Below, one piece after another: positions 1 to 64,000 of a stretch of DNA of 64,000 bases; within the stretch, counting starts at the first letter, position 1, and every line of letters begins with the position of its first letter. Origin of the DNA: Fontisphaera persica (GTDB lineage: Bacteria > Verrucomicrobiota > Verrucomicrobiia > Limisphaerales > Fontisphaeraceae); NCBI RefSeq assembly GCF_024832785.1, contig NZ_CP116615.1, forward strand, positions 744,001 through 808,000. The letters are read 5' to 3'. Position numbers and translations under genes: made by a program. A model generated the notes under the pieces. The model was not told where the DNA came from and ran no database searches. It saw only the letters and a program-made list of their open reading frames with translations.

Positions 1-461
1 CGTAATTCGACCACCTTCAAATTGTGGCGGACGACTTTGTCTTTCGGTTGATTGACGAGGTAAATACGGTAGGACTCGCGGCTTTGCTCCCAAAGCTGCA
101 GCGTGGTTTGCGGGTCCGTCTGTTCCAGCGGCTCGCCCCGGCGAAAAGACACATTGCCAATTTGCACCCACACCCGGTCCCGCAATTTGGGAGGCAAATC
201 ACGCGTGGCCAATTCCTGCCAAAGCTGGTCGGCGCGGTCATAGTCTTTGGCTGCATAAGCCGCCACCGCTTCGTTGTATTGCAGCCACGGATCCGTCGGC
301 CGCTGGCTGCGCAGCTCGCGCAGGACGGCGGCGGCCTGTTCGGGCTGGTTTTCCTTGAGGGCACGGCGGGCGGTACCCAGGTCAGGCGCAGCGGCCTGGG
401 CCGATGAAATCCATAAACCGCCCAGAACCAATCCCGTTCCGATGATGGTGCGCGCGTTCAT
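1..461 (-). CDS. TPR-type protein of a Bat operon (partial, 3' end off window)
   Basis: An ATG at 461 opens a frame that runs off the left edge; 153 codons are visible. The first ~25 residues are a signal peptide (hydrophobic stretch ending ISSAQAAA). The rest is helical tetratricopeptide-like sequence rich in Ala, Leu and Gln, for example LRSQRPTDPWLQYNEAVAAY followed by AKDYDRADQLWQELA. It is the last visible gene of a minus-strand series MoxR, DUF58, DUF4381-like, VWA, VWA, TPR, which matches the order of Bat (aerotolerance-type) operons, where the TPR gene is called batC or batE. It starts 12 bp after the VWA gene ends, so it is probably co-transcribed. The periplasmic scaffold role is inferred from the family; the exact Bat letter cannot be assigned from a fragment. 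Confidence 0.75.
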   Translation of the reverse strand, partial: MNARTIIGTGLVLGGLWISSAQAAAPDLGTARRALKENQPEQAAAVLRELRSQRPTDPWLQYNEAVAAYAAKDYDRADQLWQELATRDLPPKLRDRVWVQIGNVSFRRGEPLEQTDPQTTLQLWEQSRESYRIYLVNQPKDKVVRHNLKVVEL

Positions 462-472
462 GTGAGACAGAC

Positions 473-1498
473 TTAAGTTACCCGGCGCCGTTCATTTAGC
501 AACCCTTCAATCATCAGCAACAGAATGCCCAGCGCCAGCGGGATTTGATAAACCTCCTGAGGGTCCGTGGATTTGCGGACATGCGTGCCCTTGGGCAATC
601 GCTTGATGTGTTGTTCGTAAAGCCCCAACAACGCCTTGCCGCGTTCATCCTCCAACCGGGCATACGCTCCCTTGCCCGCCGCGGCCACTTGTTGCAACAC
701 GCGCTCATTCATCCGGGACACGACTTCGCGGCCAAATTCATTTTTGGCAAACTTGACGGGCTGACCCCACGTGCGTTCGGGAAGGCGTGCCCCCGCCGCG
801 CTGCCCACGCCGAGCGTAAAGACGGCCACCTTCTGTTGCGCGGCCTTGCGCGCCGCCAGAATGGCATCGCCTTGCAGCTCCTCCCCATCCGAAACCACCA
901 GAATGGCCTTGCCGGCCTCCTGTTTGGCTTCAAACGATTTAAGCGCCAGCTCAATGGCCGCCGCAATATCCGTTCCGGGTTTGGAAACGGAAGTGGTGGA
1001 CAAGGCCAGCAGTGAGCGCTCAATGGCGCCATGATCCTGGGAAATCGGCGAAATCAAAAAGGCCTCCCCCGCAAAAGCAATGAGTCCCACCCGGTCGCCC
1101 GACGGCTGGCGCAACAATTGCGTCAACGCGCGTTTGGCAGCCGTGAGGCGGTTGGTGCCGGCGGCATCTTCCGCCAGCATGCTGCGGGAAATGTCCAGGG
1201 CAATGAAATAATCAATCCCCGGCAGCTCCACGCGCACCTCGCGGTTGCCCAGCATGGGACGAGCCAGGGCGATAATCAGCAGGGTCAGGCCCCCCAATAG
1301 AAAAACCAGCTTTTGCCGGCGGCGGGTGTAGTTCACCGCCTGGAGCAGGGCCTGCTGCAGCCGCGGCGCCACCACTCGATTCAACAAGGCGCGGCGGCGC
1401 CCGGCGGCCCAGCGCCACAGCCAGATGGCGCCGGGGATGACCACCGGAATCAACAGCAGCCACCACGGCTCGGCAAATCTCAAGGTAGTTTCCGCCAT
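473..1498 (-). CDS. VWA domain membrane protein, BatB/BatA-like
   Basis: 341 aa. Membrane segments are visible at about 12-32 and 64-80, with another at the C-terminus (about 318-334). Between them lies a von Willebrand factor A domain whose MIDAS motif reads DISRS at 102-106 (DxSxS, intact), followed by conserved GLIAFAG and VVSDGEE stretches. The topology matches BatA/BatB proteins, which hold a metal-binding VWA domain against the periplasmic face of the inner membrane. Its start overlaps the end of the upstream VWA gene by 19 bp, so the two are translationally linked. The molecular function of Bat VWA pairs is not firmly known; a scaffold worked on by the MoxR ATPase is the usual model. 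Confidence 0.85.
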   Translation of the reverse strand: MAETTLRFAEPWWLLLIPVVIPGAIWLWRWAAGRRRALLNRVVAPRLQQALLQAVNYTRRRQKLVFLLGGLTLLIIALARPMLGNREVRVELPGIDYFIALDISRSMLAEDAAGTNRLTAAKRALTQLLRQPSGDRVGLIAFAGEAFLISPISQDHGAIERSLLALSTTSVSKPGTDIAAAIELALKSFEAKQEAGKAILVVSDGEELQGDAILAARKAAQQKVAVFTLGVGSAAGARLPERTWGQPVKFAKNEFGREVVSRMNERVLQQVAAAGKGAYARLEDERGKALLGLYEQHIKRLPKGTHVRKSTDPQEVYQIPLALGILLLMIEGLLNERRRVT

Positions 1499-2451
1499 AC
1501 CGTATGAGCGAGTAATAATTCGAGCAACAACAGGGCGAGGGCGGCGGCCACCAGCCAGGGCGCCAGCTCGCGATACACCCGCTGCTGGCCCTCTTTGAAG
1601 CTGGCTTTCTCCAGCAGGTCAATTTGCTGATACACACTGCGCAGCCCCGTGAAGTCAGCCACCTGAAACACCTGTCCGCCCGTCAATTTGGCCATCTGCG
1701 CCATCTCGTTGCGCGACAGATTCACCGTGGCCATTTCCTTGAAGTCAATGATTTGAATCACATGCACCCGCACCCCCAGCGGCGCAATGGCGCGGGCCAC
1801 CTCCTCGGGCCGGGGGCCTTGATTTACCTGCTCGGCATCACTTACCAGAATAATCACCTTGGTCTGGTTGGTGGCTGGCAACAAATGTTCCGTGGCAATC
1901 AGCACGCCGGAACCGGGGGCGGTGCCGCGCCCGTTTTTCTCCGTGGCGATGCGTTGAATGAGATAGTCATGGTCCAGCGTGAGCGGGCTGACCAGAAAAG
2001 CTTCCGCGTCAAACCGTACCAGCCCCAGCCGGTCCTTGGGGCGGGCGCGCATGAATTCGCTGATGACTTTGATGAGCGCCTGGGCGCGCGTCACTTTGCG
2101 CCCCTCCATGGTGAAGTCGCGTTTGTTCATGGTGCTGGAAAAATCCAGCACCAGCATGATATTGATGCCCTTGGCCTCCACATCTTTCATGCCTTTCTCC
2201 ACCTGCGGCCGCGCCAGCGCCAGCAACAGCAGCGCCAGCGCCAGCAACCTGAACCACCACAGCCAGCGTCCATGCCGGAAGCGGGTGCGTTGGGCGGCCG
2301 GCTTCAACAGGTCACCCGTGGAAAAAGGCACGGCGGCCACGGGCGCCCAGCGCCCCCGCAGCCAGGCCCACAGGGGCAGCAACAGCAACAGCGGCAGCAG
2401 CCACCAGGATTCAAACCGGAAGGTTTCAAACCACGGTTGCAGCTCTTTCAT
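1480..2451 (-). CDS. VWA domain membrane protein, BatA-like
   Basis: 323 aa. Residues 17-32 and 64-80 are hydrophobic segments flanking arginine-rich linkers, and a C-terminal segment (about 296-315) is a third. The VWA domain carries the MIDAS sequence DFSST (103-107) plus the later GLVRFDAEAFLVSPLTLD and IILVSDAEQ strands. The start overlaps the stop of the preceding gene by 4 bp (ATGA), and its own end overlaps the next VWA gene, so the whole set reads as one transcript. It pairs with the neighbouring 341-aa VWA protein as Bat operons usually do. Which is BatA and which BatB is a guess from order. Confidence 0.85.
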   Translation of the reverse strand: MKELQPWFETFRFESWWLLPLLLLLPLWAWLRGRWAPVAAVPFSTGDLLKPAAQRTRFRHGRWLWWFRLLALALLLLALARPQVEKGMKDVEAKGINIMLVLDFSSTMNKRDFTMEGRKVTRAQALIKVISEFMRARPKDRLGLVRFDAEAFLVSPLTLDHDYLIQRIATEKNGRGTAPGSGVLIATEHLLPATNQTKVIILVSDAEQVNQGPRPEEVARAIAPLGVRVHVIQIIDFKEMATVNLSRNEMAQMAKLTGGQVFQVADFTGLRSVYQQIDLLEKASFKEGQQRVYRELAPWLVAAALALLLLELLLAHTVWRKLP

Positions 2452-3023
2452 GCGCGCACCTCCTTGCCGGGGGCTGGCGCGGCGGCGGCTCGGGCGGCCT
2501 GCTGCTCAGCGGGGGTCAATGGTTTGAATTGCGTTTCCGTCACAAAAATCACGGCGGCCTGGTGCAGCATTTCCAGCTCGTCCACCTCGGCGGTGCCGCG
2601 GGCAAACTTGAGGAAATCACAGCACTTCAGGAAGTGCCCCAGCTTTTCCTGGTGCGCCGGCGCCAGCTCGGGGGCATGGCGGGCCTCCGCCAGAAATTCC
2701 TCGGTGGAACGCCGCGGGGCATGAATGTTGAAGCGGCGCTCAATATACCGGCGGACAATGCCGGAAACGCAGATGGCATAAGGCCGCGAGTTTTCGCGGG
2801 AAAGTTGCCGATGCGCCTTTTCCAGCTCGCTCAAGGCATCCTCCAGGGCCTGCTGGGCGGCCGCCTCAGGCGTAACCTCCAGCCGCAGTTGGCGCCGCCG
2901 CCGCCAGACCAGGTAAGCGAGCAAGACTGCCGCCAAAGCCCCCATGACCACCTGCAGCCAGACCGGCCAAGGGCCGGATGGCTCCAGCAGTTGCAGGTCA
3001 TCAATGATGTTGGTGTAGGTCAT
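2448..3023 (-). CDS. DUF4381-like single-pass membrane protein
   Basis: 191 aa. The N-terminus is short and extracytoplasmic, a membrane segment lies at about 23-40 (VVMGALAAVLLAYLVW), and an arginine-rich stop (RRRRQ) follows. The rest is helical and cytoplasmic, with a region around HAPRRSTEEFLAEARH that resembles DUF4381 proteins found between DUF58 and VWA genes in MoxR-type operons. It shares a 4-bp ATGA overlap with the downstream VWA gene and lies 70 bp after the DUF58 gene. No catalytic motif is visible. The family name comes from pattern and context, not from a search. Confidence 0.6.
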   Translation of the reverse strand: MTYTNIIDDLQLLEPSGPWPVWLQVVMGALAAVLLAYLVWRRRRQLRLEVTPEAAAQQALEDALSELEKAHRQLSRENSRPYAICVSGIVRRYIERRFNIHAPRRSTEEFLAEARHAPELAPAHQEKLGHFLKCCDFLKFARGTAEVDELEMLHQAAVIFVTETQFKPLTPAEQQAARAAAAPAPGKEVRA

Positions 3024-3093
3024 GCCAGCCCAAAAGTCTCCTCAGACCGGCGCGCCGGCCCACGGCAACTCCAATGATGCGCCTGGGTTTTCA

Positions 3094-3975
3094 TCAGGGA
3101 TGCATGCGATGGTAACGGGTGTGGAAAAAGCGCGTCAGCGACCGCAAATAGGGGCGGTCTGTCTCGACTTCAATGGCATCCAGCCCGGCGCGCCGCAAGT
3201 GCTCGCGAGTGCGCTCGCGCAGTCGCAGCGCGTTCTGGGCAAACCCGGCGCGGGTCTCCGGGTCCGCGGTGTTCATTTCCACCACTTCCCCCGTTTCGGC
3301 ATCCTCAAAGACCACCCACCCAATGTCGGGCAGCTCCCGCTCCACCGGGTCCATGATGGGGACGGCAATTAAATCGTGTTTGCGCCCCACCACCTTCAAG
3401 GCGCGCTCGTAATCCTGATCCATGAAATCGGAGATCAGGAAAATGACCGCCTTGCGCGAGTGGGCATGAAAAACCCGGTTGAGCGCGGCAGCAATATTGG
3501 TGCGCGCGCTTTTGGGTTGATAGGTGAGGATGAGATCAATCATGGCCAGCACATGCTGGCGGCCTTTGCGCGGGCTGAGGTACCGCTCCGTGCGGTCCGT
3601 GAACAAGAGCAGCCCCACCTTGTCATTGTTCAGAATGGCGCTGAAGGCCAGCACGGCGGCCAGCTCGGCAGCGGTTTCCCGCTTGCTCTGATGCGTGGAG
3701 CCCAGATTGCCGCTGGCGCTCACATCCACCACCAGCAACACCGTCAGCTCGCGTTCCTCAATGTATTTTTTGATATGCACCACCCCCGTGCGCGCCGTCA
3801 CATTCCAGTCAATGCGGCGTACCTCATCGCCGGCCTCATAGGGGCGGACTTCGTCAAAGTCCATGCCGCGGCCTTTGAAGACCGACCGGTACTGCCCCGC
3901 CATGAGGTTTTCCACCAACAGGGTGGTGCGCAATTCAATGCGGCGGATTTTGCGCAGCCATTCGCGCGGAATCAT
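3094..3975 (-). CDS. DUF58 domain-containing protein
   Basis: 293 aa, cytoplasmic, no membrane segment. The family signature is clear at residues 36-63: GRGMDFDEVRPYEAGD followed by EVRRIDWNVTART. After it comes a VWA-like fold with LLVVDVSASGN and the later FLISDFMD. DUF58 proteins almost always sit directly after a MoxR ATPase and are thought to be its partner. Here the start codon overlaps the moxR stop by 4 bp (ATGA), which supports tight co-expression. Length is normal for the family. The biochemical role is not established. Confidence 0.9.
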   Translation of the reverse strand: MIPREWLRKIRRIELRTTLLVENLMAGQYRSVFKGRGMDFDEVRPYEAGDEVRRIDWNVTARTGVVHIKKYIEERELTVLLVVDVSASGNLGSTHQSKRETAAELAAVLAFSAILNNDKVGLLLFTDRTERYLSPRKGRQHVLAMIDLILTYQPKSARTNIAAALNRVFHAHSRKAVIFLISDFMDQDYERALKVVGRKHDLIAVPIMDPVERELPDIGWVVFEDAETGEVVEMNTADPETRAGFAQNALRLRERTREHLRRAGLDAIEVETDRPYLRSLTRFFHTRYHRMHP

Positions 3976-4961
3976 GGCACGGGGATGTTGTCCAGCAGAT
4001 GCTGCACAATATGCTCGCTGGTGACTTCATCGGCTTCCGCCTCGAAGGTGGTGATGACCCGGTGACGCAACACGTCCATGGCAATGGACTTCACATCCTG
4101 CGGCGTCACGTATCCGCGGCCATTGAGAAACGCCACCGCGCGCGCCGCCAGGTTCAAATAAATGGTGGCGCGCGGCGAGCCGCCAAAACGAATCTTGCCC
4201 GCCAGCGGCGGGGCAAATTTGGCCGGCTGGCGCGTCGCGAACACCAGGCGGATGATGTATTCGGTGATCTGATCGTCCACGTGGATTTGATCCACCAGCT
4301 TGCGCATCTCCAGGATTTTCTCCGGCTCAATCACCGGGGCCAGCGGCGGCAGGCGGTAGGTTTTGGCCGCCAGATGCATGATTTTCTTTTCCTCCTCCTC
4401 GTTGGGATAGGTGACCACCACCTTGAGCATGAAGCGGTCCACCTGCGCTTCCGGCAGGGCATACGTGCCTTCCTGCTCAATCGGGTTTTGCGTGGCCATC
4501 ACCAGGAAGGGCGAGGGCAGGGGATGGGAGGTCTCCCCAATGGTCACCTGCCGCTCCTGCATGGCCTCAAGCAGGGCGCTCTGCACTTTGGCCGGGGCGC
4601 GATTGATTTCGTCGGCCAGGACGAAGTTGGCAAAGATGGGGCCTTTCTTGGTGATGTACGTGCCGTCTTTGGGCACGTAAATCAGGTTGCCAATCAAGTC
4701 GCTGGGCAGCAAATCCGGCGTGAATTGAATGCGCTGAAATTGTCCATGAATGCACTGCGCCAGGGCGGTGATGGCCGCGGTCTTGGCCAGCCCCGGCACG
4801 CCTTCCAGGAGGATGTGCCCGTTGGCCAGCAGACCCACCAGCATGCGGTCAATCATGTGCTGTTGGCCGATGATGACCTTGGCCACTTCCCGCCGGATGC
4901 CCTCAATCAACGGATGCATCCCCTGAATGATTTGATTCAAGTCTTCAATTTCAGACTTCAT
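3972..4961 (-). CDS. MoxR-family AAA+ ATPase
   Basis: 329 aa. The Walker A motif GVPGLAKT spans 54-61 and Walker B lies within LADEIN (115-120). They are followed by the family's NRAPAKVQSALLEAMQE stretch and the sensor-1 MATQNPIEQEG. This is a standard MoxR chaperone-like ATPase, thought to remodel or insert cofactors into VWA-protein complexes. It is the first gene of the minus-strand Bat-type operon, so the promoter should lie in 4962-5140. That stretch is about 180 bp without any gene and I see no clear promoter boxes in it. The assignment to the family is secure; the client protein is unknown. Confidence 0.93.
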   Translation of the reverse strand: MKSEIEDLNQIIQGMHPLIEGIRREVAKVIIGQQHMIDRMLVGLLANGHILLEGVPGLAKTAAITALAQCIHGQFQRIQFTPDLLPSDLIGNLIYVPKDGTYITKKGPIFANFVLADEINRAPAKVQSALLEAMQERQVTIGETSHPLPSPFLVMATQNPIEQEGTYALPEAQVDRFMLKVVVTYPNEEEEKKIMHLAAKTYRLPPLAPVIEPEKILEMRKLVDQIHVDDQITEYIIRLVFATRQPAKFAPPLAGKIRFGGSPRATIYLNLAARAVAFLNGRGYVTPQDVKSIAMDVLRHRVITTFEAEADEVTSEHIVQHLLDNIPVP

Positions 4962-5141
4962 AATATCTTAGATTAATCCCGTCTGCCGCTGTCATGCCAA
5001 TACCCCACGCCTCATGAGCGTGGTCCGCGCGGGGGACAAACTGGCGGACAGTTCACCACCCTCCGGCTTTATTGTAAAGCAACGGTTTAGTGACGAGGCA
5101 GATGCAACTTGGACTACCTGGAAGCCTGGATTATTCAAAGA

Positions 5142-5177
5142 AAAACCGCACACCTGGAGGACATGGTGTGCGGTTTT
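5142..5177 (-). terminator. Intrinsic terminator for the gene at 5209-5907
   Basis: A perfect 13-bp inverted repeat (AAAACCGCACACC with GGTGTGCGGTTTT) and a 10-nt loop sits 32 bp past the stop of the minus-strand gene. Read on the minus strand it ends in a run of five T. It separates this gene from the Bat operon. Confidence 0.85.
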
Positions 5178-5208
5178 GCGCAACTGGAAAACCAGCAATA
5201 ATCAAACC

Positions 5209-5907
5209 TCAGGACACACGTACGCGGGGGTGGTGGTGCGCCAAAGCCCAGTTGGCAAAATTGCGCAGCTCCCCCAGACAACGGTGAATCATGCTGGCCA
5301 CCACCGGGCTGGCCATCCGGCGCACCCCGCGCGGCGCATTGGGGTCTCGCAGCGGACTCGAGGCGCATTGCAGCACCTTCTCTTCGGTGACCGATTCCAC
5401 CCGGCGCAGCAGCTCCTCCGTGTCCATCTCATAAATGCCCTTGCACTTCGTAAAACCCAGCACATCCCGCAACACCAGATGCGCCGCAATATCCGACATC
5501 ACCACTTCGGGCGGGCCGCTGTTGGCGTTGGGATTGGTCAGAATGGGGATGCGCATGAGTTTCACCGTGCGGCCGTCCGGAAAATGCTCCGGCTCAAAGG
5601 GGCCGGCAATGATGCGCACCTCCTTCAGGGCTTCACGAATGGCATTTTCCAGTTCGCCCAACTGCCCGGCAAACATGGCCGGCGGGAAGAAATGAATGAC
5701 TCCGGTGGGGTCATAGGGATTGCTCCCGGGGGCCGGGACAAAGAACTCAGCAAATTGCTCGTCCCATGTCACCCCATGCCGGGCAAAGAAAGGATTCAGT
5801 GCGCGCACCGTCAGGTAATCGCACAACGCAAAAAGCTGATGAACATACAGCTTGTCTGCGTCATCAGCGACGGTGACTTTCATTCTCATGGCAAATGTAC
5901 AGTTCAT
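5209..5907 (-). CDS. Hypothetical protein, divergent from a sigma-54 activator
   Basis: 232 aa from the ATG at 5907; ATGs at 5889 and 5985 and a TTG at 5997 are alternatives, and none has a convincing Shine-Dalgarno, so the start is uncertain. The product is soluble, with no signal peptide from the internal starts, and carries recognisable blocks ADDADKLYVHQLFALCDYL, TGVIHFFPPAMFAGQLGELE and MASPVVASMIHRCLGELRNF. I do not recognise the family and see no catalytic motif. It stands alone with its own strong terminator. It is transcribed away from the GAF/sigma-54 activator, and three copies of a 14-bp palindrome lie 155-220 bp upstream, so it is a likely regulated target. Confidence 0.6.
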   Translation of the reverse strand: MNCTFAMRMKVTVADDADKLYVHQLFALCDYLTVRALNPFFARHGVTWDEQFAEFFVPAPGSNPYDPTGVIHFFPPAMFAGQLGELENAIREALKEVRIIAGPFEPEHFPDGRTVKLMRIPILTNPNANSGPPEVVMSDIAAHLVLRDVLGFTKCKGIYEMDTEELLRRVESVTEEKVLQCASSPLRDPNAPRGVRRMASPVVASMIHRCLGELRNFANWALAHHHPRVRVS

Positions 5908-6062
5908 AATGTCAAACTCATTAAACCGTTTCAATCCTGCGCATCGCAACCAATGAAATTGCGACCGCAGCAACCAGTAATGCATGAATGATGCCAAAGG
6001 CTTGATTTTTATAAGTTATTGTATTTGAGTTGCTTATGTAAAAACTGGCCAGACCCAAAAAC

Positions 6063-6124
6063 AACGATAAATCGTTACTAACGATAAATCGTTGATATGT
6101 TTTCTTTTATAACGAAAAATCGTT
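6063..6124. promoter_or_regulatory. Triple palindromic operator in a divergent promoter region
   Basis: AACGATAAATCGTT occurs at 6063-6076 and again at 6080-6093; a third copy with one change (AACGAAAAATCGTT) is at 6111-6124. Each is an inverted repeat of arms AACGAT/ATCGTT around AA, with the third copy degenerate at one arm position. Centres are 17 and 31 bp apart. The cluster lies in an AT-rich gap between two divergent genes and looks like a repressor or activator binding array. The cognate regulator is not identified; it is not the TTGAT-N4-ATCAA FNR/CRP site. Confidence 0.75.
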
Positions 6125-6275
6125 GATGCCGCGCTCATTGTCTGTCATCATCCTCCTCATGCCGGACTATTGCATGCTCTGTCTGCGGCGTTGAGTATCC
6201 CGCCCGATGCGACGGTGAGCAGCATAGACAGAGCGCTGCGATTTAGCCGGGCAGGTGAGCCGGCCATTAAACCTT

Positions 6276-7919
6276 ATGCACACCTTAAAACTCAGCGCGG
6301 ATTACCGCCCCGAATTTGACTCCCTCCGGGAGCGGCTCCTGGAGCTGGCGCAAATTCGCTCGGTGGACCAGTTGATGCGGCGGGTGGTCACTTTGTTGGC
6401 TGAGCGCCCCCATGTGGCATTGGCCCGGATTTGGCTGGTGGATAAGGGGGATCGCTGCGTCCACTGCCGATGGCGGCAGGAATGTCCCAATCCCAGCCGT
6501 TGCCTGCATCTGGTGGCGAGTGCCGGGCGGCCCTACGCGGACCAAACGGATTGGTCGCGCCTGAGTGGAGAGTACCAACGCATCCCGCTGGGCGTAGGCA
6601 AAATTGGCCAAATTGGGGAAACAGGCCGCGCCCTGGTGGTGAAAGATTTGGCGGAAGACGCGGGTTGGCTGGAGCGTCCAGAATGGGCGATTATCGAGGG
6701 CATCCACGGTTTCAACGGCCAGCCGGTGTTGCATCACGACCAAGTGCTGGGGGTCCTGGCGATTTTCACCCGCATCCCCACACCGGAGCTGGGGCCGGCC
6801 TGGCTGCGCATCTTTGCGGACCAGATTGCCGTGGCGCTGGCCAATGCGCGGGCCTTCGAGGAAATCGAGCGGCTGCGGGCACAGTTGGAATTGGAGAACA
6901 CGTACCTGCAGGAGGAGTTGCGCGAAGCGCGGAGTTTCGGCGAGCTGGTGGGCCAGAGTCGTGCTTTGCGGGGGGTGTTGCGGCGCATTGAATTGGTGGC
7001 CCCCACCGAAGCCACCGTGTTGATTTTGGGGGAATCCGGCACCGGGAAGGAATTGGTGGCGCGAGAGATTCACCGGCGGAGCCGCCGGGCGGCGCGTCCC
7101 TTGATTCGCGTCAACTGTGCGGCGGTGCCTCGGGAACTGTTTGAGAGTGAATTTTTTGGCCATGCCCGGGGTGCCTTCACCGGGGCCTTGAAGGACCGGG
7201 CCGGGCGCTTTGAGGCGGCCGATGGCGGCACGCTGCTTTTGGATGAGGTGGGCGAGATTCCGCTGGAGTTGCAGGGCAAGTTTCTGCGGGTGCTGCAGGA
7301 GGGACAATATGAGCGTTTGGGGGAGGACCGCACCCGGACGGTGGATGTGCGCATTCTGGCCGCCACCAATCGCAATTTGGAGGCGGAAGTGGCTGCCGGG
7401 CGGTTTCGGGCGGATTTATTTTACCGGCTGAATGTGTTTCCCATTCACGTGCCGCCGTTGCGGGAGCGACTCGAGGACATCCCGCTGCTGGCGGCTCATT
7501 TTCTGCGGCTGGCCGCGAAACGGTTGGGCGTTGCCGAGCCGCCTTTGAGCGCGGCCGACGTGATGCGGCTGCAGAGTTATGAATGGCCGGGCAACGTGCG
7601 GGAATTGCAAAACGTCATCGAGCGCGCGGTGATTCTGGCCCGTGGAGGGCGAATGCATCTGGATTTGCCTGCAATCGGCACGCAGGAAGAGACCGAGGCC
7701 GTGGCCCCGCCAGCTCCCGCGCCCAGCCTGCGGCCGGGCAAAATCCTGACCGAGGCCCAAATGCGCGAATACGAGCGGGAAAACTTGGTGGCGGCATTGG
7801 AGGCCGCCGGCTGGCGGGTTCATGGGCCGCGCGGGGCGGCGGCCTTGCTGGGAATCAAGCCGACCACCCTGGCTTCCCGGATGCAAAAGCTGGGGCTGCG
7901 TCGTCCGCGGCGAACGTAA
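6276..7919 (+). CDS. Sigma-54-dependent activator with Cys-rich GAF sensor domain
   Basis: 547 aa from the ATG at 6276 (an in-frame GTG at 6255 is possible; neither has a good ribosome site). Domains in order: GAF sensor at about 20-200, coiled linker 200-225, AAA+ domain at 228-460, and a Fis-type helix-turn-helix at about 505-545. The AAA+ part has Walker A GESGTGKE (252-259) and the sigma-54 contact loop GAFTGA (299-304), both intact, so it should activate sigma-54 promoters. The GAF domain contains four cysteines, C61, C64, C70 and C76 (C-x2-C-x5-C-x5-C), suggesting a bound Fe-S cluster or zinc. There is no receiver domain, so it probably senses a ligand or redox state directly. NorR has the same domain order but not this Cys set. 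Confidence 0.9.
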   Translation: MHTLKLSADYRPEFDSLRERLLELAQIRSVDQLMRRVVTLLAERPHVALARIWLVDKGDRCVHCRWRQECPNPSRCLHLVASAGRPYADQTDWSRLSGEYQRIPLGVGKIGQIGETGRALVVKDLAEDAGWLERPEWAIIEGIHGFNGQPVLHHDQVLGVLAIFTRIPTPELGPAWLRIFADQIAVALANARAFEEIERLRAQLELENTYLQEELREARSFGELVGQSRALRGVLRRIELVAPTEATVLILGESGTGKELVAREIHRRSRRAARPLIRVNCAAVPRELFESEFFGHARGAFTGALKDRAGRFEAADGGTLLLDEVGEIPLELQGKFLRVLQEGQYERLGEDRTRTVDVRILAATNRNLEAEVAAGRFRADLFYRLNVFPIHVPPLRERLEDIPLLAAHFLRLAAKRLGVAEPPLSAADVMRLQSYEWPGNVRELQNVIERAVILARGGRMHLDLPAIGTQEETEAVAPPAPAPSLRPGKILTEAQMREYERENLVAALEAAGWRVHGPRGAAALLGIKPTTLASRMQKLGLRRPRRT

Positions 7920-7926
7920 AAATGAA

Positions 7927-7956
7927 AACCGCGATGGCCTTGTCGCCATCGCGGTT
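7927..7956 (-). terminator. Intrinsic terminator for the YceI-like gene
   Basis: A perfect 12-bp stem (AACCGCGATGGC with GCCATCGCGGTT) with a 6-nt loop lies 38 bp beyond the stop of the minus-strand gene. On that strand it is followed by TTTTCATTTTT. On the plus strand no T run follows, so it is a poor terminator for the activator gene. Confidence 0.75.
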
Positions 7957-7993
7957 GCAAGAGCAAATTGCGGAGCCGGAGTTAATCCTCTTG

Positions 7994-8611
7994 CTACTCC
8001 TTCCGCTCCTTGAGCATCCACTCCACCGCCACTTTCACTTCATTGCCCGTTTTGATCAAACCCATGGCCAGCTTGGGTTCCGGCGGCTTGATGCCGAAAT
8101 CGGTCATCTTCAGGTCCACCTTCGGGCTGACGATTTTAATTTTCTCATCATCCACCTTGGTGATGGTCACCGGCAGGTTGACTTTTTTAGTCACCCCCGA
8201 GACTGTCAGGTCGCCCGTGGACTCGCACTCCAGGCCCTTGTCCAGGCTGCCTTTGACAATCTTCAGCTCGGCCAGTTTGTACTCAATGAACTGGTATTGG
8301 TCGGCCTTCATATGCTCCTGCATCACCTCATCCATTTTCTCCTTGCCGCTCTTGAGGGAGCGGACGGTGATTTTGACCGCCACGGCCGCTTTGATGGGGC
8401 CGGCGGCGCCCTTCTGCAGGGCCGCTTTGTCCACATCAAAGTAGCCGGCGATGACGTTGCCCTCGACGGTCCAGTCATGGATGTTGGAAGTGCCATCAAT
8501 GGTGACCTTGCTGCCAGGGGTGCTGGTGAAGCGGGTCAGGGTTTGCGCCGAGACCGTGAGCGCTGCGACCAGAGCCCAGGCGGTAAGCAAGACGGTGTTA
8601 ATACGTTTCAT
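7994..8611 (-). CDS. YceI-like secreted protein
   Basis: 205 aa with a signal peptide (hydrophobic LLTAWALVAALTVSAQ, cleavage likely after residue ~22). The mature part has the YceI pattern: an early VTIDGTSNIHDWTVEG stretch, a central GDLTVSGVTKKVNLPVTI and a late KMTDFGIKPPE. YceI proteins form a lipocalin-like beta barrel that binds isoprenoid or amphiphilic molecules in the periplasm. Here the hydrophobic ligand is unknown. The gene is monocistronic: its own terminator lies downstream and a 51-bp gap separates it from the Gfo/Idh/MocA gene upstream. Confidence 0.85.
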   Translation of the reverse strand: MKRINTVLLTAWALVAALTVSAQTLTRFTSTPGSKVTIDGTSNIHDWTVEGNVIAGYFDVDKAALQKGAAGPIKAAVAVKITVRSLKSGKEKMDEVMQEHMKADQYQFIEYKLAELKIVKGSLDKGLECESTGDLTVSGVTKKVNLPVTITKVDDEKIKIVSPKVDLKMTDFGIKPPEPKLAMGLIKTGNEVKVAVEWMLKERKE

Positions 8612-8662
8612 GGAGTTGTCCTTTCTAGTGGTTTGATTTTAAAGGTTGATTTGAGGTTGGGT

Positions 8663-10060
8663 TCACACCTGGAACCATTCTTTGCTGACAGTAATCTTCT
8701 CGCCTTTGACAATGGCCTCATTGGCCTTGATGGCCATGACCGTGGCCGCGAGGCCCTCGGACCAGTCCGCCGCCGCGAGCCAGGCCTTTTTGAGCGACTC
8801 ACTGTTGCGGTATTCCTCAACGGCCTTGGTGTCCTTCAATTCGCCGCCCATCATTTCGAAGTCTTCCATCGCGGCGCTGAGGGTGTTGGTGTTGCCGATG
8901 AAGGCTTCGACGGATTTGAGCATGGAGGTGGCGAGGTAAGGCTCGTTGACGACGGCATCTTTTAAAATCTTGGTGTTGTCCATGCGCATGGACAGGCCCA
9001 CTTCCTTGTACACCACGCCGTCTTCCTTCGTGCAATAGACCTCCCATCCCAGCAGCGGGGCGTCCGCCTCCTTGAACATCCAGGCGCTGTTATCGCGCAA
9101 CAACACGGCGGCATCGGTGCCGTAGAGAATGCCGTAAGTGCCCTCAAAGGAGTTGGCCAGACAGAGGTCAAAGGTGAAGAAGACCTTGTTGGGGAACTCG
9201 ATGACGGCCTGCACCGTGTCATAAACCTCCCGGTCATCGTTGTCCTTATTCCAGTACAACAGGCCGCCGTGGCCCTGGATGGACTTGGGCCGCATGCCCA
9301 GAAACCAGGTGATATGGTCCATGAGATGGATGCCTTCCTCTCCCACCAGACCGAGGGAGGTGTCGTTGTAAAGCCGCCAGTTCAGCTCTTTTTCGCGCTC
9401 GGGATTGGGGGCGGTCCGGCGCCAGGAGGTCTTCTGCGCCCATTGTGCGCGGGCCCGCACAAAATTGCCGGCGGCGCCGGCGCGCAAGTATTTCAAAGTG
9501 AACGGATTCTGCGGGTCGCTCCGGCGTTGCAGACCGGCCTGGAAATTGAGATGCGGACGCTTTTTGGCCGCCGCCGCTATGGCGCGGGCATCGTCCACCG
9601 TGTGCGCCAGGGGCGCCTCGCAATACACGTGTTTGTTGGCGGCCAGGGCGGCCTCAACAATCTCCCGATGCTTGTGGGTGGGGGTGGCCACAAACACCGC
9701 CTTTATGGATTTGTCCGCCAGCAGCTCCTGGTAGTTATTGTAGGACTTGGCATTGGGCGCCAGTTGCGCGGCACGTTTGACCATGGGCGCGTAGGTGTCA
9801 CACACGGCCACCACCGGGGCATTGGGCAGGCGGCTCAGCGCAGTGAGAATTTCCCGTCCTTGGGTGCCCAGACCAATCACCCCACACGGCACGGGTGGCT
9901 TCTTGGATTTGGGGGCTTCCTGCCCCGCCGGGGCGTCGGCCGCCATCAGGCGCACGCCCCCCATCAGCGCTGCCACCGTGGCAAAGGAGGTCCCGCGCAG
10001 AAAGTCGCGCCGGTTATAACTCGACTCGCGATTGGCATTCATAACTTCAAATTCATTCAT
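8663..10060 (-). CDS. Tat-exported Gfo/Idh/MocA family oxidoreductase
   Basis: 465 aa from the ATG at 10060, chosen because AGGA lies 9 nt upstream; the ATG at 10066 is only 3 nt from the same site. A twin-arginine signal (NRRDFLRG, about residues 16-23) and a hydrophobic stretch precede the mature protein. An N-terminal Rossmann fold begins GVIGLGTQG, followed by VAVCDTYAP and the family's EAPLAHTVDDARAIA region. Secreted members of this family in Verrucomicrobiota and Planctomycetes are thought to act on sugars or cyclitols with tightly bound NAD(P). The substrate cannot be deduced. A second, different Tat-type member is at 14913-16214. Confidence 0.88.
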   Translation of the reverse strand: MNEFEVMNANRESSYNRRDFLRGTSFATVAALMGGVRLMAADAPAGQEAPKSKKPPVPCGVIGLGTQGREILTALSRLPNAPVVAVCDTYAPMVKRAAQLAPNAKSYNNYQELLADKSIKAVFVATPTHKHREIVEAALAANKHVYCEAPLAHTVDDARAIAAAAKKRPHLNFQAGLQRRSDPQNPFTLKYLRAGAAGNFVRARAQWAQKTSWRRTAPNPEREKELNWRLYNDTSLGLVGEEGIHLMDHITWFLGMRPKSIQGHGGLLYWNKDNDDREVYDTVQAVIEFPNKVFFTFDLCLANSFEGTYGILYGTDAAVLLRDNSAWMFKEADAPLLGWEVYCTKEDGVVYKEVGLSMRMDNTKILKDAVVNEPYLATSMLKSVEAFIGNTNTLSAAMEDFEMMGGELKDTKAVEEYRNSESLKKAWLAAADWSEGLAATVMAIKANEAIVKGEKITVSKEWFQV

Positions 10061-10130
10061 ATCCATTCATCCTACCAAGGGCCGTGGGGCAATTGCCACA
10101 ACATTATTTTAACTTCTACCGATTAGACAA

Positions 10131-10163
10131 AAAAAGGCTTCCGCTTATTCATGCGGAAGCCTT
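10131..10163 (-). terminator. Intrinsic terminator of clpC
   Basis: A perfect 11-bp stem (AAGGCTTCCGC with GCGGAAGCCTT) with an 8-nt loop lies 30 bp past the clpC stop. On the minus strand it runs into seven T. It is a textbook Rho-independent terminator. Confidence 0.88.
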
Positions 10164-10192
10164 GGGTCTGTCAATTCCATGCGGCGCGGCGC

Positions 10193-12715
10193 TCACGCCA
10201 GGGCGCCGGGATTGCCGGCGGCGGGCGCGGTTTGCGAGAAGTGCAGCTTATCATCCTGCACGGTTACCTGAATCGGCTCCCCATCGTGGAAAGAGCCTTT
10301 CAGGATTTCCTCGGCCAGCGGGTCTTCCAGGTAACGCTCCACGGCGCGGCGCATGGGACGGGCGCCGTATTGGGGGTCATATCCCTTCTCGACCAGGAAG
10401 TCCTTGGCTTTCTCGTCCAGGCGCAGCACAAAATTGCGGTGTTTCAGGCGCTCGCAGACCTTGTTGATTTCCAAGTCCAAAATGGCAATCAGGTCCGGCT
10501 TGGTCAGCGAACGGAAGACAATAATGTCATCCAGACGATTGAGAAATTCCGGGCGGAAGAGGCGCTTGGCCTCGTCCATGATTTTTTCCCGCATTTTCTC
10601 GTAACTGGTTTCGTCGCTGATGGGCGAAAACCCCAGCGTGGAATTCTTGCGGATGGTTTCGGCCCCGACATTCGAGGTGAGCAACACGATGGTGTTGCGG
10701 AAGTTGACCACCCGCCCGACGCTGTCGGTGAGCTTGCCCTCCTCCAGGATTTGGAGGAGCATGTTCATCACATCGGGATGGGCCTTTTCAATCTCATCAA
10801 ACAACACCACTGAATACGGCCGGCGGCGGACCTGCTCGGTGAGCTGGCCGCCCTCCTCATAGCCGACATACCCCGGCGGCGAGCCGACCAGGCGCGACAC
10901 GGTGAACTTTTCCATGTACTCGCTCATGTCGAGCTGAATCAGCGCCTTGGCGTCGCCAAACATGGATTCGGCCAGCGTTTTGGCCAGCAGGGTCTTGCCC
11001 ACGCCGGTGGGCCCCAGCAGGGCAAAGGTCCCGATGGGCCGTTTGGGGTCCTTGAGCGAAGCCCGCGAGCGGCGCAACGCCTTGCACACGGCCGCCACGG
11101 CTTCCCGCTGCCCAATGACCACCTTGGACATTTCCTCCTCCATGTGCAACAGCCGTTGGGCTTCTCCCTCCTCCATGCGGCGGAGGGGGATGCCGGTCCA
11201 GCGGCTGACCACCTGCAGGATGTCGTCTTCGTCCACTTTGACCCGTTTTTCCTCGCGGTTGGCCCGCCAGACGGTGAGGATGGCCTCGAGCTTTTCCTTG
11301 GCCTGTTTTTCCTGGTCGCGGAAGTGTGCGGCGCCCTCGTAATCCTGTTGTTTGATGGCGGCCTCTTTTTGCGTCTTGATTTTTTCAATCTCGGCTTCGA
11401 GATCCTTGACCTGCGGCGGCCGGGTCATGGCGGCTATGCGCGCCCGCGCCCCGGCCTCGTCCATCAGGTCAATGGCCTTGTCTGGCAGGAACCGGTCCGT
11501 GATATAGCGGGCCGAAAGTTTCACCGCTGCCTCAATGGCGGCATCGGTGATTTCCGCCTTGTGATGCTCCTCATATTTCGGGCGCAGGCCCTTGAGGATT
11601 TGAATGGCATCCTCGATGGACGGTTCCTCCACTTTGACACTTTGAAAACGGCGCTCCAGGGCGGCGTCCTTCTCGATGTATTTCCGGTACTCGTTGAGCG
11701 TGGTGGCGCCGATGCACTGCATCTCGCCGCGGCTCAGGGCCGGCTTGATGATGTTGGAGGCATCCATCGTACCCTCCGCGGAGCCGGCCCCCACGATGGT
11801 GTGCAGCTCATCAATGAACAAAATAACATTCTTGGAGCGGCGGATTTCATCCATCACCGCCTTGATACGCTCCTCAAACTGCCCGCGGTATTTGGTGCCC
11901 GCCACCATGAGGGCGAGGTCCAGGGTAATGACCCGTTTGTCGCGCAGCAATTCAGGCACGTTGCCCCGCGCAATTTCCTGCGCCAAACCTTCCACGATGG
12001 CGGTCTTGCCCACCCCGGCTTCGCCAAGCAACACCGGGTTGTTTTTGGTGCGGCGGCAGAGGATTTGCGTGACTCGCTCAATCTCCGCCTTGCGGCCAAT
12101 CACGGGGTCCAATTCCCCCCGCCGCGCAATTTCCGTCAAATCGCGGCCAAACGCCTTCAGGGCAGGGGTCTTGACTTCGCCTTTTTTCTCTCCGGGACCG
12201 GGCGCGGCAGGGCCGGGGCCTTTTTCCTGAGCTTCGCCCGGCATGGATTCCTCCTGCCCCTGGAAATCCGGATTCAACTCTTTGAGAATTTCCTGGCGGG
12301 TTTGCTCCAGGTCCACGTCCAGATTTTTAAGGACGCGCGCCGCCACCCCGTCCCCTTCGCGCAGCAACCCCAGCAAGATATGCTCGGTGCCCACGTAGGT
12401 GTGATTCAGGGCCTTGGCCTCCTTGCTGGCGAGCGCCAGCACTTTCTTGACCCGCGGCGTGTAGGGGATGTTGCCCACCACCTTCTGGTCCGGGCCGGTG
12501 CCGACCAGTTTTTCCACCTCCATGCGCAGGGTCTCCAGGTCCAGCCCCATGCGCTGCAGCACGTTCACCGCCACGCCCTGCCCCAGTTTGATGAGGCCAA
12601 GCAACAGGTGCTCGGTCCCCACAAAATTGTGGTTGAACCGGTCGGCTTCTTTGCGCGCGAGCGCCAGCACTTGCTGGGCGCGCGGCGTAAAATTGCTCAT
12701 TGATTCATCTGCCAT
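10193..12715 (-). CDS. clpC: ATP-dependent Clp protease ATP-binding subunit ClpC
   Basis: 840 aa, full length. Two Clp N-domain repeats occupy about 8-145, followed by a Pro/Gly-rich linker (150-180). The first AAA domain has Walker A GEAGVGKT at 231-238; a UVR-type coiled region ([14 protein letters not shown]) at about 440-475 marks it as ClpC rather than ClpB or ClpA. The second AAA domain has GPTGVGKT at about 565. ClpC unfolds substrates for the ClpP protease and is a stress and protein-quality factor. It is monocistronic, with a strong terminator after it and a 230-bp gap (12716-12946) before it, in which I see no clear operator. Confidence 0.95.
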
Positions 12716-12946
12716 AACTCATCCATAAAATGTGGCTCATTCGCTGGTTTGTCCAGCGCCTAAAGGAGCTTTGGGGAGATTTCCGCCTGCTTCCCTTTAG
12801 TTGCCACCATTTGGGCAGCCTGCGCCCGGCAGCAAGCCGGCCACGGCCAACCCGCCTTAACATCCTATGAGTTGCTCAAAAAATCAATAGGCTCTTCTCA
12901 CGGAGCGCGCATTTTCAAAGTAAAATTGCCGGCCAGCAGCCAACGG

Positions 12947-13987
12947 TCAGGCCGGTGGCCGCTCCCAATCGCCCAGGGGCTCAACTTCCCATTCAATGGC
13001 CAGCCCGGTTGCCTCGCGCACCCGCCGGGCGGCTTCGTGTGCGAGCTGCGCGATGTCCGCGGCGGTCCCGCCTTCATTAATTAAGACCAGGGCCTGCCGC
13101 TCATGGAAACGCACCTTGCCCCACCCCCAGCCGCGCAGGCCGCAGATTTTGTCCAGGATATAACCCAGTGGCACCTTGATGCGGCCATCGGCCTCTGCGT
13201 AGCCGGGCAACTCGGGATACCGGCGGCGCAGTTGTTGAAAATCCTCAGGGTCCAGCCGCAGATTTTTGAAGAAAGAACCGGCGGTTCCCACCTTCTGCCA
13301 ATCAGGCAGCTTGGCCTGGCGGATGTGGATGACGGTTTGGCGCACCTCCGCCAGCGTGGGCTTGGGGCTGGTCAGGCGCGCGCGCAATTCGGGGTAATCC
13401 AGCCGGGGCGGAGCGCCGCGTTGGAGGAGAAAACTGGCCCGCACCACCGCCCACTCACGACCAGCCGGGGTTTTGAAAAAGCTGTGGCGATACTGCATCT
13501 GGCAGTCGGCCAGGGAAAATCGGGCCAGCTTGCCGTCCCTGCGGTTCATGGCCTCCACCCATTCCAGGGTGTCTTTTATTTCCGCGCCATAAGCGCCGAT
13601 GTTGCCTGCCACCGCCCCGCCCAAGGTGCCGGGAATTAAGGCCATGGTTTCCCACCCCGCCAGGTTGCGCTCCACCGCTTCCGCCACCAGCGCATCCCAT
13701 TCCTCCCCGGCTTCGGCGATGACGCGGACATACGCGCCGCCAACATCGGCAAAAGTTGCTCCCCGGCTGGCCATGTGCACAACGACGCCGGGAAAACCAT
13801 GGTCACTGGCCAGAACATTGCTGCCGCCCCCCAGCACGAACAGGGGAAGGCTGGCGTCGGCCGCCCAGGCGGCCGCTTCGCGCAACTCCGCCTCCCCGGC
13901 CACCTCCACCCAATAACGCGCCGGACCGCCCACCCGCAAAGTGGTGTGGCGGCTGAGCGGCTCGTTTTCCCGGATGTTCAACGCCAT
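12947..13987 (-). CDS. murB: UDP-N-acetylmuramate dehydrogenase MurB
   Basis: 346 aa from the ATG at 13987; a GTG at 13996 is also in frame. It reduces UDP-GlcNAc-enolpyruvate to UDP-MurNAc with NADPH and FAD in peptidoglycan precursor synthesis. Visible signatures are the N-terminal HTTLRVGGPA, the FAD-binding VLGGGSNVL, GNIGAYGAEIKD (the tyrosine loop of type I MurB), GTAGSFFKN with the catalytic serine, and a C-terminal EWEVEPLG. The gene is not in a mur/fts cluster here; it is divergent from comB across about 90 bp. Confidence 0.95.
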   Translation of the reverse strand: MALNIRENEPLSRHTTLRVGGPARYWVEVAGEAELREAAAWAADASLPLFVLGGGSNVLASDHGFPGVVVHMASRGATFADVGGAYVRVIAEAGEEWDALVAEAVERNLAGWETMALIPGTLGGAVAGNIGAYGAEIKDTLEWVEAMNRRDGKLARFSLADCQMQYRHSFFKTPAGREWAVVRASFLLQRGAPPRLDYPELRARLTSPKPTLAEVRQTVIHIRQAKLPDWQKVGTAGSFFKNLRLDPEDFQQLRRRYPELPGYAEADGRIKVPLGYILDKICGLRGWGWGKVRFHERQALVLINEGGTAADIAQLAHEAARRVREATGLAIEWEVEPLGDWERPPA

Positions 13988-14079
13988 GGGATTCACACGC
14001 TAGTGAGACTGCCCAGCAGTGGCAAGCCCGCAGAACAGCATGGACAGGGCCGCAACGGCCTCATTAAGCTCCGCCCTGC

Positions 14080-14841
14080 ATGATGGAATATTTGGATGCC
14101 ACCTTCAGTCCGGCCGATTTCTCCGCCTTGCGGGAACGGAACCTTTCCGACACGGCCTGCGTGGTGTTTGACGTGTTGCGGGCCACTTCGAGCATGCTGA
14201 CGGCGCTGGCCCATGGTGCGGCGGCTGTGGTGCCGGTGGAGGATATTCCCCAGGCAATGGCCTGGCGGCAGGCGCATCCGGAGGTCTTGCTTGCCGGGGA
14301 GCGTGACGGCCTGCGCATTCATGCCGGACTGACGGGCGGCGTGGAGTTTGATTTGGGCAATTCACCGCGGGAATACACACCCGAGTGCGTGGCGGGGCGC
14401 GTCATTGTCACCACCACCACCAATGGCACCCGCGCCTTGCGGGCCTGTGCCGGGGCTCCCTTGATTTTGGTGGGCGCGTTTCTCAATCTGCAGGCCGTGG
14501 CCCGGGAATTGCGCCGCCAGAATTATCCCCGCGTGCTGCTGGTGTGCGGGGGAACGTTTGAGGAAATGGCGCTGGAAGATGTCCTGGCCGCCGGTGGGTT
14601 GGCGGAACTCCTGCTCCAGGAGGCCCCCAAAGCCACACTAAGCGATGCCGTGCAAATTGCCTTGCAGCTCTACCGGCAACATCACCAGGACCTGGCGGCG
14701 GCCATGCGCCTGGCGCGCAATGGACGCAAGTTGCTTGCCCATCCGGAATTATGCGGGGACGTGGCGGCATGTCTGCAGGTCAATCAACTGGATTTGGTGG
14801 CCGCGATGGACGCCGATGGCATGGTGCGCCGGCTGGTGTAG
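14080..14841 (+). CDS. 2-phosphosulfolactate phosphatase family protein (ComB-like)
   Basis: 253 aa, close to the family length. Recognisable blocks are VVFDVLRATSSMLTALAHGA, LLAGERDGLRI, FDLGNSP and VTTTTNGTRAL. ComB removes phosphate from 2-phosphosulfolactate on the route to coenzyme M in methanogens and to sulfolactate in some bacteria. No comA or sulfolactate dehydrogenase gene is next to it, so the actual substrate here is unclear. The gene starts 92 bp from murB, divergently, and may share its promoter region. Confidence 0.85.
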   Translation: MMEYLDATFSPADFSALRERNLSDTACVVFDVLRATSSMLTALAHGAAAVVPVEDIPQAMAWRQAHPEVLLAGERDGLRIHAGLTGGVEFDLGNSPREYTPECVAGRVIVTTTTNGTRALRACAGAPLILVGAFLNLQAVARELRRQNYPRVLLVCGGTFEEMALEDVLAAGGLAELLLQEAPKATLSDAVQIALQLYRQHHQDLAAAMRLARNGRKLLAHPELCGDVAACLQVNQLDLVAAMDADGMVRRLV

Positions 14842-14912
14842 CTCCTTCAATTCGGTTGATTTTTCTTGGATTGGATGACGGATGCAGTAGGGTTGGTGAC
14901 GTAAGCACTACT

Positions 14913-16214
14913 ATGAAAACCGCACGCACATTAAGCCGTCGCTCCTTCCTGCGCACCAGCGCCGCCACCACCGCCGCCGCCACCCTGGCGGCCCTGGACC
15001 TTTCCCGTTTTGCCCATGCCGCCGGCAGCGACCTTATCAAGGTGGGCATGATTGGTTGTGGGGGACGCAACAGCGGAGCTGCCTTGCAGGCATTGAATGC
15101 CGACAAAGGGGCGCGCCTGGTGGCCATGCATGATTATTTTCTGGACCGTGTCCACAACAAACGCGAAGTGCTCAAGGCGCAAAAACCTGAACAGGTGCAG
15201 GTGGATGATGACCATTGTTTCAGCGGGTTTGACGGGTATAAAAAGGTGATTGAAGCCTCCGATGTGGTGCTGATTGCCAATGCGGCCAAGTTTCATCCCG
15301 TGCAAACGCTGGCGGCCATCCAGGCCGGCAAGCATGTGTTCACGGAAAAGCCGCATGGGATTGACCCGGCAGGCGTCAAGATGATGCAAGCCGCCGCCAA
15401 TCTGGCCAGGGAGAAGAAGCTCTGCCTGGTTTCCGGCCTGCACAGCCGTTACCACGCCGGTTATGAAGAGACGGTGAAACGCATTCATGATGGGGCCATT
15501 GGCGACATTGTATCCATCGAGGAAAATTTCCTGCGCGCGCCTTATGGATTGGGTGACCGCAACCCCAAACATTCCGAACTCGAATGGCAGATTAGCATCC
15601 AATACCGCTTTGTCTGGTTGAGCGGCGATGACGTGGTGCAATCCCTGGTGCACAACCTGGACCGGGCCAGTTGGTGCATGAAGGAAGCCGCTCCACTGCG
15701 CTGCCACGGCATGGGGGGGCGCTCGACGATGGTGGAGGGCAAATACGGCAACGTGTTTGACCACCACGCTGTAGTGTATCTATTCCCCAACAACATCCGT
15801 TTGTATGCCTTCTGCCGCACCACCACCTTCTGTTACGACGAATACTCAAGCCTGGTCTTCGGCACCAAGGGCCGGGCCAACATCATGAGCTGCCGCATCA
15901 GCGGAGAAACCAACTGGCGCTGGGAAGGCCAGTGCGACCCCTATCAGGTTGAACATGACCGCCTCTTTGCGGCGATTCGCGCCGGGGAACCCATTAACAA
16001 CGGCGATTATATGTGCCGGAGCACCATGATTGCGGTCATGGGCCAAATTTCCTGTTACACCGGCAAAGAGGTGACCTGGGAGCAAATCAACGCCTCCAAC
16101 TTCGCTTATCCGCCACTGGCCGAGGAGTGCAAAGACGGCATGGACGCGCCGGTCAAACCCGGGCCGGATGGCAGTTACCCCGTGTATATCCCCGGCAAAA
16201 CTCAGCTTATCTGA
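14913..16214 (+). CDS. Tat-exported Gfo/Idh/MocA family oxidoreductase
   Basis: 433 aa from the ATG at 14913, which gives a proper twin-arginine signal: SRRSFLRT at residues 8-15, then an Ala-rich hydrophobic core ending in AHAAG. An open frame continues 54 codons upstream but overlaps comB and lacks a signal. The mature part has the Rossmann entry KVGMIGCGGR, the motif FTEKPHGIDPAGVK with the family's EKP, and a C-terminal sheet domain with the conserved LVSGLHSRYHAGYEE. It is related to, but clearly distinct from, the protein at 8663-10060. Function is likely periplasmic NAD(P)-dependent sugar chemistry. Confidence 0.88.
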   Translation: MKTARTLSRRSFLRTSAATTAAATLAALDLSRFAHAAGSDLIKVGMIGCGGRNSGAALQALNADKGARLVAMHDYFLDRVHNKREVLKAQKPEQVQVDDDHCFSGFDGYKKVIEASDVVLIANAAKFHPVQTLAAIQAGKHVFTEKPHGIDPAGVKMMQAAANLAREKKLCLVSGLHSRYHAGYEETVKRIHDGAIGDIVSIEENFLRAPYGLGDRNPKHSELEWQISIQYRFVWLSGDDVVQSLVHNLDRASWCMKEAAPLRCHGMGGRSTMVEGKYGNVFDHHAVVYLFPNNIRLYAFCRTTTFCYDEYSSLVFGTKGRANIMSCRISGETNWRWEGQCDPYQVEHDRLFAAIRAGEPINNGDYMCRSTMIAVMGQISCYTGKEVTWEQINASNFAYPPLAEECKDGMDAPVKPGPDGSYPVYIPGKTQLI

Positions 16215-16248
16215 GCCGCGCATTCTGCCGCAGCCGCATCTTGTTGGA

Positions 16249-16310
16249 TTGTCGGGTGTTTACCCGACAAATGGACGGTAAAGGGACGACAAGGTTTTCG
16301 GGTATTACCC
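16249..16310. promoter_or_regulatory. Hairpin and small palindrome upstream of the receiver gene
   Basis: In the ~400-bp gap after the Gfo/Idh/MocA gene there is a perfect 9-bp hairpin (TTGTCGGGT with ACCCGACAA, 4-nt loop, 16249-16270) without a T run. Thirty bases later comes the palindrome GGGTATTACCC (16300-16310). The first may be a weak terminator and the second a binding site; neither assignment is certain. Confidence 0.35.
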
Positions 16311-16341
16311 CCCTTCATCGAAGCGCGCTTTTTCCGTCAAT

Positions 16342-16608
16342 ATGGGTATGAAAACAAAAATCATGCGCGCTTTGTCCATCGAGATTGGACCGGACAGTTA
16401 CCCCCGATGGCCGGTGCCGGTGGTGCGGACCCCTGCGGCGCCGGTGTGGTTGGCGGAGCACGAATCCCGGCCGGAATGCTTGGGATTTCCCCATCCCCAA
16501 CCAGCCCACTGCACCCACGGTATGCTGATTGCCTCGGGCGCAGTCCATTGCCGGTCCTTACCGCTCATTTGCCATTATATGTCGGCGGCTCCGGTGCTCC
16601 CGGTGTGA
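16342..16608 (+). CDS. Possible small hypothetical protein (88 aa)
   Basis: A start at 16342 gives an 88-codon frame that ends 3 bp before the receiver gene, an arrangement that would allow coupling. The peptide is rich in Pro, Cys and His and resembles nothing I know. Codon choice is not clearly coding, and another frame (from 16407) overlaps it. It could equally be non-coding leader sequence of the receiver gene. Confidence 0.25.
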   Translation: MGMKTKIMRALSIEIGPDSYPRWPVPVVRTPAAPVWLAEHESRPECLGFPHPQPAHCTHGMLIASGAVHCRSLPLICHYMSAAPVLPV

Positions 16609-16611
16609 GCC

Positions 16612-17001
16612 ATGATGGATACCACGGATACCTTGCGGGTGGTGCTGTTGGAAGACAGCGCCCCCATCCGCCATCGCTTGAAAAAGCTGCTGGCGGAGCA
16701 TGCCCATGTCCGGGTGGTGGCCGACACCTCCTCCGTGCAGGAGGCGTTGCAGGCTTTGGCGGAGACGGCCCCCGACGTGGTCATTGTGGATATTGATTTG
16801 CCGGATGGCACAGGCATGGACCTCTTGCGCCACGTGTACCACCACCGCCTGCGCATCGTGTCCATCGTGCTGACCAATTACGATACGCCCGAATTCCGGC
16901 TGTGTTGCAAGGCCTTGGGCGCAAGTCATTACCTGGTCAAGTCCGAGGAATTTGACCAGGTGCCGGAGGTATTACGGCAGTTGCAAATGGCCAGAGGCTG
17001 A
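16612..17001 (+). CDS. Stand-alone response regulator receiver domain
   Basis: 129 aa, just one REC domain and no output domain. All key residues are present: the acidic pair in LLEDSAP, the phosphoacceptor Asp in VDIDLPDGTGM, the Thr of VLTNYDT and the Lys of YLVKSEE. It would act as a CheY-like phosphate relay or by binding another protein. No histidine kinase is adjacent. The start is the first of two consecutive-frame ATGs (16612 or 16615). The terminal region converges with the minus-strand genes beginning at 17053. Confidence 0.88.
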   Translation: MMDTTDTLRVVLLEDSAPIRHRLKKLLAEHAHVRVVADTSSVQEALQALAETAPDVVIVDIDLPDGTGMDLLRHVYHHRLRIVSIVLTNYDTPEFRLCCKALGASHYLVKSEEFDQVPEVLRQLQMARG

Positions 17002-17052
17002 ACCCACCTGCCCGCGGAGGGCCTGCCAGCATTATTCGCCTTTGCCGAATGT

Positions 17053-17337
17053 CTATTTCTTACTTTGCTGGCGGACTTTTTCTTTCTTTTCCTCCAGCTC
17101 GGCAAGCAGGGCTTTGCGCTCGCTGGCCAGTTGTTTCTCCAGGGCATCCATGGCCTCCCAATCCCCCTTGGCGCGGGCCTGAGCGAGCTTGCCCTGAATG
17201 AAGATTTCACGGTCGGCTATTTTGGCTTTGTACTCCGCGTCTAATTCCGCCAGGCGCGCTTTCTGTTCCGCGGTGAGCGGGGTGAGCGGAGCGGTCTTGT
17301 TCAGCCGCTCCATGGCCAGTTCGTACGCAGTTTTCAT
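17053..17337 (-). CDS. Small charged coiled-coil protein
   Basis: 94 aa from the ATG at 17337. It is almost entirely helical, with heptad-like Lys/Glu/Ala repeats (KLAQARAKGDWEAMDALEKQ and on to the C-terminus EEKKEKVRQQSKK). Its start overlaps the stop of the TPR gene by 4 bp (ATGA), so it is the third gene of the rhomboid-TPR operon. I do not recognise a family and suggest only a cytoplasmic coiled-coil partner. Confidence 0.7.
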   Translation of the reverse strand: MKTAYELAMERLNKTAPLTPLTAEQKARLAELDAEYKAKIADREIFIQGKLAQARAKGDWEAMDALEKQLASERKALLAELEEKKEKVRQQSKK

Positions 17338-17783
17338 GATTTTTTCTTCCAAGGCATGTCCGGCACTTTGACACTCGTTTTCACAGGCGGAGGCGGTGGC
17401 GCCTGGGCCATTTTCAATTCCGCATCGTCTCCCGGAGCACTCCCCGCCGCCGGTGGAGGAGCCATGTTGCCGCGCCACGAGGCAATCCGCGCCTGCAGTC
17501 CATGATGCTCCGCCTTTTGTTTGTCCCCCGCCCGCATGTAAAAAAGGCTCAAATTGGTGTGTACCAATTGTTCATTGGGGCGCATTTTTTCAGCCTTGTG
17601 CCCCTCTTCGATAGCTCTGGCGAAGTCCCCCTTGCGGCAATAAGCCATCCCCAGAGAAAGCTGGGCGTCAAAATGCTGGGGGTCTTCTGCCAGAATAGTG
17701 TTCAACTTGGCAATGCAGGCATCCCAGTCCCCCATGCTGAAATCGAACATGGCCTCGTCGTATAATTCCTGCAAATTTGCCAT
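17334..17783 (-). CDS. TPR repeat protein
   Basis: 149 aa. Residues 1-105 form about three tetratricopeptide repeats (for example MFDFSMGDWDACIAKLNTIL, then HFDAQLSLGMAYCRKGDFAR). The last 45 residues are a Pro-rich tail. No signal peptide is seen. It begins 6 bp after the rhomboid stop and overlaps the next gene, so all three are one operon. It probably serves as a protein-binding adaptor. Confidence 0.82.
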   Translation of the reverse strand: MANLQELYDEAMFDFSMGDWDACIAKLNTILAEDPQHFDAQLSLGMAYCRKGDFARAIEEGHKAEKMRPNEQLVHTNLSLFYMRAGDKQKAEHHGLQARIASWRGNMAPPPAAGSAPGDDAELKMAQAPPPPPVKTSVKVPDMPWKKKS

Positions 17784-17789
17784 AGTTGT

Positions 17790-18674
17790 TTATCGTGAAA
17801 TGCGTTTGCGGGCAGCTTCCAAAATGCGCCGTTCTTCGGCCGTCAAACTGTGGATGCCTTGTGCGGAAATTTTGTCCAGAATCGGGTCAATATCCTCCCC
17901 GCTCAATGACTCTGATGCCACCGGACCCCGTGGCGAGACCGTTTTTGCTTTTCGCCGCGGCAACCAGTCCCGGGGGTCCGGCAGGCGATTCCACAAGCCG
18001 CCGTATTCCAGGTGAAAACCTAATTTAATCAGGCCCATGCCCGTCAGCAGCCCTCCCAGGTGGGCGGCATGCGCCACGCCGGGGTCCGTGGGCACCACTG
18101 TAAAGAACAGGGCAATGGCCAAAGCCCCATAAAGCAGATGGCTGGCCTGCACGGGGATGAGGAAAAACAGGAGAATGCGCGCCCGCGGCTCCAACATGCA
18201 AAAAACGGCCAGCAGGGCGCACACCCCGGCCGAAGAGCCGTACACTTCCCCCGCCGGTTGCAACAGCCGGTCGTAATGCCCCCCGGCAAACCAGTCCGGC
18301 CAGAAAAATCCCAATAATACTTGCAGGAATCCCCCCAAAATGCCGCCGGCAAAGAAAATGGTGAGAAACTTCTTCCAGCCCAGATAGGACTCCACCACCC
18401 GGCCGAAAAAGTAAATGCCCAGCAAATTAAACAACAGGTGAAACAGCCCGACATGCAAGAACATGTAGGTCACGGGCTGCCACAAGTACCATTGCCGGAT
18501 GCCGTCCGGACTGAGAGCAAGGTAAAAGTAGTAGTCCGGTTTGCGGATGAAGGCGGCATTGATGTGTTGCAAAGCGAAACACGCCACCATCACCGCCATC
18601 AGGATGGTGCTGGCCCGCCAGACCCGGAAACCCGAGTCCTCTGAATCCTGCATATAAGCTCGGTCGCTCAACAT
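17790..18674 (-). CDS. Rhomboid family intramembrane serine protease
   Basis: 294 aa with six or so membrane segments. Catalytic features are in place: HLLFN at 79-83 (the HxxxN of TM2), the nucleophile in GSSAG (G146-S147-S148) and the catalytic His at 205 in AHAAHLGG. A cytoplasmic C-terminal tail of about 75 residues follows (RKAKTVSPRGP onward). The enzyme should cleave transmembrane helices of unknown substrates. It is first in an operon with a TPR and a coiled-coil protein, which may deliver or tether clients. Confidence 0.92.
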   Translation of the reverse strand: MLSDRAYMQDSEDSGFRVWRASTILMAVMVACFALQHINAAFIRKPDYYFYLALSPDGIRQWYLWQPVTYMFLHVGLFHLLFNLLGIYFFGRVVESYLGWKKFLTIFFAGGILGGFLQVLLGFFWPDWFAGGHYDRLLQPAGEVYGSSAGVCALLAVFCMLEPRARILLFFLIPVQASHLLYGALAIALFFTVVPTDPGVAHAAHLGGLLTGMGLIKLGFHLEYGGLWNRLPDPRDWLPRRKAKTVSPRGPVASESLSGEDIDPILDKISAQGIHSLTAEERRILEAARKRISR

Positions 18675-18773
18675 GCTTTTATGAAGTTACGCAAAACAGG
18701 CGGGAATTCAACGGGCTTTTTCGCGACACCCCCACCGGGGTCGGAGGTTTGCCCCGTTGATGGAGCGGCACCA

Positions 18774-19751
18774 TCAAAAGGTTACACCCAAAGTCGTGCG
18801 CAATTGGAGGTCGTTGCGCGATACGCCGGCGGCTGGCGTCCGGTCGTAAACGTCCAACACGCTGAAGTTCAGACTCAACCGTTTGTGGAAAAAATAACGC
18901 AGACTCATTTCCGCCCGCACTCGAAAGTCATCCAGTGGGGAAAAACGCGGGTAAAAGTCCACCGATTCTTCCAGGCGCAATTGTTCAGCAATCTGCCATT
19001 GCATGGTTTGGGCCAGACGCACAGAGAAATTATCCCGGCGGGTGCCGTCGCTGCGGCGTTCATTTTCATAAGAACCGCCCGCCTCCAAATCCAGCACCAG
19101 ATTGGTCTGCATGAGCAAATGGTAGCCGAGACCGGGGCCAACCTGGTAGCGCAGGTCAATTTTGCGGACCTCATCGAACAATGCATCCAGGTAGTTATAA
19201 ACAAAGACGCGCTTGCTTAAATCAAAGTCCGTTTTCAGGCTGCCTTCCACCCGGTTGGCGTTCAGAGTGCCGTCCGTCTTGCCGTAGGCGTAATGCAAGT
19301 CCGCCAGCGAGCGAAAACGCCCCTGAACATAGCCCACCTTCAGCCGGCTGTGGTAGAGGGCGCTGTCGCGCTCGCCACGGCGCAAATCCACCCCCACCTG
19401 CCAGTCGCCGCGCCAGGGGGACGGCTTCTTGGGCTGAATGGTGCCCTGGTTGGTGGCCACGACCGCCGGCGTTTCCGTCAAGGTCCCCCCGGCCGCGGAT
19501 GAGGGAGGCGTCGCCACCAGACGCTTCTGAATGGCGGTGAGGTCCACCGTCAGGGCCGGATTCCAGGCATTGCTTAAAATGAGACGCTGGTCGTTTTCTT
19601 CCACCACCACTCCGCTAATCCGGTCGCCGTTTTTTAATTGCAACACCAGCGTTTCACCCCTGCTCGCTGCCCCCAGACCAAGGGTGGCGCCTCCGAGGCT
19701 CAGTGTCAGGACGGCAATCTTGAACAGATTAGTTATTCGGAGACGCAACAT
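18774..19751 (-). CDS. DUF481 family outer-membrane beta-barrel protein
   Basis: 325 aa from the ATG at 19751, which places a signal peptide (ITNLFKIAVLTLSLGGATLG) at the N-terminus; the frame is open 37 codons further but that would disrupt it. After a short LQLKNGDRISGVVVEENDQR domain comes a Pro/Thr-rich linker. The remaining ~200 residues alternate polar and aromatic residues as in a barrel (KVGYVQGRFRSLADLHYAYG), ending in a terminal Phe (TLGVTF), the outer-membrane assembly signal. This matches DUF481 (YdiY-type). It starts inside the end of the upstream 318-aa gene (23-bp overlap). Confidence 0.85.
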   Translation of the reverse strand: MLRLRITNLFKIAVLTLSLGGATLGLGAASRGETLVLQLKNGDRISGVVVEENDQRLILSNAWNPALTVDLTAIQKRLVATPPSSAAGGTLTETPAVVATNQGTIQPKKPSPWRGDWQVGVDLRRGERDSALYHSRLKVGYVQGRFRSLADLHYAYGKTDGTLNANRVEGSLKTDFDLSKRVFVYNYLDALFDEVRKIDLRYQVGPGLGYHLLMQTNLVLDLEAGGSYENERRSDGTRRDNFSVRLAQTMQWQIAEQLRLEESVDFYPRFSPLDDFRVRAEMSLRYFFHKRLSLNFSVLDVYDRTPAAGVSRNDLQLRTTLGVTF

Positions 19752-20685
19752 TAGGGGTGGCAGTGGCATTGGTATTCGCAGGGGAGGACGGCTCGGGCGG
19801 GGGCAAATCCGTCGCAGAAGGGCGGCGCTGGCCGCCACTAACGAAAACCTTCCCATCCGCATCCGCCCGCAAATGGGGGCGGCTGGTGGTCACTTCATAG
19901 GTCTCACGCAGCCCCAGCCGGCCGGAGGGATTGACCACCACGTAATTAAAGGTGCGCGCACCGTTCTGGTGCAGGATATGCAAATTGCTGTAACGGTCTA
20001 TCTGGCGCTCAGGACGGCCAAACGAAACCAGCGCGCCCACCGGAAAAGTCGCGTAGATTTTGTCAGTGGCCGGATCGCTGACCCGCACATAGAGGCGCAA
20101 CTGCTTCACCGTATTGGCTTGCAAGAGGGTGTACTTGCGCACCTCGGGCGCGCGATGGGTGGCGGGAGTGAGGCCATCGGCTGGCATGCCAAATTCCTGC
20201 TCCCAAAGCACCGTGCCACGGATGATGGTAAAGCTCGTGGTGCCGCTGGAGACCGGCTCGGCCCAGCCGGGCACCTTCAACGAAGCGGCCACCAGGTAGT
20301 TGCCCAGTTTGTCCAGGCGAAAGGCAGGCTCCAAGTCCAGCCGCACCCGCCCCAACTGGGCCGATTCCAGGCGGAAAGGGCCGGGCAATGCGAGCTTGCC
20401 GGGTTGCGCCACAGGGGCACCGTTGCGCATTTCCACGGCAAACGTCAACCAGTCGGGTTCTTTGCCCAGCTCCACCGGCTGGCCGGATTGATTGCTGATT
20501 TCCACAATCATGACCACTGGCTCGCCCAGCAGGTATTGCTCCTGCGCAGAACGCAGCTCCACCGTCACCTGAGCGGGCAGTGCCACGCTTAGGCATCCAA
20601 GGAGGAAAATCCACCGTATGAATCGCACACCCGCATAGTACCCTTGCCCCACAGCGGGTGCCAAGTGACAAAAGAGCTTTTTCAA
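19729..20685 (-). CDS. Secreted hypothetical protein
   Basis: 318 aa from 20685; a GTG at 20628 would put the signal peptide (RFIRWIFLLGCLSVALPAQ) right at the N-terminus and may be the true start. The mature part is beta-rich with an early QYLLGEPVVMIVEISNQSG block, reminiscent of BsuPI-type or invasin-like sandwich folds, and a low-complexity C-terminus of Pro, Ser, Thr and Asn. It forms a two-gene unit with the DUF481 protein. Its function is not recognised; an envelope role is inferred from the signal and partner. Confidence 0.7.
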   Translation of the reverse strand: MKKLFCHLAPAVGQGYYAGVRFIRWIFLLGCLSVALPAQVTVELRSAQEQYLLGEPVVMIVEISNQSGQPVELGKEPDWLTFAVEMRNGAPVAQPGKLALPGPFRLESAQLGRVRLDLEPAFRLDKLGNYLVAASLKVPGWAEPVSSGTTSFTIIRGTVLWEQEFGMPADGLTPATHRAPEVRKYTLLQANTVKQLRLYVRVSDPATDKIYATFPVGALVSFGRPERQIDRYSNLHILHQNGARTFNYVVVNPSGRLGLRETYEVTTSRPHLRADADGKVFVSGGQRRPSATDLPPPEPSSPANTNATATPNVASPNN

Positions 20686-20721
20686 AGGCGGGCAATTGCG
20701 TTAATATCCGTGGCAGGCTGC

Positions 20722-21750
20722 ATGAAAACCTCACGTCATGTTGGCGGCGGCAAATCGGAGCAGGCCAGCCGGCGAACTTCCCGGCCAGGCGAAACAGGCC
20801 GGTTATCGTTGCTCTGGCTTTCCGGACCCTGCACGGGCGAGGAGGTGGTTCTGCCGATTGACCGGCCAACCATTTGCGGACGCAGCCGCGAGGCGGACCT
20901 GCGCATTGAAGATGATTTGGTTTCGCGCCGGCACACCAAAATTGTCCATAAGGAAGGCCAGTATCTGGTGGAGGACTTGGGCTCCAAAAACGGCACTTTT
21001 CTTAACGGTGAAAAGTTGACCGGCCCAGCCGCCTTGAAGCCGGGCGATTACCTGCGCATCGGCGAGGCCACTTTTCATGTGGTCGTGCCCTGTGTGGTGG
21101 GGGAGCAGGCCCGGTCCTGGTGGGAGCAGACCCAGCGCACCATGGTCACCATGGCGCATCCGTCGCCGCAACAGGCAGCGGCGGCTCCCAAGATTAGCGG
21201 GTCACTGACAGAAGTGCCCTTGATGGATTTGTTGCAACTGCTCTCCAACAGCATGAAAACCGGCTGCGTGACCCTGCGCCAGGATGCTCAGCGGGCCGAC
21301 ATCTGGTTGCGGCAGGGGCAAATCTATTATGCCAGTCTCAACCAGCAACCCGCGCCCCGGCCCGAAAAAACACTCATGCGCATCCTGCGCTGGTCGGCCG
21401 GCACGTTCACGTTCACGCCAGGCACGGAGCAAACGGCGCCCGTCGAAATCACCGAACCTACCGGCTCGGTCCTGCTGGAGGGTGCGCGGCAGGCTGATGA
21501 AATTTCCGCTTTTGACGAATTACTCCCTCCCTTGACCGCCCGATTGCAGCTCGCTTTCCCCCTGCCACATCCCTTGCGTCAATGCACTCCCGAGGAATTG
21601 GATGTGTTGCAACTGGTCCTGGAGCATGGAGTGCTCGAAAAGGTTCTGGATGCTTTTCCCGGCTCGGATTTGGATGCCCTCCAGATTTTGGTCCCGATGT
21701 TGCAAAAGAAATTAATCACCCACGCCGTAGATTCTCCGCCGCCCCAATAA
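20722..21750 (+). CDS. FHA domain protein with C-terminal DUF4388-like domain
   Basis: 342 aa from the ATG at 20722 (the frame is open 26 codons further upstream, over the divergent gene). Residues about 30-125 are a forkhead-associated domain with the core motifs ICGRSREADL, LVSRRHTKI and LGSKNGTFLNG, so it should bind phosphothreonine peptides. Residues about 160-260 match the DUF4388 pattern (ISGSLTEVPLMDLLQLLSNS then GQIYYASL). DUF4388-FHA combinations occur in gliding or signalling regulators of deltaproteobacteria and Verrucomicrobiota. No kinase gene is adjacent. Confidence 0.87.
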   Translation: MKTSRHVGGGKSEQASRRTSRPGETGRLSLLWLSGPCTGEEVVLPIDRPTICGRSREADLRIEDDLVSRRHTKIVHKEGQYLVEDLGSKNGTFLNGEKLTGPAALKPGDYLRIGEATFHVVVPCVVGEQARSWWEQTQRTMVTMAHPSPQQAAAAPKISGSLTEVPLMDLLQLLSNSMKTGCVTLRQDAQRADIWLRQGQIYYASLNQQPAPRPEKTLMRILRWSAGTFTFTPGTEQTAPVEITEPTGSVLLEGARQADEISAFDELLPPLTARLQLAFPLPHPLRQCTPEELDVLQLVLEHGVLEKVLDAFPGSDLDALQILVPMLQKKLITHAVDSPPPQ

Positions 21751-21869
21751 GAAACCAGGTGCCGGCAGGCCGGCCGAAAATGTCCAGTCAGGGCGGAAAA
21801 TAGCTGCCTTTGATGGGCAAAGTGGCTTTTAGGCGACCGAAAGAGAAAAACTGAAAATGATGCAGGTAT

Positions 21870-21914
21870 AAAAAAACCGGGCGGCACAGTCAGGGGATGA
21901 CCGTCGCCGCCCGG
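21870..21914 (-). terminator. Intrinsic terminator of the orphan RNA
   Basis: A 9-bp GC stem (CCGGGCGGC with GCCGCCCGG, 21877-21885 and 21906-21914) is followed on the minus strand by seven T (21876-21870). No protein-coding gene on that strand ends here; the nearest minus-strand gene upstream stops at 22250, 335 bp away. Confidence 0.82.
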
Positions 21915-22079
21915 GGAATTTCGAACCAATACACGCAGGTTTTAGGGGATACTCGGCAGCGGTTGTATCAGGCCTCTGCCGAAATCTGTTCGGACTGTCA
22001 AAGAGCAATTTTCGCTAACCAGTCCGCAAATCTGGTCGCTGCGTGCGATCCAATTTCCCCGATGCTTTTCGCATCGGAC
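21870..22079 (-). ncRNA. Candidate structured small RNA with boxA-like element
   Basis: This minus-strand stretch lies in a 500-bp gap (21751-22249) without a plausible protein gene. It is bounded by a promoter-like sequence and an intrinsic terminator, giving a predicted RNA of about 210 nt. Within it are three more hairpins: CCGATGC/GCATCGG (22059-22077), CGGACTG/CAGTCCG (21991-22026) and CGGCAG/CTGCCG (21954-21981). The second hairpin contains TTGCTCTTTGACA (22008-21996), close to the boxA antitermination element of rRNA leaders. No rRNA gene follows. I cannot match it to 6S RNA, tmRNA or RNase P. It could be a regulatory RNA or a detached rRNA-leader relic. Confidence 0.6.
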
Positions 22080-22085
22080 GCTCGT

Positions 22086-22114
22086 AAGAAACCACACCTT
22101 GATGGGGGTGTCAA
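22086..22114 (-). promoter_or_regulatory. Promoter for the candidate small RNA
   Basis: On the minus strand TTGACA (22114-22109) is a perfect -35 hexamer; a 17-bp spacer leads to TTTCTT (22091-22086), a weak -10. Directly upstream (22115-22165) the DNA is very AT-rich, like an UP element. The start would fall near 22079 in a GC-rich discriminator. Confidence 0.55.
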
Positions 22115-22249
22115 GCGTGAAATTAAAAGTATTAATTTAACTTAGTTAATAAAATCGAGCTATCAGTATATCTTATATTTTGAAAGTCCTGTCCATGACC
22201 GCCGCAACCGCATGTTCTCGACCGCATCGGCCGGCCAGACCTCCCTCTT

Positions 22250-22645
22250 TCAGGCGCTCTCCGGATATTGCGCAAGGACCTCGATTTCTACCAGCGCCCC
22301 GCGGGGCAGGGCGGCCACCTGCACGGTGGAGCGTGCCGGCGGCTCCTGCGGGAAATACTCGGCATAGACTTCGTTCATGGCGGCAAACTCACCGAGATTG
22401 ACCATGAAAACGGTGCTCTTCACCACGTGCCGAAAGTCGAGTCCCTGGTCACCCAGGAGCAGGCGGATATTTTCCAGGACGCGGCGGGTTTGCTCCCGGA
22501 TGCCCCCAGCCACCAATTGGCCGGTGGCCGGGTCCAAAGGGATTTGCCCCGAGCAAAACAGAAATTGGCCGGCGCGCACTGCATGGCTGTAGGGACCCAC
22601 CGGAGCGGGTGCACTGGCGGGACGAATAATTTGTTTGGAACTCAT
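22250..22645 (-). CDS. ridA: RidA family enamine/imine deaminase
   Basis: 131 aa, the usual length. The family pattern is complete: APVGPYSHAVRAGQFLFCSG at the N-terminus, IREQTRRVLENI in the middle, and PARSTVQVAALPRGALVEIE with the conserved Arg that binds the substrate carboxylate. RidA hydrolyses reactive 2-aminoacrylate and related imines in the cytoplasm. It lies 9 bp downstream of iscX and probably shares its transcript. Confidence 0.93.
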   Translation of the reverse strand: MSSKQIIRPASAPAPVGPYSHAVRAGQFLFCSGQIPLDPATGQLVAGGIREQTRRVLENIRLLLGDQGLDFRHVVKSTVFMVNLGEFAAMNEVYAEYFPQEPPARSTVQVAALPRGALVEIEVLAQYPESA

Positions 22646-22654
22646 AAGGGCCGG

Positions 22655-22861
22655 CTATTTGCGTTCTTCGTACCAGGCCATTTGGATGTTCTCGAGGACC
22701 TTTTCATTGGAGGCATTCGGGTCGTCGCCAAAATCCTCCAGTTCAATCACCATTTTGTGAAGTTTGGGAAAGCTGAGTTTAAGCGGGTCCTGGTCAGGAT
22801 ATTTATCCATGAGCGCCCAGGCGATTTCTTCGTGGTCTTTCCAAGTTAATTTCATAATCAC
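22655..22861 (-). CDS. iscX: Fe-S cluster assembly protein IscX
   Basis: 68 aa. The GTG at 22861 is preferred over the ATG at 22855 because GAAAGG lies at normal distance from the GTG only. The sequence follows E. coli IscX closely: an early LTWKDHEEIAWAL, DKYPDQDP, the core LEDFGDDPNASNEKVLE and a final acidic MAWYEERK. IscX binds IscS and iron and tunes Fe-S cluster assembly in the cytoplasm. The usual isc neighbours (iscS, iscU, fdx) are absent; it lies between an enolase-family gene and ridA. Confidence 0.88.
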   Translation of the reverse strand: MIMKLTWKDHEEIAWALMDKYPDQDPLKLSFPKLHKMVIELEDFGDDPNASNEKVLENIQMAWYEERK

Positions 22862-22902
22862 TTTGTCGGCCTTTCAAGGAATAGAGGCAATGCGGGCCAT
22901 TG

Positions 22903-24312
22903 TCAAATGCCGCACTCGCAGGCGGGGGGCGGCAGGGTGCGCTGGATTTCCGCCAGGCGGTAACCAAAGCCCGGCCCCTGCACCGTGGACCAGTCCACGC
23001 GGCCCAGACGCCGCTGGTAGAGGCCGGGATGCACGGCGGCTTCGGGAAGGGAGGCGGCAGGGTAAAATTGCATGGCATTGGTTTCCACTCCGGCGATGGT
23101 GCCCACGTGGGCGGCGAGCTGCACGTGCGGGATTTGCGCCAGCATGGGGTTGGTGAGGTCCTGCACCATGAGTTGCAAGCCATGCGTTCTGGCCCAGCAG
23201 GCGCTCAGGATTGCGCCGGTTTGCGTTTTGCATGTCTTCAGCGCCACACCATTCCAGCCCAGCGAGCGCCCCAGGCGGACAAGTTTCCAGTCGTGCGCGC
23301 TTTCGTCCAGAAACAGCGGTTTGCGGGCGGCCACGCTGTGGACATCCAGCCGGTGCGCTTCCAAGTCATAAGGAAAGGGTTGCTCCACGTACAACAACAA
23401 ATCAAACAGCGCGGGATGCTCGGCGCGCAGGCGATCCAGGATTTCGTTGACGTAGGCGGGATCGGTGACGGTGCAGTTGAAGTCGGCCGACAAATGCGCC
23501 ACCCCGTGCTGGCAGGCCAGTTCCCCCACCCGCACCAGCCGCTGGTAATCCCACGCGGCATCGTTGCCGCGCAGCTTGATTTTCAGACATTGCAACCCGT
23601 CGCGCTGAATCCAATCCGCCAGCAGCACAGGATAACCGTCCTGCGGGTCGTCCTCTGTCAATTCCGCGGGGTCCAGTTTGTCCAGGCCGCCCACCAGGTG
23701 CCACGCCAGCAGTGAACGCGGCGGAGCCGGTGTCAAAAAATCGGCCGGATACCGGCCGCGAAACGTCGCGGGGGCGAGGTCTTCCGCCGGCTCCAGAAAA
23801 TGGGCCAGGTCCCGGTTCAGGAAATCGGCGGTGTAAAGATGATACACCGGCTTCTGCAGCAGGCAGCCGAAGGCATCATGGACGGCCAGGTCAAAGGCAG
23901 AGCAGGCCACGAGCGCCGCCAGCCAGGGCATGGGTTCGCTTTGCCCTTCGTTGTGGAGGGCCAGGAGCGAGGGCAGGATTTGCGCCTGGAAATCATGGCC
24001 AATTTCCAGCGGATGCCCCCACGCATCGAAGTCGGCCCACGCGGCGGCCAGCCGCACGCAGAAGTTTTTCAGTTGATGATGGCGCCCAGCATAGGGCATG
24101 GCGCTGGGCCAGACCCATTGGACACTGAGCGGAGTTTCGCCCCAGCCTTCGGCGCGGCGCCCGCATCGGTCCATGACCCGCACCTTCACCCGCACGCACG
24201 TGACGCTGGTCAGCGTTTCCGGGCCAAACTTGAGCGGCACGCGCGTGTGCACCGGCAGCCAGTACACCGCAGCGCCCACCACGCGAATGTCGGTTGCCTT
24301 GGGCATAAGCAT
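22903..24312 (-). CDS. Enolase-superfamily (mandelate racemase/muconate lactonizing type) enzyme
   Basis: 469 aa, longer than the usual 360-420. The barrel's active-site series is visible in order: KIK in CLKIKLRG, metal ligands in ADFNCT, EQPF and DES, and a later Lys in ALKTCKTQTG. The N-terminal capping domain carries an insertion of about 40 residues around WGHPLEIGHDFQ. Such enzymes abstract a proton next to a carboxylate using Mg2+; epimerases, racemases and dehydratases all fit. The substrate is unknown. The start is at 24312 or the in-frame ATG at 24306. It ends 42 bp before iscX and follows the ACT-domain gene by 40 bp. Confidence 0.82.
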   Translation of the reverse strand: MLMPKATDIRVVGAAVYWLPVHTRVPLKFGPETLTSVTCVRVKVRVMDRCGRRAEGWGETPLSVQWVWPSAMPYAGRHHQLKNFCVRLAAAWADFDAWGHPLEIGHDFQAQILPSLLALHNEGQSEPMPWLAALVACSAFDLAVHDAFGCLLQKPVYHLYTADFLNRDLAHFLEPAEDLAPATFRGRYPADFLTPAPPRSLLAWHLVGGLDKLDPAELTEDDPQDGYPVLLADWIQRDGLQCLKIKLRGNDAAWDYQRLVRVGELACQHGVAHLSADFNCTVTDPAYVNEILDRLRAEHPALFDLLLYVEQPFPYDLEAHRLDVHSVAARKPLFLDESAHDWKLVRLGRSLGWNGVALKTCKTQTGAILSACWARTHGLQLMVQDLTNPMLAQIPHVQLAAHVGTIAGVETNAMQFYPAASLPEAAVHPGLYQRRLGRVDWSTVQGPGFGYRLAEIQRTLPPPACECGI

Positions 24313-24352
24313 GCGCCGGGAGAGCGGGCGCGCCCCGCTTCGGCGCGGCTCC

Positions 24353-24799
24353 TCAGGCTTGGCCGTTGGCGCGGCGGAAGATTTCGATTTGATCCACCAC
24401 GTTGATCCGGTGTTGCTGTAATGTGGTTACCGCGCGATCCGGATCGTCAAAACGAAAGACCAGCACGCCTTTGTCCTCTTTTTTCAGCGTGAAGGCGTAC
24501 ATGTATTCCACATTAATGCCGGTGCCTTCCAGCACCCCCAGCACTTCCGCCAGCCCGCCCGGTTTGTCCGGCACTTCAATGGCCACCACATCGGTGACCT
24601 TGACCACGAAACCATTTTTTTCGAGCAGCTCGCGGGCCCTTTCCCAGTCGCGCAGGATGAGCCGCAGGATGCCGAAGTTCTGGGTGTCGGCAATGGACAG
24701 CGTGGTGATGTTCAGGCCCTCGGCGGCGAGCACCCGCATGGGAGCGCTGAGCGCCCCGGGCTTGTTTTCCAGGAAGAGGGAGAGTTGTTTGATTTTCAT
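24353..24799 (-). CDS. Tandem ACT domain protein
   Basis: 148 aa made of two ACT domains: residues about 3-65 (QLSLFLENKPGALSAPMRVL) and 70-140 (VAIEVPDKPGGLAEVLGVLE). Each has the ligand-loop pattern with PG. ACT domains bind amino acids and regulate linked enzymes. This gene directly follows phenylacetate-CoA ligase (14-bp gap), a pairing repeatedly seen in anaerobic aromatic amino acid metabolism, so it probably senses an aromatic amino acid or helps the ligase. Confidence 0.88.
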   Translation of the reverse strand: MKIKQLSLFLENKPGALSAPMRVLAAEGLNITTLSIADTQNFGILRLILRDWERARELLEKNGFVVKVTDVVAIEVPDKPGGLAEVLGVLEGTGINVEYMYAFTLKKEDKGVLVFRFDDPDRAVTTLQQHRINVVDQIEIFRRANGQA

Positions 24800-24813
24800 G
24801 GGGACAGCGAGTT

Positions 24814-26139
24814 TTACATTTTCCGTTGGTCAATGACCCGTTTGGCTTTGCCTTCGCTGCGCTGGAGGGTGCGCGGGGTCACCAGCCGCACCCGGGCCCG
24901 CAGCCCCACCGTGCTTTCAATGGCATGAGCCAGGCGTTCCTGCAAGTTCTCCAGCGCGCCAATGGTGTCGCTGAACACCTCGGCGGTGACCTCGACCTGC
25001 ACTTCCATTTCGTCCAGGCCTTTTTCGCGGGTGAGGATGATCTGGTAATGGGGCAGGGTGCCTTCCACGCTGAGCAGGGCCGCCTCGATTTGCGAGGGAT
25101 AAACATTGACCCCGCGGATGATGAACATGTCGTCGCTGCGGCGGGAGATGCGCTTGATGCGGCGCAGGGTGCGCCCGCAGGCGCACGGCTCGCTGGTCAG
25201 GGCGGTGATGTCGCGCGTGCGATACCGGATCATGGGCATGGCTTGTTTGGCCAGCGTGGTGAGCACCAGCTCGCCCTCCTGTTCATCGCCCAACACCTCG
25301 CCCGTCTGCGGGTCTATGATTTCCGGATAAAAGTAGTCCTCGAAAATGTGCGGGCCGCACTGGCATTGGCATTCCATCGCCACCCCGGGTCCCACAATTT
25401 CCGACAGGCCGTAAATATCGTAGGCCTTGATGCCGCTTTCCTGCTGGATGCGCTGGCGCATGTTTTCCGTCCACGGCTCCGCTCCAAAGATGCCCGCGCG
25501 CAGGGGCAGCTCGCGCAGGTCAATGCCCATCTCGGCGGCCTGGTCAAGAATATGGAGGAAATAACTCGGTGTGCAGCAGATTACCGTCACGCCAAAGTCT
25601 TTCATCACCATCAATTGGCGCTGGGTGTTGCCGCCGCTGATGGGGATGACGGTGGCCCCCAGCCGCTCCGCGCCGTAATGGGCGCCCAATCCCCCCGTGA
25701 ACAGGCCATAGCCGTAGGCGTTCTGAATGATGTCGCCCTCATGCACGCCGCAGGCGGCAAAACTGCGCACCATGGCATTGGTCCATACTTCAATGTCCGC
25801 AGCGTTGTAAGCCACGACGATGGGTTTGCCCGTTGTGCCGCTGGAGGCGTGCAGCCGCACGATTTCACTCATGGGACTGGCAAACAGCCCGAACGGGTAG
25901 GTGTCGCGCAAATCTGTTTTGACCATGAAGGGCAGTTTGCGGATGTCCTCCAGGCTGCGCAGGTCGGCGGGTTTCAGCCCGCGTTCGTCCATGCGCTGAC
26001 GGAAGAGGGGCTGGCGTTCGTAAGCGCGGTGGACAATCGCCTGCAGCCGCTGCCATTGGAGGGCGCGCAATTGGGCGGGCGGCAGGAAATCCGGGGCGCT
26101 GACCGGGTGAAACGGCGGATGATTATCGGATTTGCTCAT
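24814..26139 (-). CDS. paaK: Phenylacetate-CoA ligase
   Basis: 441 aa, normal length. Adenylate-forming motifs are present: [11 protein letters not shown] (about 99-109), the YGLSE motif after AYDIYG, and the C-terminal RTRDIT and [11 protein letters not shown] cysteine cluster, CQCQCG and CACG, is typical of the PaaK branch. The enzyme makes phenylacetyl-CoA (or a related aryl-CoA) from the acid, CoA and ATP. No paaA-E or indolepyruvate oxidoreductase gene is present here. With the ACT gene it forms a two-gene unit; upstream is a 210-bp gap (26140-26350) without a gene. Confidence 0.93.
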
Positions 26140-26350
26140 GACTTAAGGGAAGGGACAAGACTCTTGGTGGGTAAGAGCATGGGCATTCTCGCGCAGCAGG
26201 CCTGACGCCGTTGAGCACGGCGCCTTCATGGTCTGCCTTGAGGCACAGCAGCCTTGAATCTCGCGTGAACACCGGCGGCGAGCCTAGCTTGGAAGGGGCC
26301 TTGCGGGCAACAGGAAATTAGGCATAAGCGCACAACCGACGCCAGCCCCG

Positions 26351-27859
26351 TCAGCGCAGGGTGTTCTGATCCTCCGGACCGATGAGAATGCCCCAGTCGC
26401 CACTGCCAAGCTTGGGGTCAGCCTGGCCTTGGTCGTCTTTTTCGTCCCAGCCGAAGGTGTAAATTTGAAGGGAATCGGGCGAGATGATTTTGTAAACGAA
26501 AGGCGAGCCGTTAAGCGCATCTTTAGGCTCGAAGGGCAGGTAATTCGGCACCAGTTCCGCAATGCTGCGCGGCCAGGCGCCTTTGGCCAGGCGATGGCGT
26601 TCGGCGGCACACGCAATCATGAGGGCATCTCCCTGCGTTTGCCAGCGCGCGGCATGGATGATGGCCTTGTTCAAGGCCGGCATCAGCAAACGACTGAAAA
26701 CGCGATAGGGAGAGTTGCCGGTTTGGGACATGGCGCGGTCGAAATTAAGGGCCATGCCTTTATCCACCCGGCGGGCCTGAGGATCCACCGCCGGAATAGT
26801 GTAATCCTGGTGCATTTTCACCAGATAATAGAGGTTGTGGTAGAAAAAGCCGCGTGGCAGCACCCGCAGCGAAAACTCTCCGGTGGCGCCGGCCTCCTCG
26901 CCCAGCACTTCTTTAATTTGTCCCCGGCTAAGCTGTTCAATGGTATAGATGCCAAAATTACGTTCGGCCCGCATGCTGGTCTGGTAGGCGCTGAGGTAAT
27001 CGCGTCTGGCCAGGTATTCCACCCACCAGGTGAGCTGTTGGTCATTCCAACGATGGAGACAGATGCCTTCCCGGATGGCCTCCCGCAGCATCTGGTCACA
27101 CGCGATTTGGACCAGCATGCAGATTAGCAACGGGTCCTGACTCAGGGAGTCGTTGAGGAAACAGCCCAGACGCAATTCCTCAAAAGCCTTGTCGGCGTGC
27201 CCCAGATGCAGGTCCGCCATGGCCCGCAGTTGAATCACCAGCACCAGACCCTTGTAGCTCGCCAGGTGAGGTAGCAGCATGGTAAAGCCTTGTTGGTAAT
27301 CCAACGGGAAATGGCATTGGGGGCGCTCCCGCATCGCTTGCAGCAGCTCCTTGATCTCCGGATCGTATTTCGCCAGGGCGGTGCGCACCACTTCTGCCGG
27401 TGAGGCATTGGAATAAGCCTGGGGGAATTGGGCATGTCCCCGGTAGTAATCGCTCCAGAGTTTCAAGCTGGTGCGGGTTTCATTGCGTTTGCGGCCAGGA
27501 CCACTGGCAGATTTATCATGCTCCCAGTCTTCCAGCGCCGCCTTGGGCAATGGATTGTTACGCGACTCAACCGGCTGGCGATTGGTGGGAAACAAGCTGG
27601 CAATCAGTGGATGCATCGCAAAGTTTTTCTCTGCGGGCACGGGCGGGGCTTGAAAGGCATGCAGACTAAAATTTTCCCCCTGGGCTTCGAGTTCCGATTT
27701 AAGCTTTTGCCATTTGCGTGTGCCTCGCCAGCCCTCAAGGGTGGCTGTCAGCAGGATGAGACCAACGATCAACGCAAGGACAAAAGACAGCCCCATGAGG
27801 AACCGCAGGTACCACGGGCGGCGACTGCCACCCCCAACCATGAAAGTGTCAATACTCAT
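26351..27859 (-). CDS. Single-pass membrane hypothetical protein of the ECF module
   Basis: 502 aa. Residues 17-42 are one membrane helix (FLMGLSFVLALIVGLILL); the rest is probably outside the cytoplasm and largely helical. The C-terminal block, AKGAWPRSIAELVPNYLPF followed by PFVYKIISPDSLQIYTFGWD, is a pattern I associate with membrane proteins of Verrucomicrobiota and Planctomycetes that accompany ECF sigma genes. Enzymatic motifs are not visible. It is third in the order sigma factor, small membrane protein, this gene, with a 30-bp gap, so a role in the same envelope response is inferred. Confidence 0.7.
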   Translation of the reverse strand: MSIDTFMVGGGSRRPWYLRFLMGLSFVLALIVGLILLTATLEGWRGTRKWQKLKSELEAQGENFSLHAFQAPPVPAEKNFAMHPLIASLFPTNRQPVESRNNPLPKAALEDWEHDKSASGPGRKRNETRTSLKLWSDYYRGHAQFPQAYSNASPAEVVRTALAKYDPEIKELLQAMRERPQCHFPLDYQQGFTMLLPHLASYKGLVLVIQLRAMADLHLGHADKAFEELRLGCFLNDSLSQDPLLICMLVQIACDQMLREAIREGICLHRWNDQQLTWWVEYLARRDYLSAYQTSMRAERNFGIYTIEQLSRGQIKEVLGEEAGATGEFSLRVLPRGFFYHNLYYLVKMHQDYTIPAVDPQARRVDKGMALNFDRAMSQTGNSPYRVFSRLLMPALNKAIIHAARWQTQGDALMIACAAERHRLAKGAWPRSIAELVPNYLPFEPKDALNGSPFVYKIISPDSLQIYTFGWDEKDDQGQADPKLGSGDWGILIGPEDQNTLR

Positions 27860-27889
27860 AAATATTCTTCGGACATGAAGCAGGGAAGG

Positions 27890-28312
27890 TTATCCCATCC
27901 GATTGGTCGCCCGCAGGTCGCCACGGGGCGGAGCGGGGGCGGGAATGGCGGCTGCGGGCACGGCTTCAGGGGCATTGAGCCATTCTGCCAACACCTGTTG
28001 CCTTTGCGGCAACGTTTCATGCGTCGTGGATGCCGACACGGGCAGGGCGGCTTTGGGAGCAGGCGAAGCCCAGTGCTGGACTATATTCCCGGCTACGGCC
28101 ACCAGCCACAATGCCGCCACGCCTGCCCAGGCACGGGGACTGGGCCAGAGCAGGTAATCCAACACCAGCCGCCAACCTTGCACTCTTGCGGGGCGGGATG
28201 ATGGGGGCGTGGTGGCTGTCTGGGCTGCGGCCATTATTTCCGCCCGCCATTCCTGGGGCAACGGCCGCCACGGTTGACGGCGCAGGCGTTCTTCAAAAGT
28301 TTCGTGTTGCAT
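27890..28312 (-). CDS. Small single-pass membrane protein, candidate anti-sigma factor
   Basis: 140 aa. A cytoplasmic N-terminus of about 60 residues (ERLRRQPWRPLPQEWRAEIM) precedes a membrane helix (AWAGVAALWLVAVAGNIVQ, about 61-80). The extracytoplasmic tail is Pro- and Ala-rich. It starts 12 bp after the ECF sigma stop. Position and topology are those of an anti-sigma factor, but no zinc-binding HxxxCxxC motif is present, so the call rests on context. It may equally be a sigma-associated protein of other function. Confidence 0.6.
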   Translation of the reverse strand: MQHETFEERLRRQPWRPLPQEWRAEIMAAAQTATTPPSSRPARVQGWRLVLDYLLWPSPRAWAGVAALWLVAVAGNIVQHWASPAPKAALPVSASTTHETLPQRQQVLAEWLNAPEAVPAAAIPAPAPPRGDLRATNRMG

Positions 28313-28324
28313 AGACCGGCTCTT

Positions 28325-28858
28325 TCAGGTGCGCAGTTCTTCGTAGAGAGGACGCAGCCGGGCCTGTAATTTGTCTAAGCCATAGCGATACCGGCTGGCC
28401 GCCGTATGGGGCGAGATGTCCAACATCGCCCCAATGGCTTCAAAAGTTAGATTTTCCCAGAGTTTGAGATGGATGACAGCCCGCTGCTCCGGGGGAAGCT
28501 CCCCTAGAGCTTGCGCCAATTGTTGACGAAAAATTGCCTCATCGGGGTCGGCGGTGGGAGCAAACAGGATTTCCTCTTCTCCGCCCAGGGCCTCGGTGGC
28601 GCGTTGCTGGGTGGCCTGTCGGCGGAAATAATCCACCATCAGATTGTGCGCCAGACGTAACAGGTAACCGCGTGGGTCACGCAAGGAATGCAAGTCATCG
28701 GCCTGCCGGGCGAGCTTCAGAAAAACTTCCTGCAAAACGTCACGCGCATCAGCCTCGTTGCGGGTCATGTTCAACGCATAGGCAAACACGGCCTGCGCGT
28801 GTTCGTCATAGTACTTTTCCAGTGCCGCCCGATGAGGCATTCCACAGCAATGACGCAT
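28325..28858 (-). CDS. ECF-type RNA polymerase sigma factor
   Basis: 177 aa from the ATG at 28858 (28840 is an alternative); an upstream open stretch has no sigma-like sequence. Region 2 reads MTRNEADARDVLQEVFLKLA and DPRGYLLRLAHNLMVDYFRR. Region 4 reads LGELPPEQRAVIHLKLWE followed by LTFEAIGAMLDISPHTAASR, an intact helix-turn-helix. It heads a three-gene minus-strand unit with two membrane proteins, so it probably answers an envelope signal. I could not see an autoregulatory promoter in the 170-bp gap upstream. Confidence 0.92.
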   Translation of the reverse strand: MRHCCGMPHRAALEKYYDEHAQAVFAYALNMTRNEADARDVLQEVFLKLARQADDLHSLRDPRGYLLRLAHNLMVDYFRRQATQQRATEALGGEEEILFAPTADPDEAIFRQQLAQALGELPPEQRAVIHLKLWENLTFEAIGAMLDISPHTAASRYRYGLDKLQARLRPLYEELRT

Positions 28859-29029
28859 GACCGGCACTGATTTGTCTAATGTATTTTGCGAGAAGGTGAT
28901 TGGCAGCCCTGACCTGCGGCCCGGAGGCAGGCCAACCCGACGTTGAAGGGCATGCGGCCATTTCTGTCCCTGCTGATGCCGCCTCGAGGACCGGCAGGAC
29001 CACAATTTTAACGGATTTAGGGTTGCGGA

Positions 29030-29668
29030 ATGAAAGCGTCACCCCACAATGATTCCAGCATGCCCAGACTAGCGTTCATTATCGTGGATGTGCAACACGA
29101 CTTCCTGCCAGGGGGCGCGTTGCCCGTGCCCGAGGGAGACCAAGTGATTCCGGTCATCAATCGTTTGCAACCCCAATACGAACTGGTGGTGGCCACCCAG
29201 GACTGGCACCCGCCGGCCCATGGCAGTTTTGCTTCAGCGCATCCGGGCAGGCAGCCGGGTGAGGTGATTCAACTCAACGGCCTGCCGCAAGTGTTGTGGC
29301 CGGATCATTGCGTGCAGGGTTCTTATGGCGCGGAACTGGCGCGTGGTTTGGACACCACCCGCATCGCTCGCGTTTTCCAGAAGGGCACGGACCCGGCGGT
29401 GGACAGCTACAGCGGCTTTTTCGACAACGGCCGCCGCCATGACACCGGTTTGGCCGATTTCTTGCGCCAGCAAGGCGTCCAGGAAGTGCACGTGGCGGGG
29501 CTGGCTACCGATTATTGCGTCAAATACACCGCCCTGGATGCCGCCCGGCTGGGATTCAAAACCCGCGTCCTCCTGCCCGCTTGCCGCGGCGTCAACCTCC
29601 ACCCGGGCGACGTGGAACGGGCCGTGGCCGAAATGCGCGCCGCCGGGGTGGATATAATGCCGGCGTGA
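29030..29668 (+). CDS. pncA: Nicotinamidase (isochorismatase fold)
   Basis: 212 aa from 29030 or 202 from the ATG at 29060. Catalytic features are all visible: the Asp in VDVQHDFLPGGAL, metal ligands in TQDWHPPAHGSF, the Lys in FQKGTDP and the nucleophile Cys in LATDYCVKYTALDA. The DxH motif WHP and WPDHCVQG identify it as nicotinamidase rather than a generic isochorismatase. It converts nicotinamide to nicotinate for NAD+ salvage. It is a single gene facing the tRNA-Gly. Confidence 0.93.
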   Translation: MKASPHNDSSMPRLAFIIVDVQHDFLPGGALPVPEGDQVIPVINRLQPQYELVVATQDWHPPAHGSFASAHPGRQPGEVIQLNGLPQVLWPDHCVQGSYGAELARGLDTTRIARVFQKGTDPAVDSYSGFFDNGRRHDTGLADFLRQQGVQEVHVAGLATDYCVKYTALDAARLGFKTRVLLPACRGVNLHPGDVERAVAEMRAAGVDIMPA

Positions 29669-29763
29669 ATTGCTCACCAGACTTTGCCGTGAGGTACTCG
29701 AGGTAAAACGTTGAATTTAAGAGAGTTTTAATCTGAGTGTTTGTTGGAAACCTTGAAAAATGG

Positions 29764-29837
29764 AGCGAGCGAAGGGATTCGAACCCTCGACAATCACCTT
29801 GGCAAGGTGACACTCTACCAGGCTGAGTTACGCTCGC
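29764..29837 (-). tRNA. tRNA-Gly (anticodon GCC)
   Basis: On the minus strand the 7-bp acceptor stem GCGAGCG/CGCTCGC closes a 74-nt cloverleaf. The anticodon loop TTGCCAA is flanked by TCACC/GGTGA, and the T arm contains GGTTCGAATCC. CCA is encoded (29763-29761), and TTTTT follows immediately, which may aid termination. Confidence 0.96.
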
Positions 29838-29894
29838 ATCCAGCGTTCAGCGGGGAAAAATTTATGCAAAAGCGCGCCGCAGGCAAGCACTTTT

Positions 29895-30287
29895 TTACTC
29901 TTTTTCCGCTGGCTCCTTGAACAGCCCCGCCGCCGGCAGGGGGACGCGGTCTTGGTCATTGACAATGACACGGCCCGGGTTGAGCAGATTGACCACGTCG
30001 CCGGGCTTGACGTTGCCGAAATTGGTGGCGTTGACATAGAGAATGCCCCGCGCCAGGGTCACTCGCAGCGTGGGGCTTTCATACGTCAATCCCACCGCGC
30101 TGTCGCTGTGGCCGCTGCTTTCCTCCAGGGGGATGAGAAACTTGACGCCACCGCCCACTAATTCTCGCCCGCCGGTTTTGACAATGGGCGCGGACGTGGC
30201 CGGCGGCGGGGCGGCTGCCTTTTCCTTGCAGGCGGGCAGGAACGCCAGCACGGCGGCCAGAGTGAAGGGGAACAGCGTCCATTTCAT
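29895..30287 (-). CDS. Lipoprotein, hypothetical
   Basis: 130 aa from the ATG at 30287; twelve more codons are open upstream but precede no signal. A type II signal peptide is visible, with hydrophobic core FTLAAVLAFLPA and lipobox LPAC, so the mature protein starts at Cys about residue 20. The rest is beta-rich (LRVTLARGILYVNATNFGNV) and might bind or line a channel; I do not recognise a family. It follows the zinc-ribbon protein gene by 16 bp. Confidence 0.72.
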   Translation of the reverse strand: MKWTLFPFTLAAVLAFLPACKEKAAAPPPATSAPIVKTGGRELVGGGVKFLIPLEESSGHSDSAVGLTYESPTLRVTLARGILYVNATNFGNVKPGDVVNLLNPGRVIVNDQDRVPLPAAGLFKEPAEKE

Positions 30288-30303
30288 AAGCGGTAAGGCT
30301 CGG

Positions 30304-31032
30304 TTAATCGGTGACGGACACATCCATCTCGGGAGAATAATAGAGGATGCGCCCGCAGTTCAGGCAGGTGACGATTTCCTGGGCGGCCCGGCAGTCCACC
30401 ACCGTTTGCCGGCTGACCCGCATGTGGCAGCCGCCGCACACTCCGTGGTCAATGCCCACGATAACATTGTCGCCGCGGGCCTTGAGCAGCCGCTCATAAC
30501 GGTAGAGGGCGGCGCTGTCCACGGCCGCGGCCAGGGTGGCCCGCTCGGCGGTCACGGCATCAAAATCCTTCTTGAGATTAGCCTCGCGCTGGTTGAGCTG
30601 CGCCACCAGCTCGTCGGTTAACTTTTTAGCCTCGGCGGCAGCGCGGGTGGCCGCTTCCACCTGTTTCTGGGCCGCCTCAATCTTTTCCATCAGGTCAAGG
30701 ACCTGGTTTTCCAAATCAAATTTCAGCTTCTTGTTCAGCTCGATTTCGTGGCCCAGTGCCTTGAATTCCTCGTTTTTGCGGGTTTGAAATTGCTGGGTTT
30801 GATAGCGTTGAATCAATTCGTTTTTCGCCTCCACTTCCAGCTCCAGACGCTTGCGCTCACTTTCCAAAGTTTTCACCTGCAACCTGGCCTGCTCCAACGC
30901 CTTTTGCGCCATCTCCGCCTTCGCCAGGGCCTCCTTGCGTTCCGCGGGAATGCGTTCCAGCTCCATCCGCAACCGGCTCAGACGGCGGTCACGATCCTGG
31001 AGCACCAGCAATTTTTCGATCACTTCCAACAT
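30304..31032 (-). CDS. Coiled-coil protein with C4-type zinc ribbon
   Basis: 242 aa from the ATG at 31032. Residues 1-170 form a long coiled coil rich in Glu, Lys, Ala and Gln (TQQFQTRKNEEFKALGHEIE is the conserved core). The C-terminus has a four-cysteine zinc ribbon: CGGCHMRV and, ~25 residues on, CLNCGRILYY. This is the zf-RING_7 type family often found near nif3-like or RNase HI genes; it is thought to bind nucleic acid or flagellar partners, but the role is unsettled. A frame upstream of 31032 is open for 41 codons without support. Confidence 0.85.
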   Translation of the reverse strand: MLEVIEKLLVLQDRDRRLSRLRMELERIPAERKEALAKAEMAQKALEQARLQVKTLESERKRLELEVEAKNELIQRYQTQQFQTRKNEEFKALGHEIELNKKLKFDLENQVLDLMEKIEAAQKQVEAATRAAAEAKKLTDELVAQLNQREANLKKDFDAVTAERATLAAAVDSAALYRYERLLKARGDNVIVGIDHGVCGGCHMRVSRQTVVDCRAAQEIVTCLNCGRILYYSPEMDVSVTD

Positions 31033-31169
31033 GCAATGGGGCGTCATCGTATCGGCTGCGCCGGGCTTCGTCAACGCGCGGATTTGCTGCGTAGCCATGC
31101 GGGCGGCTGGGACCAGCAGGCTGAAGACTTGACCCGCCCCCTTGCTCGCCTTCACGATGCACGCCGCAC

Positions 31170-32375
31170 ATGAAACAGGCTTGGAATAACCGGCGGGTGT
31201 TGATTGTGGGGGGCGGCATTGTGGGACTGGCCACCGCCCGCCAGATGCTCCGGCGCTGGCCCGGCGTGAAAATTCGGGTGCTCGAAAAAGAATCCGCCGT
31301 GGGCCAGCATCAAACCACCCACAACAGCGGTGTGCTGCACGCCGGCCTGTATTACAAGCCCGGCTCCGCCAAGGCGCGGCTGGCCGTCAGCGGCATCCGG
31401 CAAATGGTGGCCTTCTGCCAGGAACAGCAAATTCCCCATGAAATCTGCGGCAAATTGGTGGTGGCGGCGGATGAGTCCGAGTTGCCCCGCCTGCATGCCC
31501 TGCATGAGCGAGGCCAGCAAAATGGCCTGCAGGGTTTGAAGCTGCTGGACCGGGAGGAGATGCGGGAAATCGAGCCGCACGTGGGGGGCGTGGCGGCGCT
31601 GCGGGTGCCGGAGGAAGGCATTGTGGATTATGCGCGGGTCTGTGAAGCGTTGGTCCAGGAACTCCACCGCCTGGGCGGCCAGGTGACCACGTCCGCCCGG
31701 GTTTTCCGGCTCCAATCCACCGCCTCGGGCTGGGTGGCCCAAACCACCGCGGGGGATTTTGAGGGAGATTTCCTGCTCAATTGCGCCGGGCTGCATTGTG
31801 ACCGCGTCAGCGAAATGGCGGGCGAACAACGCAGTGTGCGGATTGTGCCCTTCCGCGGCGAGTACTACAAAATCCGCCCCGAGCGCCAACACTTGGTGCG
31901 GCATCTGATTTATCCGGTGCCTGACCCCCAATTCCCTTTCCTGGGAGTTCATTTCACCCGCCTGATTCATGGCGGCATCGAGGCCGGCCCCAACGCCGTG
32001 CTCGCCTGGGCGCGGGAAGGTTATCGAAAAACGGACATTAACTTGGTGGACTTGTGGGATGCGCTCAGCTTCCTCGGCTTGTGGCGATTCCTGCGCCGTC
32101 ATCAAAGAATGTGCTGGCAGGAATGGCTGCGCTCCTTCAGCAAACAACGATTTTGCGCCTCATTGCAACGCTTGGTGCCTGAAATCCAGCCTGAAGACCT
32201 TGCTCCCGGCGGAGCGGGGGTCCGCGCCCAGGCCATGAGCGTGGACGGTGAACTGGTCAGTGATTTTCACCTCATCCAGCGCCCCCGCGCCCTGCATGTT
32301 TTGAATGCCCCCAGTCCGGCGGCCACCGCTTCCTTGGCCATCGGCGAAGAAATCGCTAATCGCTTGGAAGATTAA
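31170..32375 (+). CDS. lhgO: L-2-hydroxyglutarate oxidase (FAD-dependent)
   Basis: 401 aa, family length. The N-terminal FAD dinucleotide motif is IVGGGIVGLATARQM. The LhgO-specific segment QTTHNSGVLHAGLYYKPGS follows, and the C-terminal GAGVRAQAMS and LNAPSPAATASLAIGEE close the fold. The enzyme oxidises L-2-hydroxyglutarate to 2-oxoglutarate and feeds electrons to the membrane quinone pool. It is monocistronic on the plus strand; a 248-bp gap follows (see 32508-32524). Confidence 0.93.
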   Translation: MKQAWNNRRVLIVGGGIVGLATARQMLRRWPGVKIRVLEKESAVGQHQTTHNSGVLHAGLYYKPGSAKARLAVSGIRQMVAFCQEQQIPHEICGKLVVAADESELPRLHALHERGQQNGLQGLKLLDREEMREIEPHVGGVAALRVPEEGIVDYARVCEALVQELHRLGGQVTTSARVFRLQSTASGWVAQTTAGDFEGDFLLNCAGLHCDRVSEMAGEQRSVRIVPFRGEYYKIRPERQHLVRHLIYPVPDPQFPFLGVHFTRLIHGGIEAGPNAVLAWAREGYRKTDINLVDLWDALSFLGLWRFLRRHQRMCWQEWLRSFSKQRFCASLQRLVPEIQPEDLAPGGAGVRAQAMSVDGELVSDFHLIQRPRALHVLNAPSPAATASLAIGEEIANRLED

Positions 32376-32507
32376 CCGGCATGGTCAACCCAGATAACCA
32401 TCCTAATTGTGCATGAGTATGTATAATAATGGCTCATCGTGGGTTTTTGTTGGAGTGTCATAATGCTACATATTTCGTGGTTTTTTTATGGGTATAAAAG
32501 TCATAAA

Positions 32508-32524
32508 TTATTGATAAACAATAA
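32508..32524. promoter_or_regulatory. AT-rich inverted repeat upstream of the hsp20 pair
   Basis: TTATTG-ATAAA-CAATAA is a perfect 6-bp inverted repeat 100 bp upstream of the first hsp20, in a gap (32376-32622) that is far more AT-rich than its surroundings and carries TATAAT-like runs. It may be an operator or promoter element of the heat-shock genes. No CIRCE element (TTAGCACTC) is seen. Confidence 0.4.
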
Positions 32525-32622
32525 CTTAATTCCTAGACCAGCCCTGGCATTTCTTAAGCTTAAAGACATTCGGAACGAGTGAACGTGGTAACCAGAATCA
32601 CAGGACAGGAAAGGACAGGCTT

Positions 32623-33093
32623 ATGACACTGATGCGTTGGCAAAGACCGGAAATCAACCCTTGGTTCAGCATGGAGCCATTGGGTCGTTTGCAGGATGAA
32701 ATCAACCGTTTGTTCGACGCGACGCTGCCGGAGTGGAGCGCTTTTCCGCGGCTGATGGGAGCTTGGGGGCCGGCGCTGGATTTGTTTGAAGACAAGGACA
32801 ACCTGGTGGCGAAGGTCGAACTGCCGGGAATGAAGAAGGAAGATATCGAGGTGTCCCTCCATGAAGGGACCCTGACGGTGGCGGGTGAGCGCAAGGCGGA
32901 CGACCAGTTCAAGGATGCCGAGGCTCATCGGCTGGAGCGGTTTTATGGGCGGTTTCAGCGCTCGGTGGCATTGCCCGTGCCGGTGAACGCGGACGCGGTC
33001 AAGGCCAGCTATACCGACGGCGTGCTCACGGTGATTCTGCCCAAGGCGGAAGAAGCCAAGCCCAAGCAGATTGCCGTGAGTGTGGGCGCGTAA
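32623..33093 (+). CDS. Hsp20-type small heat shock protein
   Basis: 156 aa. The alpha-crystallin domain spans about 45-150, with the conserved LDLFEDKDNLVAKVELPGMK, then DIEVSLHEGTLTVAGERK and a final GVLTVILPKAEEAKPKQI. The I/V-x-I/V tail motif is present (QIAV). It acts as an ATP-independent chaperone holding unfolded proteins. A ribosome site (AGGACAGG) lies just upstream. It is the first of two adjacent hsp20 genes. Confidence 0.93.
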   Translation: MTLMRWQRPEINPWFSMEPLGRLQDEINRLFDATLPEWSAFPRLMGAWGPALDLFEDKDNLVAKVELPGMKKEDIEVSLHEGTLTVAGERKADDQFKDAEAHRLERFYGRFQRSVALPVPVNADAVKASYTDGVLTVILPKAEEAKPKQIAVSVGA

Positions 33094-33136
33094 GGCGAAG
33101 TCAGAAAACCCCTAAGGAGTGGAAAGGAGCGGTGCT

Positions 33137-33526
33137 ATGAGCAGCCATGCCATTGAGAAAAAGGAAGCCGCGGCCCCGGCGCCGGTGACGCGGGAACAGG
33201 AATTGTGGATGGCGCCGAACGTGGACATCTACGAAACCAAAGAGGCTTACACCATTTTGGCAGAGATGCCCGGGGTGAACAAAGCCGGTTTGGAAGTCAC
33301 AGTGGAGGACAATGAGCTGGTAATCACCGGCCGGCGGGATTTGACGCCCTTCAAGGGCGAAACCCTGCATCGGGAGACCCGCCCGGCACATTACCGGCGG
33401 GTGTTCGAGCTGGACCCGGCCATTGACACCAACCGGATTTCTGCCCGGATGGAGCAGGGAGTGTTAACCCTGGTGCTGCCCAAAGCGGAAAAGGCCAAAC
33501 CTCGGCGGGTGGTGGTGGAGGGTTAA
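33137..33526 (+). CDS. Hsp20-type small heat shock protein
   Basis: 129 aa from the ATG at 33137 with GGAAAGGAG a few bases upstream. The alpha-crystallin domain has VDIYETKEAYTILAEMPGVN, DNELVITGRRD and GVLTLVLPKAEKAKPRR. The sequence before it (KKEAAAPAPVTREQE) is short and disordered. It differs considerably from the 156-aa Hsp20 43 bp upstream, so the two may co-assemble or take different clients. A terminator follows at 33559. Confidence 0.92.
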   Translation: MSSHAIEKKEAAAPAPVTREQELWMAPNVDIYETKEAYTILAEMPGVNKAGLEVTVEDNELVITGRRDLTPFKGETLHRETRPAHYRRVFELDPAIDTNRISARMEQGVLTLVLPKAEKAKPRRVVVEG

Positions 33527-33558
33527 GGGGCGGCGCCGCCATACCAGGTTTGGCGGGG

Positions 33559-33597
33559 GAGGGCGCGGGAAACTCATCCATTCTCGCGCCCTCATTT
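33559..33597 (+). terminator. Intrinsic terminator after the hsp20 pair
   Basis: A 13-bp stem with one G-U pair (33559-33571 with 33581-33593) and a 9-nt loop lies 33 bp after the second hsp20 stop and is followed by ATTTT. Confidence 0.75.
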
Positions 33598-33639
33598 TGC
33601 TTGTGACACCGGCCCCGGCATCGGACAATGGGCCGGGGT

Positions 33640-34896
33640 ATGGCACCGGATGAGAAGGCTCCGGCAGCGCAGGACCGGCCGCGGCGGTCGCTGCGGTGGG
33701 CCATGTTGATGCAGTACGCCACCTGCGGGGCGGTCATTCCCTTTGTGAGCATGTGGCTGGTGGACCGTGGCCTGAGCTACCACCAAATCAGCCACATCAT
33801 CATGACTTCCGCGGGGGTGTTGCTGGTCGCGCCCTTTTTCTGGGGGATGGTGGCAGACCGGTTCATCCCGCTGGACCGGGTGTTGATGTGGGTGAATGTC
33901 CTCGGAGCGGCCGCCCTGGTGGTCCTGTCTCAACAACATCAGTTTCAAGGTTTGTTGGTGGGTTACGTCGCTTATACCGCCTTTATTTTCCCCACCTTTC
34001 ATCTCATTAACGCCTTGGGCTTTCATCACCTCTACCGGCCGGAGTCCAGTTTCAGTGGCTTGCGCGCCTGGGGTTCCGTGGGGTGGATTATCCCCTTTTT
34101 GCCGATTTCCCTTTGGACGGCCTCGCGCCATGAGGCAGGCCTCAATTTTGTCCTGTATTTGGGGATGGGGTTGGGCCTGGCCATGGCCACACTCTGCTGG
34201 TTTTTGCCCCGCACGCCGTGTGGGGGCCGTAAAAAAACGGCAGGAGGCGGGCATCCCGCCTATTTGCAGGCCGTGCGGGAGTTGTTGTCCAATCCCAATT
34301 ACCTGGTGGTTTTGCTGAGCATGTTTTTGTTGTCCGGTTCTTTTTCCCTGGTGACTTTCTATAGTCCGCCGTTTTTGGAGGAACTGGGCATGGCACGGCC
34401 CTGGATTGGGCCTGCTCAGGCCATCGGAGTGGTCTTCGAGGTGTGGCTTTTCCAACATCAGCCGGAATTGATTCGACGGCTGAACCTGGTACGGACAGTG
34501 GTGCTGGGCTGTTTGGCCCTGGTGGTGCGCAACCTGATGTTCAGCGTCTTCAGTGACTTATGGCTGCTGGCCTTCAGTTACCTCCTGGCGGGCGCTTTTG
34601 TGGTCCTCTATCACATCGGCGCCAGCATGCTGGTCAATCGTCTGGCCACCGATGCCGTGCGGGCCTCCGCGCAAACCATGATGGGCATCTGCAGCATGGG
34701 CTTGGGGCCGATGTTTGCCAATTGGATGGCGGGGCGGCTGGCGGCCATGTCAGGCAATAATTTGCGGCCGGTATTTTTATTCGCCACCTTTTTGGCCATG
34801 TTGGCCACGCTCTTGATTGTGGCGGCTCACAAATCGCTGCGCCGCGTGCTGCAGCGGGAATCCACGCCGGAAAACGGCCGCCCGGCCGCCGAATAA
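33640..34896 (+). CDS. MFS transporter
   Basis: 418 aa from the ATG at 33640 (33628 is also in frame). Twelve membrane segments are predicted by eye. The block SFSGLRAWGSVGWIIPFL and the early VAPFFWGMVADRFIPLDRV resemble the nucleoside:H+ symporter and 3-phenylpropionate (PPP) type MFS families. The substrate cannot be deduced. It lies between the hsp20 terminator and the glucan phosphorylase gene, both on the same strand. Confidence 0.82.
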   Translation: MAPDEKAPAAQDRPRRSLRWAMLMQYATCGAVIPFVSMWLVDRGLSYHQISHIIMTSAGVLLVAPFFWGMVADRFIPLDRVLMWVNVLGAAALVVLSQQHQFQGLLVGYVAYTAFIFPTFHLINALGFHHLYRPESSFSGLRAWGSVGWIIPFLPISLWTASRHEAGLNFVLYLGMGLGLAMATLCWFLPRTPCGGRKKTAGGGHPAYLQAVRELLSNPNYLVVLLSMFLLSGSFSLVTFYSPPFLEELGMARPWIGPAQAIGVVFEVWLFQHQPELIRRLNLVRTVVLGCLALVVRNLMFSVFSDLWLLAFSYLLAGAFVVLYHIGASMLVNRLATDAVRASAQTMMGICSMGLGPMFANWMAGRLAAMSGNNLRPVFLFATFLAMLATLLIVAAHKSLRRVLQRESTPENGRPAAE

Positions 34897-34970
34897 TCTG
34901 CTGGCCGCCCGTGGCCGTATGCGCTATCGTGCGGCCCAGGCACAATGGTGTGCTTCATGCTTGAACGATT

Positions 34971-37166
34971 ATGGCAAAACCACCTCTGATGGCGAATGAA
35001 TTAACGGAGTTGACGGTGGGCTTGAATCGCCTGGCCCGCAACTTGTGGTGGACTTGGAACCAGGAGGCACAGGAAATCTTTTCCGAGCTTTCGCCGCGCG
35101 GATGGCAAAACCTCTATCACAATGCCGTCGCCGTGCTGCATGAAATCTCCGACTATGAGCTGAAAGTACGCCTGCAGGACCATGATTTTGCCGACCGCGT
35201 GCGGCGGGTGTTGCAGCATTTCCAGGCCTACCTCAACGAGAAAAATACCTGGGCGGCTCAACATGCGCCGCAATTCTCGGCGCATCCGGTGGCCTATTTC
35301 TGCGCCGAATTTGGTTTTCACGAGACCCTGCCCATCGCCGCCGGCGGCCTGGGGGTGCTGGCCGGCGACCACGCCAAGGCCGCCAGTGATTTGGGCCTCG
35401 GTTTTGTGGGCATCTCGCTGTTTTACCGCGAGGGCTATTTCCAACAGGCCATCAACCAGGACAACTGGCAGACCGAATACTACGCCAACTTGAATCCCCG
35501 CAATCTGCCCATGGAACCCGTCCTTGATGCGAGGGGCGAGCCTTTGATTGGCATGGTGGAAATTGCCATGAGCGAGGTGTTTTTCCGGGCCTGGCGGGTG
35601 AATGTGGGGCGTTGCGCGGTGTATTTGCTGGACACCAATCTCCCGGAAAACGAACCCCATTTTCGGGATTTGACCCTGCGTGTGTATGGCGGCGACAGCA
35701 CCACCCGCATCATGCAGGAAATTCTCCTGGGCGTGGGCGGGGTGCGCCTGCTGCGCTCCCTGGGCATCCAGCCCTCCGTCTTCCACATGAATGAAGGGCA
35801 CGCCGCCTTCCTGACACTCGAGTTGATTCGCGAAAAGATGGCCGCCGGCGCCTTGTTTGCGGATGCCCTGGCTGCCACGCGGCAGGAGTGCCTTTTCACC
35901 ACGCACACGCCGGTGGAAGCTGGCCATGACCGTTTCTCGCAGGATTTAATGAGTTACGTGGGGCAGAAATTCCTGCACAACCTGCACCTCACTTTGCCCG
36001 AGCTGATGTCCTTGGGCCGCGTCCATCCCGAGGACCCCAAGGAGCCTTTTTGCATGACGGTCCTGGCCTTGAAATGCTCGCGCGCGGCCAACGCGGTGAG
36101 CGAGCTGCACGGCCAGGTCAGCCGCCGCATGTGGCATTGCCTGTATCCGGATCGGACGGTGGATGAAGTCCCCATTGGCCACATCACCAACGGCATTCAT
36201 TTGCTGGGTTGGATGAAGGGGCCCGTGCGCCGCTTTTGGCGGCGTAAATTGACCAGTGTGGTGGAGGCTGCCCCCTCGGGAGGCGAGACCACCAGTTTTT
36301 GGGTGCAGAAACCCCCGGCCAACTGGGAGGAACAGATTAATGACCCGGCCTTTTGGAGCAAGATGCTCGATCCGAATTTTATCACCGATGAAGAAATCTG
36401 GGCCTTGCGTTACCGCTTGCGCCGGGAGTTGATTGAGTTTGCCCGCCGTCGCCTGTTGATTCAGGGCCAGCGCTTTACCCAGCGCGATTTCATTGAGTAT
36501 GACCAGTTGCTCAACCCGGACGCGCTGACGATTGGATTTGCCCGGCGTTTTGCCACCTACAAGCGCGCGCCGCTGATTTTCCAGCAATTCGACAACATCG
36601 TCAAGTTGTGCAAGGACAAGTCGCGGCCCATCCAGTTCATCTTTGCCGGCAAGGCGCATCCGCGGGACGATGAGGGCAAGCGCTTCATTCAGCACATCAT
36701 TCACCTGAGCAAGTACAGCGATTTGAAGGGGCACCTGGTGTTCATCGAAAACTACGATGTGCACGTGGCCCGCCAGATGGTCTCCGGTTGCGATATCTGG
36801 CTGAACAATCCCCGCCGTCCGCTGGAGGCCTCCGGCACCAGCGGGCAGAAGGCCGGCTGCCACGGCTGCCTCAACCTGAGCATCATGGATGGCTGGTGGC
36901 GCGAAGGCTACGACGGCACCAACGGCTTTGCCATTGGGGATGATTCGCACCCGGACAACGTCGAGGAACAGGACCGCCGTGACGCGGAAAACCTGTATAA
37001 AGTGCTCACCACGCAGGTCATTCCGTGCTTCTACAACCGGGATTCTTCCGGCCTGCCGCGCAAGTGGATTCAGATGATTCGCCGGGCCATGGCCACCCTG
37101 GTGCCCAAGTACACCACCTGGCGCATGGTGCAGGAGTACGTTGAAAAGTATTACAAAACCCACTGA
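34971..37166 (+). CDS. glgP: Alpha-glucan (glycogen) phosphorylase
   Basis: 731 aa, the short form of the family. Conserved sites include AYFCAEFGFHETLPIAAGGL near the start, FHMNEGHAAFL, TTHTPVEAGHDRF, GFARRFATYKRAPL, and the PLP-Lys region EASGTSGQKAGCHG. The enzyme releases glucose 1-phosphate from glycogen or other alpha-1,4-glucans. An ATG at 34989 is an alternative start. Its last 26 bp overlap the proposed start of rlmN. Confidence 0.93.
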   Translation: MAKPPLMANELTELTVGLNRLARNLWWTWNQEAQEIFSELSPRGWQNLYHNAVAVLHEISDYELKVRLQDHDFADRVRRVLQHFQAYLNEKNTWAAQHAPQFSAHPVAYFCAEFGFHETLPIAAGGLGVLAGDHAKAASDLGLGFVGISLFYREGYFQQAINQDNWQTEYYANLNPRNLPMEPVLDARGEPLIGMVEIAMSEVFFRAWRVNVGRCAVYLLDTNLPENEPHFRDLTLRVYGGDSTTRIMQEILLGVGGVRLLRSLGIQPSVFHMNEGHAAFLTLELIREKMAAGALFADALAATRQECLFTTHTPVEAGHDRFSQDLMSYVGQKFLHNLHLTLPELMSLGRVHPEDPKEPFCMTVLALKCSRAANAVSELHGQVSRRMWHCLYPDRTVDEVPIGHITNGIHLLGWMKGPVRRFWRRKLTSVVEAAPSGGETTSFWVQKPPANWEEQINDPAFWSKMLDPNFITDEEIWALRYRLRRELIEFARRRLLIQGQRFTQRDFIEYDQLLNPDALTIGFARRFATYKRAPLIFQQFDNIVKLCKDKSRPIQFIFAGKAHPRDDEGKRFIQHIIHLSKYSDLKGHLVFIENYDVHVARQMVSGCDIWLNNPRRPLEASGTSGQKAGCHGCLNLSIMDGWWREGYDGTNGFAIGDDSHPDNVEEQDRRDAENLYKVLTTQVIPCFYNRDSSGLPRKWIQMIRRAMATLVPKYTTWRMVQEYVEKYYKTH

Positions 37167-38319
37167 GGCGGCGGCGGCCTCCCCCGCGCCCCAACCGCGC
37201 GCCCTGCAGGCGTTGACCCGCGAGGAATTGCTCGCCGCGGTGGTGGAGGTCGGTGCGCCCGCCTACCGCGCCGACCAGATTTTGCAGTGGCTCTACGAGC
37301 ATCGCGTGGACTCCTGGGAGGCGATGAGCAACTTGCCCCGGAGCTTCCGCGAGCAGGGACAGCGGCTCTGGCCGTTGCGTACCCTGTCTCCGGTCCGGGT
37401 GCAGGGGAGCCGGGACGCCACCTGCAAGTTTTTGTGGCAGTTGGCCGACGGCGCTTTCGTGGAAAGCGTGCTCATTCCCGCCAACCCGGCGCTTTATGGC
37501 GACCGCAGTGACCGCCGCACTTTGTGTGTGTCCACCCAGGTGGGGTGTGCTTATGGGTGCAAGTTTTGCGCCAGTGGATTGTTGGGATGGAAACGCAACC
37601 TGACCCCGGATGAAATCGTCGAGCAGGTGCTGGCGGTGGAGCGCTGGCAGGCACGACAGACCGCCAGCGACTCCCACCCGCCGGCCGCCCAGGGCGGACG
37701 GGCCGTGGACAATCTGGTCATCATGGGCATGGGAGAGCCGCTGGCCAACTATGCCCACTTGATGAAGGCGCTGACCATTTTGAACGCCCCTTGGGGCGGC
37801 GGCATCGGGGCGCGCAAAATCACCGTCTCCACCAGCGGATTGGCGCCGCAAATCCGGCAGCTCGCCGAGCAGCCGCTGCAGGTGCAACTGGCCATCAGCC
37901 TGCATGGGGCCACCGATGAAGTGCGCGCCCGCATCATGCCCGTGAACCGCAAATACCCCGTGAGCGAATTAATGGCGGCTTGTGAATACTATGTGGCCCG
38001 CAAAGGCCGCATGATTACGCTGGAGTACATCCTCATCGAAGGGGTGAATGACGCCTTGAGTGAGGCGCCCAAACTGGCGGCCCTGGCGCGGCGGCTGCAC
38101 GCCAAGGTCAACCTGATTCCTTATAACCATGTGGATGGTCTGCCCTGGAAACGGCCTGCCCAAGCGCATTGCGAAGCCTTCCTGAAAGTTCTGCAACAGC
38201 GGCGTGTCACCGCGACCTTGCGCCGCGAGAAGGGCCACGATATTGACGCGGCGTGCGGCCAGTTGCGCCTGCGCATGGAGCGAGAACTGGCCGGCGCTGC
38301 TGCCGCCCCTCCACGCTGA
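37141..38319 (+). CDS. rlmN: 23S rRNA (adenine-C2)-methyltransferase RlmN
   Basis: 392 aa from a TTG at 37141 with CAGGAG just before it; there is no ATG or GTG before the conserved region, so a TTG start is the best reading. The radical SAM motif CAYGCKFCASG carries CxxxCxxC, followed by GMGEPLANY and VSTSGLAPQI, and a C-terminal catalytic Cys in DIDAACGQL. RlmN methylates A2503 of 23S rRNA and A37 of some tRNAs. The overlap with glgP indicates co-translation. Confidence 0.93.
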   Translation: MKSITKPTEAAAASPAPQPRALQALTREELLAAVVEVGAPAYRADQILQWLYEHRVDSWEAMSNLPRSFREQGQRLWPLRTLSPVRVQGSRDATCKFLWQLADGAFVESVLIPANPALYGDRSDRRTLCVSTQVGCAYGCKFCASGLLGWKRNLTPDEIVEQVLAVERWQARQTASDSHPPAAQGGRAVDNLVIMGMGEPLANYAHLMKALTILNAPWGGGIGARKITVSTSGLAPQIRQLAEQPLQVQLAISLHGATDEVRARIMPVNRKYPVSELMAACEYYVARKGRMITLEYILIEGVNDALSEAPKLAALARRLHAKVNLIPYNHVDGLPWKRPAQAHCEAFLKVLQQRRVTATLRREKGHDIDAACGQLRLRMERELAGAAAAPPR

Positions 38320-38464
38320 AGTGGGAGGGCAGGGCAGAGCTTCCCGCAACCTGCGAGCAGGGAACGGACCCGGCTAAAATGATGAAACCATCGTGGCACG
38401 CCGAGGGTCATGCAATATGTTGAACAATGTCCGTCCCGGGGGCGGAAACAAAACGACATAACCT

Positions 38465-39418
38465 ATGAGAACCATCCTTCATCTTGTGTTGAGCGGCTGC
38501 CTGCTGGCGGCCGCCTGCGCGCGGGCCGCGGAAACCGCTGCTGCCCGTTTGGTGCCGGCTGATGCTTTGTGGCACATTCAGGTGGATTTTGAACGGCTTA
38601 AAGAAACCCGCCTGGGGCAAAAAATCCTGACCGAACTGGAGCAAACTCCGCTGGTGCGGGTCTTTGAAGGGCTGAAAGTCGCCTTGAATTTTGATCCGCG
38701 CCAGGATTTGGCCCAGGCGGCGGCTTTTGGGTGGGAGTTTGGCGAAAACAAAGTTGTCATCGTGGCCAAAGGCAAGTTTGACGCGGCGCGTTTGCAGGAA
38801 TTGGTCACCGCCAACCCGGAGTATGCCTCCGAAAAATACGGCGAACATCTGATTCACGGCTGGCGTGATGCCCGGCGGGCGGCGCGCGGCTTCCCTGACA
38901 GCCGCACCTTCGGGGCGGTACACGGCCAGGATGTGGTGGTCGTGGCGCCGCAGGCGGCCCTGGTGCGCTCGGCCCTGGAGGTGCTCGACAAACCGGCGCT
39001 CAGCCGCCAGGGGCGTAAAGCAGCCGACCCCGTCCCCGGCGGGCCTTTCCTGGCTGCCAGCGCCGCGCGCGTTGCTTTACCCAATCTGCCTCCGCCAATT
39101 CAGGCCATCGTGCAGGACCTCAAAGGTCTGGAAGGGGAAATGGCCGAAATCGAGGGCGGCCAGGTGCGCCTGACCGTGCGGCTCAGCGCCCCCAATGAAG
39201 AAACCGCCAAAGCTTACCGCGACGTGTTGCAAGGGGTGCGCGGGGCCTTGACCCTGGTTAAAGACCGCCCGGTGCTGAATCAACTGGCCGGAAACTGGGT
39301 GACCTCGCAACAGGGCAGCCAGGCCTCCGCGACGCTGCAGATGCCTGTGGAGGAGATTATCCCCTGGGTGCAGCGCGCCATGAATCAACGGCGCCGTCAG
39401 GGAGGCGTGGAACGCTGA
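38465..39418 (+). CDS. Secreted hypothetical protein
   Basis: 317 aa with a signal peptide (ILHLVLSGCLLAAACARAA). The mature part contains the repeating pattern 'ADALWHIQVDFERLKETRLG' and 'GKFDAARLQELVTANP', known from uncharacterised verrucomicrobial secreted proteins that resemble DUF3352-like folds. No catalytic or metal motif is visible. It stands alone, 145 bp after rlmN and 70 bp before a small membrane protein. Confidence 0.7.
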   Translation: MRTILHLVLSGCLLAAACARAAETAAARLVPADALWHIQVDFERLKETRLGQKILTELEQTPLVRVFEGLKVALNFDPRQDLAQAAAFGWEFGENKVVIVAKGKFDAARLQELVTANPEYASEKYGEHLIHGWRDARRAARGFPDSRTFGAVHGQDVVVVAPQAALVRSALEVLDKPALSRQGRKAADPVPGGPFLAASAARVALPNLPPPIQAIVQDLKGLEGEMAEIEGGQVRLTVRLSAPNEETAKAYRDVLQGVRGALTLVKDRPVLNQLAGNWVTSQQGSQASATLQMPVEEIIPWVQRAMNQRRRQGGVER

Positions 39419-39490
39419 GGTTATCCGGGGCATAGGGGATAGCCATCCGGCGGCAAAGTCACCCGCCTGGCTGCGTGCTATATTCCCTCC

Positions 39491-39706
39491 ATGCGCGGTT
39501 CATTTTTTGCGCCAAACATTTCCCGGACCGGACGCTGGCTCCGGGGCGTGAGCGGTTTGCTTGCTATTGCCGGCGGCCTGTATCTTGCCTTGGCTTCCGG
39601 ACAGAGATGGGGGTGGTTCATCGTGGCGGCCGGGGTTTTCATGCTGTACGAAGCGTTGCGGGGCTGGTGCCTCGCGCGCGCTTGCGGCATCAAAACGCGG
39701 TGGTGA
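39491..39706 (+). CDS. DUF2892-like (YgaP transmembrane) small protein
   Basis: 71 aa with two membrane helices at about 18-34 (VSGLLAIAGGLYLALAS) and 39-53 (WGWFIVAAGVFMLYEA) and a conserved C-terminus WCLARACGIKT. This is the pattern of DUF2892, the membrane part of YgaP. No rhodanese domain is attached. Confidence 0.75.
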   Translation: MRGSFFAPNISRTGRWLRGVSGLLAIAGGLYLALASGQRWGWFIVAAGVFMLYEALRGWCLARACGIKTRW

Positions 39707-39740
39707 GAGGCCCACAACCGAGCAGGGGACGCCTCAGCCA

Positions 39741-41906
39741 CTACACAATTTCCCGGGGACAATCCGGCAGCGATTGCAAAAAGGCCGTCCCGTAGGCTTT
39801 GCTGAGAATGCGGTTATCCAGAATCACCACTACCCCGGTGTCCTGTTTGGTCCGAATGAGCCGGCCTACGCCCTGGCGGAATTTCAGAATCGCCTCCGGG
39901 AGGCTGAACTCATAAAAACTGTCCCCCCCGCGTGCTTCGATGGCTTCCAGTCGCGCCTCGATGAGCGGATGGTCCGGCACGGCAAAGGGCAGGCGGGTGA
40001 TGATGACGTTGGAAAGGGACTCGCCCGGTACGTCCACGCCCTGCCAGAAGCTATCAGTGCCAAACAACACGGAATCGCGGTCCGCCTTGAATCGCTCAAG
40101 CATCACCGACCGCGGCGTGCCAGTGCCCTGGATGAAACACTCAATGCCCAGTTCGTCAAAAAAGGGCTGCATGGCCAGCCCGATATCCTGCATGAGTTTG
40201 TAATTGGTGAAGAGCACGAACGCCTTGCCGTGGGTCAGGCGGATGAAATGCTCAATCCAATGTTGCAGCGCCTCGCGATAGCCGCTTTCCGTAGGCTCCG
40301 GCATTTTTTGCACCAGGTACACCCGCATCTGGCGCGCATAATCGAAAGGCGAGCCAACCTGCAGCGCGCGGGCGGGCGACGCGCCCACCCGCTTGAGAAA
40401 ATAATCCATGCCCGTCGGCAGGGCGCGGCGACGCGACGGACCGGAACGCCCGCCGGGAGCAGGGGCGGTTGCAGCCGATGACGCCGGAGCAGCGGCGTTC
40501 AACGCCAGCGTGGCGCTCGTCATGATGATGGACGTATTGGAACGGAAAAGCGTGCGCTGTAAATAATCGGCGACATCCACCGGCGCGGCATTCAAAGTGA
40601 TGAGATTCTGGGTTTTCCCGGCCCGCTCCACCCAGTACACGTGATCCTCGGCCACCTGGCTCAGAAAAGCGGCCAGCCCCTCGCGCAACTCATTCAATCG
40701 GCGGTTGGCCTCCGCCAGCTCCTGCCCCGTTTCCTTGTCCTCGCTGATTTTAATCAGGTCACTGATGGCCTCGCGCAGCCGGAGAATGGGCGCGGACAGG
40801 GTGTCCTGAACCACGTCCGGCCGCCGGATGCGCAGCTCGCCCCAGGCCCGTTGTTTCTCGGACGTCGTGAGGCCGGACTGGCGGCGGGCGCCGCTGCGCG
40901 TGCCGGTTCTGGCGCCCGCTTGCGCCGCCAGCTCCTCGCACGCCGCTTCCACGCGCCCAAAAAACTCCTCCCCGGCCTTCAAGACCTCCGCCACCATCTG
41001 CACCTCACGCCCCCGGCGCAGGGTGGCCAGCAGCCCTTTTTCCGTGCGGGGATTCCACAGCTTTTGCAGCGCCCAGCGCAACTGGCTGTTGGAAACGCTC
41101 ACGCCAATGTTGCGCGAGGCCACCGCCTCCACGTTGTGCGCCTCGTCGAAGATGATGAAATCGTTGTTAAACAGCACCCCCTCCTCTTTGGTGTCTTCGA
41201 GGCTGTTGAGCAGGGTGAAGAACAGGGTGTGATTTAATACCAGCACATCCGCCGACAAAATCCGGGCGCGGGCGCGCTGGAAAAAGCAAGGGGTGTGGTG
41301 CTGGGCAAACTCGGAGCCGGGTCCGCAAAGTTTGGGCGAGCAGAGGCCGCGCTCGGAGCAGACCTGCTCCCACACGCGGGGGTTGGGCTCGGTGGCAAAG
41401 TCGGACAGGCTCCCATCCCTGGTTTCCAGGCTCCATTCATAAATGCGCTTCAGCTCTTCAATCTCGGGCGACGTGAAGAGGCTTTGCGCCTGCTCCATGG
41501 CCTTGTGCAGACGCCGGGTGCACAGGTAATTGCCGCGGCCTTTAAGCATCGTGTAACTGAACTTCACCGGCAGAATGGCCGCCAGCATGGGCAGGTCTTT
41601 GTCCATGAGCTGCTCCTGCAGGTTGATGGTGTAGGTGGCCACCACCGCCTTCTTTTCGTGCTGCACCGCATATAAAATCGCGGGCACCAGATAAGCCAGG
41701 CTCTTGCCCACACCAGTGCCGGCTTCCACGGCCAGGTGCTCTTGTTTGAGCAACGCCTCCGCCACCGCCACGGCCATTTGCTGCTGCTGCGGGCGGTATT
41801 CAAAATTGGGGGAATGCGACAGCAGCCCGTCCGGCCCAAAGATGGACGCGACCTGTTGTACCAGGTCGGTGGCGGAGGGCTGCCATTCCACAGGTCCAAT
41901 CGTCAT
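39741..41906 (-). CDS. DinG/XPD-family DNA helicase
   Basis: 721 aa from the ATG at 41906; the 39 codons above it overlap ffh's promoter region and are unlike the family. Walker A is AGTGVGKS, the helicase box II is DEAHNVE, and the C-terminal motifs TDSFWQGVDVPG and QGVGRLIRT are in place. Four cysteines between motifs Ia and II (VCSERGLCSPKLCGP and HTPCFF) form the likely 4Fe-4S site of this 5'-3' helicase family, used in repair and recombination. It is divergent from ffh across about 130 bp. Confidence 0.9.
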   Translation of the reverse strand: MTIGPVEWQPSATDLVQQVASIFGPDGLLSHSPNFEYRPQQQQMAVAVAEALLKQEHLAVEAGTGVGKSLAYLVPAILYAVQHEKKAVVATYTINLQEQLMDKDLPMLAAILPVKFSYTMLKGRGNYLCTRRLHKAMEQAQSLFTSPEIEELKRIYEWSLETRDGSLSDFATEPNPRVWEQVCSERGLCSPKLCGPGSEFAQHHTPCFFQRARARILSADVLVLNHTLFFTLLNSLEDTKEEGVLFNNDFIIFDEAHNVEAVASRNIGVSVSNSQLRWALQKLWNPRTEKGLLATLRRGREVQMVAEVLKAGEEFFGRVEAACEELAAQAGARTGTRSGARRQSGLTTSEKQRAWGELRIRRPDVVQDTLSAPILRLREAISDLIKISEDKETGQELAEANRRLNELREGLAAFLSQVAEDHVYWVERAGKTQNLITLNAAPVDVADYLQRTLFRSNTSIIMTSATLALNAAAPASSAATAPAPGGRSGPSRRRALPTGMDYFLKRVGASPARALQVGSPFDYARQMRVYLVQKMPEPTESGYREALQHWIEHFIRLTHGKAFVLFTNYKLMQDIGLAMQPFFDELGIECFIQGTGTPRSVMLERFKADRDSVLFGTDSFWQGVDVPGESLSNVIITRLPFAVPDHPLIEARLEAIEARGGDSFYEFSLPEAILKFRQGVGRLIRTKQDTGVVVILDNRILSKAYGTAFLQSLPDCPREIV

Positions 41907-42035
41907 GTCCTCAATATGCGTGCGCGCCGGGCATCGCGCCAGTCCAAACGCGCATGGCCGGCGCGCCAGCCCGCCGCGTCCCTGCCGTCTGGATTCGTGC
42001 TTGTCGCCTGTCCCGGCAGCCACTAGCTTGAGGGC

Positions 42036-43373
42036 ATGTTTGATGCGTTATCCAGCAAACTGCAAAATGTGTTCCGCAACCTGCGCGGGCTGGGGAAAAT
42101 CACGGAAAGCAACGTGGCCGACTCCCTGCGCGAGGTCCGCATGGCTTTGCTGGAGGCGGACGTCAATTTCAAGGTGGCCCGCGATTTCATCGAGCGCGTC
42201 AAACAAAAATCCCTCGGCGTCGAGGTCATTCAAAGCATTCAGCCCGGCCAGCAAATCGTCAAAATCATTCATGATGAGCTGGTGGCCCTGCTGGGCTCCG
42301 AAAACAGCGGCCTCGAGCTGCGGAGCAGCCCGGCCAGCATTTTGATGGTGGGATTGCACGGCAGCGGCAAAACCACCAGCAGCGGCAAGCTGGCCCGGTT
42401 GCTGCACAAACAAGGCCGGCAACCCCTCCTGGTGGCGGCAGATGTCTATCGCCCTGCGGCCATGGACCAATTGGAAACTCTGGGCCGCCAGTTGAACCTG
42501 CCGGTATTTGTGAAGCGCGGTGAAAAAGATGTCCTCCGCATCGCACGCGAGGCCATGGACTACGCCCGTGAAAACCACCGGGGCACGTTGATTTTTGACA
42601 CCGCTGGCCGCCTCCAGATTGACGAGCCGCTGGTGCAGGAGCTGGTGCGGCTCAAAGAGCTGGTGCAGCCCGATGAAATCCTGCTGGTGCTGGACGCGGC
42701 CACCGGCCAGGAAGCGGTCAATGTGGCCACGCATTTCGACCGGGCCCTGGGGGTCACGGGCGCCATCCTGACCAAGCTCGACGGTGACGCGCGTGGTGGC
42801 GCAGCCCTCAGCTTCAAGAGCGTGGTGGGCCGCCCCATTAAATTTGTGGGCGTGGGCGAAAAATTGGAGGACTTTGAGCCGTTTCACCCCGAGCGCATGG
42901 CCTCGCGCATCCTGGGCATGGGCGATGTGGTCAGTCTGGTGGAGCGCGCCGCCGAAGCGGTGGATTTGGCAGAGGCCCAAAAGCTCGAGGAAAAACTGCG
43001 CAAAGGTGAGTTCACCCTGGAGGATTTTCTCGAGCAGTTGCGCCAGATGAAGAAGCTCGGCCCGCTGGAAAACATCGTAAAAATGCTGCCAGGTGGCGCG
43101 GAAATGGCCAAAGGCAACGATTTGAGCAAGTCCGAAAAGGAGTTCCGCCGCATGGAGGGCATTCTCTGCGCCATGACCCGGGAGGAGCGGCGCAACCCTT
43201 CCCTTCTCAACGCGCGCCGGCGCCAACGCATCGCGCGGGGCAGCGGCGTCACGGTGGCCGAGGTCAACACCCTTTTGAACAAGTATTACCAGATGCAGCA
43301 AATGATGAAGAAATTGGGCAAGCTGCAGAAAAAAATGGCAAGGTTTGGCGGGATGCTTCCTCGCGGATTTTAA
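42036..43373 (+). CDS. ffh: Signal recognition particle protein Ffh
   Basis: 445 aa. An N domain (1-90) is followed by the GTPase with GLHGSGKTTSSGKLARLL, DTAGRLQID and TKLDGDARGGAAL; the M domain has the Met-rich YQMQQMMKKLGKLQKKMARF. Ffh binds SRP RNA and signal peptides to target membrane proteins. The start at 42036 is the first in-frame ATG after a short leader. No SRP RNA gene is seen nearby. It is monocistronic and converges with the glycosidase-like gene (stops 14 bp apart). Confidence 0.96.
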   Translation: MFDALSSKLQNVFRNLRGLGKITESNVADSLREVRMALLEADVNFKVARDFIERVKQKSLGVEVIQSIQPGQQIVKIIHDELVALLGSENSGLELRSSPASILMVGLHGSGKTTSSGKLARLLHKQGRQPLLVAADVYRPAAMDQLETLGRQLNLPVFVKRGEKDVLRIAREAMDYARENHRGTLIFDTAGRLQIDEPLVQELVRLKELVQPDEILLVLDAATGQEAVNVATHFDRALGVTGAILTKLDGDARGGAALSFKSVVGRPIKFVGVGEKLEDFEPFHPERMASRILGMGDVVSLVERAAEAVDLAEAQKLEEKLRKGEFTLEDFLEQLRQMKKLGPLENIVKMLPGGAEMAKGNDLSKSEKEFRRMEGILCAMTREERRNPSLLNARRRQRIARGSGVTVAEVNTLLNKYYQMQQMMKKLGKLQKKMARFGGMLPRGF

Positions 43374-43386
43374 CGCCGGCCGCAAT

Positions 43387-44577
43387 TCAACGATAAATCA
43401 ACAAGGCATTGGCTACCGGCCGTTCCTCGCCGTCAGCGGGGCTGTTTCGCAGTTCGCCATCAAACCACAGCGAGGTGGAGCCGCCCCCATCCAGATTGAT
43501 GGCCTCGGTGCAGCCCAATTCCTTGCGCATAAATGCCGCCAGCTCAGGAATCTTCCAGCCGTCGGACCATCCCGGCATGCGCCCATCCACCGCCACCAGA
43601 AACAGGGCTTCGCGATTCCATCCCAATGCGCTGCGCGGGTGCCGGTCCCAGATGTGTTTGATGGTATTGGGCAATTTGGGATGGGGCGCCTTGTCCCCGT
43701 GCACCCTTTGTTTGCCCCCTTGAATCATGATGGGACCACCCCCCAACGCCGTCATGGCCGTTTCCAAATCCGGCTCCATTCGCAGGGAAATCCGCACCGT
43801 CATCCCAGGCAAGGGCAGGAAGTTCCTGGCCAGCCAGTTGGTGGACACGGCCAGCACCAGGGTATGGGGGGACAATGGCGTTTGGCCGGTCTCACTGACG
43901 GTGTGCACCCGGGCCCGAAAGCTGACGCCCGGCCGCAAGGGCAGGGGAAACCTGCCTTCCACCGGCTCCAGTACCAGTTCCCGGACAAAGCGCCCCGCCG
44001 CCGAAGGAGTGGTCCGGCCATAAGCCGCCGTGTAGAGCACAGGCCGTGTTCCACGCAATGCCTCGTTGAGTCCCAGGGGTTCGGCTTGGGTGCCACTCCA
44101 GGCGATGGTGAAAAGGGATTTGACGTTGTCCAAGTGCCAGCGGCCCTCTCTATCCACCCAGAAAACGGCGCCACCGGAGGGTGCGCTTAACAATTCCCCG
44201 TGCGCCATCATCAACCCCCGGGGGTCTCCCGGCAAAAAACCGCCGCGGGCATAGAAATCACCATTAATCGCCGCCAGGGGGGCAGGCGGGGGGACATGTT
44301 GCACCAGCTCGCGGAGGGTGGCCAGCCCATCCTCCCGGTTGCGGGCCAACGTGGTCTCCAGCCGCCACGGATGGCTTCGGCTCAACCGCACCACGTGCAC
44401 GGATACGGGGCCATTGGTGGCGTTGCGCAGCAAATAATGCCGATATACGGCTTCGTCCTGCCTCGCGGCAGCGGAGGGGGTATCCGCCAGGCTGAAAGTC
44501 AGCACCAAAACCAGAAACAAACCCACCCCTATAGCCAGGCTGGTGCGCAGTTGCCATGGTAGCCCAACGTGCCGCAT
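43387..44577 (-). CDS. Phosphodiester glycosidase family (NAGPA/DUF2233) protein
   Basis: 396 aa from the ATG at 44577, which puts a membrane/signal helix (SLAIGVGLFLVLVLTFSL) at the N-terminus. The catalytic-type blocks are AINGDFYARGGFLPGD near residue 80, and EAINLDGGGSTSLWFDG at the C-terminus, both diagnostic of the NAGPA fold. Members cleave GlcNAc-phosphodiesters or act on exopolysaccharide. It is probably anchored outside. Gene order gives no substrate hint. Confidence 0.87.
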   Translation of the reverse strand: MRHVGLPWQLRTSLAIGVGLFLVLVLTFSLADTPSAAARQDEAVYRHYLLRNATNGPVSVHVVRLSRSHPWRLETTLARNREDGLATLRELVQHVPPPAPLAAINGDFYARGGFLPGDPRGLMMAHGELLSAPSGGAVFWVDREGRWHLDNVKSLFTIAWSGTQAEPLGLNEALRGTRPVLYTAAYGRTTPSAAGRFVRELVLEPVEGRFPLPLRPGVSFRARVHTVSETGQTPLSPHTLVLAVSTNWLARNFLPLPGMTVRISLRMEPDLETAMTALGGGPIMIQGGKQRVHGDKAPHPKLPNTIKHIWDRHPRSALGWNREALFLVAVDGRMPGWSDGWKIPELAAFMRKELGCTEAINLDGGGSTSLWFDGELRNSPADGEERPVANALLIYR

Positions 44578-44680
44578 GTTGCCTCTTAGCGATACTTCAC
44601 CTGCACGTGACTGGCAACTGAGTTTGTGCCGCAAGCAGGAAGAGTCCGGTTATTGAGGGGGGAAAAACACTTGCCGCCCA

Positions 44681-45298
44681 TTATTTTTTGCCAAACAGGC
44701 GACTGAAAAAACCACCCTTTTTGCTTTCCTGCTCGCGGTCCTCGACGATTTTGACGTCGGGTGTCTTCAGCCCATCCGACTTGAACTTTGGTGGGGGAGG
44801 GGAGTCAGGATTGTCGGCCAGGCGAAGTTGCAAATTAGCCGGTGGAGCAGGCGGCGCTTGCGTGCGTAAATCTGGCCGCTTTTGGACCAGCTCCTCCGCC
44901 ACCGGTTCGGGCAGCAGTTCCAGCGGCGGTTGAGGGGCTGCGGCGAGTTGTTCTTTTACGGCTTCGACCAGTTTTTGCGGTGAGACCTCGCCTTTGGACA
45001 TTACCAGGGTGGCTCCGGCGTTGAGAATCTGCGCCTGCAATGCCTTTTGCACACCGGTAATTACAATGATGGGAAGAAACTCAAACTTCTTTTGGGCCCG
45101 AATCCGCCGAAGTATGGCCATGCCATCCATGTTGGGCAGCATAATATCGAGCAATACCAGGTCATATCCTTTGGTATGCAAGGCATGGAAGGCGTCAGAC
45201 CCATCCGCAATCACGTCCACCTGGTATCCGGCTTTATCCAGGGCCCGGGTGTAAATCGTGGCCACAATCGGGTCATCCTCCACCACCAGTATTTTCAT
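44681..45298 (-). CDS. Response regulator with basic/hydrophobic C-terminal tail
   Basis: 205 aa from the ATG at 45298. The N-terminal 120 residues are a receiver domain with EDD, the phospho-Asp in LLDIMLPNMDG, VITG and the Lys of VMSKGE. The following ~65 residues are Pro-rich and disordered, and the last 13 (KKGGFFSRLFGKK) form a basic amphipathic patch that could bind membrane. No DNA-binding or enzymatic output is visible. Two unrelated genes flank it and no kinase is nearby. Confidence 0.85.
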   Translation of the reverse strand: MKILVVEDDPIVATIYTRALDKAGYQVDVIADGSDAFHALHTKGYDLVLLDIMLPNMDGMAILRRIRAQKKFEFLPIIVITGVQKALQAQILNAGATLVMSKGEVSPQKLVEAVKEQLAAAPQPPLELLPEPVAEELVQKRPDLRTQAPPAPPANLQLRLADNPDSPPPPKFKSDGLKTPDVKIVEDREQESKKGGFFSRLFGKK

Positions 45299-45509
45299 GC
45301 AAATCTCCCCCCGGACGACAACCGCCCGCTCACCGTGACCGGCTTTTGCCAATGGTTAGCCACTAGAGAAATGTAACTTCATTGGCGGGGTAAAAGCAAG
45401 TCCCCGGCCACTTTGCCTTTCCCGCCATCTCTCTTGCACTCTAGGACAAGGTTTGCGGGGAAACCGCAATCGGCGGCCTTGCCCCCTGCATCTAATCCAT
45501 CCGTGACAG

Positions 45510-47510
45510 CTACTCGGCTGGCTTGAGCAAGAGATAATCCAGGCCAAACATATAGGCCTTTTCAGCCTTTTCATTGGCCCCTATGGCTGTGGCGCTGAAT
45601 TCGTTTTCGCCCTCCTTCAGCTCATGCACACCCAAATCCAGCTCCTTGGTGGGCCGTACTTCCGGGTTGTAAAAGTCAATGGGGTCCCCACATTTTTTGC
45701 CATTAATGGCAAGCTGGTGGATGCCATAATCGCGAGCGCTGAGGAAGTGTCCCATTACGCGGTATTTCCCTGCCTTGGGCACCTGGAAGCCGACCACCAG
45801 GCTGTCGCCCGGTTTGATGCCCGCATGCCACCACAGATGGACGCCTGCGCTGAGTCCATCCCAATCTTGCGGGCCCACCGTGCCATTCACACGGATGACC
45901 CGCATTTTTTCGCCCTCAATGGCGCCCGCCACCCGGGGCACGACGTACTCCGCCATGGGGCGGACGATGGCTTGAGCGGGCTGGATGGCAGGGAAGGTAT
46001 CCGTGGCGCCCGGCTTGGCGTACCAATAGGCGGTGACCGCCATGTTGACCACGCATTTGGCATGCCAGTGCCAAAGCTCCATATCAAACTTGAAGTCTTT
46101 GCTGAACGGAATCCGGTCCAGGATGTGAAAACGGTTGACACTGGTGCGGCCGTAATTACCGGGTCCGTCGCAACGGGATTGCGAGTGGTAGGCGTGGGTA
46201 AAGAGACCGGGGAAACACCACGCATAACCATAATAATCCTCCGTGCCCGTGCCAAAATGGCTGGGGAAAGTCTCACCGTCCACGTAGATTTTTTCGTCAC
46301 CTTCCCCCCACCAATCTTTCACCGGGTTATCTATGGCGAAGGAAACGCCGGCAAACACCCCCTGGCCCTTGGCCGTCAAGTAATTCCAGTCAATCATCGG
46401 CCGGGTGGGCACGTCAAATTGCGCCCGCCACTTGGCATGGAAATGCATCGAGGCATCGGTCCACTGGTATTTTTGCAGGGTCACTTCGCCCTGAATGGTG
46501 ACCGCCTGGTCCGTGGTGTTATGCAATTGGATGTAAGCGGCCGATTTGAAGGGCATGAACCAGTGGCAATACATCTCACCTTCCTTGGTCATCCCGAGCG
46601 GCAGGGATTCATAAGGGTTGATGCCCGGCGCGCTGCCGAATAAATCCCCCAGCGGCGCGGCCACGCAACGCTGGTCATCAAATTCAATGTTCACCAGCAC
46701 CCCGCGCAGCGCCTTATCCAGGTTTCCAGCTTTTACGCGGCAAACAATGCTGGCAATGGCGGCCGGGCCTTCAAAATACACCTCCCGCGACTCGCCGGGG
46801 TCCAGCCGGATTTCCGAAGCCTCCACCTGCCCGGCGCTGGCCGCCCCCGTGGAACGCGGAGCCGCCAGTTGCGCGGCAAGCTTCTCAATGCGCCCTGCAA
46901 GGTTTTTCAAGGTATCCGGCGCAAACGACTGGACCGCCGTGCCCGCCGGGTAGGTGCGGTAATTGACGTGGTAATAAAAACCGCCCTTGTCGCTGGTGAC
47001 CTTGCAGCTTTTGGCGTAAGGAATCGGAAAATAGAGATTCCACCCGCGGCTGCGCTCGCCGGCGATGGGCTTGGGAAATCCCGGATATTTGCCGCCCAGC
47101 ACCTCGGTCATTGGCGCTTCAATCACCGGCGTCTCGTTGCCATCAATATAGACCCGCAGCACCCCGGCGGGGTTGGCAGACCAGATGCGGACAATCGCTC
47201 CCGGCCCCTCGGCGTCCATCATGACATATTCCTTGCGGCCGGCGCGGTCCTCCACGCGCAAATAGTGGCCGGCATCGGCGTTGGCAAACCACGATTTCTC
47301 CTCCTTGGCGGACTTGGACGCCCGGTCGTAGCTGGAGAACTGCTTGCAGGTATAAGGCGGGTTGGGAAACTCGGCCATTCTCCGCAAATCCACCATTTCT
47401 TCAATCAGGGAGGCGGTGGTGATGGTTTGAGCCGTCAGGACTGGCGCAAGCAGCAAAGCCACAGCGCCAGCGGCCAGATAAAGGCATGTGAAGGGGCGTT
47501 TCATGGCCAT
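45510..47510 (-). CDS. Secreted DUF2961 protein (glycoside hydrolase family 172)
   Basis: 666 aa with a signal peptide (hydrophobic LYLAAGAVALLLAPVLTAQ). The DUF2961 core is visible: PPYTCKQFSSYDRASKS near the start, GPGAIVRIWSANPAGVLRVY, FPIPYAKSCKVTSDKGG and FGTGTEDYYGYAWCFPGLF. The N-terminal barrel is followed by a C-terminal beta-sandwich (about 515-660) with QVPKAGKYRVMGHFLSARD. GH172 enzymes act on fructofuranose and arabinofuranose linkages; the specific substrate is not known here. A short GGGGC/GCCCC hairpin near 47550 lies between it and the M36 gene. Confidence 0.88.
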   Translation of the reverse strand: MAMKRPFTCLYLAAGAVALLLAPVLTAQTITTASLIEEMVDLRRMAEFPNPPYTCKQFSSYDRASKSAKEEKSWFANADAGHYLRVEDRAGRKEYVMMDAEGPGAIVRIWSANPAGVLRVYIDGNETPVIEAPMTEVLGGKYPGFPKPIAGERSRGWNLYFPIPYAKSCKVTSDKGGFYYHVNYRTYPAGTAVQSFAPDTLKNLAGRIEKLAAQLAAPRSTGAASAGQVEASEIRLDPGESREVYFEGPAAIASIVCRVKAGNLDKALRGVLVNIEFDDQRCVAAPLGDLFGSAPGINPYESLPLGMTKEGEMYCHWFMPFKSAAYIQLHNTTDQAVTIQGEVTLQKYQWTDASMHFHAKWRAQFDVPTRPMIDWNYLTAKGQGVFAGVSFAIDNPVKDWWGEGDEKIYVDGETFPSHFGTGTEDYYGYAWCFPGLFTHAYHSQSRCDGPGNYGRTSVNRFHILDRIPFSKDFKFDMELWHWHAKCVVNMAVTAYWYAKPGATDTFPAIQPAQAIVRPMAEYVVPRVAGAIEGEKMRVIRVNGTVGPQDWDGLSAGVHLWWHAGIKPGDSLVVGFQVPKAGKYRVMGHFLSARDYGIHQLAINGKKCGDPIDFYNPEVRPTKELDLGVHELKEGENEFSATAIGANEKAEKAYMFGLDYLLLKPAE

Positions 47511-47621
47511 AAAATCTACGCCCCATACCGGTAGGTCAAGTAAGAACGCGAGGGGCGCCTCAGCCCCGTGCTTCTCCCATGCGCCGGTCAGCCTCGGCCA
47601 TCCCGCCCAGGATGGCGCCCG

Positions 47622-50600
47622 TCATGGGCTGCGGAGGCGGAAGAAACGCTGCGAGCCGTCCAGCGGCAGAAGAACGTGCCATAATCCATTGGAGCTGAAG
47701 GCTGCTTGAGGCAACGGCTGCCAATCGGGGGGATTCATCCCCGTGGTAAACTCCAATTGATAAGGCTGGTCAGAAACCGGCCAGGCCAGATAAAGGCCGC
47801 CGCCGGTGGCGGCAGGCGGAAGGAGTGCCGGGCCGCCAAAGCTCACCCAGACGGGCGTGGCGGTGGTGGCAGTGCCGGAATTATCGGTCGCAACCGCGGT
47901 AATCTGGCAGGCGCCGGGGGGTGGATTGCTCCACGTCAGACCATAGGGATAAACCGTGGCCTCACCTACTTTCACCTGGTTGGCGAAATACTCTACGCGG
48001 ACAATTTGCCCATAGCGATCAAACGCCTGTACCGCCAACGGAACCGGCTGCCCGGCAGGCAAGACGGCTCCCGGCGCGGGAGTGGTGAGGTTCACCACCG
48101 GCCGATAATTCCCCGTGGCTTCAAGGGCCAGGTCAAAAGCCAGGTCCGGACCATTATTCGTGTGTTGATGCAATTCCACCGCCAGCAGCACGGGCCCTTG
48201 GGGCAAAACCCACGGATGCAAACTGTAGGTCACAAAATTGGTTTGATTGGGACCGGTGACCTCGGACGAAGCGCGGTCATTGTAGGTAATCTCGCTCAGC
48301 GGCGGCATGTTGATGCGGATGGGCAGCTCGTTAAACCATATCACCACCCCATCGTCCGCCACCAGGCGAAGGGTGAGCGAAGCCAGGTCCGCTTGATTGG
48401 TGAATTTAGCCCGGAAATAGGTGGTGACGTATTTGTTTTCCGGGTCAGGTCCGAAATCCAGCACGGTGGTCTCTCCGCCCAGTCCATAACCGAAGCGACC
48501 GCGGCCGATTTTCCAGGCGGAATCACTAAAATCCCATTGCCGCCATGCGGCCCCCTGGTTGGAGCCGTCATCCAGGTACCGCCAGGACGCCCCGGCGGGG
48601 ATGAAGGCAATGGGTTGATCGCCCGCGGCCCTGGCCACCAGGTACAATGGAGCGGAAACCGTTTCCTGCCCGTTGCCGTCCAGCAAAATGGCGCGCAATT
48701 GACGCAGACCACCGCTGCCCAGCAGGTAATTGAAACGATACGGGGGAGTGAAAACGTCACCCAGTTTGGTGTCGTAATCGTAAAAACTCACCTTCACCAC
48801 GCCGGCCGGAGCCGTGGCGGAAACACTCAACAGCACATTGGACGGGGTGGTGACAGTCGTGTAATTGGCCGGCAGATTGAAGCTGATTTGCGGCGCTGGC
48901 GTCCCGCTGGCGGTGGTAAAACGGTACATGGCGCTGGGACTCCGCTCCTCGCCGCGCACGGCCACCACACGCCAATAATAGGTGGTCGAGGGTTGCAGTG
49001 TGGATTCCACCAGAAACGATTTGCCGTTGGTAGTGCCCAGCAGGTGGCTTGGGGTTAAATTCGTGGTAGTTCCCAGATATACCTCAAACGTGACTGGGTC
49101 CGGAGGGAGCAGCGTCAAGCTCACCTCATCCACTGAGACATTCAGGCAGCCCAGGCTGTCTTCCACCACAAAAGCCAGTTGCACTCTTTGGCCCTGCCAC
49201 GCATTGAGCATGGCCTGCCGTTGCTCGGGGGGTTGCAGCAGCGGGTCACCCGGCTGAGTGCGAAACAGCGTGGCCAGCACATTCGAGCCGGTAGCATCGC
49301 GCAATTCCACCCGGTATTGGTGCCGGTCATTAAATCCTTCGGCGTAATTGCGAATGAACTGCCGCCAAGTCAGGCTTAACACCCCGGGCACCGCCGGCAG
49401 TTGGACAAACCGGCTTAATTCACGACGCCCGGCGCTCAAGGGATGCGAGAGCGCCTCGAACCGGCCGCTGAGGGGCGGGAAAGGCCCGGCGCCCTGAGCC
49501 GTGAGTAGCGAGCCATTATTGATAATAAAAGCGCTGCCATCCGGACTCACCACATTGGACCAGCCCCGGAAATCGCCCGTTTCAAAACCTCCATTTTCCA
49601 GTAATTCTCCGTAGTCCGACGCCCATTCCAGCATCACGGGGAGCCTGACCTGCGTGGCCTGGTGGGCGGGAGAAATGAGCGCCGGCGCCGCCAGCGTCTC
49701 GTTGTCATCCACCACGATGATCGCCGTGGCATTGGAAAAGCCCGGAGCGCTGGCCGTAATCATCACGGCGTTGCTTGCGTTGCGGAGGTTGTCATCCAGA
49801 ATGTGGATGTTGAAAAACGCCTGGCTTTGCCCCGCGGCCAGGGTCAGGGTGGGCGGCACCAGCACCCGCGTCGGTTGGGAGCTTTCCAGCAAAACGATTA
49901 AATCGAAGGTCAGCGGGCCAGCCAAAAAGACCCGGCCGGCATTGCTCAGCACCCCGAAGGTTTCGCCCACCTGGGCGGGTATCTGCAGCATGAGATGGCG
50001 GTTTTCGTTGTCCAAAATCATGGCATTGGCGCTGGTGGCGGGCCAGCCTTCCACCTGCGCTTCCACGGCCACGGCGCTCAGCCCCTCAATGCTCTGATTA
50101 TCCAAAACCTGCAGCGCCACCGGGACCTGCGACTGGCCGCTGCCGACAATCACAAACCCCGGCGCGGGAATTTGCACCAGGTTGGTGTTGCGCGAGTATA
50201 ATCGCACCAGCAACGCTTCATGCGGCGGCGGCGAAACGCGGAGAACGCCTGCCGTGGAGACTAGTCCGGCGCCTTCCATCAGCATGGCGGGGAAAGACAG
50301 CTCCAGTTGGGCCGTCTCGTTATCGTACACCGTGACCAGCGTCTGTGCCGGGCTATAGTCGGGCGCCTGGGCAAGGAGGCGCGTGCGGCGCGGACCGTCA
50401 ATGAGCGCATCATCCGGATACACCACCATAAACCATTGGCTGGTTTGGCCGGCGGCCAGGGTGACCGAGGAAGGCACAATCACCTCGGCGGGATTTTCGG
50501 AAATCAACGCCACTTCCACCTCATTCGTCCCGGGCATGGGCAGCGAAACTCGGCCTGCCTGGGTAACCGTCCCCTGGCCTTCGGTGCTGTTTTGCACCCA

Positions 50601-53600
50601 GAGTTGCAACTGGCGCCCGCACCTGGGCGAGCTGGAAAAATCTGTCTCCACCAGCCCCGCCGGCACGCCGCGGCCGGGGGCCAGCCCCACGCGCCCGTTG
50701 CGCGCCTCCATCCGCAGCCAGGTGATGCGGATGACGCCATCAAAAAACAGTTCAATCTGGAAGGAATTGGAGTTTTGGATGCCATACTCGGGCACATCCT
50801 GCCAGGTCACCGCCACGCGGTCCGCCAATTGCCGCCAGCTCACCCGGGCATCCAGCACCCCGGTGAAAAGATTGGATTGCCCCGGATGAAAATCAGCATA
50901 CAGCGCGGCCACCCGCGGCTGCTCGTAGAAAATGGACAGTTCCGGTTGAAAATACTGGGTGTTGCCCATGCGCGTGGTCAGATGACCGTTGCTGCTGATG
51001 TAAAAAATGTTGGTGCGCTGGCCGAAGAGCGAGACCGTGCCCCCATTGGTGATGGTGAGGGGCAAATACCAGTCGTCTCCCAGGATGATCCTCTGTCCCC
51101 CGCTGGGATCAGTGGGGAATTGCGTGGCAGGCTGCCGGCACACCTGATACCCCGCCGCAGAATTGTCCGGCGTGAAGGTCAGCGTGGTGTGTTCCAAATC
51201 AAAATCCGCATGGTCAAAAAACTCGACCAGAAAGGAAGCCTCCTCACGAATGACCAGGCGGATATTCCGGACCTGGTTGGAGCCGGTGAGGGTATTCACC
51301 AGGAAAACCTGTTGCGTGTAAGTGCCGGCCGGCAGTTCAGTGACAATCCCGGCCAGGCTCACCACCAGGGAAACGGAAGACTGGGGTTGCAGCACACCGT
51401 TGGTGGCCGACAGCTTGAGCAAAGATGTCGCCGAGGCCTGCCAAGTCAGCGGTTGCCGTCCGGCGTTCATTAAATCGAACGTCAGACTAGCCGGCGAGAA
51501 TGGCCCGCCCACCATGCCGTTGATGGTTTGCTCGCCACTGGGGGAAATGTCAAAGTCTTCCGGCAAACTAAAGTCCTCGACAATGCCGACGGTCGTGTAA
51601 CTGGGGGGGGAGCTGGCCATCGCGCCCATGCCGCGGCGGGCAAAAGCCGCCCAGATTTCCGCGCGGTTGGCGCCCTGGTGGCTGATGCGGTCCGCCAGGA
51701 GTATGGCGTCGCGGGCATTCAAAAAATTGGGATTGGCAGGGCAGTTGCGCATCCCGTCCACCACCAATTGCATGGCCAGCCAGTTGCCGGTTTCGTAGCC
51801 GTGGCGGGCGATGAGATTGGCGCGCATGTCCCAAAGTGCGGAGCACCAGACTTCGCCCTGATTATGGACTTGCGAGGCGCTGGTCCCAATCGCGGGATTA
51901 CGCGGCACCCCGATATGCAGGCTCGCCTGGGTGGGGTCAATGTCCTTGAAGGTCAGCGGATTGACCGCCAGGTTGGTGCTGTATGGGTAGCGCCGGAGGC
52001 CGTAGTAATAATTTTCCGCCAGCAGGCCGCCAAACATGCGCGCCACATACGCGCTAAAGGGAAAATTGCTGGACAAGTTTTGCTGCGGATGGCTCAACAA
52101 CGCCATGGCCATGAAATCCGACCAGCCTTCGGCCATGCCCGCGGTTTGGGACTCCACAATGCCATAACCGGCGCCCACCAGCCGCTCGCTTAAACCGTGT
52201 GAGTATTCGTGCAGAATGACTTCAGCATCCAACGCCCCATCGCGGTCTGGATGCGGGGCGTTGAACAGATACATTTGCATCCGCGGGGCCATCCCGTCAT
52301 ACGGCGGCGTGGAGAAATTGGCATTGTTGAAACCTTCGCCGTCCTGAACATCCGCCAGGACGGCGTCGCCCCCCAGCCCGCCCCGGTTGAAATTGGTTTG
52401 CTGGAAATTGCCGGCGCTCTCCGTGAACCCCAACTCATGAAAACGATCATGAGCAAAATTGCACCAGTAAAAGACATTCACCACGGCAGCCGCAGAGGAA
52501 TTGGTGGGACTGCTCGCCAAATCCAGCGGGAAATCAAACAGCCGGTTGTTGGCGGTCGGCCGGGGAAGGTCCGGCTCGTTGTTGCCGTCCCAATCAGTAT
52601 GGGCAAGGACGTTGTTGCCTCGCGTCTCCGTATCGCCCGGATTCAGCCATCCCAGCGGGCTGGCATTGGTATTGAGCGCAGTCAAGGTCACCAACTGGCG
52701 CGGCACGATGTCCGGCTCCAGAGTCGAGGGAGAAGACCATCCCGGCGACATCGGCCGTGGACTGCGTTCCGTAAAAACACGGTACGCGGCCGGCTCTGCC
52801 TGGTATTTGGTCAGGCAATGGCGAATCCAGACCGTGCCATTTTCGGCATCCACCACCGCGCGGAAAAGGAAACCTGAGGAGCGCCCATAAAACACCACTT
52901 CCCACGCCAGCCGCAACTCTTGGGCATTCATCGGCAACCAGACCAGCCGCGCAACAACCTCGCCCAAGGTGACTGGGGAATGAAGTCGCTGACGGCGGTC
53001 GGGGCGGGGGGGAATTTCCAACTGACTGGTCACCGTCAGGTCCTCGGGAGGGGTTTCTCCCGCATCTAGCGCGGCCAGCCGCAAGGCTTGGGCAGCAGAG
53101 AGGGCAGGGGTGCCTTGCAGGGCCCGCTGGCGCGCCCCTGCCGGCGCCTTTTTGGCCAGTTGAGGCAACAACGCGCTGGACAGGGCAGCCAGCTCATTTC
53201 TCCGCGTTATTTGCCCCACCAAATGAGCACCAAAGACATCCAATCCGTCCAGTTGTTGCTGCCAAACCACCGTGCGCTGGCCGTTGTGGGGCGTGACGTA
53301 ATCACGCTCAACGCGAGCGGAATCCAGCACTTCCGCGCCATGCTTGAACCAGGCGGCATGGCGGTTGAGGTAGGCCTTAACCGGGGCGTGAGGATCGGCA
53401 GGTGGGCGAAGCGCGGCACGCGTCAGCCCGGAGGCGGCGGGTGGGGCGTCAGCGCCCTCCGGGCCGGTCAGAAATCCTTGCTCCGCGACGATAAAGCGCG
53501 GTGTTTGCAGCAAACCATCATAAGTCACCCGCACATTCGGAGGTGCTCCCTCCTCTCTGGTTGGTGGCAGGTCTTGACGGGCCAGCCCCCGCACCGCGTC

Positions 53601-53720
53601 CAGTCTGCGGTCCACATTCGGGGGTGGCTCTTTCTGAGGCGGATAAAAGGCAAAAAGCGGAAGGCCAGGCCACAGGCTCAATGCCATCCCGCAGCAAACC
53701 AGCAGAAAATGTCCACGCAT
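47622..53720 (-). CDS. Giant secreted M36 (fungalysin-type) metallopeptidase
   Basis: 2032 aa from the ATG at 53720, which opens on a signal peptide; 27 extra codons upstream lack one. After a propeptide (about 30-330) comes the M36 peptidase with zinc motif HEYSH at about 504-508 and downstream EGWSD. A long tail follows: three tandem Calx-beta-like repeats each ending in D(D)NE, an N-terminal-like immunoglobulin and a fibronectin-type region, and two Ig-like repeats (VSFYDYDTKLGD and VEYFANQVKVGE). The C-terminus 'PDWQPLPQ ... QRFFRLRSP' matches the sorting/anchor-like module common in subdivision 3 Verrucomicrobiota. It is probably a secreted protein-degrading enzyme. Confidence 0.87.
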   Translation of the reverse strand: MRGHFLLVCCGMALSLWPGLPLFAFYPPQKEPPPNVDRRLDAVRGLARQDLPPTREEGAPPNVRVTYDGLLQTPRFIVAEQGFLTGPEGADAPPAASGLTRAALRPPADPHAPVKAYLNRHAAWFKHGAEVLDSARVERDYVTPHNGQRTVVWQQQLDGLDVFGAHLVGQITRRNELAALSSALLPQLAKKAPAGARQRALQGTPALSAAQALRLAALDAGETPPEDLTVTSQLEIPPRPDRRQRLHSPVTLGEVVARLVWLPMNAQELRLAWEVVFYGRSSGFLFRAVVDAENGTVWIRHCLTKYQAEPAAYRVFTERSPRPMSPGWSSPSTLEPDIVPRQLVTLTALNTNASPLGWLNPGDTETRGNNVLAHTDWDGNNEPDLPRPTANNRLFDFPLDLASSPTNSSAAAVVNVFYWCNFAHDRFHELGFTESAGNFQQTNFNRGGLGGDAVLADVQDGEGFNNANFSTPPYDGMAPRMQMYLFNAPHPDRDGALDAEVILHEYSHGLSERLVGAGYGIVESQTAGMAEGWSDFMAMALLSHPQQNLSSNFPFSAYVARMFGGLLAENYYYGLRRYPYSTNLAVNPLTFKDIDPTQASLHIGVPRNPAIGTSASQVHNQGEVWCSALWDMRANLIARHGYETGNWLAMQLVVDGMRNCPANPNFLNARDAILLADRISHQGANRAEIWAAFARRGMGAMASSPPSYTTVGIVEDFSLPEDFDISPSGEQTINGMVGGPFSPASLTFDLMNAGRQPLTWQASATSLLKLSATNGVLQPQSSVSLVVSLAGIVTELPAGTYTQQVFLVNTLTGSNQVRNIRLVIREEASFLVEFFDHADFDLEHTTLTFTPDNSAAGYQVCRQPATQFPTDPSGGQRIILGDDWYLPLTITNGGTVSLFGQRTNIFYISSNGHLTTRMGNTQYFQPELSIFYEQPRVAALYADFHPGQSNLFTGVLDARVSWRQLADRVAVTWQDVPEYGIQNSNSFQIELFFDGVIRITWLRMEARNGRVGLAPGRGVPAGLVETDFSSSPRCGRQLQLWVQNSTEGQGTVTQAGRVSLPMPGTNEVEVALISENPAEVIVPSSVTLAAGQTSQWFMVVYPDDALIDGPRRTRLLAQAPDYSPAQTLVTVYDNETAQLELSFPAMLMEGAGLVSTAGVLRVSPPPHEALLVRLYSRNTNLVQIPAPGFVIVGSGQSQVPVALQVLDNQSIEGLSAVAVEAQVEGWPATSANAMILDNENRHLMLQIPAQVGETFGVLSNAGRVFLAGPLTFDLIVLLESSQPTRVLVPPTLTLAAGQSQAFFNIHILDDNLRNASNAVMITASAPGFSNATAIIVVDDNETLAAPALISPAHQATQVRLPVMLEWASDYGELLENGGFETGDFRGWSNVVSPDGSAFIINNGSLLTAQGAGPFPPLSGRFEALSHPLSAGRRELSRFVQLPAVPGVLSLTWRQFIRNYAEGFNDRHQYRVELRDATGSNVLATLFRTQPGDPLLQPPEQRQAMLNAWQGQRVQLAFVVEDSLGCLNVSVDEVSLTLLPPDPVTFEVYLGTTTNLTPSHLLGTTNGKSFLVESTLQPSTTYYWRVVAVRGEERSPSAMYRFTTASGTPAPQISFNLPANYTTVTTPSNVLLSVSATAPAGVVKVSFYDYDTKLGDVFTPPYRFNYLLGSGGLRQLRAILLDGNGQETVSAPLYLVARAAGDQPIAFIPAGASWRYLDDGSNQGAAWRQWDFSDSAWKIGRGRFGYGLGGETTVLDFGPDPENKYVTTYFRAKFTNQADLASLTLRLVADDGVVIWFNELPIRINMPPLSEITYNDRASSEVTGPNQTNFVTYSLHPWVLPQGPVLLAVELHQHTNNGPDLAFDLALEATGNYRPVVNLTTPAPGAVLPAGQPVPLAVQAFDRYGQIVRVEYFANQVKVGEATVYPYGLTWSNPPPGACQITAVATDNSGTATTATPVWVSFGGPALLPPAATGGGLYLAWPVSDQPYQLEFTTGMNPPDWQPLPQAAFSSNGLWHVLLPLDGSQRFFRLRSP

Positions 53721-53801
53721 TTGTGCGTTAAAGCCTACACGCGATTGCGCGTGAACGCAAACGATTGACAGGCAGGCCGCGCCCTGCGGCAGGAAAGGCA
53801 C

Positions 53802-54728
53802 TTAGCGGTCTCGTTTCAACAAATATTCCGCCAGGGCTTCCAAGGCCTCGGCTTTGCCTTGGAAAGGTTTGAGGGCCGCAAAGGCGCGTTGAGTCAGCCG
53901 TTGGGCTATCTGGCGCGATTTTTCCAGACCGACAATGGAAGGGTAGGTGGCCTTTTGGGCGGTGATGTCCTTGCCCGCGGTTTTTCCAAGTTTTTCGCTG
54001 CTTTGCGTGACGTCCAGGATGTCGTCAATCACCTGAAAAGCAAGCCCCACATGATAGCCAAAATCCGTCAGCGCCGCGAGCTGGGCGGGCGTGCAGTTGG
54101 CGCTCATGCCGCCCAGCCGCACCGAACAACAAAGAAGAGCCGAAGTTTTGCGCTCATGGATGTACCGCAGTTGCGCGGGGGCAATACGCTTGCCTTCAGC
54201 CTCCAGGTCCGCCGCCTGCCCTGCCACGAGTTGCAGAGACCCTGCCGCCTTGGCCAGTTCATAAGTAATGTCCTTATGGCTGTAACGGGGCCAGCCTCGG
54301 GCATGAGTGGCAATCTCAAATGCCTGTGCCAGCAGCGCGTCCCCCGCCAGAATCGCCATCGCCTCCCCAAAAACCTTGTGATTGGTGGGCTTGCCCCGGC
54401 GGAAATCATCGTTGTCCATGGCGGGGAGGTCATCATGAATAAGGGAGTAAGTATGAATGCACTCCACCGCGCAGGCCAGCGGCACGGCCTCTTCCATCTG
54501 GCCGCCACAGGCCTGGGCCGCGGCAAAGCACAGCGCGGGCCGCATCCGTTTGCCGCCGGCAAAAAGTGAATACCGCATGGACTGGTGCAGCACGGCCGGT
54601 TTGCACGAGGCCTTGGGCAGAAAGCGGTCCAGTCCCCGGTTGACCAGCGTCGTACAAGAATCAAGAAAAGCCCCGAGGTCAAACGAGCTGGGAGCGCTAA
54701 CAGGTTTGGCTTGGTTGCGCGATGCCAT
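53802..54728 (-). CDS. Polyprenyl synthetase (farnesyl/geranylgeranyl diphosphate synthase)
   Basis: 308 aa from the ATG at 54728. The two Asp-rich motifs are HDDLPAMDNDDFRRG and DDILDVTQ, and GGKRMRPALCF is also intact. The length, a single G-rich middle and DDxxxxD in the first motif fit IspA-type farnesyl diphosphate synthase, which condenses IPP with DMAPP and GPP; a longer product cannot be ruled out. It is followed by the M36 gene's start at 81 bp and is 260 bp after mobA. The gap 54729-54990 holds no recognisable gene. Confidence 0.9.
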   Translation of the reverse strand: MASRNQAKPVSAPSSFDLGAFLDSCTTLVNRGLDRFLPKASCKPAVLHQSMRYSLFAGGKRMRPALCFAAAQACGGQMEEAVPLACAVECIHTYSLIHDDLPAMDNDDFRRGKPTNHKVFGEAMAILAGDALLAQAFEIATHARGWPRYSHKDITYELAKAAGSLQLVAGQAADLEAEGKRIAPAQLRYIHERKTSALLCCSVRLGGMSANCTPAQLAALTDFGYHVGLAFQVIDDILDVTQSSEKLGKTAGKDITAQKATYPSIVGLEKSRQIAQRLTQRAFAALKPFQGKAEALEALAEYLLKRDR

Positions 54729-54990
54729 GAAAAACCAATAGGATAAAATCACCCTCTCAGGCAAGCGGGGAATGGGGATTTTCCTGCCCGCTGCCCGGCC
54801 CATCCCACCGAGCCAGGCGGCCCCCAATGTCGCATGAATCCGCCTTCAAGACCTGCTCTCCGTGCAAGAGAATTTCAACAAGAATGCCCCTTGGTGTCCC
54901 GAAGTATCTTGTCGGAGTGCGCCTCGCGCCGTTTCCCTGAATTTTTTTCATTAGCGCCTGAGTTAAGCCCGGGGGCATCCCGCTGTAACC

Positions 54991-55572
54991 TCACTTAACC
55001 CGCACATTTTCGGGATAATTCCAGTTCGCAAAACCGGCCCAGGTGTGTTCCGGCATCATCAGCCGCCGGGTCAGGCCGAGGTGCAGCGTCCATTCAGCAA
55101 ATTGGGTGGCCGAATTGCAGCCTTCTTCCAGAAAAGCGCGGGCTGACGCCAGGGCACACCGTGGATAAATGGCGGCCAGTGGCTCGAGGCGCTCCTTGAC
55201 CACGGGTACCACGCCCGACTCCGGGGTGGCGTGATGTAAAAGGCGTTGGAGGATTTCGACATTCATGTGAGGCATGTCCACCGCCAGCACCAGCAGAAGG
55301 GGGGAAGTCATCGTCGCCAGTCCGCGCTCAATTCCTGCCAGCGGGCCTTGTGCAGGGTAATAGTCCGGAATGACTGGCACCCCCAACGTTTGTGTGGCTT
55401 TGGTGAGAGGCGAGGATACCAGAATGGCCTCCGGTTGCAGATGTTTTAACAGGGACAATTGCCGGTGAATGAGGGGCTGGCCGTCCACTTCCAGCCACAC
55501 CTTGTCCCGTCCCATGCGGGTGGATTGGCCCCCCGCCAGCACCATTGCCGTGAAGCCGGGGGGCGCATTCAT
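54991..55572 (-). CDS. mobA: Molybdenum cofactor guanylyltransferase MobA
   Basis: 193 aa from the ATG at 55572, which overlaps the MOSC stop by 4 bp. The nucleotidyltransferase signature LAGGQSTRMGRDK sits at about 12-24, and the second motif LAVDMPHM holds the Mg2+ Asp. MobA attaches GMP to molybdopterin to make the bis-MGD cofactor that NarG needs. It is the last gene of the nitrate reductase operon, which supports this reading over other nucleotidyltransferases. Confidence 0.9.
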   Translation of the reverse strand: MNAPPGFTAMVLAGGQSTRMGRDKVWLEVDGQPLIHRQLSLLKHLQPEAILVSSPLTKATQTLGVPVIPDYYPAQGPLAGIERGLATMTSPLLLVLAVDMPHMNVEILQRLLHHATPESGVVPVVKERLEPLAAIYPRCALASARAFLEEGCNSATQFAEWTLHLGLTRRLMMPEHTWAGFANWNYPENVRVK

Positions 55573-56036
55573 ACCATTTTGCGCAGCCAGCCGCTGCTTA
55601 TGATGCGGGCGCGTAACCCCCCCCGGCCTTTCAACCAAGCTTCCGCCTGGGGATGCCCGAAGGCCTCATTCATCCAAAAGCACGGCCGGCACTCCTCCAC
55701 CCCGGCAAAGCGCACACCCTGCAATTCAAATTCCCTGCCAATCAGCGCATTCAAATCCATCCCTTCGGTAATGACGTTCCGCCGCGTGGCGGAGGGGGGG
55801 GTGTCAGGGGAAAGGTTCAGCTCCCGTAAAAGCGCCTGAAACACCTCCCAGGAAAAAAAGGTGATTTGTCCTTTGTAATCCGGCTTGTAATCAAAAAAAC
55901 GGTCACCCGTAATGCCCCGGCCCGCCACGCATTCAATTTGGTCGCATTCCACCACCGGATGATGGTCCGGCGGCTGCCCCTGATGACCAAAATAGTTGTG
56001 GCCCGGCGAAATATAGAGATGACGGATGCGCATCAT
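55569..56036 (-). CDS. MOSC domain protein
   Basis: 155 aa, short for the family. The key block is AGRGITGDRFFDYKPDYKGQ followed by ITFFSWE, and an acidic loop VVECDQIECV precedes it. MOSC domains bind pyranopterin Mo and transfer sulfur or cofactor. It is co-transcribed between narK and mobA, overlapping mobA by 4 bp and narK by 4 bp. Probably it helps finish or deliver the Mo cofactor to NarG. Confidence 0.85.
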   Translation of the reverse strand: MMRIRHLYISPGHNYFGHQGQPPDHHPVVECDQIECVAGRGITGDRFFDYKPDYKGQITFFSWEVFQALLRELNLSPDTPPSATRRNVITEGMDLNALIGREFELQGVRFAGVEECRPCFWMNEAFGHPQAEAWLKGRGGLRARIISSGWLRKMV

Positions 56037-57415
56037 GACCGCTTGATTTCAAACTGATTGCTCAACTGCGGAGTGGCCTGATGCAGAATATGCCACACCA
56101 CCCAATGCAACCAGGCCAAACTCACCAACGTGAGCAAAAAAAGTATGGCAAAGGTCGTCTGCGGAATGCCGGTGATTTTATAGGCGTATGCAAACAGCGG
56201 CGGCAGGAAGAAACCACCCAGCGCCCCCAACAGCCCCACCAGCCCGCCTACCGCGCCCACATCCTTGGGAAAATATTCGGGAATGTATTTGTACACCGCG
56301 GCCTTGCCGATGCCCATGCCACAACCCACAATGAAAACAAGAAAGGTGAACAGCGTTGGCCCCATGACAAAGCGCATGGTTTCAATCTGGCCGCTGGCGG
56401 CGTAACGCTCCGGCACGTACAGCACAATATGGCCATTGGGCGCCGATAACAATAACAGCGCCCCCAACATGCTGCCAAACACCCAGTACATCGTGCGGCG
56501 CGCCCCAAACTTGTCCGCCAGCCACCCTCCCAGGGGCCGGAGCAAACTGGCCGGAAAAATGAACAGCGCCGTCAGCAATGCGGCATGTGACAAGGGCATC
56601 TTGAACACGTCCACGTAGTACTTGGGCAGCCAGACGGAAAGAGCCACATAGGCTCCAAAGACCACCACATAATACAAACTGAACCGCCACACCCGCACTT
56701 GCCGCAACGGGCGCAACAACTCCCGCAAAGGACGGCCCTGGCCTGGCGTGCGGTCTTCAGTGGGCGTGAACAACCATAACGCGGCCGCCATCACCAGACA
56801 CAATATGCCATATAAAAACGGCACAAACCGCCAGCCCCCTGGTATCACCCCTCCGGCCAGCCCGGCGGCAGGCACCAGCGCTATCAAACCCGGACCGATG
56901 AATTTGGTCACAGATGCTCCCACATTGCCGGCGCCAAACACCCCCAGGGCGAATCCCTGTTTCTCGCGCGGGAACCAGGCGGAGTTCCAGGCAATGCCGA
57001 CACTAAAAGCGTTGCCCGCCATGCCCACCCAAAAGGCATACAACATCAATTCGGTGAAGCTGGAGGCGCGGCTGACCAGAAAAGCTGGCAGGGCGGTGGC
57101 TGCCACCAAGAGCGTCAGCACCCGGCGCCCGCCGTAACGGTCAGTCAATATGCCAAAGCACAGCCGCCAGATGGAACCATTCAAAATCGCAATGGCGGTC
57201 AGCCAGCCAAACTGCACCTCGGTTAATTGAAACTCCTGGCGGATGGGAATGCCCAACACGCCAAACATCAGCCACACGGCAAACATCAAGGTAAAGGCCG
57301 TGGTGGACAGCGTGAGAATCAGATTGCGCGAAGCCGATTCCGTGCGTTCAACCGACAGGGACAGGGAAGCCGAGGGGGTCTTGGCCTCCTGCAGAGGGTT
57401 GGCTATTCCATTCAT
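56033..57415 (-). CDS. narK: NarK-type nitrate/nitrite MFS transporter (second copy)
   Basis: 460 aa from the ATG at 57415, 2 bp after the first narK stops. Twelve membrane segments are seen. The nitrate porter signatures are LGVFGAGNVGASVTKF in helix 5 and VGGLVGLLGALGGFFLP in helix 11, both the GxxGxGxxxG type. The Arg pair of helices 2 and 8 is present (NGSIWRLCFG and FPASLLRPLGG). Nitrate/nitrite exchange or proton symport is the likely activity. Compared with the preceding narK it forms a separate clade; the pair may be the NarK1-NarK2 type. Confidence 0.9.
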   Translation of the reverse strand: MNGIANPLQEAKTPSASLSLSVERTESASRNLILTLSTTAFTLMFAVWLMFGVLGIPIRQEFQLTEVQFGWLTAIAILNGSIWRLCFGILTDRYGGRRVLTLLVAATALPAFLVSRASSFTELMLYAFWVGMAGNAFSVGIAWNSAWFPREKQGFALGVFGAGNVGASVTKFIGPGLIALVPAAGLAGGVIPGGWRFVPFLYGILCLVMAAALWLFTPTEDRTPGQGRPLRELLRPLRQVRVWRFSLYYVVVFGAYVALSVWLPKYYVDVFKMPLSHAALLTALFIFPASLLRPLGGWLADKFGARRTMYWVFGSMLGALLLLSAPNGHIVLYVPERYAASGQIETMRFVMGPTLFTFLVFIVGCGMGIGKAAVYKYIPEYFPKDVGAVGGLVGLLGALGGFFLPPLFAYAYKITGIPQTTFAILFLLTLVSLAWLHWVVWHILHQATPQLSNQFEIKRS

Positions 57416-57417
57416 AA

Positions 57418-58761
57418 CTAACAGGGTTTTTCCGCGCCCTTGCGGGTGTAGAACCAGTAATTGATAGCCGTGGCCAGGGCGCAGTAGGCCAGCAAGCCCA
57501 GGAAAAACGGACGGGCCGAACCTGTGGCTGAGGCAGCCCATCCAATTAACAAGGAAAAGACGAACGGACCGTAGGCCGCCACCGCCGCAGTGAAACCGAT
57601 TACCCCCGCCCCCTGCCGCGGTGAATGCGCAAAAATAAGCGGATACTGCCGGAACGTGGCTGCGTTGCCCACTCCCGTGCAGAAAAACATCCCCAGCATG
57701 ACGCCGACAAACCAGGGGAATCGCTCTACCGACGTGGGAGCGAGCAAATCGCTAAACACCAGCACGCCACACCCCGCCATGAGGCCAAGGCCGCACAGGT
57801 GCGTGAGAATGGCCCCGCCCCATTTGTCGGTCAGCGGACCGGCGATGACCCGCATCGCCGAGCCAATCAACGGGCCATAGAAGGCATATTTCAAAGGATC
57901 AGGAGCTTCGGGAAACTTGCCATACACCGTTTTAATCAACATGGGAAACGCCGCCGCCAGCCCGGAAAAACAGCCGAAGGTCATGATGTAGGTAATCATG
58001 CAAAAATAGGTGTGTTTGTTCTTGAAGATGTCCAGTTGCTCGCGGAAGGAGGCGCGCACGGGCACGCTGCGCAGAAAAATCCAGGCCAGCATCCCCATCA
58101 CCACCAGAAACGGCACGTAAATGAAAACCGCGTTTTGCAGCCAGATTTGGACGCTTTGGCCCCCCTTCGTCATGGTCTGGGCGGCGCCCAGCAGGCCGCC
58201 GGCCAGCGGAATCGTGATAATCCACGGTGTCAAAAATTGAGTGAGACTGACACCGAAATTGCCCAGACCCGCCTGAATCCCCAGGGCGGTGCCTTGCAGG
58301 CGTTTGGGGAAGAAAATGCTCGTGCTGGGCATGAAGGACGAAAAATCGCCACCCCCGAAACCGGCGAGAAACGCCAGGATGAGAAACATCCAGAAAGGCG
58401 TGTTGGGATTGAGTATGGCAAAGCCCAGGCCGAGGCAGGGAAGCAATTTGGCAAAGGTGGCGACCGTGATGACCTTGCGGGTCCCATAAATGGGAATCAA
58501 AAACATGTGCACCAGCCGCAACGTGCCGCCCGCCAGCCCGGGCATGGCGGTCAACCAGAACAGTTGCATGTCGGTGAATTTGAAGCCAATGGCCGGCAGC
58601 CGCACCACCACCGCGCTCACCACAAACCAGGTGGCAAACGAGAGTACTAGCGCCACCGTGGTAATGGCCAGCGTGCGCCACGCAATCACCTTGCCGGTTT
58701 GTTCCCAGAATTGCGGGTCTTCGGGGCGCCAGTCAGTTAAGGTGGAGCTGGTGTGGTTCAT
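57418..58761 (-). CDS. narK: NarK-type nitrate/nitrite MFS transporter (first copy)
   Basis: 447 aa, twelve membrane segments. The signature ALGIQAGLGNFGVSLTQF lies in helix 5 and RQGAGVIGFTAAVAAYGPF in helix 11. The nitrate-binding Arg residues appear in GGTLRLVHMFLIP and GSAMRVIAGPLTDKWGG. Its ATG overlaps the stop of the cytochrome c gene by 4 bp. It differs enough from the second NarK that the two are not a recent duplication. One probably takes up nitrate with protons and the other exchanges nitrate for nitrite. Confidence 0.91.
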   Translation of the reverse strand: MNHTSSTLTDWRPEDPQFWEQTGKVIAWRTLAITTVALVLSFATWFVVSAVVVRLPAIGFKFTDMQLFWLTAMPGLAGGTLRLVHMFLIPIYGTRKVITVATFAKLLPCLGLGFAILNPNTPFWMFLILAFLAGFGGGDFSSFMPSTSIFFPKRLQGTALGIQAGLGNFGVSLTQFLTPWIITIPLAGGLLGAAQTMTKGGQSVQIWLQNAVFIYVPFLVVMGMLAWIFLRSVPVRASFREQLDIFKNKHTYFCMITYIMTFGCFSGLAAAFPMLIKTVYGKFPEAPDPLKYAFYGPLIGSAMRVIAGPLTDKWGGAILTHLCGLGLMAGCGVLVFSDLLAPTSVERFPWFVGVMLGMFFCTGVGNAATFRQYPLIFAHSPRQGAGVIGFTAAVAAYGPFVFSLLIGWAASATGSARPFFLGLLAYCALATAINYWFYTRKGAEKPC

Positions 58762-59369
58762 GCTGATTCACTTTCTTCTTCCTCGTCCTTGATTTGAGTG
58801 GCGGCGGCAAAGCCGCGCAACCAATGGCTCAACCCCCACAGCCCGGCAGCGGTGGCGGCCAGGGTCAGGGCGATTTGGGTGAGATTGCGCATCAGGTTAT
58901 GGCGGAACAAAAGCCAGGGGTGCCCGTCGTTCCGATTCAAAGGATGCGTGCCGTCCCGCAATTCCCGCACATCGGGAATGCCGTCTCCGTCCAAATCGCT
59001 GTCGGCGGGGAGGCGCTCCGCCAGTTGTTCCGGCGCCATTTTCAACTCCATGAGTTGCTTGCGGCCCAGCACCTGCACCATGTGATTGCCAAAGGCGTTG
59101 AGAATGGGACTGTCCACTTTGACCCCCGGCTCAAATGCGGAGCGCGCCCGTCCCAGGCGCTCCTGCGCTTCCGAAGTCAGACGGCCCAGTTGGCCAGGGG
59201 CGGCGCCATCTGGTCCATCCGCATGGCGATGACACAGGGCGCAGTTGATGGGGCGGCCGGAGTTTTTTACCACAAAAGCATGGTACTCCGGATAGGCCCC
59301 CAGGCTTGCGGGGAGAAGCGCTGCCGCCAGGGCCAGCCATCGCAGCATACTTGGAAAGGAGGTTTTCAT
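58758..59369 (-). CDS. Membrane-anchored monoheme cytochrome c of the nar operon
   Basis: 203 aa. A signal peptide (WLALAAALLPASLGA) precedes a CALCH heme site (CxxCH, Cys 43 to His 47). A calcium-loop-like motif, DSDLDGDGIPDVREL, lies at about 123-137, as in thrombospondin type 3 repeats. A membrane helix (LTQIALTLAATAAGLWGLSHW) follows, then an acidic cytoplasmic tail. So it is a periplasmic heme domain anchored near its C-terminus. It starts 3 bp after the cytochrome b gene stops and overlaps narK. It probably takes electrons from the Rieske/cytochrome b module. Confidence 0.85.
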   Translation of the reverse strand: MKTSFPSMLRWLALAAALLPASLGAYPEYHAFVVKNSGRPINCALCHRHADGPDGAAPGQLGRLTSEAQERLGRARSAFEPGVKVDSPILNAFGNHMVQVLGRKQLMELKMAPEQLAERLPADSDLDGDGIPDVRELRDGTHPLNRNDGHPWLLFRHNLMRNLTQIALTLAATAAGLWGLSHWLRGFAAATQIKDEEEESESA

Positions 59370-59372
59370 GGC

Positions 59373-60473
59373 TCAGCCTTTGAACAAGCGGTAGATGTGT
59401 TCACCAAACAAGGTCATGATTACCAGGTACAAGGCCCCCAATACGGCCAGCAGCCGGAGCGTGCGGCGGCTGGTGTGTCGGAAAATCCATGGCGTGCAGC
59501 ACAATCCCACGCCGGCAGCCAGCGATAGGAGCAGCACCACCCAGAAGGGTAAAATCTCAAGCGGATAATAGATGAAGTAGAAATACCACTCCGGCTTGAT
59601 GCCGTCGGGAGTGGAGCTTTTGGGATCATAAGGTTCAAACAGGGGATAGGCATAGAAAGACTCAAAGGGCACGCAGAGGGCCACTACAAACAACACCATG
59701 AAGGCCACTCCCCAGACCGACAGGTCTTTGATGAAAAACGCAGGGAAAAACTTTTCCTTGCGCCGGGGGGGCTCATCCACTCCCTGGCTCATGCCATGAA
59801 GCTGCACCGAAAATAAATGCAGGGCCAGCACCGCCACCATCGCCAGCGGCAGGAGGACCACGTGCAGCGCAAAAAACCGGCTGAGCGTGGCCTGTCCCAC
59901 GCTCGCCTCGCCCTGAATGGTTTCCTTGACCAGACGGGGCCATTCGGCAAGGGCGCCCGGCAGATAAGCGCCAACCTCCTCTATGGATTGCAGGCCTATC
60001 TTGGTGGCATTGACGGCGATTTGGTGCCAGGGCAGCAGATAGCCGGTAAAGCCCAAACCCAGCGTGATGAACAACAACAATACCCCGCTTACCCAGGTCA
60101 GCTCGCGGGGACGGGCAAAGGCCTTCATCGCAAAAGTGGTGAGCAGATGCACCATCACCGCCGCAATCATCATCGAAGAAGCCCACGCATGCATGTTGCG
60201 CACCAGTGCGCCCCCCGGAACATGCTCCGTGATGAATTCCACCGAGGCATGCGCATCGCTTACGGTGGGCTGGTAATAGAACAGGAGCATCAGACCGGTG
60301 ACCACCTGCACCGCAAAAAAGAACAAGGCCAGACCGCCCAGATAGTAGCCCCACGAAAGACGGTGCACGGGCACCTCCTTCTTGCGCACCAGGGCGTCGT
60401 AATTGAGCTTGCGCACCGGCAGCCGCTCGCCCAGGTACGTTTCGGCACGTTGGATGAAAGCCAGCAGGTTCAT
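59373..60473 (-). CDS. Cytochrome b of b6f/bc type (nar operon)
   Basis: 366 aa with seven or eight membrane segments. The four heme ligands are H95 and H109, and H204 and H219: 13 and 14 residues between, the second spacing being that of cytochrome b6 rather than mitochondrial b. The Qo motif PEWY is present (KPEWYFYFIYYP), so cytochrome b6 and the start of subunit IV are fused. It is shorter than a full cytochrome b. It lies between the NarI-Rieske fusion and the cytochrome c gene, all within 16 bp, which together make a complete bc-type core. Confidence 0.9.
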   Translation of the reverse strand: MNLLAFIQRAETYLGERLPVRKLNYDALVRKKEVPVHRLSWGYYLGGLALFFFAVQVVTGLMLLFYYQPTVSDAHASVEFITEHVPGGALVRNMHAWASSMMIAAVMVHLLTTFAMKAFARPRELTWVSGVLLLFITLGLGFTGYLLPWHQIAVNATKIGLQSIEEVGAYLPGALAEWPRLVKETIQGEASVGQATLSRFFALHVVLLPLAMVAVLALHLFSVQLHGMSQGVDEPPRRKEKFFPAFFIKDLSVWGVAFMVLFVVALCVPFESFYAYPLFEPYDPKSSTPDGIKPEWYFYFIYYPLEILPFWVVLLLSLAAGVGLCCTPWIFRHTSRRTLRLLAVLGALYLVIMTLFGEHIYRLFKG

Positions 60474-60488
60474 GGCATCAGGGCTGTT

Positions 60489-61805
60489 TCAAGTCGCAGA
60501 CGCTTGGGGTTTGATGATATACACGCTGCACTGGGCCAACGCGGCAGGGTCCACGTCCCCTTCCACCGGCCCCCGGGGAGATTTGCGGGCGACTACTTTG
60601 CCGCTCGCATCCACCAAAGCCCAGCCAAGGTGGGGCAGAGGAGCTTTGGCTGGCGCGCCCTCATTCGGCCGCCCTGTGCGAAGGTCAAAATACGAAACAT
60701 GGCAGGGACACAGGATGCGCCCTTGGGCATCCACTTCGCTGCCCACCGTGCAGCCCAAATGCGTGCACTTGGCGGAGATGAGCAGCGGCAGGCCGTCCTT
60801 GCCCTTGAAAGCCAGCGCCGGCGCCATCGAGTAATCAATGAAATACTTCCCCTTGTTCTCCGTCAGCTCACTGTAACGCGCCACCAGTATCATTGGGTTG
60901 CGCTGCCGCTCTAATTCCAGTTCCCGTTCCTCCGCCGTCTGCTGCAGGCGCTGCAATTTTTTGGTCAGCAGCTCCGCCTCCATTTCCGGCTCCAGCCGCG
61001 GCCCGCGGAAATAGCTCACACCTTTCTCCATCACGCCCAGGGCCAGCAATCCACCTGCTCCCGCCACGCCCACGGCCCCCTTGAGAAATTCACGGCGGCT
61101 TTCCGCGCGCGCCATCGCCACCGCGGCTTCCCGGCGGCGCCGGGCATTATTCCACACCACCCAAATGGGCGCCCGCCACAAGTATTGCAACGGCAGTGCC
61201 AGCAGGTGTATCAGGCGGGTAAAAGGCACCAGCAGCACCATCACCCACGCCAGGGTGAGATGTAATTTGAACAAAGGGGGAAAGCCGGTGACGTAACTCA
61301 TGTCCGGCTGCAATTTAATGAGGCCCCAAAAATAGGGAACCACCGTGCCAGTGCTCCAGGCCGAACCATAGCGATAATGAATGGCGGAAAGCAGACCCAC
61401 CACCACCTGCACCAGCAACAAGCCCGCCACAATTAAATCCGCCGGCGTGGTCACCGCCTGCACCCTCCCCGAAGTCAGCCGCCGCACCAGCAGCACGCTC
61501 AAGCCCGCCACGGCCAGCAGAGAACACGCCACCCCCACCGTTTCCACGGCCAGGAGCGCCCCCGGCACGGTCAATAGACTGGCCCAGACTTTGGGAAATA
61601 AAACCGCGATGAGATGCCCCAGCAGCACTATCCCGATGCCTATGTGCCAGGGCGTCGAGCCAAACAACAACTGGCGGTCTTCCAAAAATTGGGATGAGCG
61701 CGCCGTCAGGGTGAACTTCTCACGGCGCGCCCGCCAGAGGCAGCCCACCACAAAAATCAACAATGATAAATAGGGCAGTCCCACAAACAGAAAAGCGTCC
61801 ATCAT
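60489..61805 (-). CDS. narI: NarI (nitrate reductase gamma subunit) fused to a Rieske iron-sulfur protein
   Basis: 438 aa from the ATG at 61805; 76 more codons are open above but overlap narJ. Residues 1-215 are NarI: five membrane helices with heme ligands H54, H64 and H182, H200, spacings identical to E. coli NarI (56/66 and 187/205). Residues 236-242 read SRREFLK, a twin-arginine-like signal, followed by a hydrophobic helix (243-258). Residues about 305-435 are a Rieske domain with CTHLGC (347-352) and CPCHVSYF (366 onward), both Cys-His pairs complete. The start overlaps the narJ stop. An NarI-Rieske fusion is unusual. Confidence 0.93.
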   Translation of the reverse strand: MMDAFLFVGLPYLSLLIFVVGCLWRARREKFTLTARSSQFLEDRQLLFGSTPWHIGIGIVLLGHLIAVLFPKVWASLLTVPGALLAVETVGVACSLLAVAGLSVLLVRRLTSGRVQAVTTPADLIVAGLLLVQVVVGLLSAIHYRYGSAWSTGTVVPYFWGLIKLQPDMSYVTGFPPLFKLHLTLAWVMVLLVPFTRLIHLLALPLQYLWRAPIWVVWNNARRRREAAVAMARAESRREFLKGAVGVAGAGGLLALGVMEKGVSYFRGPRLEPEMEAELLTKKLQRLQQTAEERELELERQRNPMILVARYSELTENKGKYFIDYSMAPALAFKGKDGLPLLISAKCTHLGCTVGSEVDAQGRILCPCHVSYFDLRTGRPNEGAPAKAPLPHLGWALVDASGKVVARKSPRGPVEGDVDPAALAQCSVYIIKPQASAT

Positions 61806-62479
61806 AACTCCTCCTTTCCGTTGCCGCCGCCACCTTGGATGCCCGCCAAAAATGAAGCCGAACAGCCGCATCCGCCGGCGGAAACTTCCTTCACCCCGGC
61901 CAACGGACACGGCGCAGGCGCCACGCCAGGGTGGGTCTCTTTGAGCGCCTCTTCCACCATTTCCAGCAACGCCCGATAAGGATGTTCTTCGGCCAGGGAT
62001 TCCTGCATGCGGCGCAGCGGCCCCAATAAACAAAATTGGGTCAATTCCCGCTGTTCGGCGTCCTCGGTTTGCGCGGCAAAGCGCAGCAGTACAGCCAGAT
62101 GATCGGGCAATTCACCTCCCGTTGCAAAACCCTCCTCCGCATATCGCTCCAACAAGGCCGCCATGAACCGGCCCCGCCGGTAGTTTTCTTCACCAAACAA
62201 ATGGATGCCGACATAGGGCACACAGGCCGGACAGAGGTCAAAAGTGGCAGTGTACAATTCTTCCCGCTCATCGGGGGACATCCGCCCCACAGCCGACGAA
62301 AAGCGCTCCCAGGCCTGGCGGACGGCCACACTCCACCCCGGCATCATCCTGGCGGCCTCGGTCAATCGAGCGGCGAAATCTGCTCCCGGATACTCCAGCA
62401 GGCGCCCCAGACATTGCCAGCCTGCCGTGGAGTTGGCGGCTTCATTTTCGAGCGGGACCATGAAGGTTGGGTTGGACAT
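61802..62479 (-). CDS. narJ: Nitrate reductase assembly chaperone NarJ
   Basis: 225 aa from the ATG at 62479; codons above it overlap narH and do not fit. It is a helical TorD/NarJ-type chaperone with WQCLGRLLEYPG near the start, LCPACVPYVGIHLFGEENY and RRGRFMAALLERY in the middle. The tail is Cys- and Gly-rich (AGGCGCSASFLAGIQ), unlike typical NarJ. NarJ holds NarG apo-protein while Mo-bis-MGD is inserted. It overlaps the NarI-Rieske start by 4 bp and follows narH by 10 bp. Confidence 0.88.
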   Translation of the reverse strand: MSNPTFMVPLENEAANSTAGWQCLGRLLEYPGADFAARLTEAARMMPGWSVAVRQAWERFSSAVGRMSPDEREELYTATFDLCPACVPYVGIHLFGEENYRRGRFMAALLERYAEEGFATGGELPDHLAVLLRFAAQTEDAEQRELTQFCLLGPLRRMQESLAEEHPYRALLEMVEEALKETHPGVAPAPCPLAGVKEVSAGGCGCSASFLAGIQGGGGNGKEEL

Positions 62480-62489
62480 ACATTCAAGT

Positions 62490-63995
62490 TCAGGCACGTG
62501 GCGTGACGGAGTGCATCGCACTGGAAAGATGAAAGCCCGTGCAGCCCTTGCAGGCCTCCGGACTGCAGGAGGATTCAATGGCTTCCTCCCGCTGCAAAGG
62601 CGGCAGCACATAGCGCTGGTACTGGGTCGGCAGGGCCGTGAGCTGGTAAATGGCGTGCGCTTCCTCGGGCGTGGTCTGGGCGTCCCGCAAGATTTTGTGC
62701 ACCTCGGTTTCGGGCAGGTCACGCACGCTCTCCCACCGCTTGAAATACCGCACCGCCATCAATTTCTTGAGCACCGCCTCGATAACCTCCTCATTGCCCG
62801 CACTGAACAGCCGGGCCAGGTATCGAATCGGCAGGCGCGCCTGCGCCAGACTGCCAAAAAAACCATCCGCGTTGTGCCCGTAACCGCCTTCGCCGCGTTT
62901 TCCCAGGATGGGCAGCAGCGGCGGCACATAAAACAGCATCGGCAGCGTGCGGTATTCAATGTGCAGGGGCAGGGCCAGTTTCCACTGCGCCACGTAGGGA
63001 TACACCGGCGATTTCTGCGCCGCGTCCAAAAACTCCTCGCTGATGCCGTTCCTGAGGGCGGCGGCCACCACCCCGGGGTCGTGAGGATTGAGAATCACCG
63101 TCCGTTGGGATTCCACCAATGCCCGGTCGGGCACTTGCATCGCCCGCGGCACCTGCTCCGCGTCATATAACAGCACCCCCAGATAACGAATGCGTCCCAC
63201 GCACGCATGAAAACAGGCCGGAGGCTGGCCGGTCTCCAGCCGGGGGAAACAGAGAATGCACTTTTCCGATTTGCCCGTCTTCCAGTTGTAATAAATCTTT
63301 TTGTAAGGACAGGCCGCCACACAGGCACGCCAGCCGCGGCACTTCTCCTGATTTATCAGCACAATGCCGTCTTCACCCCGTTTGTAGATCGCCCCTGATG
63401 GACAGGCCGCCACACAACTGGGATTGGCGCAATGATTGCAAATGCGCGGCAGATAAAACATGGCCAGCCGCTCGATTTCAAACAATTGCGCCCGCTCCAT
63501 CTCGCTCAGCCCTTCCCAATTCACATCGTTTTCCGCATATACGGGCGAGCCGGACAAATCGTCGTCCCAGTTGGGCCCGGCCTTGATGTCCATCGGCTCG
63601 CCGGTGATGAGGGATACCGGAATGGCCGTGGGCTGATCTTTTCCTGCCGGCGCCTGGAACAGGTCCTCATAGCGATACGTCCAGGGCTCGTAGTAATCCT
63701 GCAGCGTCGGCTGGTTGGGATTGTAAAACAACTTGAGGAAGGCGTCCGCCCGGTTCTGACACCGCAGCTCCAGGGATTCTCCCTCCTTGCGCCAGCGCCA
63801 GCCCCCGTTGAATTTATCCTGGTTTTCCCATTGGGTGGGATAGCCCGTCCCGGGCTTGGTCTCCACATTATTCCACCACATGTACTCGGCGCCGGGGCGG
63901 TCCGTCCACACGTTCTTGCAGGCAATGCTGCAGGTGTGGCAGCCAATGCACTTGTCCAGGTGAAAAACCACTGCTACATGCGCGCGTACATCCAT
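62490..63995 (-). CDS. narH: Respiratory nitrate reductase beta subunit NarH
   Basis: 501 aa, complete. Its Fe-S ligands are C16, C19, C22 and C26 in CIGCHTCSIACKNVW, then CNHCANPSCVAACPSGAIYK, then CRGWRACVAACPYKKIYY (Trp replaces one Cys, giving the 3Fe-4S site as in E. coli) and CILCFPRLETGQPPACFHAC. It wires electrons from NarI hemes to NarG. The start is 5 bp from the window edge, and narG is expected immediately beyond. The C-terminus has an extra CSPEACKGC stretch. Confidence 0.95.
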   Translation of the reverse strand: MDVRAHVAVVFHLDKCIGCHTCSIACKNVWTDRPGAEYMWWNNVETKPGTGYPTQWENQDKFNGGWRWRKEGESLELRCQNRADAFLKLFYNPNQPTLQDYYEPWTYRYEDLFQAPAGKDQPTAIPVSLITGEPMDIKAGPNWDDDLSGSPVYAENDVNWEGLSEMERAQLFEIERLAMFYLPRICNHCANPSCVAACPSGAIYKRGEDGIVLINQEKCRGWRACVAACPYKKIYYNWKTGKSEKCILCFPRLETGQPPACFHACVGRIRYLGVLLYDAEQVPRAMQVPDRALVESQRTVILNPHDPGVVAAALRNGISEEFLDAAQKSPVYPYVAQWKLALPLHIEYRTLPMLFYVPPLLPILGKRGEGGYGHNADGFFGSLAQARLPIRYLARLFSAGNEEVIEAVLKKLMAVRYFKRWESVRDLPETEVHKILRDAQTTPEEAHAIYQLTALPTQYQRYVLPPLQREEAIESSCSPEACKGCTGFHLSSAMHSVTPRA

Positions 63996-64000
63996 AAAGG

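Follow-up and report, generated by a model that had tools for sequence, protein, structure and literature searches.

NarI and a Rieske protein are joined in one open reading frame in the DNA analysed here (the window: 64,000 nucleotides, positions 744001-808000 of a 4.7 Mb single-contig genome), which confirms what the earlier note had read from the letters alone. The best reading, and a probable one, is that the fusion belongs to a cytoplasm-facing nitrate reductase of the NarCGHI type to which a Rieske/cytochrome b module has been covalently annexed, a Q-cycle feeding the electron wire of NarI. NarI was assigned by homology and the Rieske/cytochrome b complex by its parts; their joined combination appears undescribed in those parts of the open-access literature that were available (most subscription papers lie outside this scope). 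The accessible portions of PMC4013037, PMC3475470 and PMC3578206 do not mention the fusion either.

The frame is intact over 438 aa, with its ATG at 61805 and a stop codon ending at 60489 on the minus strand (Table 1). The coordinates first given for it were exact, and neither a stop nor a frameshift was found at residues 215-240, where one would have refuted the fusion. From base composition, the chance of 438 stop-free codons is p ~7e-7. The start codon overlaps the stop codon of narJ (ATGA) with a GGAGGAG upstream, and third-position GC is level across the junction (0.74, 0.74, 0.73).

Table 1. Features of the fusion gene and its neighbourhood in the window
Feature	Position	Strand	Basis
narI::Rieske fusion (P0001), 438 aa	60489..61805	-	frame and profile matches
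NarI domain, residues 4-218	61152..61796	-	PF02665, invariant histidine columns, match to 1q16_C
Short linker, residues 219-235, cytoplasmic by inference	61101..61151	-	between NarI and the twin arginine
SRREFLK twin-arginine motif, residues 236-242	61080..61100	-	PF10518/TIGR01409; RR or KR in relatives
Sixth helix (Tat-type anchor), ~residues 243-266	61008..61079	-	AF2 helix 221-267, low confidence; Kyte-Doolittle
Helical linker, residues 267-303	60897..61007	-	AF2 helix 273-302; similar stretch in stand-alone relatives
Rieske [2Fe-2S] domain, residues 304-433; C347, H349, C352, C366, C368, H369	60507..60896	-	PF00355, structure matches
Cytochrome b (P0002), 366 aa, b6 part and subunit IV-like part with PEWY	59373..60473	-	PF00033 E 8.5e-42, PF00032 E 2.2e-4
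Monoheme c-type cytochrome (P0003), 203 aa, C-terminal helix	58758..59369	-	CALCH
NarK-like transporter (MFS)	57418..58761	-	PF07690
Second NarK-like transporter (MFS), start uncertain	56033..57541	-	PF07690
MOSC-domain protein, molybdenum cofactor related by inference	55569..56036	-	PF03473
MobA-like nucleotidyltransferase, molybdenum cofactor by inference	54991..55638	-	PF12804
narJ chaperone (P0005)	61802..62479	-	TIGR00684 59.7 bits (cut-off 59.35), PF02613
narH, iron-sulfur subunit (P0004)	62490..63995	-	TIGR01660 617 bits

Both halves carry the domains and residues that had been ascribed to them, namely an intact NarI with all four heme histidines and a Rieske domain with its complete set of Cys/His ligands. 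The NarI profile PF02665 matches residues 4-218 (E 1.7e-60, score 204.7 for a cut-off of 22.9) and TIGR00351 (NarI) gives 140 bits for a cut-off of 105.55. The columns of H54, H64, H182 and H200 of P0001 are kept in 29/29 fused proteins and also in the 52 unfused rows of the alignment (52/52); they correspond to the heme ligand histidines 56, 66, 187 and 205 of E. coli NarI. The Rieske profile PF00355 matches residues 307-391 above its cut-off (E 6.3e-8). The six Cys/His columns are invariant in all 29 fused proteins; we take C347, H349, C366 and H369 to be the ligands and C352 and C368 the disulfide pair. Box 2 reads CPCHVSYF in 24/24 rows of the first alignment and CPCHISYF or CPCHISHF in some later rows. 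The bc1 Rieske proteins have a redox-tuning tyrosine where this box has phenylalanine, which suggests a lowered Rieske potential that would suit menaquinol.

The AF2 model of the fusion (mean pLDDT 77.5, pTM 0.45) matches NarI of 1q16_C over 201 residues (Z 20.4, rmsd 2.8) and Rieske structures with Z ~10-12. Its confidence is low around the junction (block means 41-63 for residues 201-240) and it is uninformative on partners, and the model was counted against the preferred reading for this.

The fusion is shared by 29 genomes including that of the window, as observed in a scan of GTDB genome contigs complemented by phylum samples. The contig scan returned 26 loci: 23 include the whole fusion (47-73% identity to P0001 in the alignment) and 3 matched by the Rieske half alone. 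Five further fusions (L033, L102, L110, L113, L114) are 45-58% identical to P0001, and the other 28 fused proteins taken together 45-73%. The nearest relative with a title is from a Verrucomicrobia subdivision 3 bacterium (L001, 73%), and on this basis the window was assigned to Verrucomicrobiota. By title, the carriers are Verrucomicrobia, Planctomycetota, Cyanobacteria/Melainabacteria, Omnitrophota, Sumerlaeota and Bacteroidota; the phylum labels are those of genome titles, or of the genome at the centre of a sample. A second, unfused NarI is also present in 2 of the 23 fusion genomes.

An artefact of assembly, binning or sequencing might be suspected, as nearly all the relatives with titles are metagenome-assembled genomes. 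However the same junction recurs in 29 genomes, at 45-73% identity to P0001, and the window copy lies on a single 4.7 Mb contig; this explanation is refuted for practical purposes. Missequencing in particular is excluded because 23 other assemblies and five later genomes hold the fusion.

Fused and unfused NarI were also counted in phylum samples; the sample centres were picked for holding the fusion, so that the rates are not unbiased. In the sample of the window's own phylum, PF02665 matched in 8/288 genomes (7 over cut-off); only 2 matches are strong (E <1e-60) and both are fused. The TIGR00351 cut-off was passed by 25/395 Bacteroidota genomes, where the fused case is the centre genome; 20 others were inspected and are unfused, and in a further 4 the frame measures 235-320 aa. 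Five of the 292 Cyanobacteria genomes are over cut-off and one more under, the centre and two others being fused, and the Omnitrophota sample (6/193 over cut-off, one more under) has three fused genomes including its centre. In the Planctomycetota sample 44/294 genomes are over cut-off, with three fused (the centre, G303 and G1238) among nine frames of at least 400 aa; NarI over cut-off for which no locus was built were judged there on frame length alone. The other six long frames (L098, L099, L108, L109, L111, L112) were rejected as additional fusions: they are long upstream open frames which extend only 1-14 residues past NarI. The count of 29 fused and 52 unfused proteins leaves out same-locus duplicates and the weak own-phylum PF02665 matches L035-L040.

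The two halves are connected by a helix preceded by SRREFLK, which had been likened to the Tat signal-anchor of a stand-alone Rieske protein. This comparison is supported. The Tat profile TIGR01409 matches over its cut-off (18 bits for 16.7), while PF10518, also a Tat motif profile, matches residues 236-255 under its curated cut-off (E 9.7e-4, 19.4 bits for 22.7). In the fused proteins the motif directly precedes the last helix, as RR in 27/29 and KR in 2/29. Of three stand-alone Rieske relatives, L024 and L025 carry RR close to the N-terminus and L026 carries RK. TatC is encoded in the genome. The C-terminus of known NarI structures is cytoplasmic, so that the twin arginine would lie on the side that Tat requires. 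Topology and Tat dependence are inferred. The mean Kyte-Doolittle value is lowest in the sixth helix (1.62; helices 1-5, 1.86-2.58). By Hessa values (3.5, against 3.7 for helix 2 and 2.8 for helix 5) it is not distinct from those two. The helix limits were set by hand.

Among known dual Sec/Tat proteins, RR precedes the last helix in the 5-TM actinobacterial Rieske protein, Sco3746, a polyferredoxin and the N-out YkuE family, and their described traits are the position of the RR, a low hydrophobicity of that helix and positive charges after it (Tooke et al., PMC5449189, available in part). The fusion resembles them in the twin arginine before its last helix and in the cofactor domain after it, as in the metalloprotein families. 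It differs in that the motif comes after five helices, which makes it N-out by inference, and in that its first part is a nitrate reductase subunit with heme b. Section 9 of that source describes no N-out form in which five helices come first, and the N-out search there reports YkuE-like proteins only. Net charge after the Tat helix (residues 266-300) varies from -3 to +4 across rows. This inconsistency, unlike the positive charge of known dual Sec/Tat proteins, was counted against the preferred reading.

The linker between NarI and the twin arginine has a near-constant length in the fusions (17-21 residues). It is without ATG, GTG or TTG in 14/29, and the Rieske half is thus made within the fusion in these proteins. 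On this ground, an internal start from which the Rieske half would be translated by itself was rejected as a general mechanism; it is not excluded for the window copy, whose linker has one GTG and one ATG. Cleavage after translation cannot be excluded. The chain might be cut in the linker and NarI and the Rieske protein act separately, the fusion being merely a device for co-expression. The poor conservation of the linker, which is Arg-rich in many rows, and the complete anchor that the Rieske half keeps for itself, like its stand-alone relatives, would agree with this. We nevertheless hold it to be improbable, given that the fusion and the near-constant length of its linker are retained across several phyla and that Rieske Tat anchors mostly stay uncleaved.

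The fusion is observed within a conserved gene order: diheme cytochrome c (NarC-like), narG, narH, narJ, narI::Rieske, cytochrome b and monoheme cytochrome c, kept in the 23 loci as far as their contigs extend. Upstream, narH and narJ are present in 22/23 loci, narG in 21/23 (some are cut by contig ends) and the diheme cytochrome before narG in 18/23, as a fragment in L006; the other five contigs stop earlier. Downstream, cytochrome b directly follows the fusion in 23/23 and the monoheme cytochrome follows it in 21/23, the remaining two contigs stopping inside cytochrome b. A NarK-like frame accompanies 17/23 of the fused loci. In the window genome, narG and the diheme cytochrome (P0009; two CxxCH, PF00034 and PF13442) lie just outside the window (L030). 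Consensus searching found no promoter-like site before the operon.

The earlier note proposed that the fusion would couple a quinol-oxidising bc-type module to nitrate reductase. The cytochrome b gene follows at once, and its four histidines, GYLLPW and PEWY are kept in every row reaching them (29-30/30 rows, 3 of them stand-alone), which supports the proposal; the transfer of electrons is itself inferred. A tyrosine stands in 30/30 rows at the place aligned with the heme cn cysteine of cytochrome b6. The CxxCH of the monoheme cytochrome is kept in 28/28 aligned rows, and this protein has no Pfam or NCBIfam match at E 0.01, nor does any fold in the PDB match it at E 0.001 (best E 2.5). NarG has the Moco domains PF00384 and PF01568. 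Its N-terminus (MSWIQDLF...) was inspected and carries no twin-arginine signal, relatives having the same type of N-terminus; because NarG lacks this signal, nitrate is probably reduced in the cytoplasm, as predicted from sequence. The two c-type cytochromes of the operon, the spread over several phyla and the loss of an arginine at the quinol-site place, described below, go beyond the earlier note.

Lys86 of E. coli NarI is reportedly a quinol-site residue (attributed to Bertero et al. 2005), and it is mutated in PDB entry 1y5i. In phmmer and in one MAFFT alignment its counterpart in P0001 is A83, which precedes E88 of helix 3 by five residues. The K86 column of this first MAFFT alignment is hydrophobic in 25/25 fused proteins, and in the unfused ones (n=28) it holds 18 R, 2 K, 5 Y and one each of V, M and T. 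When the helix is anchored on the Glu and aligned without gaps, Arg is found in 40/43 unfused proteins and in 0/29 fused ones, where the residue is hydrophobic in 29/29; 9 of the 52 unfused NarI are without the Glu and were left out of this count. A larger MAFFT alignment opens a two-residue gap within helix 3, so that the Arg does not fall on K86, and was counted against the preferred reading. Its K86 column is not diagnostic, as 49/52 unfused proteins are also without K or R there. We prefer the ungapped helix alignment, and the equivalence of the Arg with K86 depends on this choice. Under it, the fused NarI has no basic quinol-site residue and would not count among the E. coli-type NarI proteins that oxidise quinol.

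The three unfused exceptions without Arg (L061, L062 and L071, from the Bacteroidota sample) have a NarGHI that nests within the fused group in the tree, and their genomes encode, separately, a Rieske and a cytochrome b of a different type. They may be read as having lost Rieske and cytochrome b. No PF00033 cytochrome b was found in 8/38 genomes with unfused NarI, and all 8 have the Arg, from which an Arg-type NarI seems able to work without a bc complex; some of these genomes could be incomplete, and the search did not extend to alternative complex III. That loss of the Arg accompanies supply by a bc complex is suggestive, not proof. The association of Arg loss with fusion amounts to about a single observation, since both map to about one evolutionary event. 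The NarC-bearing NarI of Thermus and others, which have the Arg and no bc module fused to them, were counted against the preferred reading.

The arginine also bears on a second explanation, in which two quinol-oxidising machines share a subunit for assembly only: NarI would still be fed by menaquinol, the Rieske module would be an ordinary menaquinol:cytochrome c reductase supplying other periplasmic acceptors, and the fusion would merely set stoichiometry and proximity. The four histidines that NarI retains allow this, as do the stand-alone Rieske-cytochrome b-cytochrome c operons found where the genome gave no NarI match, and the window genome encodes other acceptors: a heme-copper oxidase and an NrfA-like protein (PF02335, 440 bits; a 468-aa frame with five CxxCH and TAG at its end). 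Against it, the Arg of 40/43 Glu-anchored unfused NarI is missing from 29/29 fused ones. Moreover, other acceptors could be fed by a second Rieske/cytochrome b operon of this genome, whose cytochrome b is the sole relative of P0002 there and 45% identical to it. We judge shared assembly unlikely. That three stand-alone Rieske-cytochrome b-cytochrome c operons occur without NarI, which implies that the module can serve another acceptor, was likewise counted against the preferred reading.

The direction of the reaction could also be reversed. As a nitrite oxidoreductase, the complex would release electrons from nitrite through NarI and the cytochromes c, and the Rieske/cytochrome b part would drive reverse flow to quinone. 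Cytochromes c at both ends of the gene set would fit, and Nitrobacter is described as using a NarC-like cluster for nitrite oxidation (PMC7694296, seen in part). However, the genome has the NrfA-like pentaheme gene, which fits reduction of nitrate to ammonium. Two of the closest unfused relatives (L077 and L078) adjoin two frames with 4 CxxCH each, which may be NrfH/NrfA-like (the names are inferred). In addition, holders of the fusion include Melainabacteria and Omnitrophota, neither of them known for nitrite oxidation. We regard this direction as very improbable.

On the preferred reading, that of bc-fed nitrate reduction, cytochrome b would oxidise menaquinol at its Qo site in a Q-cycle, one electron being recycled through the b hemes and the other passed to the Rieske head. 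Tat would place this head on the outer face, tethered to NarI. From there the electron would reach the outer heme of NarI either in one step or, as seems likelier, by way of the monoheme cytochrome c and then the NarC-like diheme protein; as the Rieske-cytochrome b-cytochrome c set occurs without NarI, a path by the monoheme cytochrome is likelier than a direct jump from Rieske to NarI alone. NarI would no longer be a quinol oxidase, and its two hemes would carry electrons inward to NarH and NarG. The redox loop of textbook NarGHI conserves 2 charges for each nitrate, and a bc complex ahead of it would bring this to 4. Nitrate reduction inside combined with a Q-cycle would accordingly be expected to yield 4 rather than 2 H+ per nitrate (2 e-).

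The reading rests on the conserved fusion and gene order, the ligand columns, the RR/KR motif, the absence of the Arg, the linkers without start codons and a NarG without Tat signal, and further on the NrfA-like gene and on the precedents of Streptomyces Nar1 and of the Thermus NarC-NarI contact. Loss of quinol oxidation by NarI, Q-cycle activity, the electron path and the yield of 4 H+/2e- are all inferred. Neither the intact protein in cells nor electron transfer has been shown, and no experiment stands behind the reading. For the full form of the proposal we see about even chances: one covalently tied machine linking a complete Q-cycle to cytoplasmic nitrate reduction, NarI being a pure wire fed by Rieske and cytochromes c, with the yield raised from 2 to 4, and spread over several phyla with either half losable. 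Under this form, the half-loss cases would be the three Bacteroidota-sample genomes with NarGHI and no Rieske, and the three genomes with Rieske-cytochrome b-cytochrome c and no Nar.

Parts of this arrangement are found in known systems. Like E. coli NarGHI, the fused system has the NarI fold with four histidines, narG, narH and narJ, and a NarG without Tat signal. Unlike it, NarI bears a C-terminal Rieske domain and, by phmmer and the first MAFFT alignment, no basic residue at the place of Lys86, and the operon adds its own cytochrome b and two cytochromes c. Thermus NarCGHJI (plasmid pTTJL1801) has the same order of c-type cytochrome, narG, H, J, I and transporter. However, no Rieske or cytochrome b gene follows Thermus narI, which is 690 bp long and keeps the Arg. 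A contact between Thermus NarC and NarI was found by two-hybrid (PMC7694296, in the part available).

In Streptomyces coelicolor, too, a bc complex is thought to feed the nitrate reductase: Nar1 requires and co-purifies with bcc-aa3 parts, and a Q-cycle with 4 H+ has been proposed (PMC7931247, in part). In contrast to the fusion, Nar1 uses the general respiratory supercomplex, and the accessible text of that source does not mention a fusion. In haloarchaea, Rieske/cytochrome b genes also adjoin the nitrate reductase genes, and antimycin A inhibits nitrate reduction according to work cited in PMC4683180 and PMC8301774 (both seen in part). Their NarG, unlike that described here, has a Tat motif and faces outward, and Haloferax mediterranei is without a NarI-like gene (same sources). 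The fusion was not seen in the parts consulted of the sources on Thermus NarCGHI, haloarchaeal Nar and Streptomyces Nar1-bcc.

The Streptomyces case for electron flow from bc to Nar rests on dependence and co-purification (PMC7931247, in part). With the coupling encoded in one polypeptide in several phyla, bc-fed reduction of nitrate on the cytoplasmic side becomes testable from one operon. The arrangement could give cells extra energy from nitrate respiration, and energy-yield estimates for uncultured nitrate reducers would change. The fusion would also be a natural six-helix protein with five helices inserted by Sec and the last one by Tat.

The fused state requires 2 changes on both the NarI tree and the NarGHI tree, the latter built from those 30 of the 82 rows with NarG >900 aa. 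A single clade of all fused forms was rejected (AU p 0.0015). The history may be read from these trees as one gain and one loss; two gains are equally costly. The stand-alone Rieske-cytochrome b-cytochrome c operons (L024-L026), in genomes without a NarI match, come from one Cyanobacteria-titled, one Obscuribacterales and one Oligoflexia genome. In the tree of Rieske and cytochrome b, where the outgroup branch is very long and 9 forks are unresolved, L026 is unresolved, and L024 and L025 stand beside fused Melainabacteria copies. This placement led to the rejection of the L024 and L025 modules as donors of the fusion; because of it, they look like survivors of nar loss.

Three loci (L024, L025 and L026, one of them from Oligoflexia) carry stand-alone Rieske-cytochrome b-cytochrome c operons belonging to the same family as the set in the window; no NarI match was found in their genomes. 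Conversely, three nar operons from the Bacteroidota sample (L077, L078 and L079) include neither Rieske nor cytochrome b. They are nested within the group of loci carrying the narI::Rieske fusion and this absence probably corresponds to a secondary loss. A divergent form of the fusion, with a CPCHISHF box and 45% identity to the protein of the window, occurs at two loci of the Cyanobacteria-centred sample (L113 and L114), whose genomes are small (1.8-1.9 Mb). Two Melainabacteria genomes (L046 and L047) exhibit, in addition to the fusion, a distant and unfused second NarI.

The monoheme cytochrome c of the nar operon has no match in Pfam, NCBIfam or PDB fold searches. Despite this, AF2 predicts its structure confidently (pLDDT 91). 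The protein includes a C-terminal helix and a conserved DxDxDG stretch that resembles a calcium-binding repeat.

The Fontisphaera persica genome carries a second bc-type operon (locus L031), whose Rieske/cytochrome b pair resembles that observed at loci L124-L126. Downstream of the nar operon, the window encodes a long protein combining a fungalysin-type M36 metallopeptidase domain with bacterial Ig domains. MOSC and MobA-like genes, in the same direction as the operon, come after the transporters; their presence fits with molybdenum cofactor supply.

Coordinates and composition of the features discussed
Feature	Position	Length (aa)	Pfam
Monoheme cytochrome c	window 58758-59369 (-)	203	
M36/Ig protein	window 47622-53801	2059	
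MOSC and MobA-like genes	window 54991-56036		
Second bc-type operon	L031:5763-9885 (C1 about 490762-494884)		
Membrane protein, second operon		379	no match
Rieske protein, second operon		163	
Cytochrome b, second operon		360	
CydA-like subunit, second operon			PF01654; CxxCH end on same chain (PF13442, weak)
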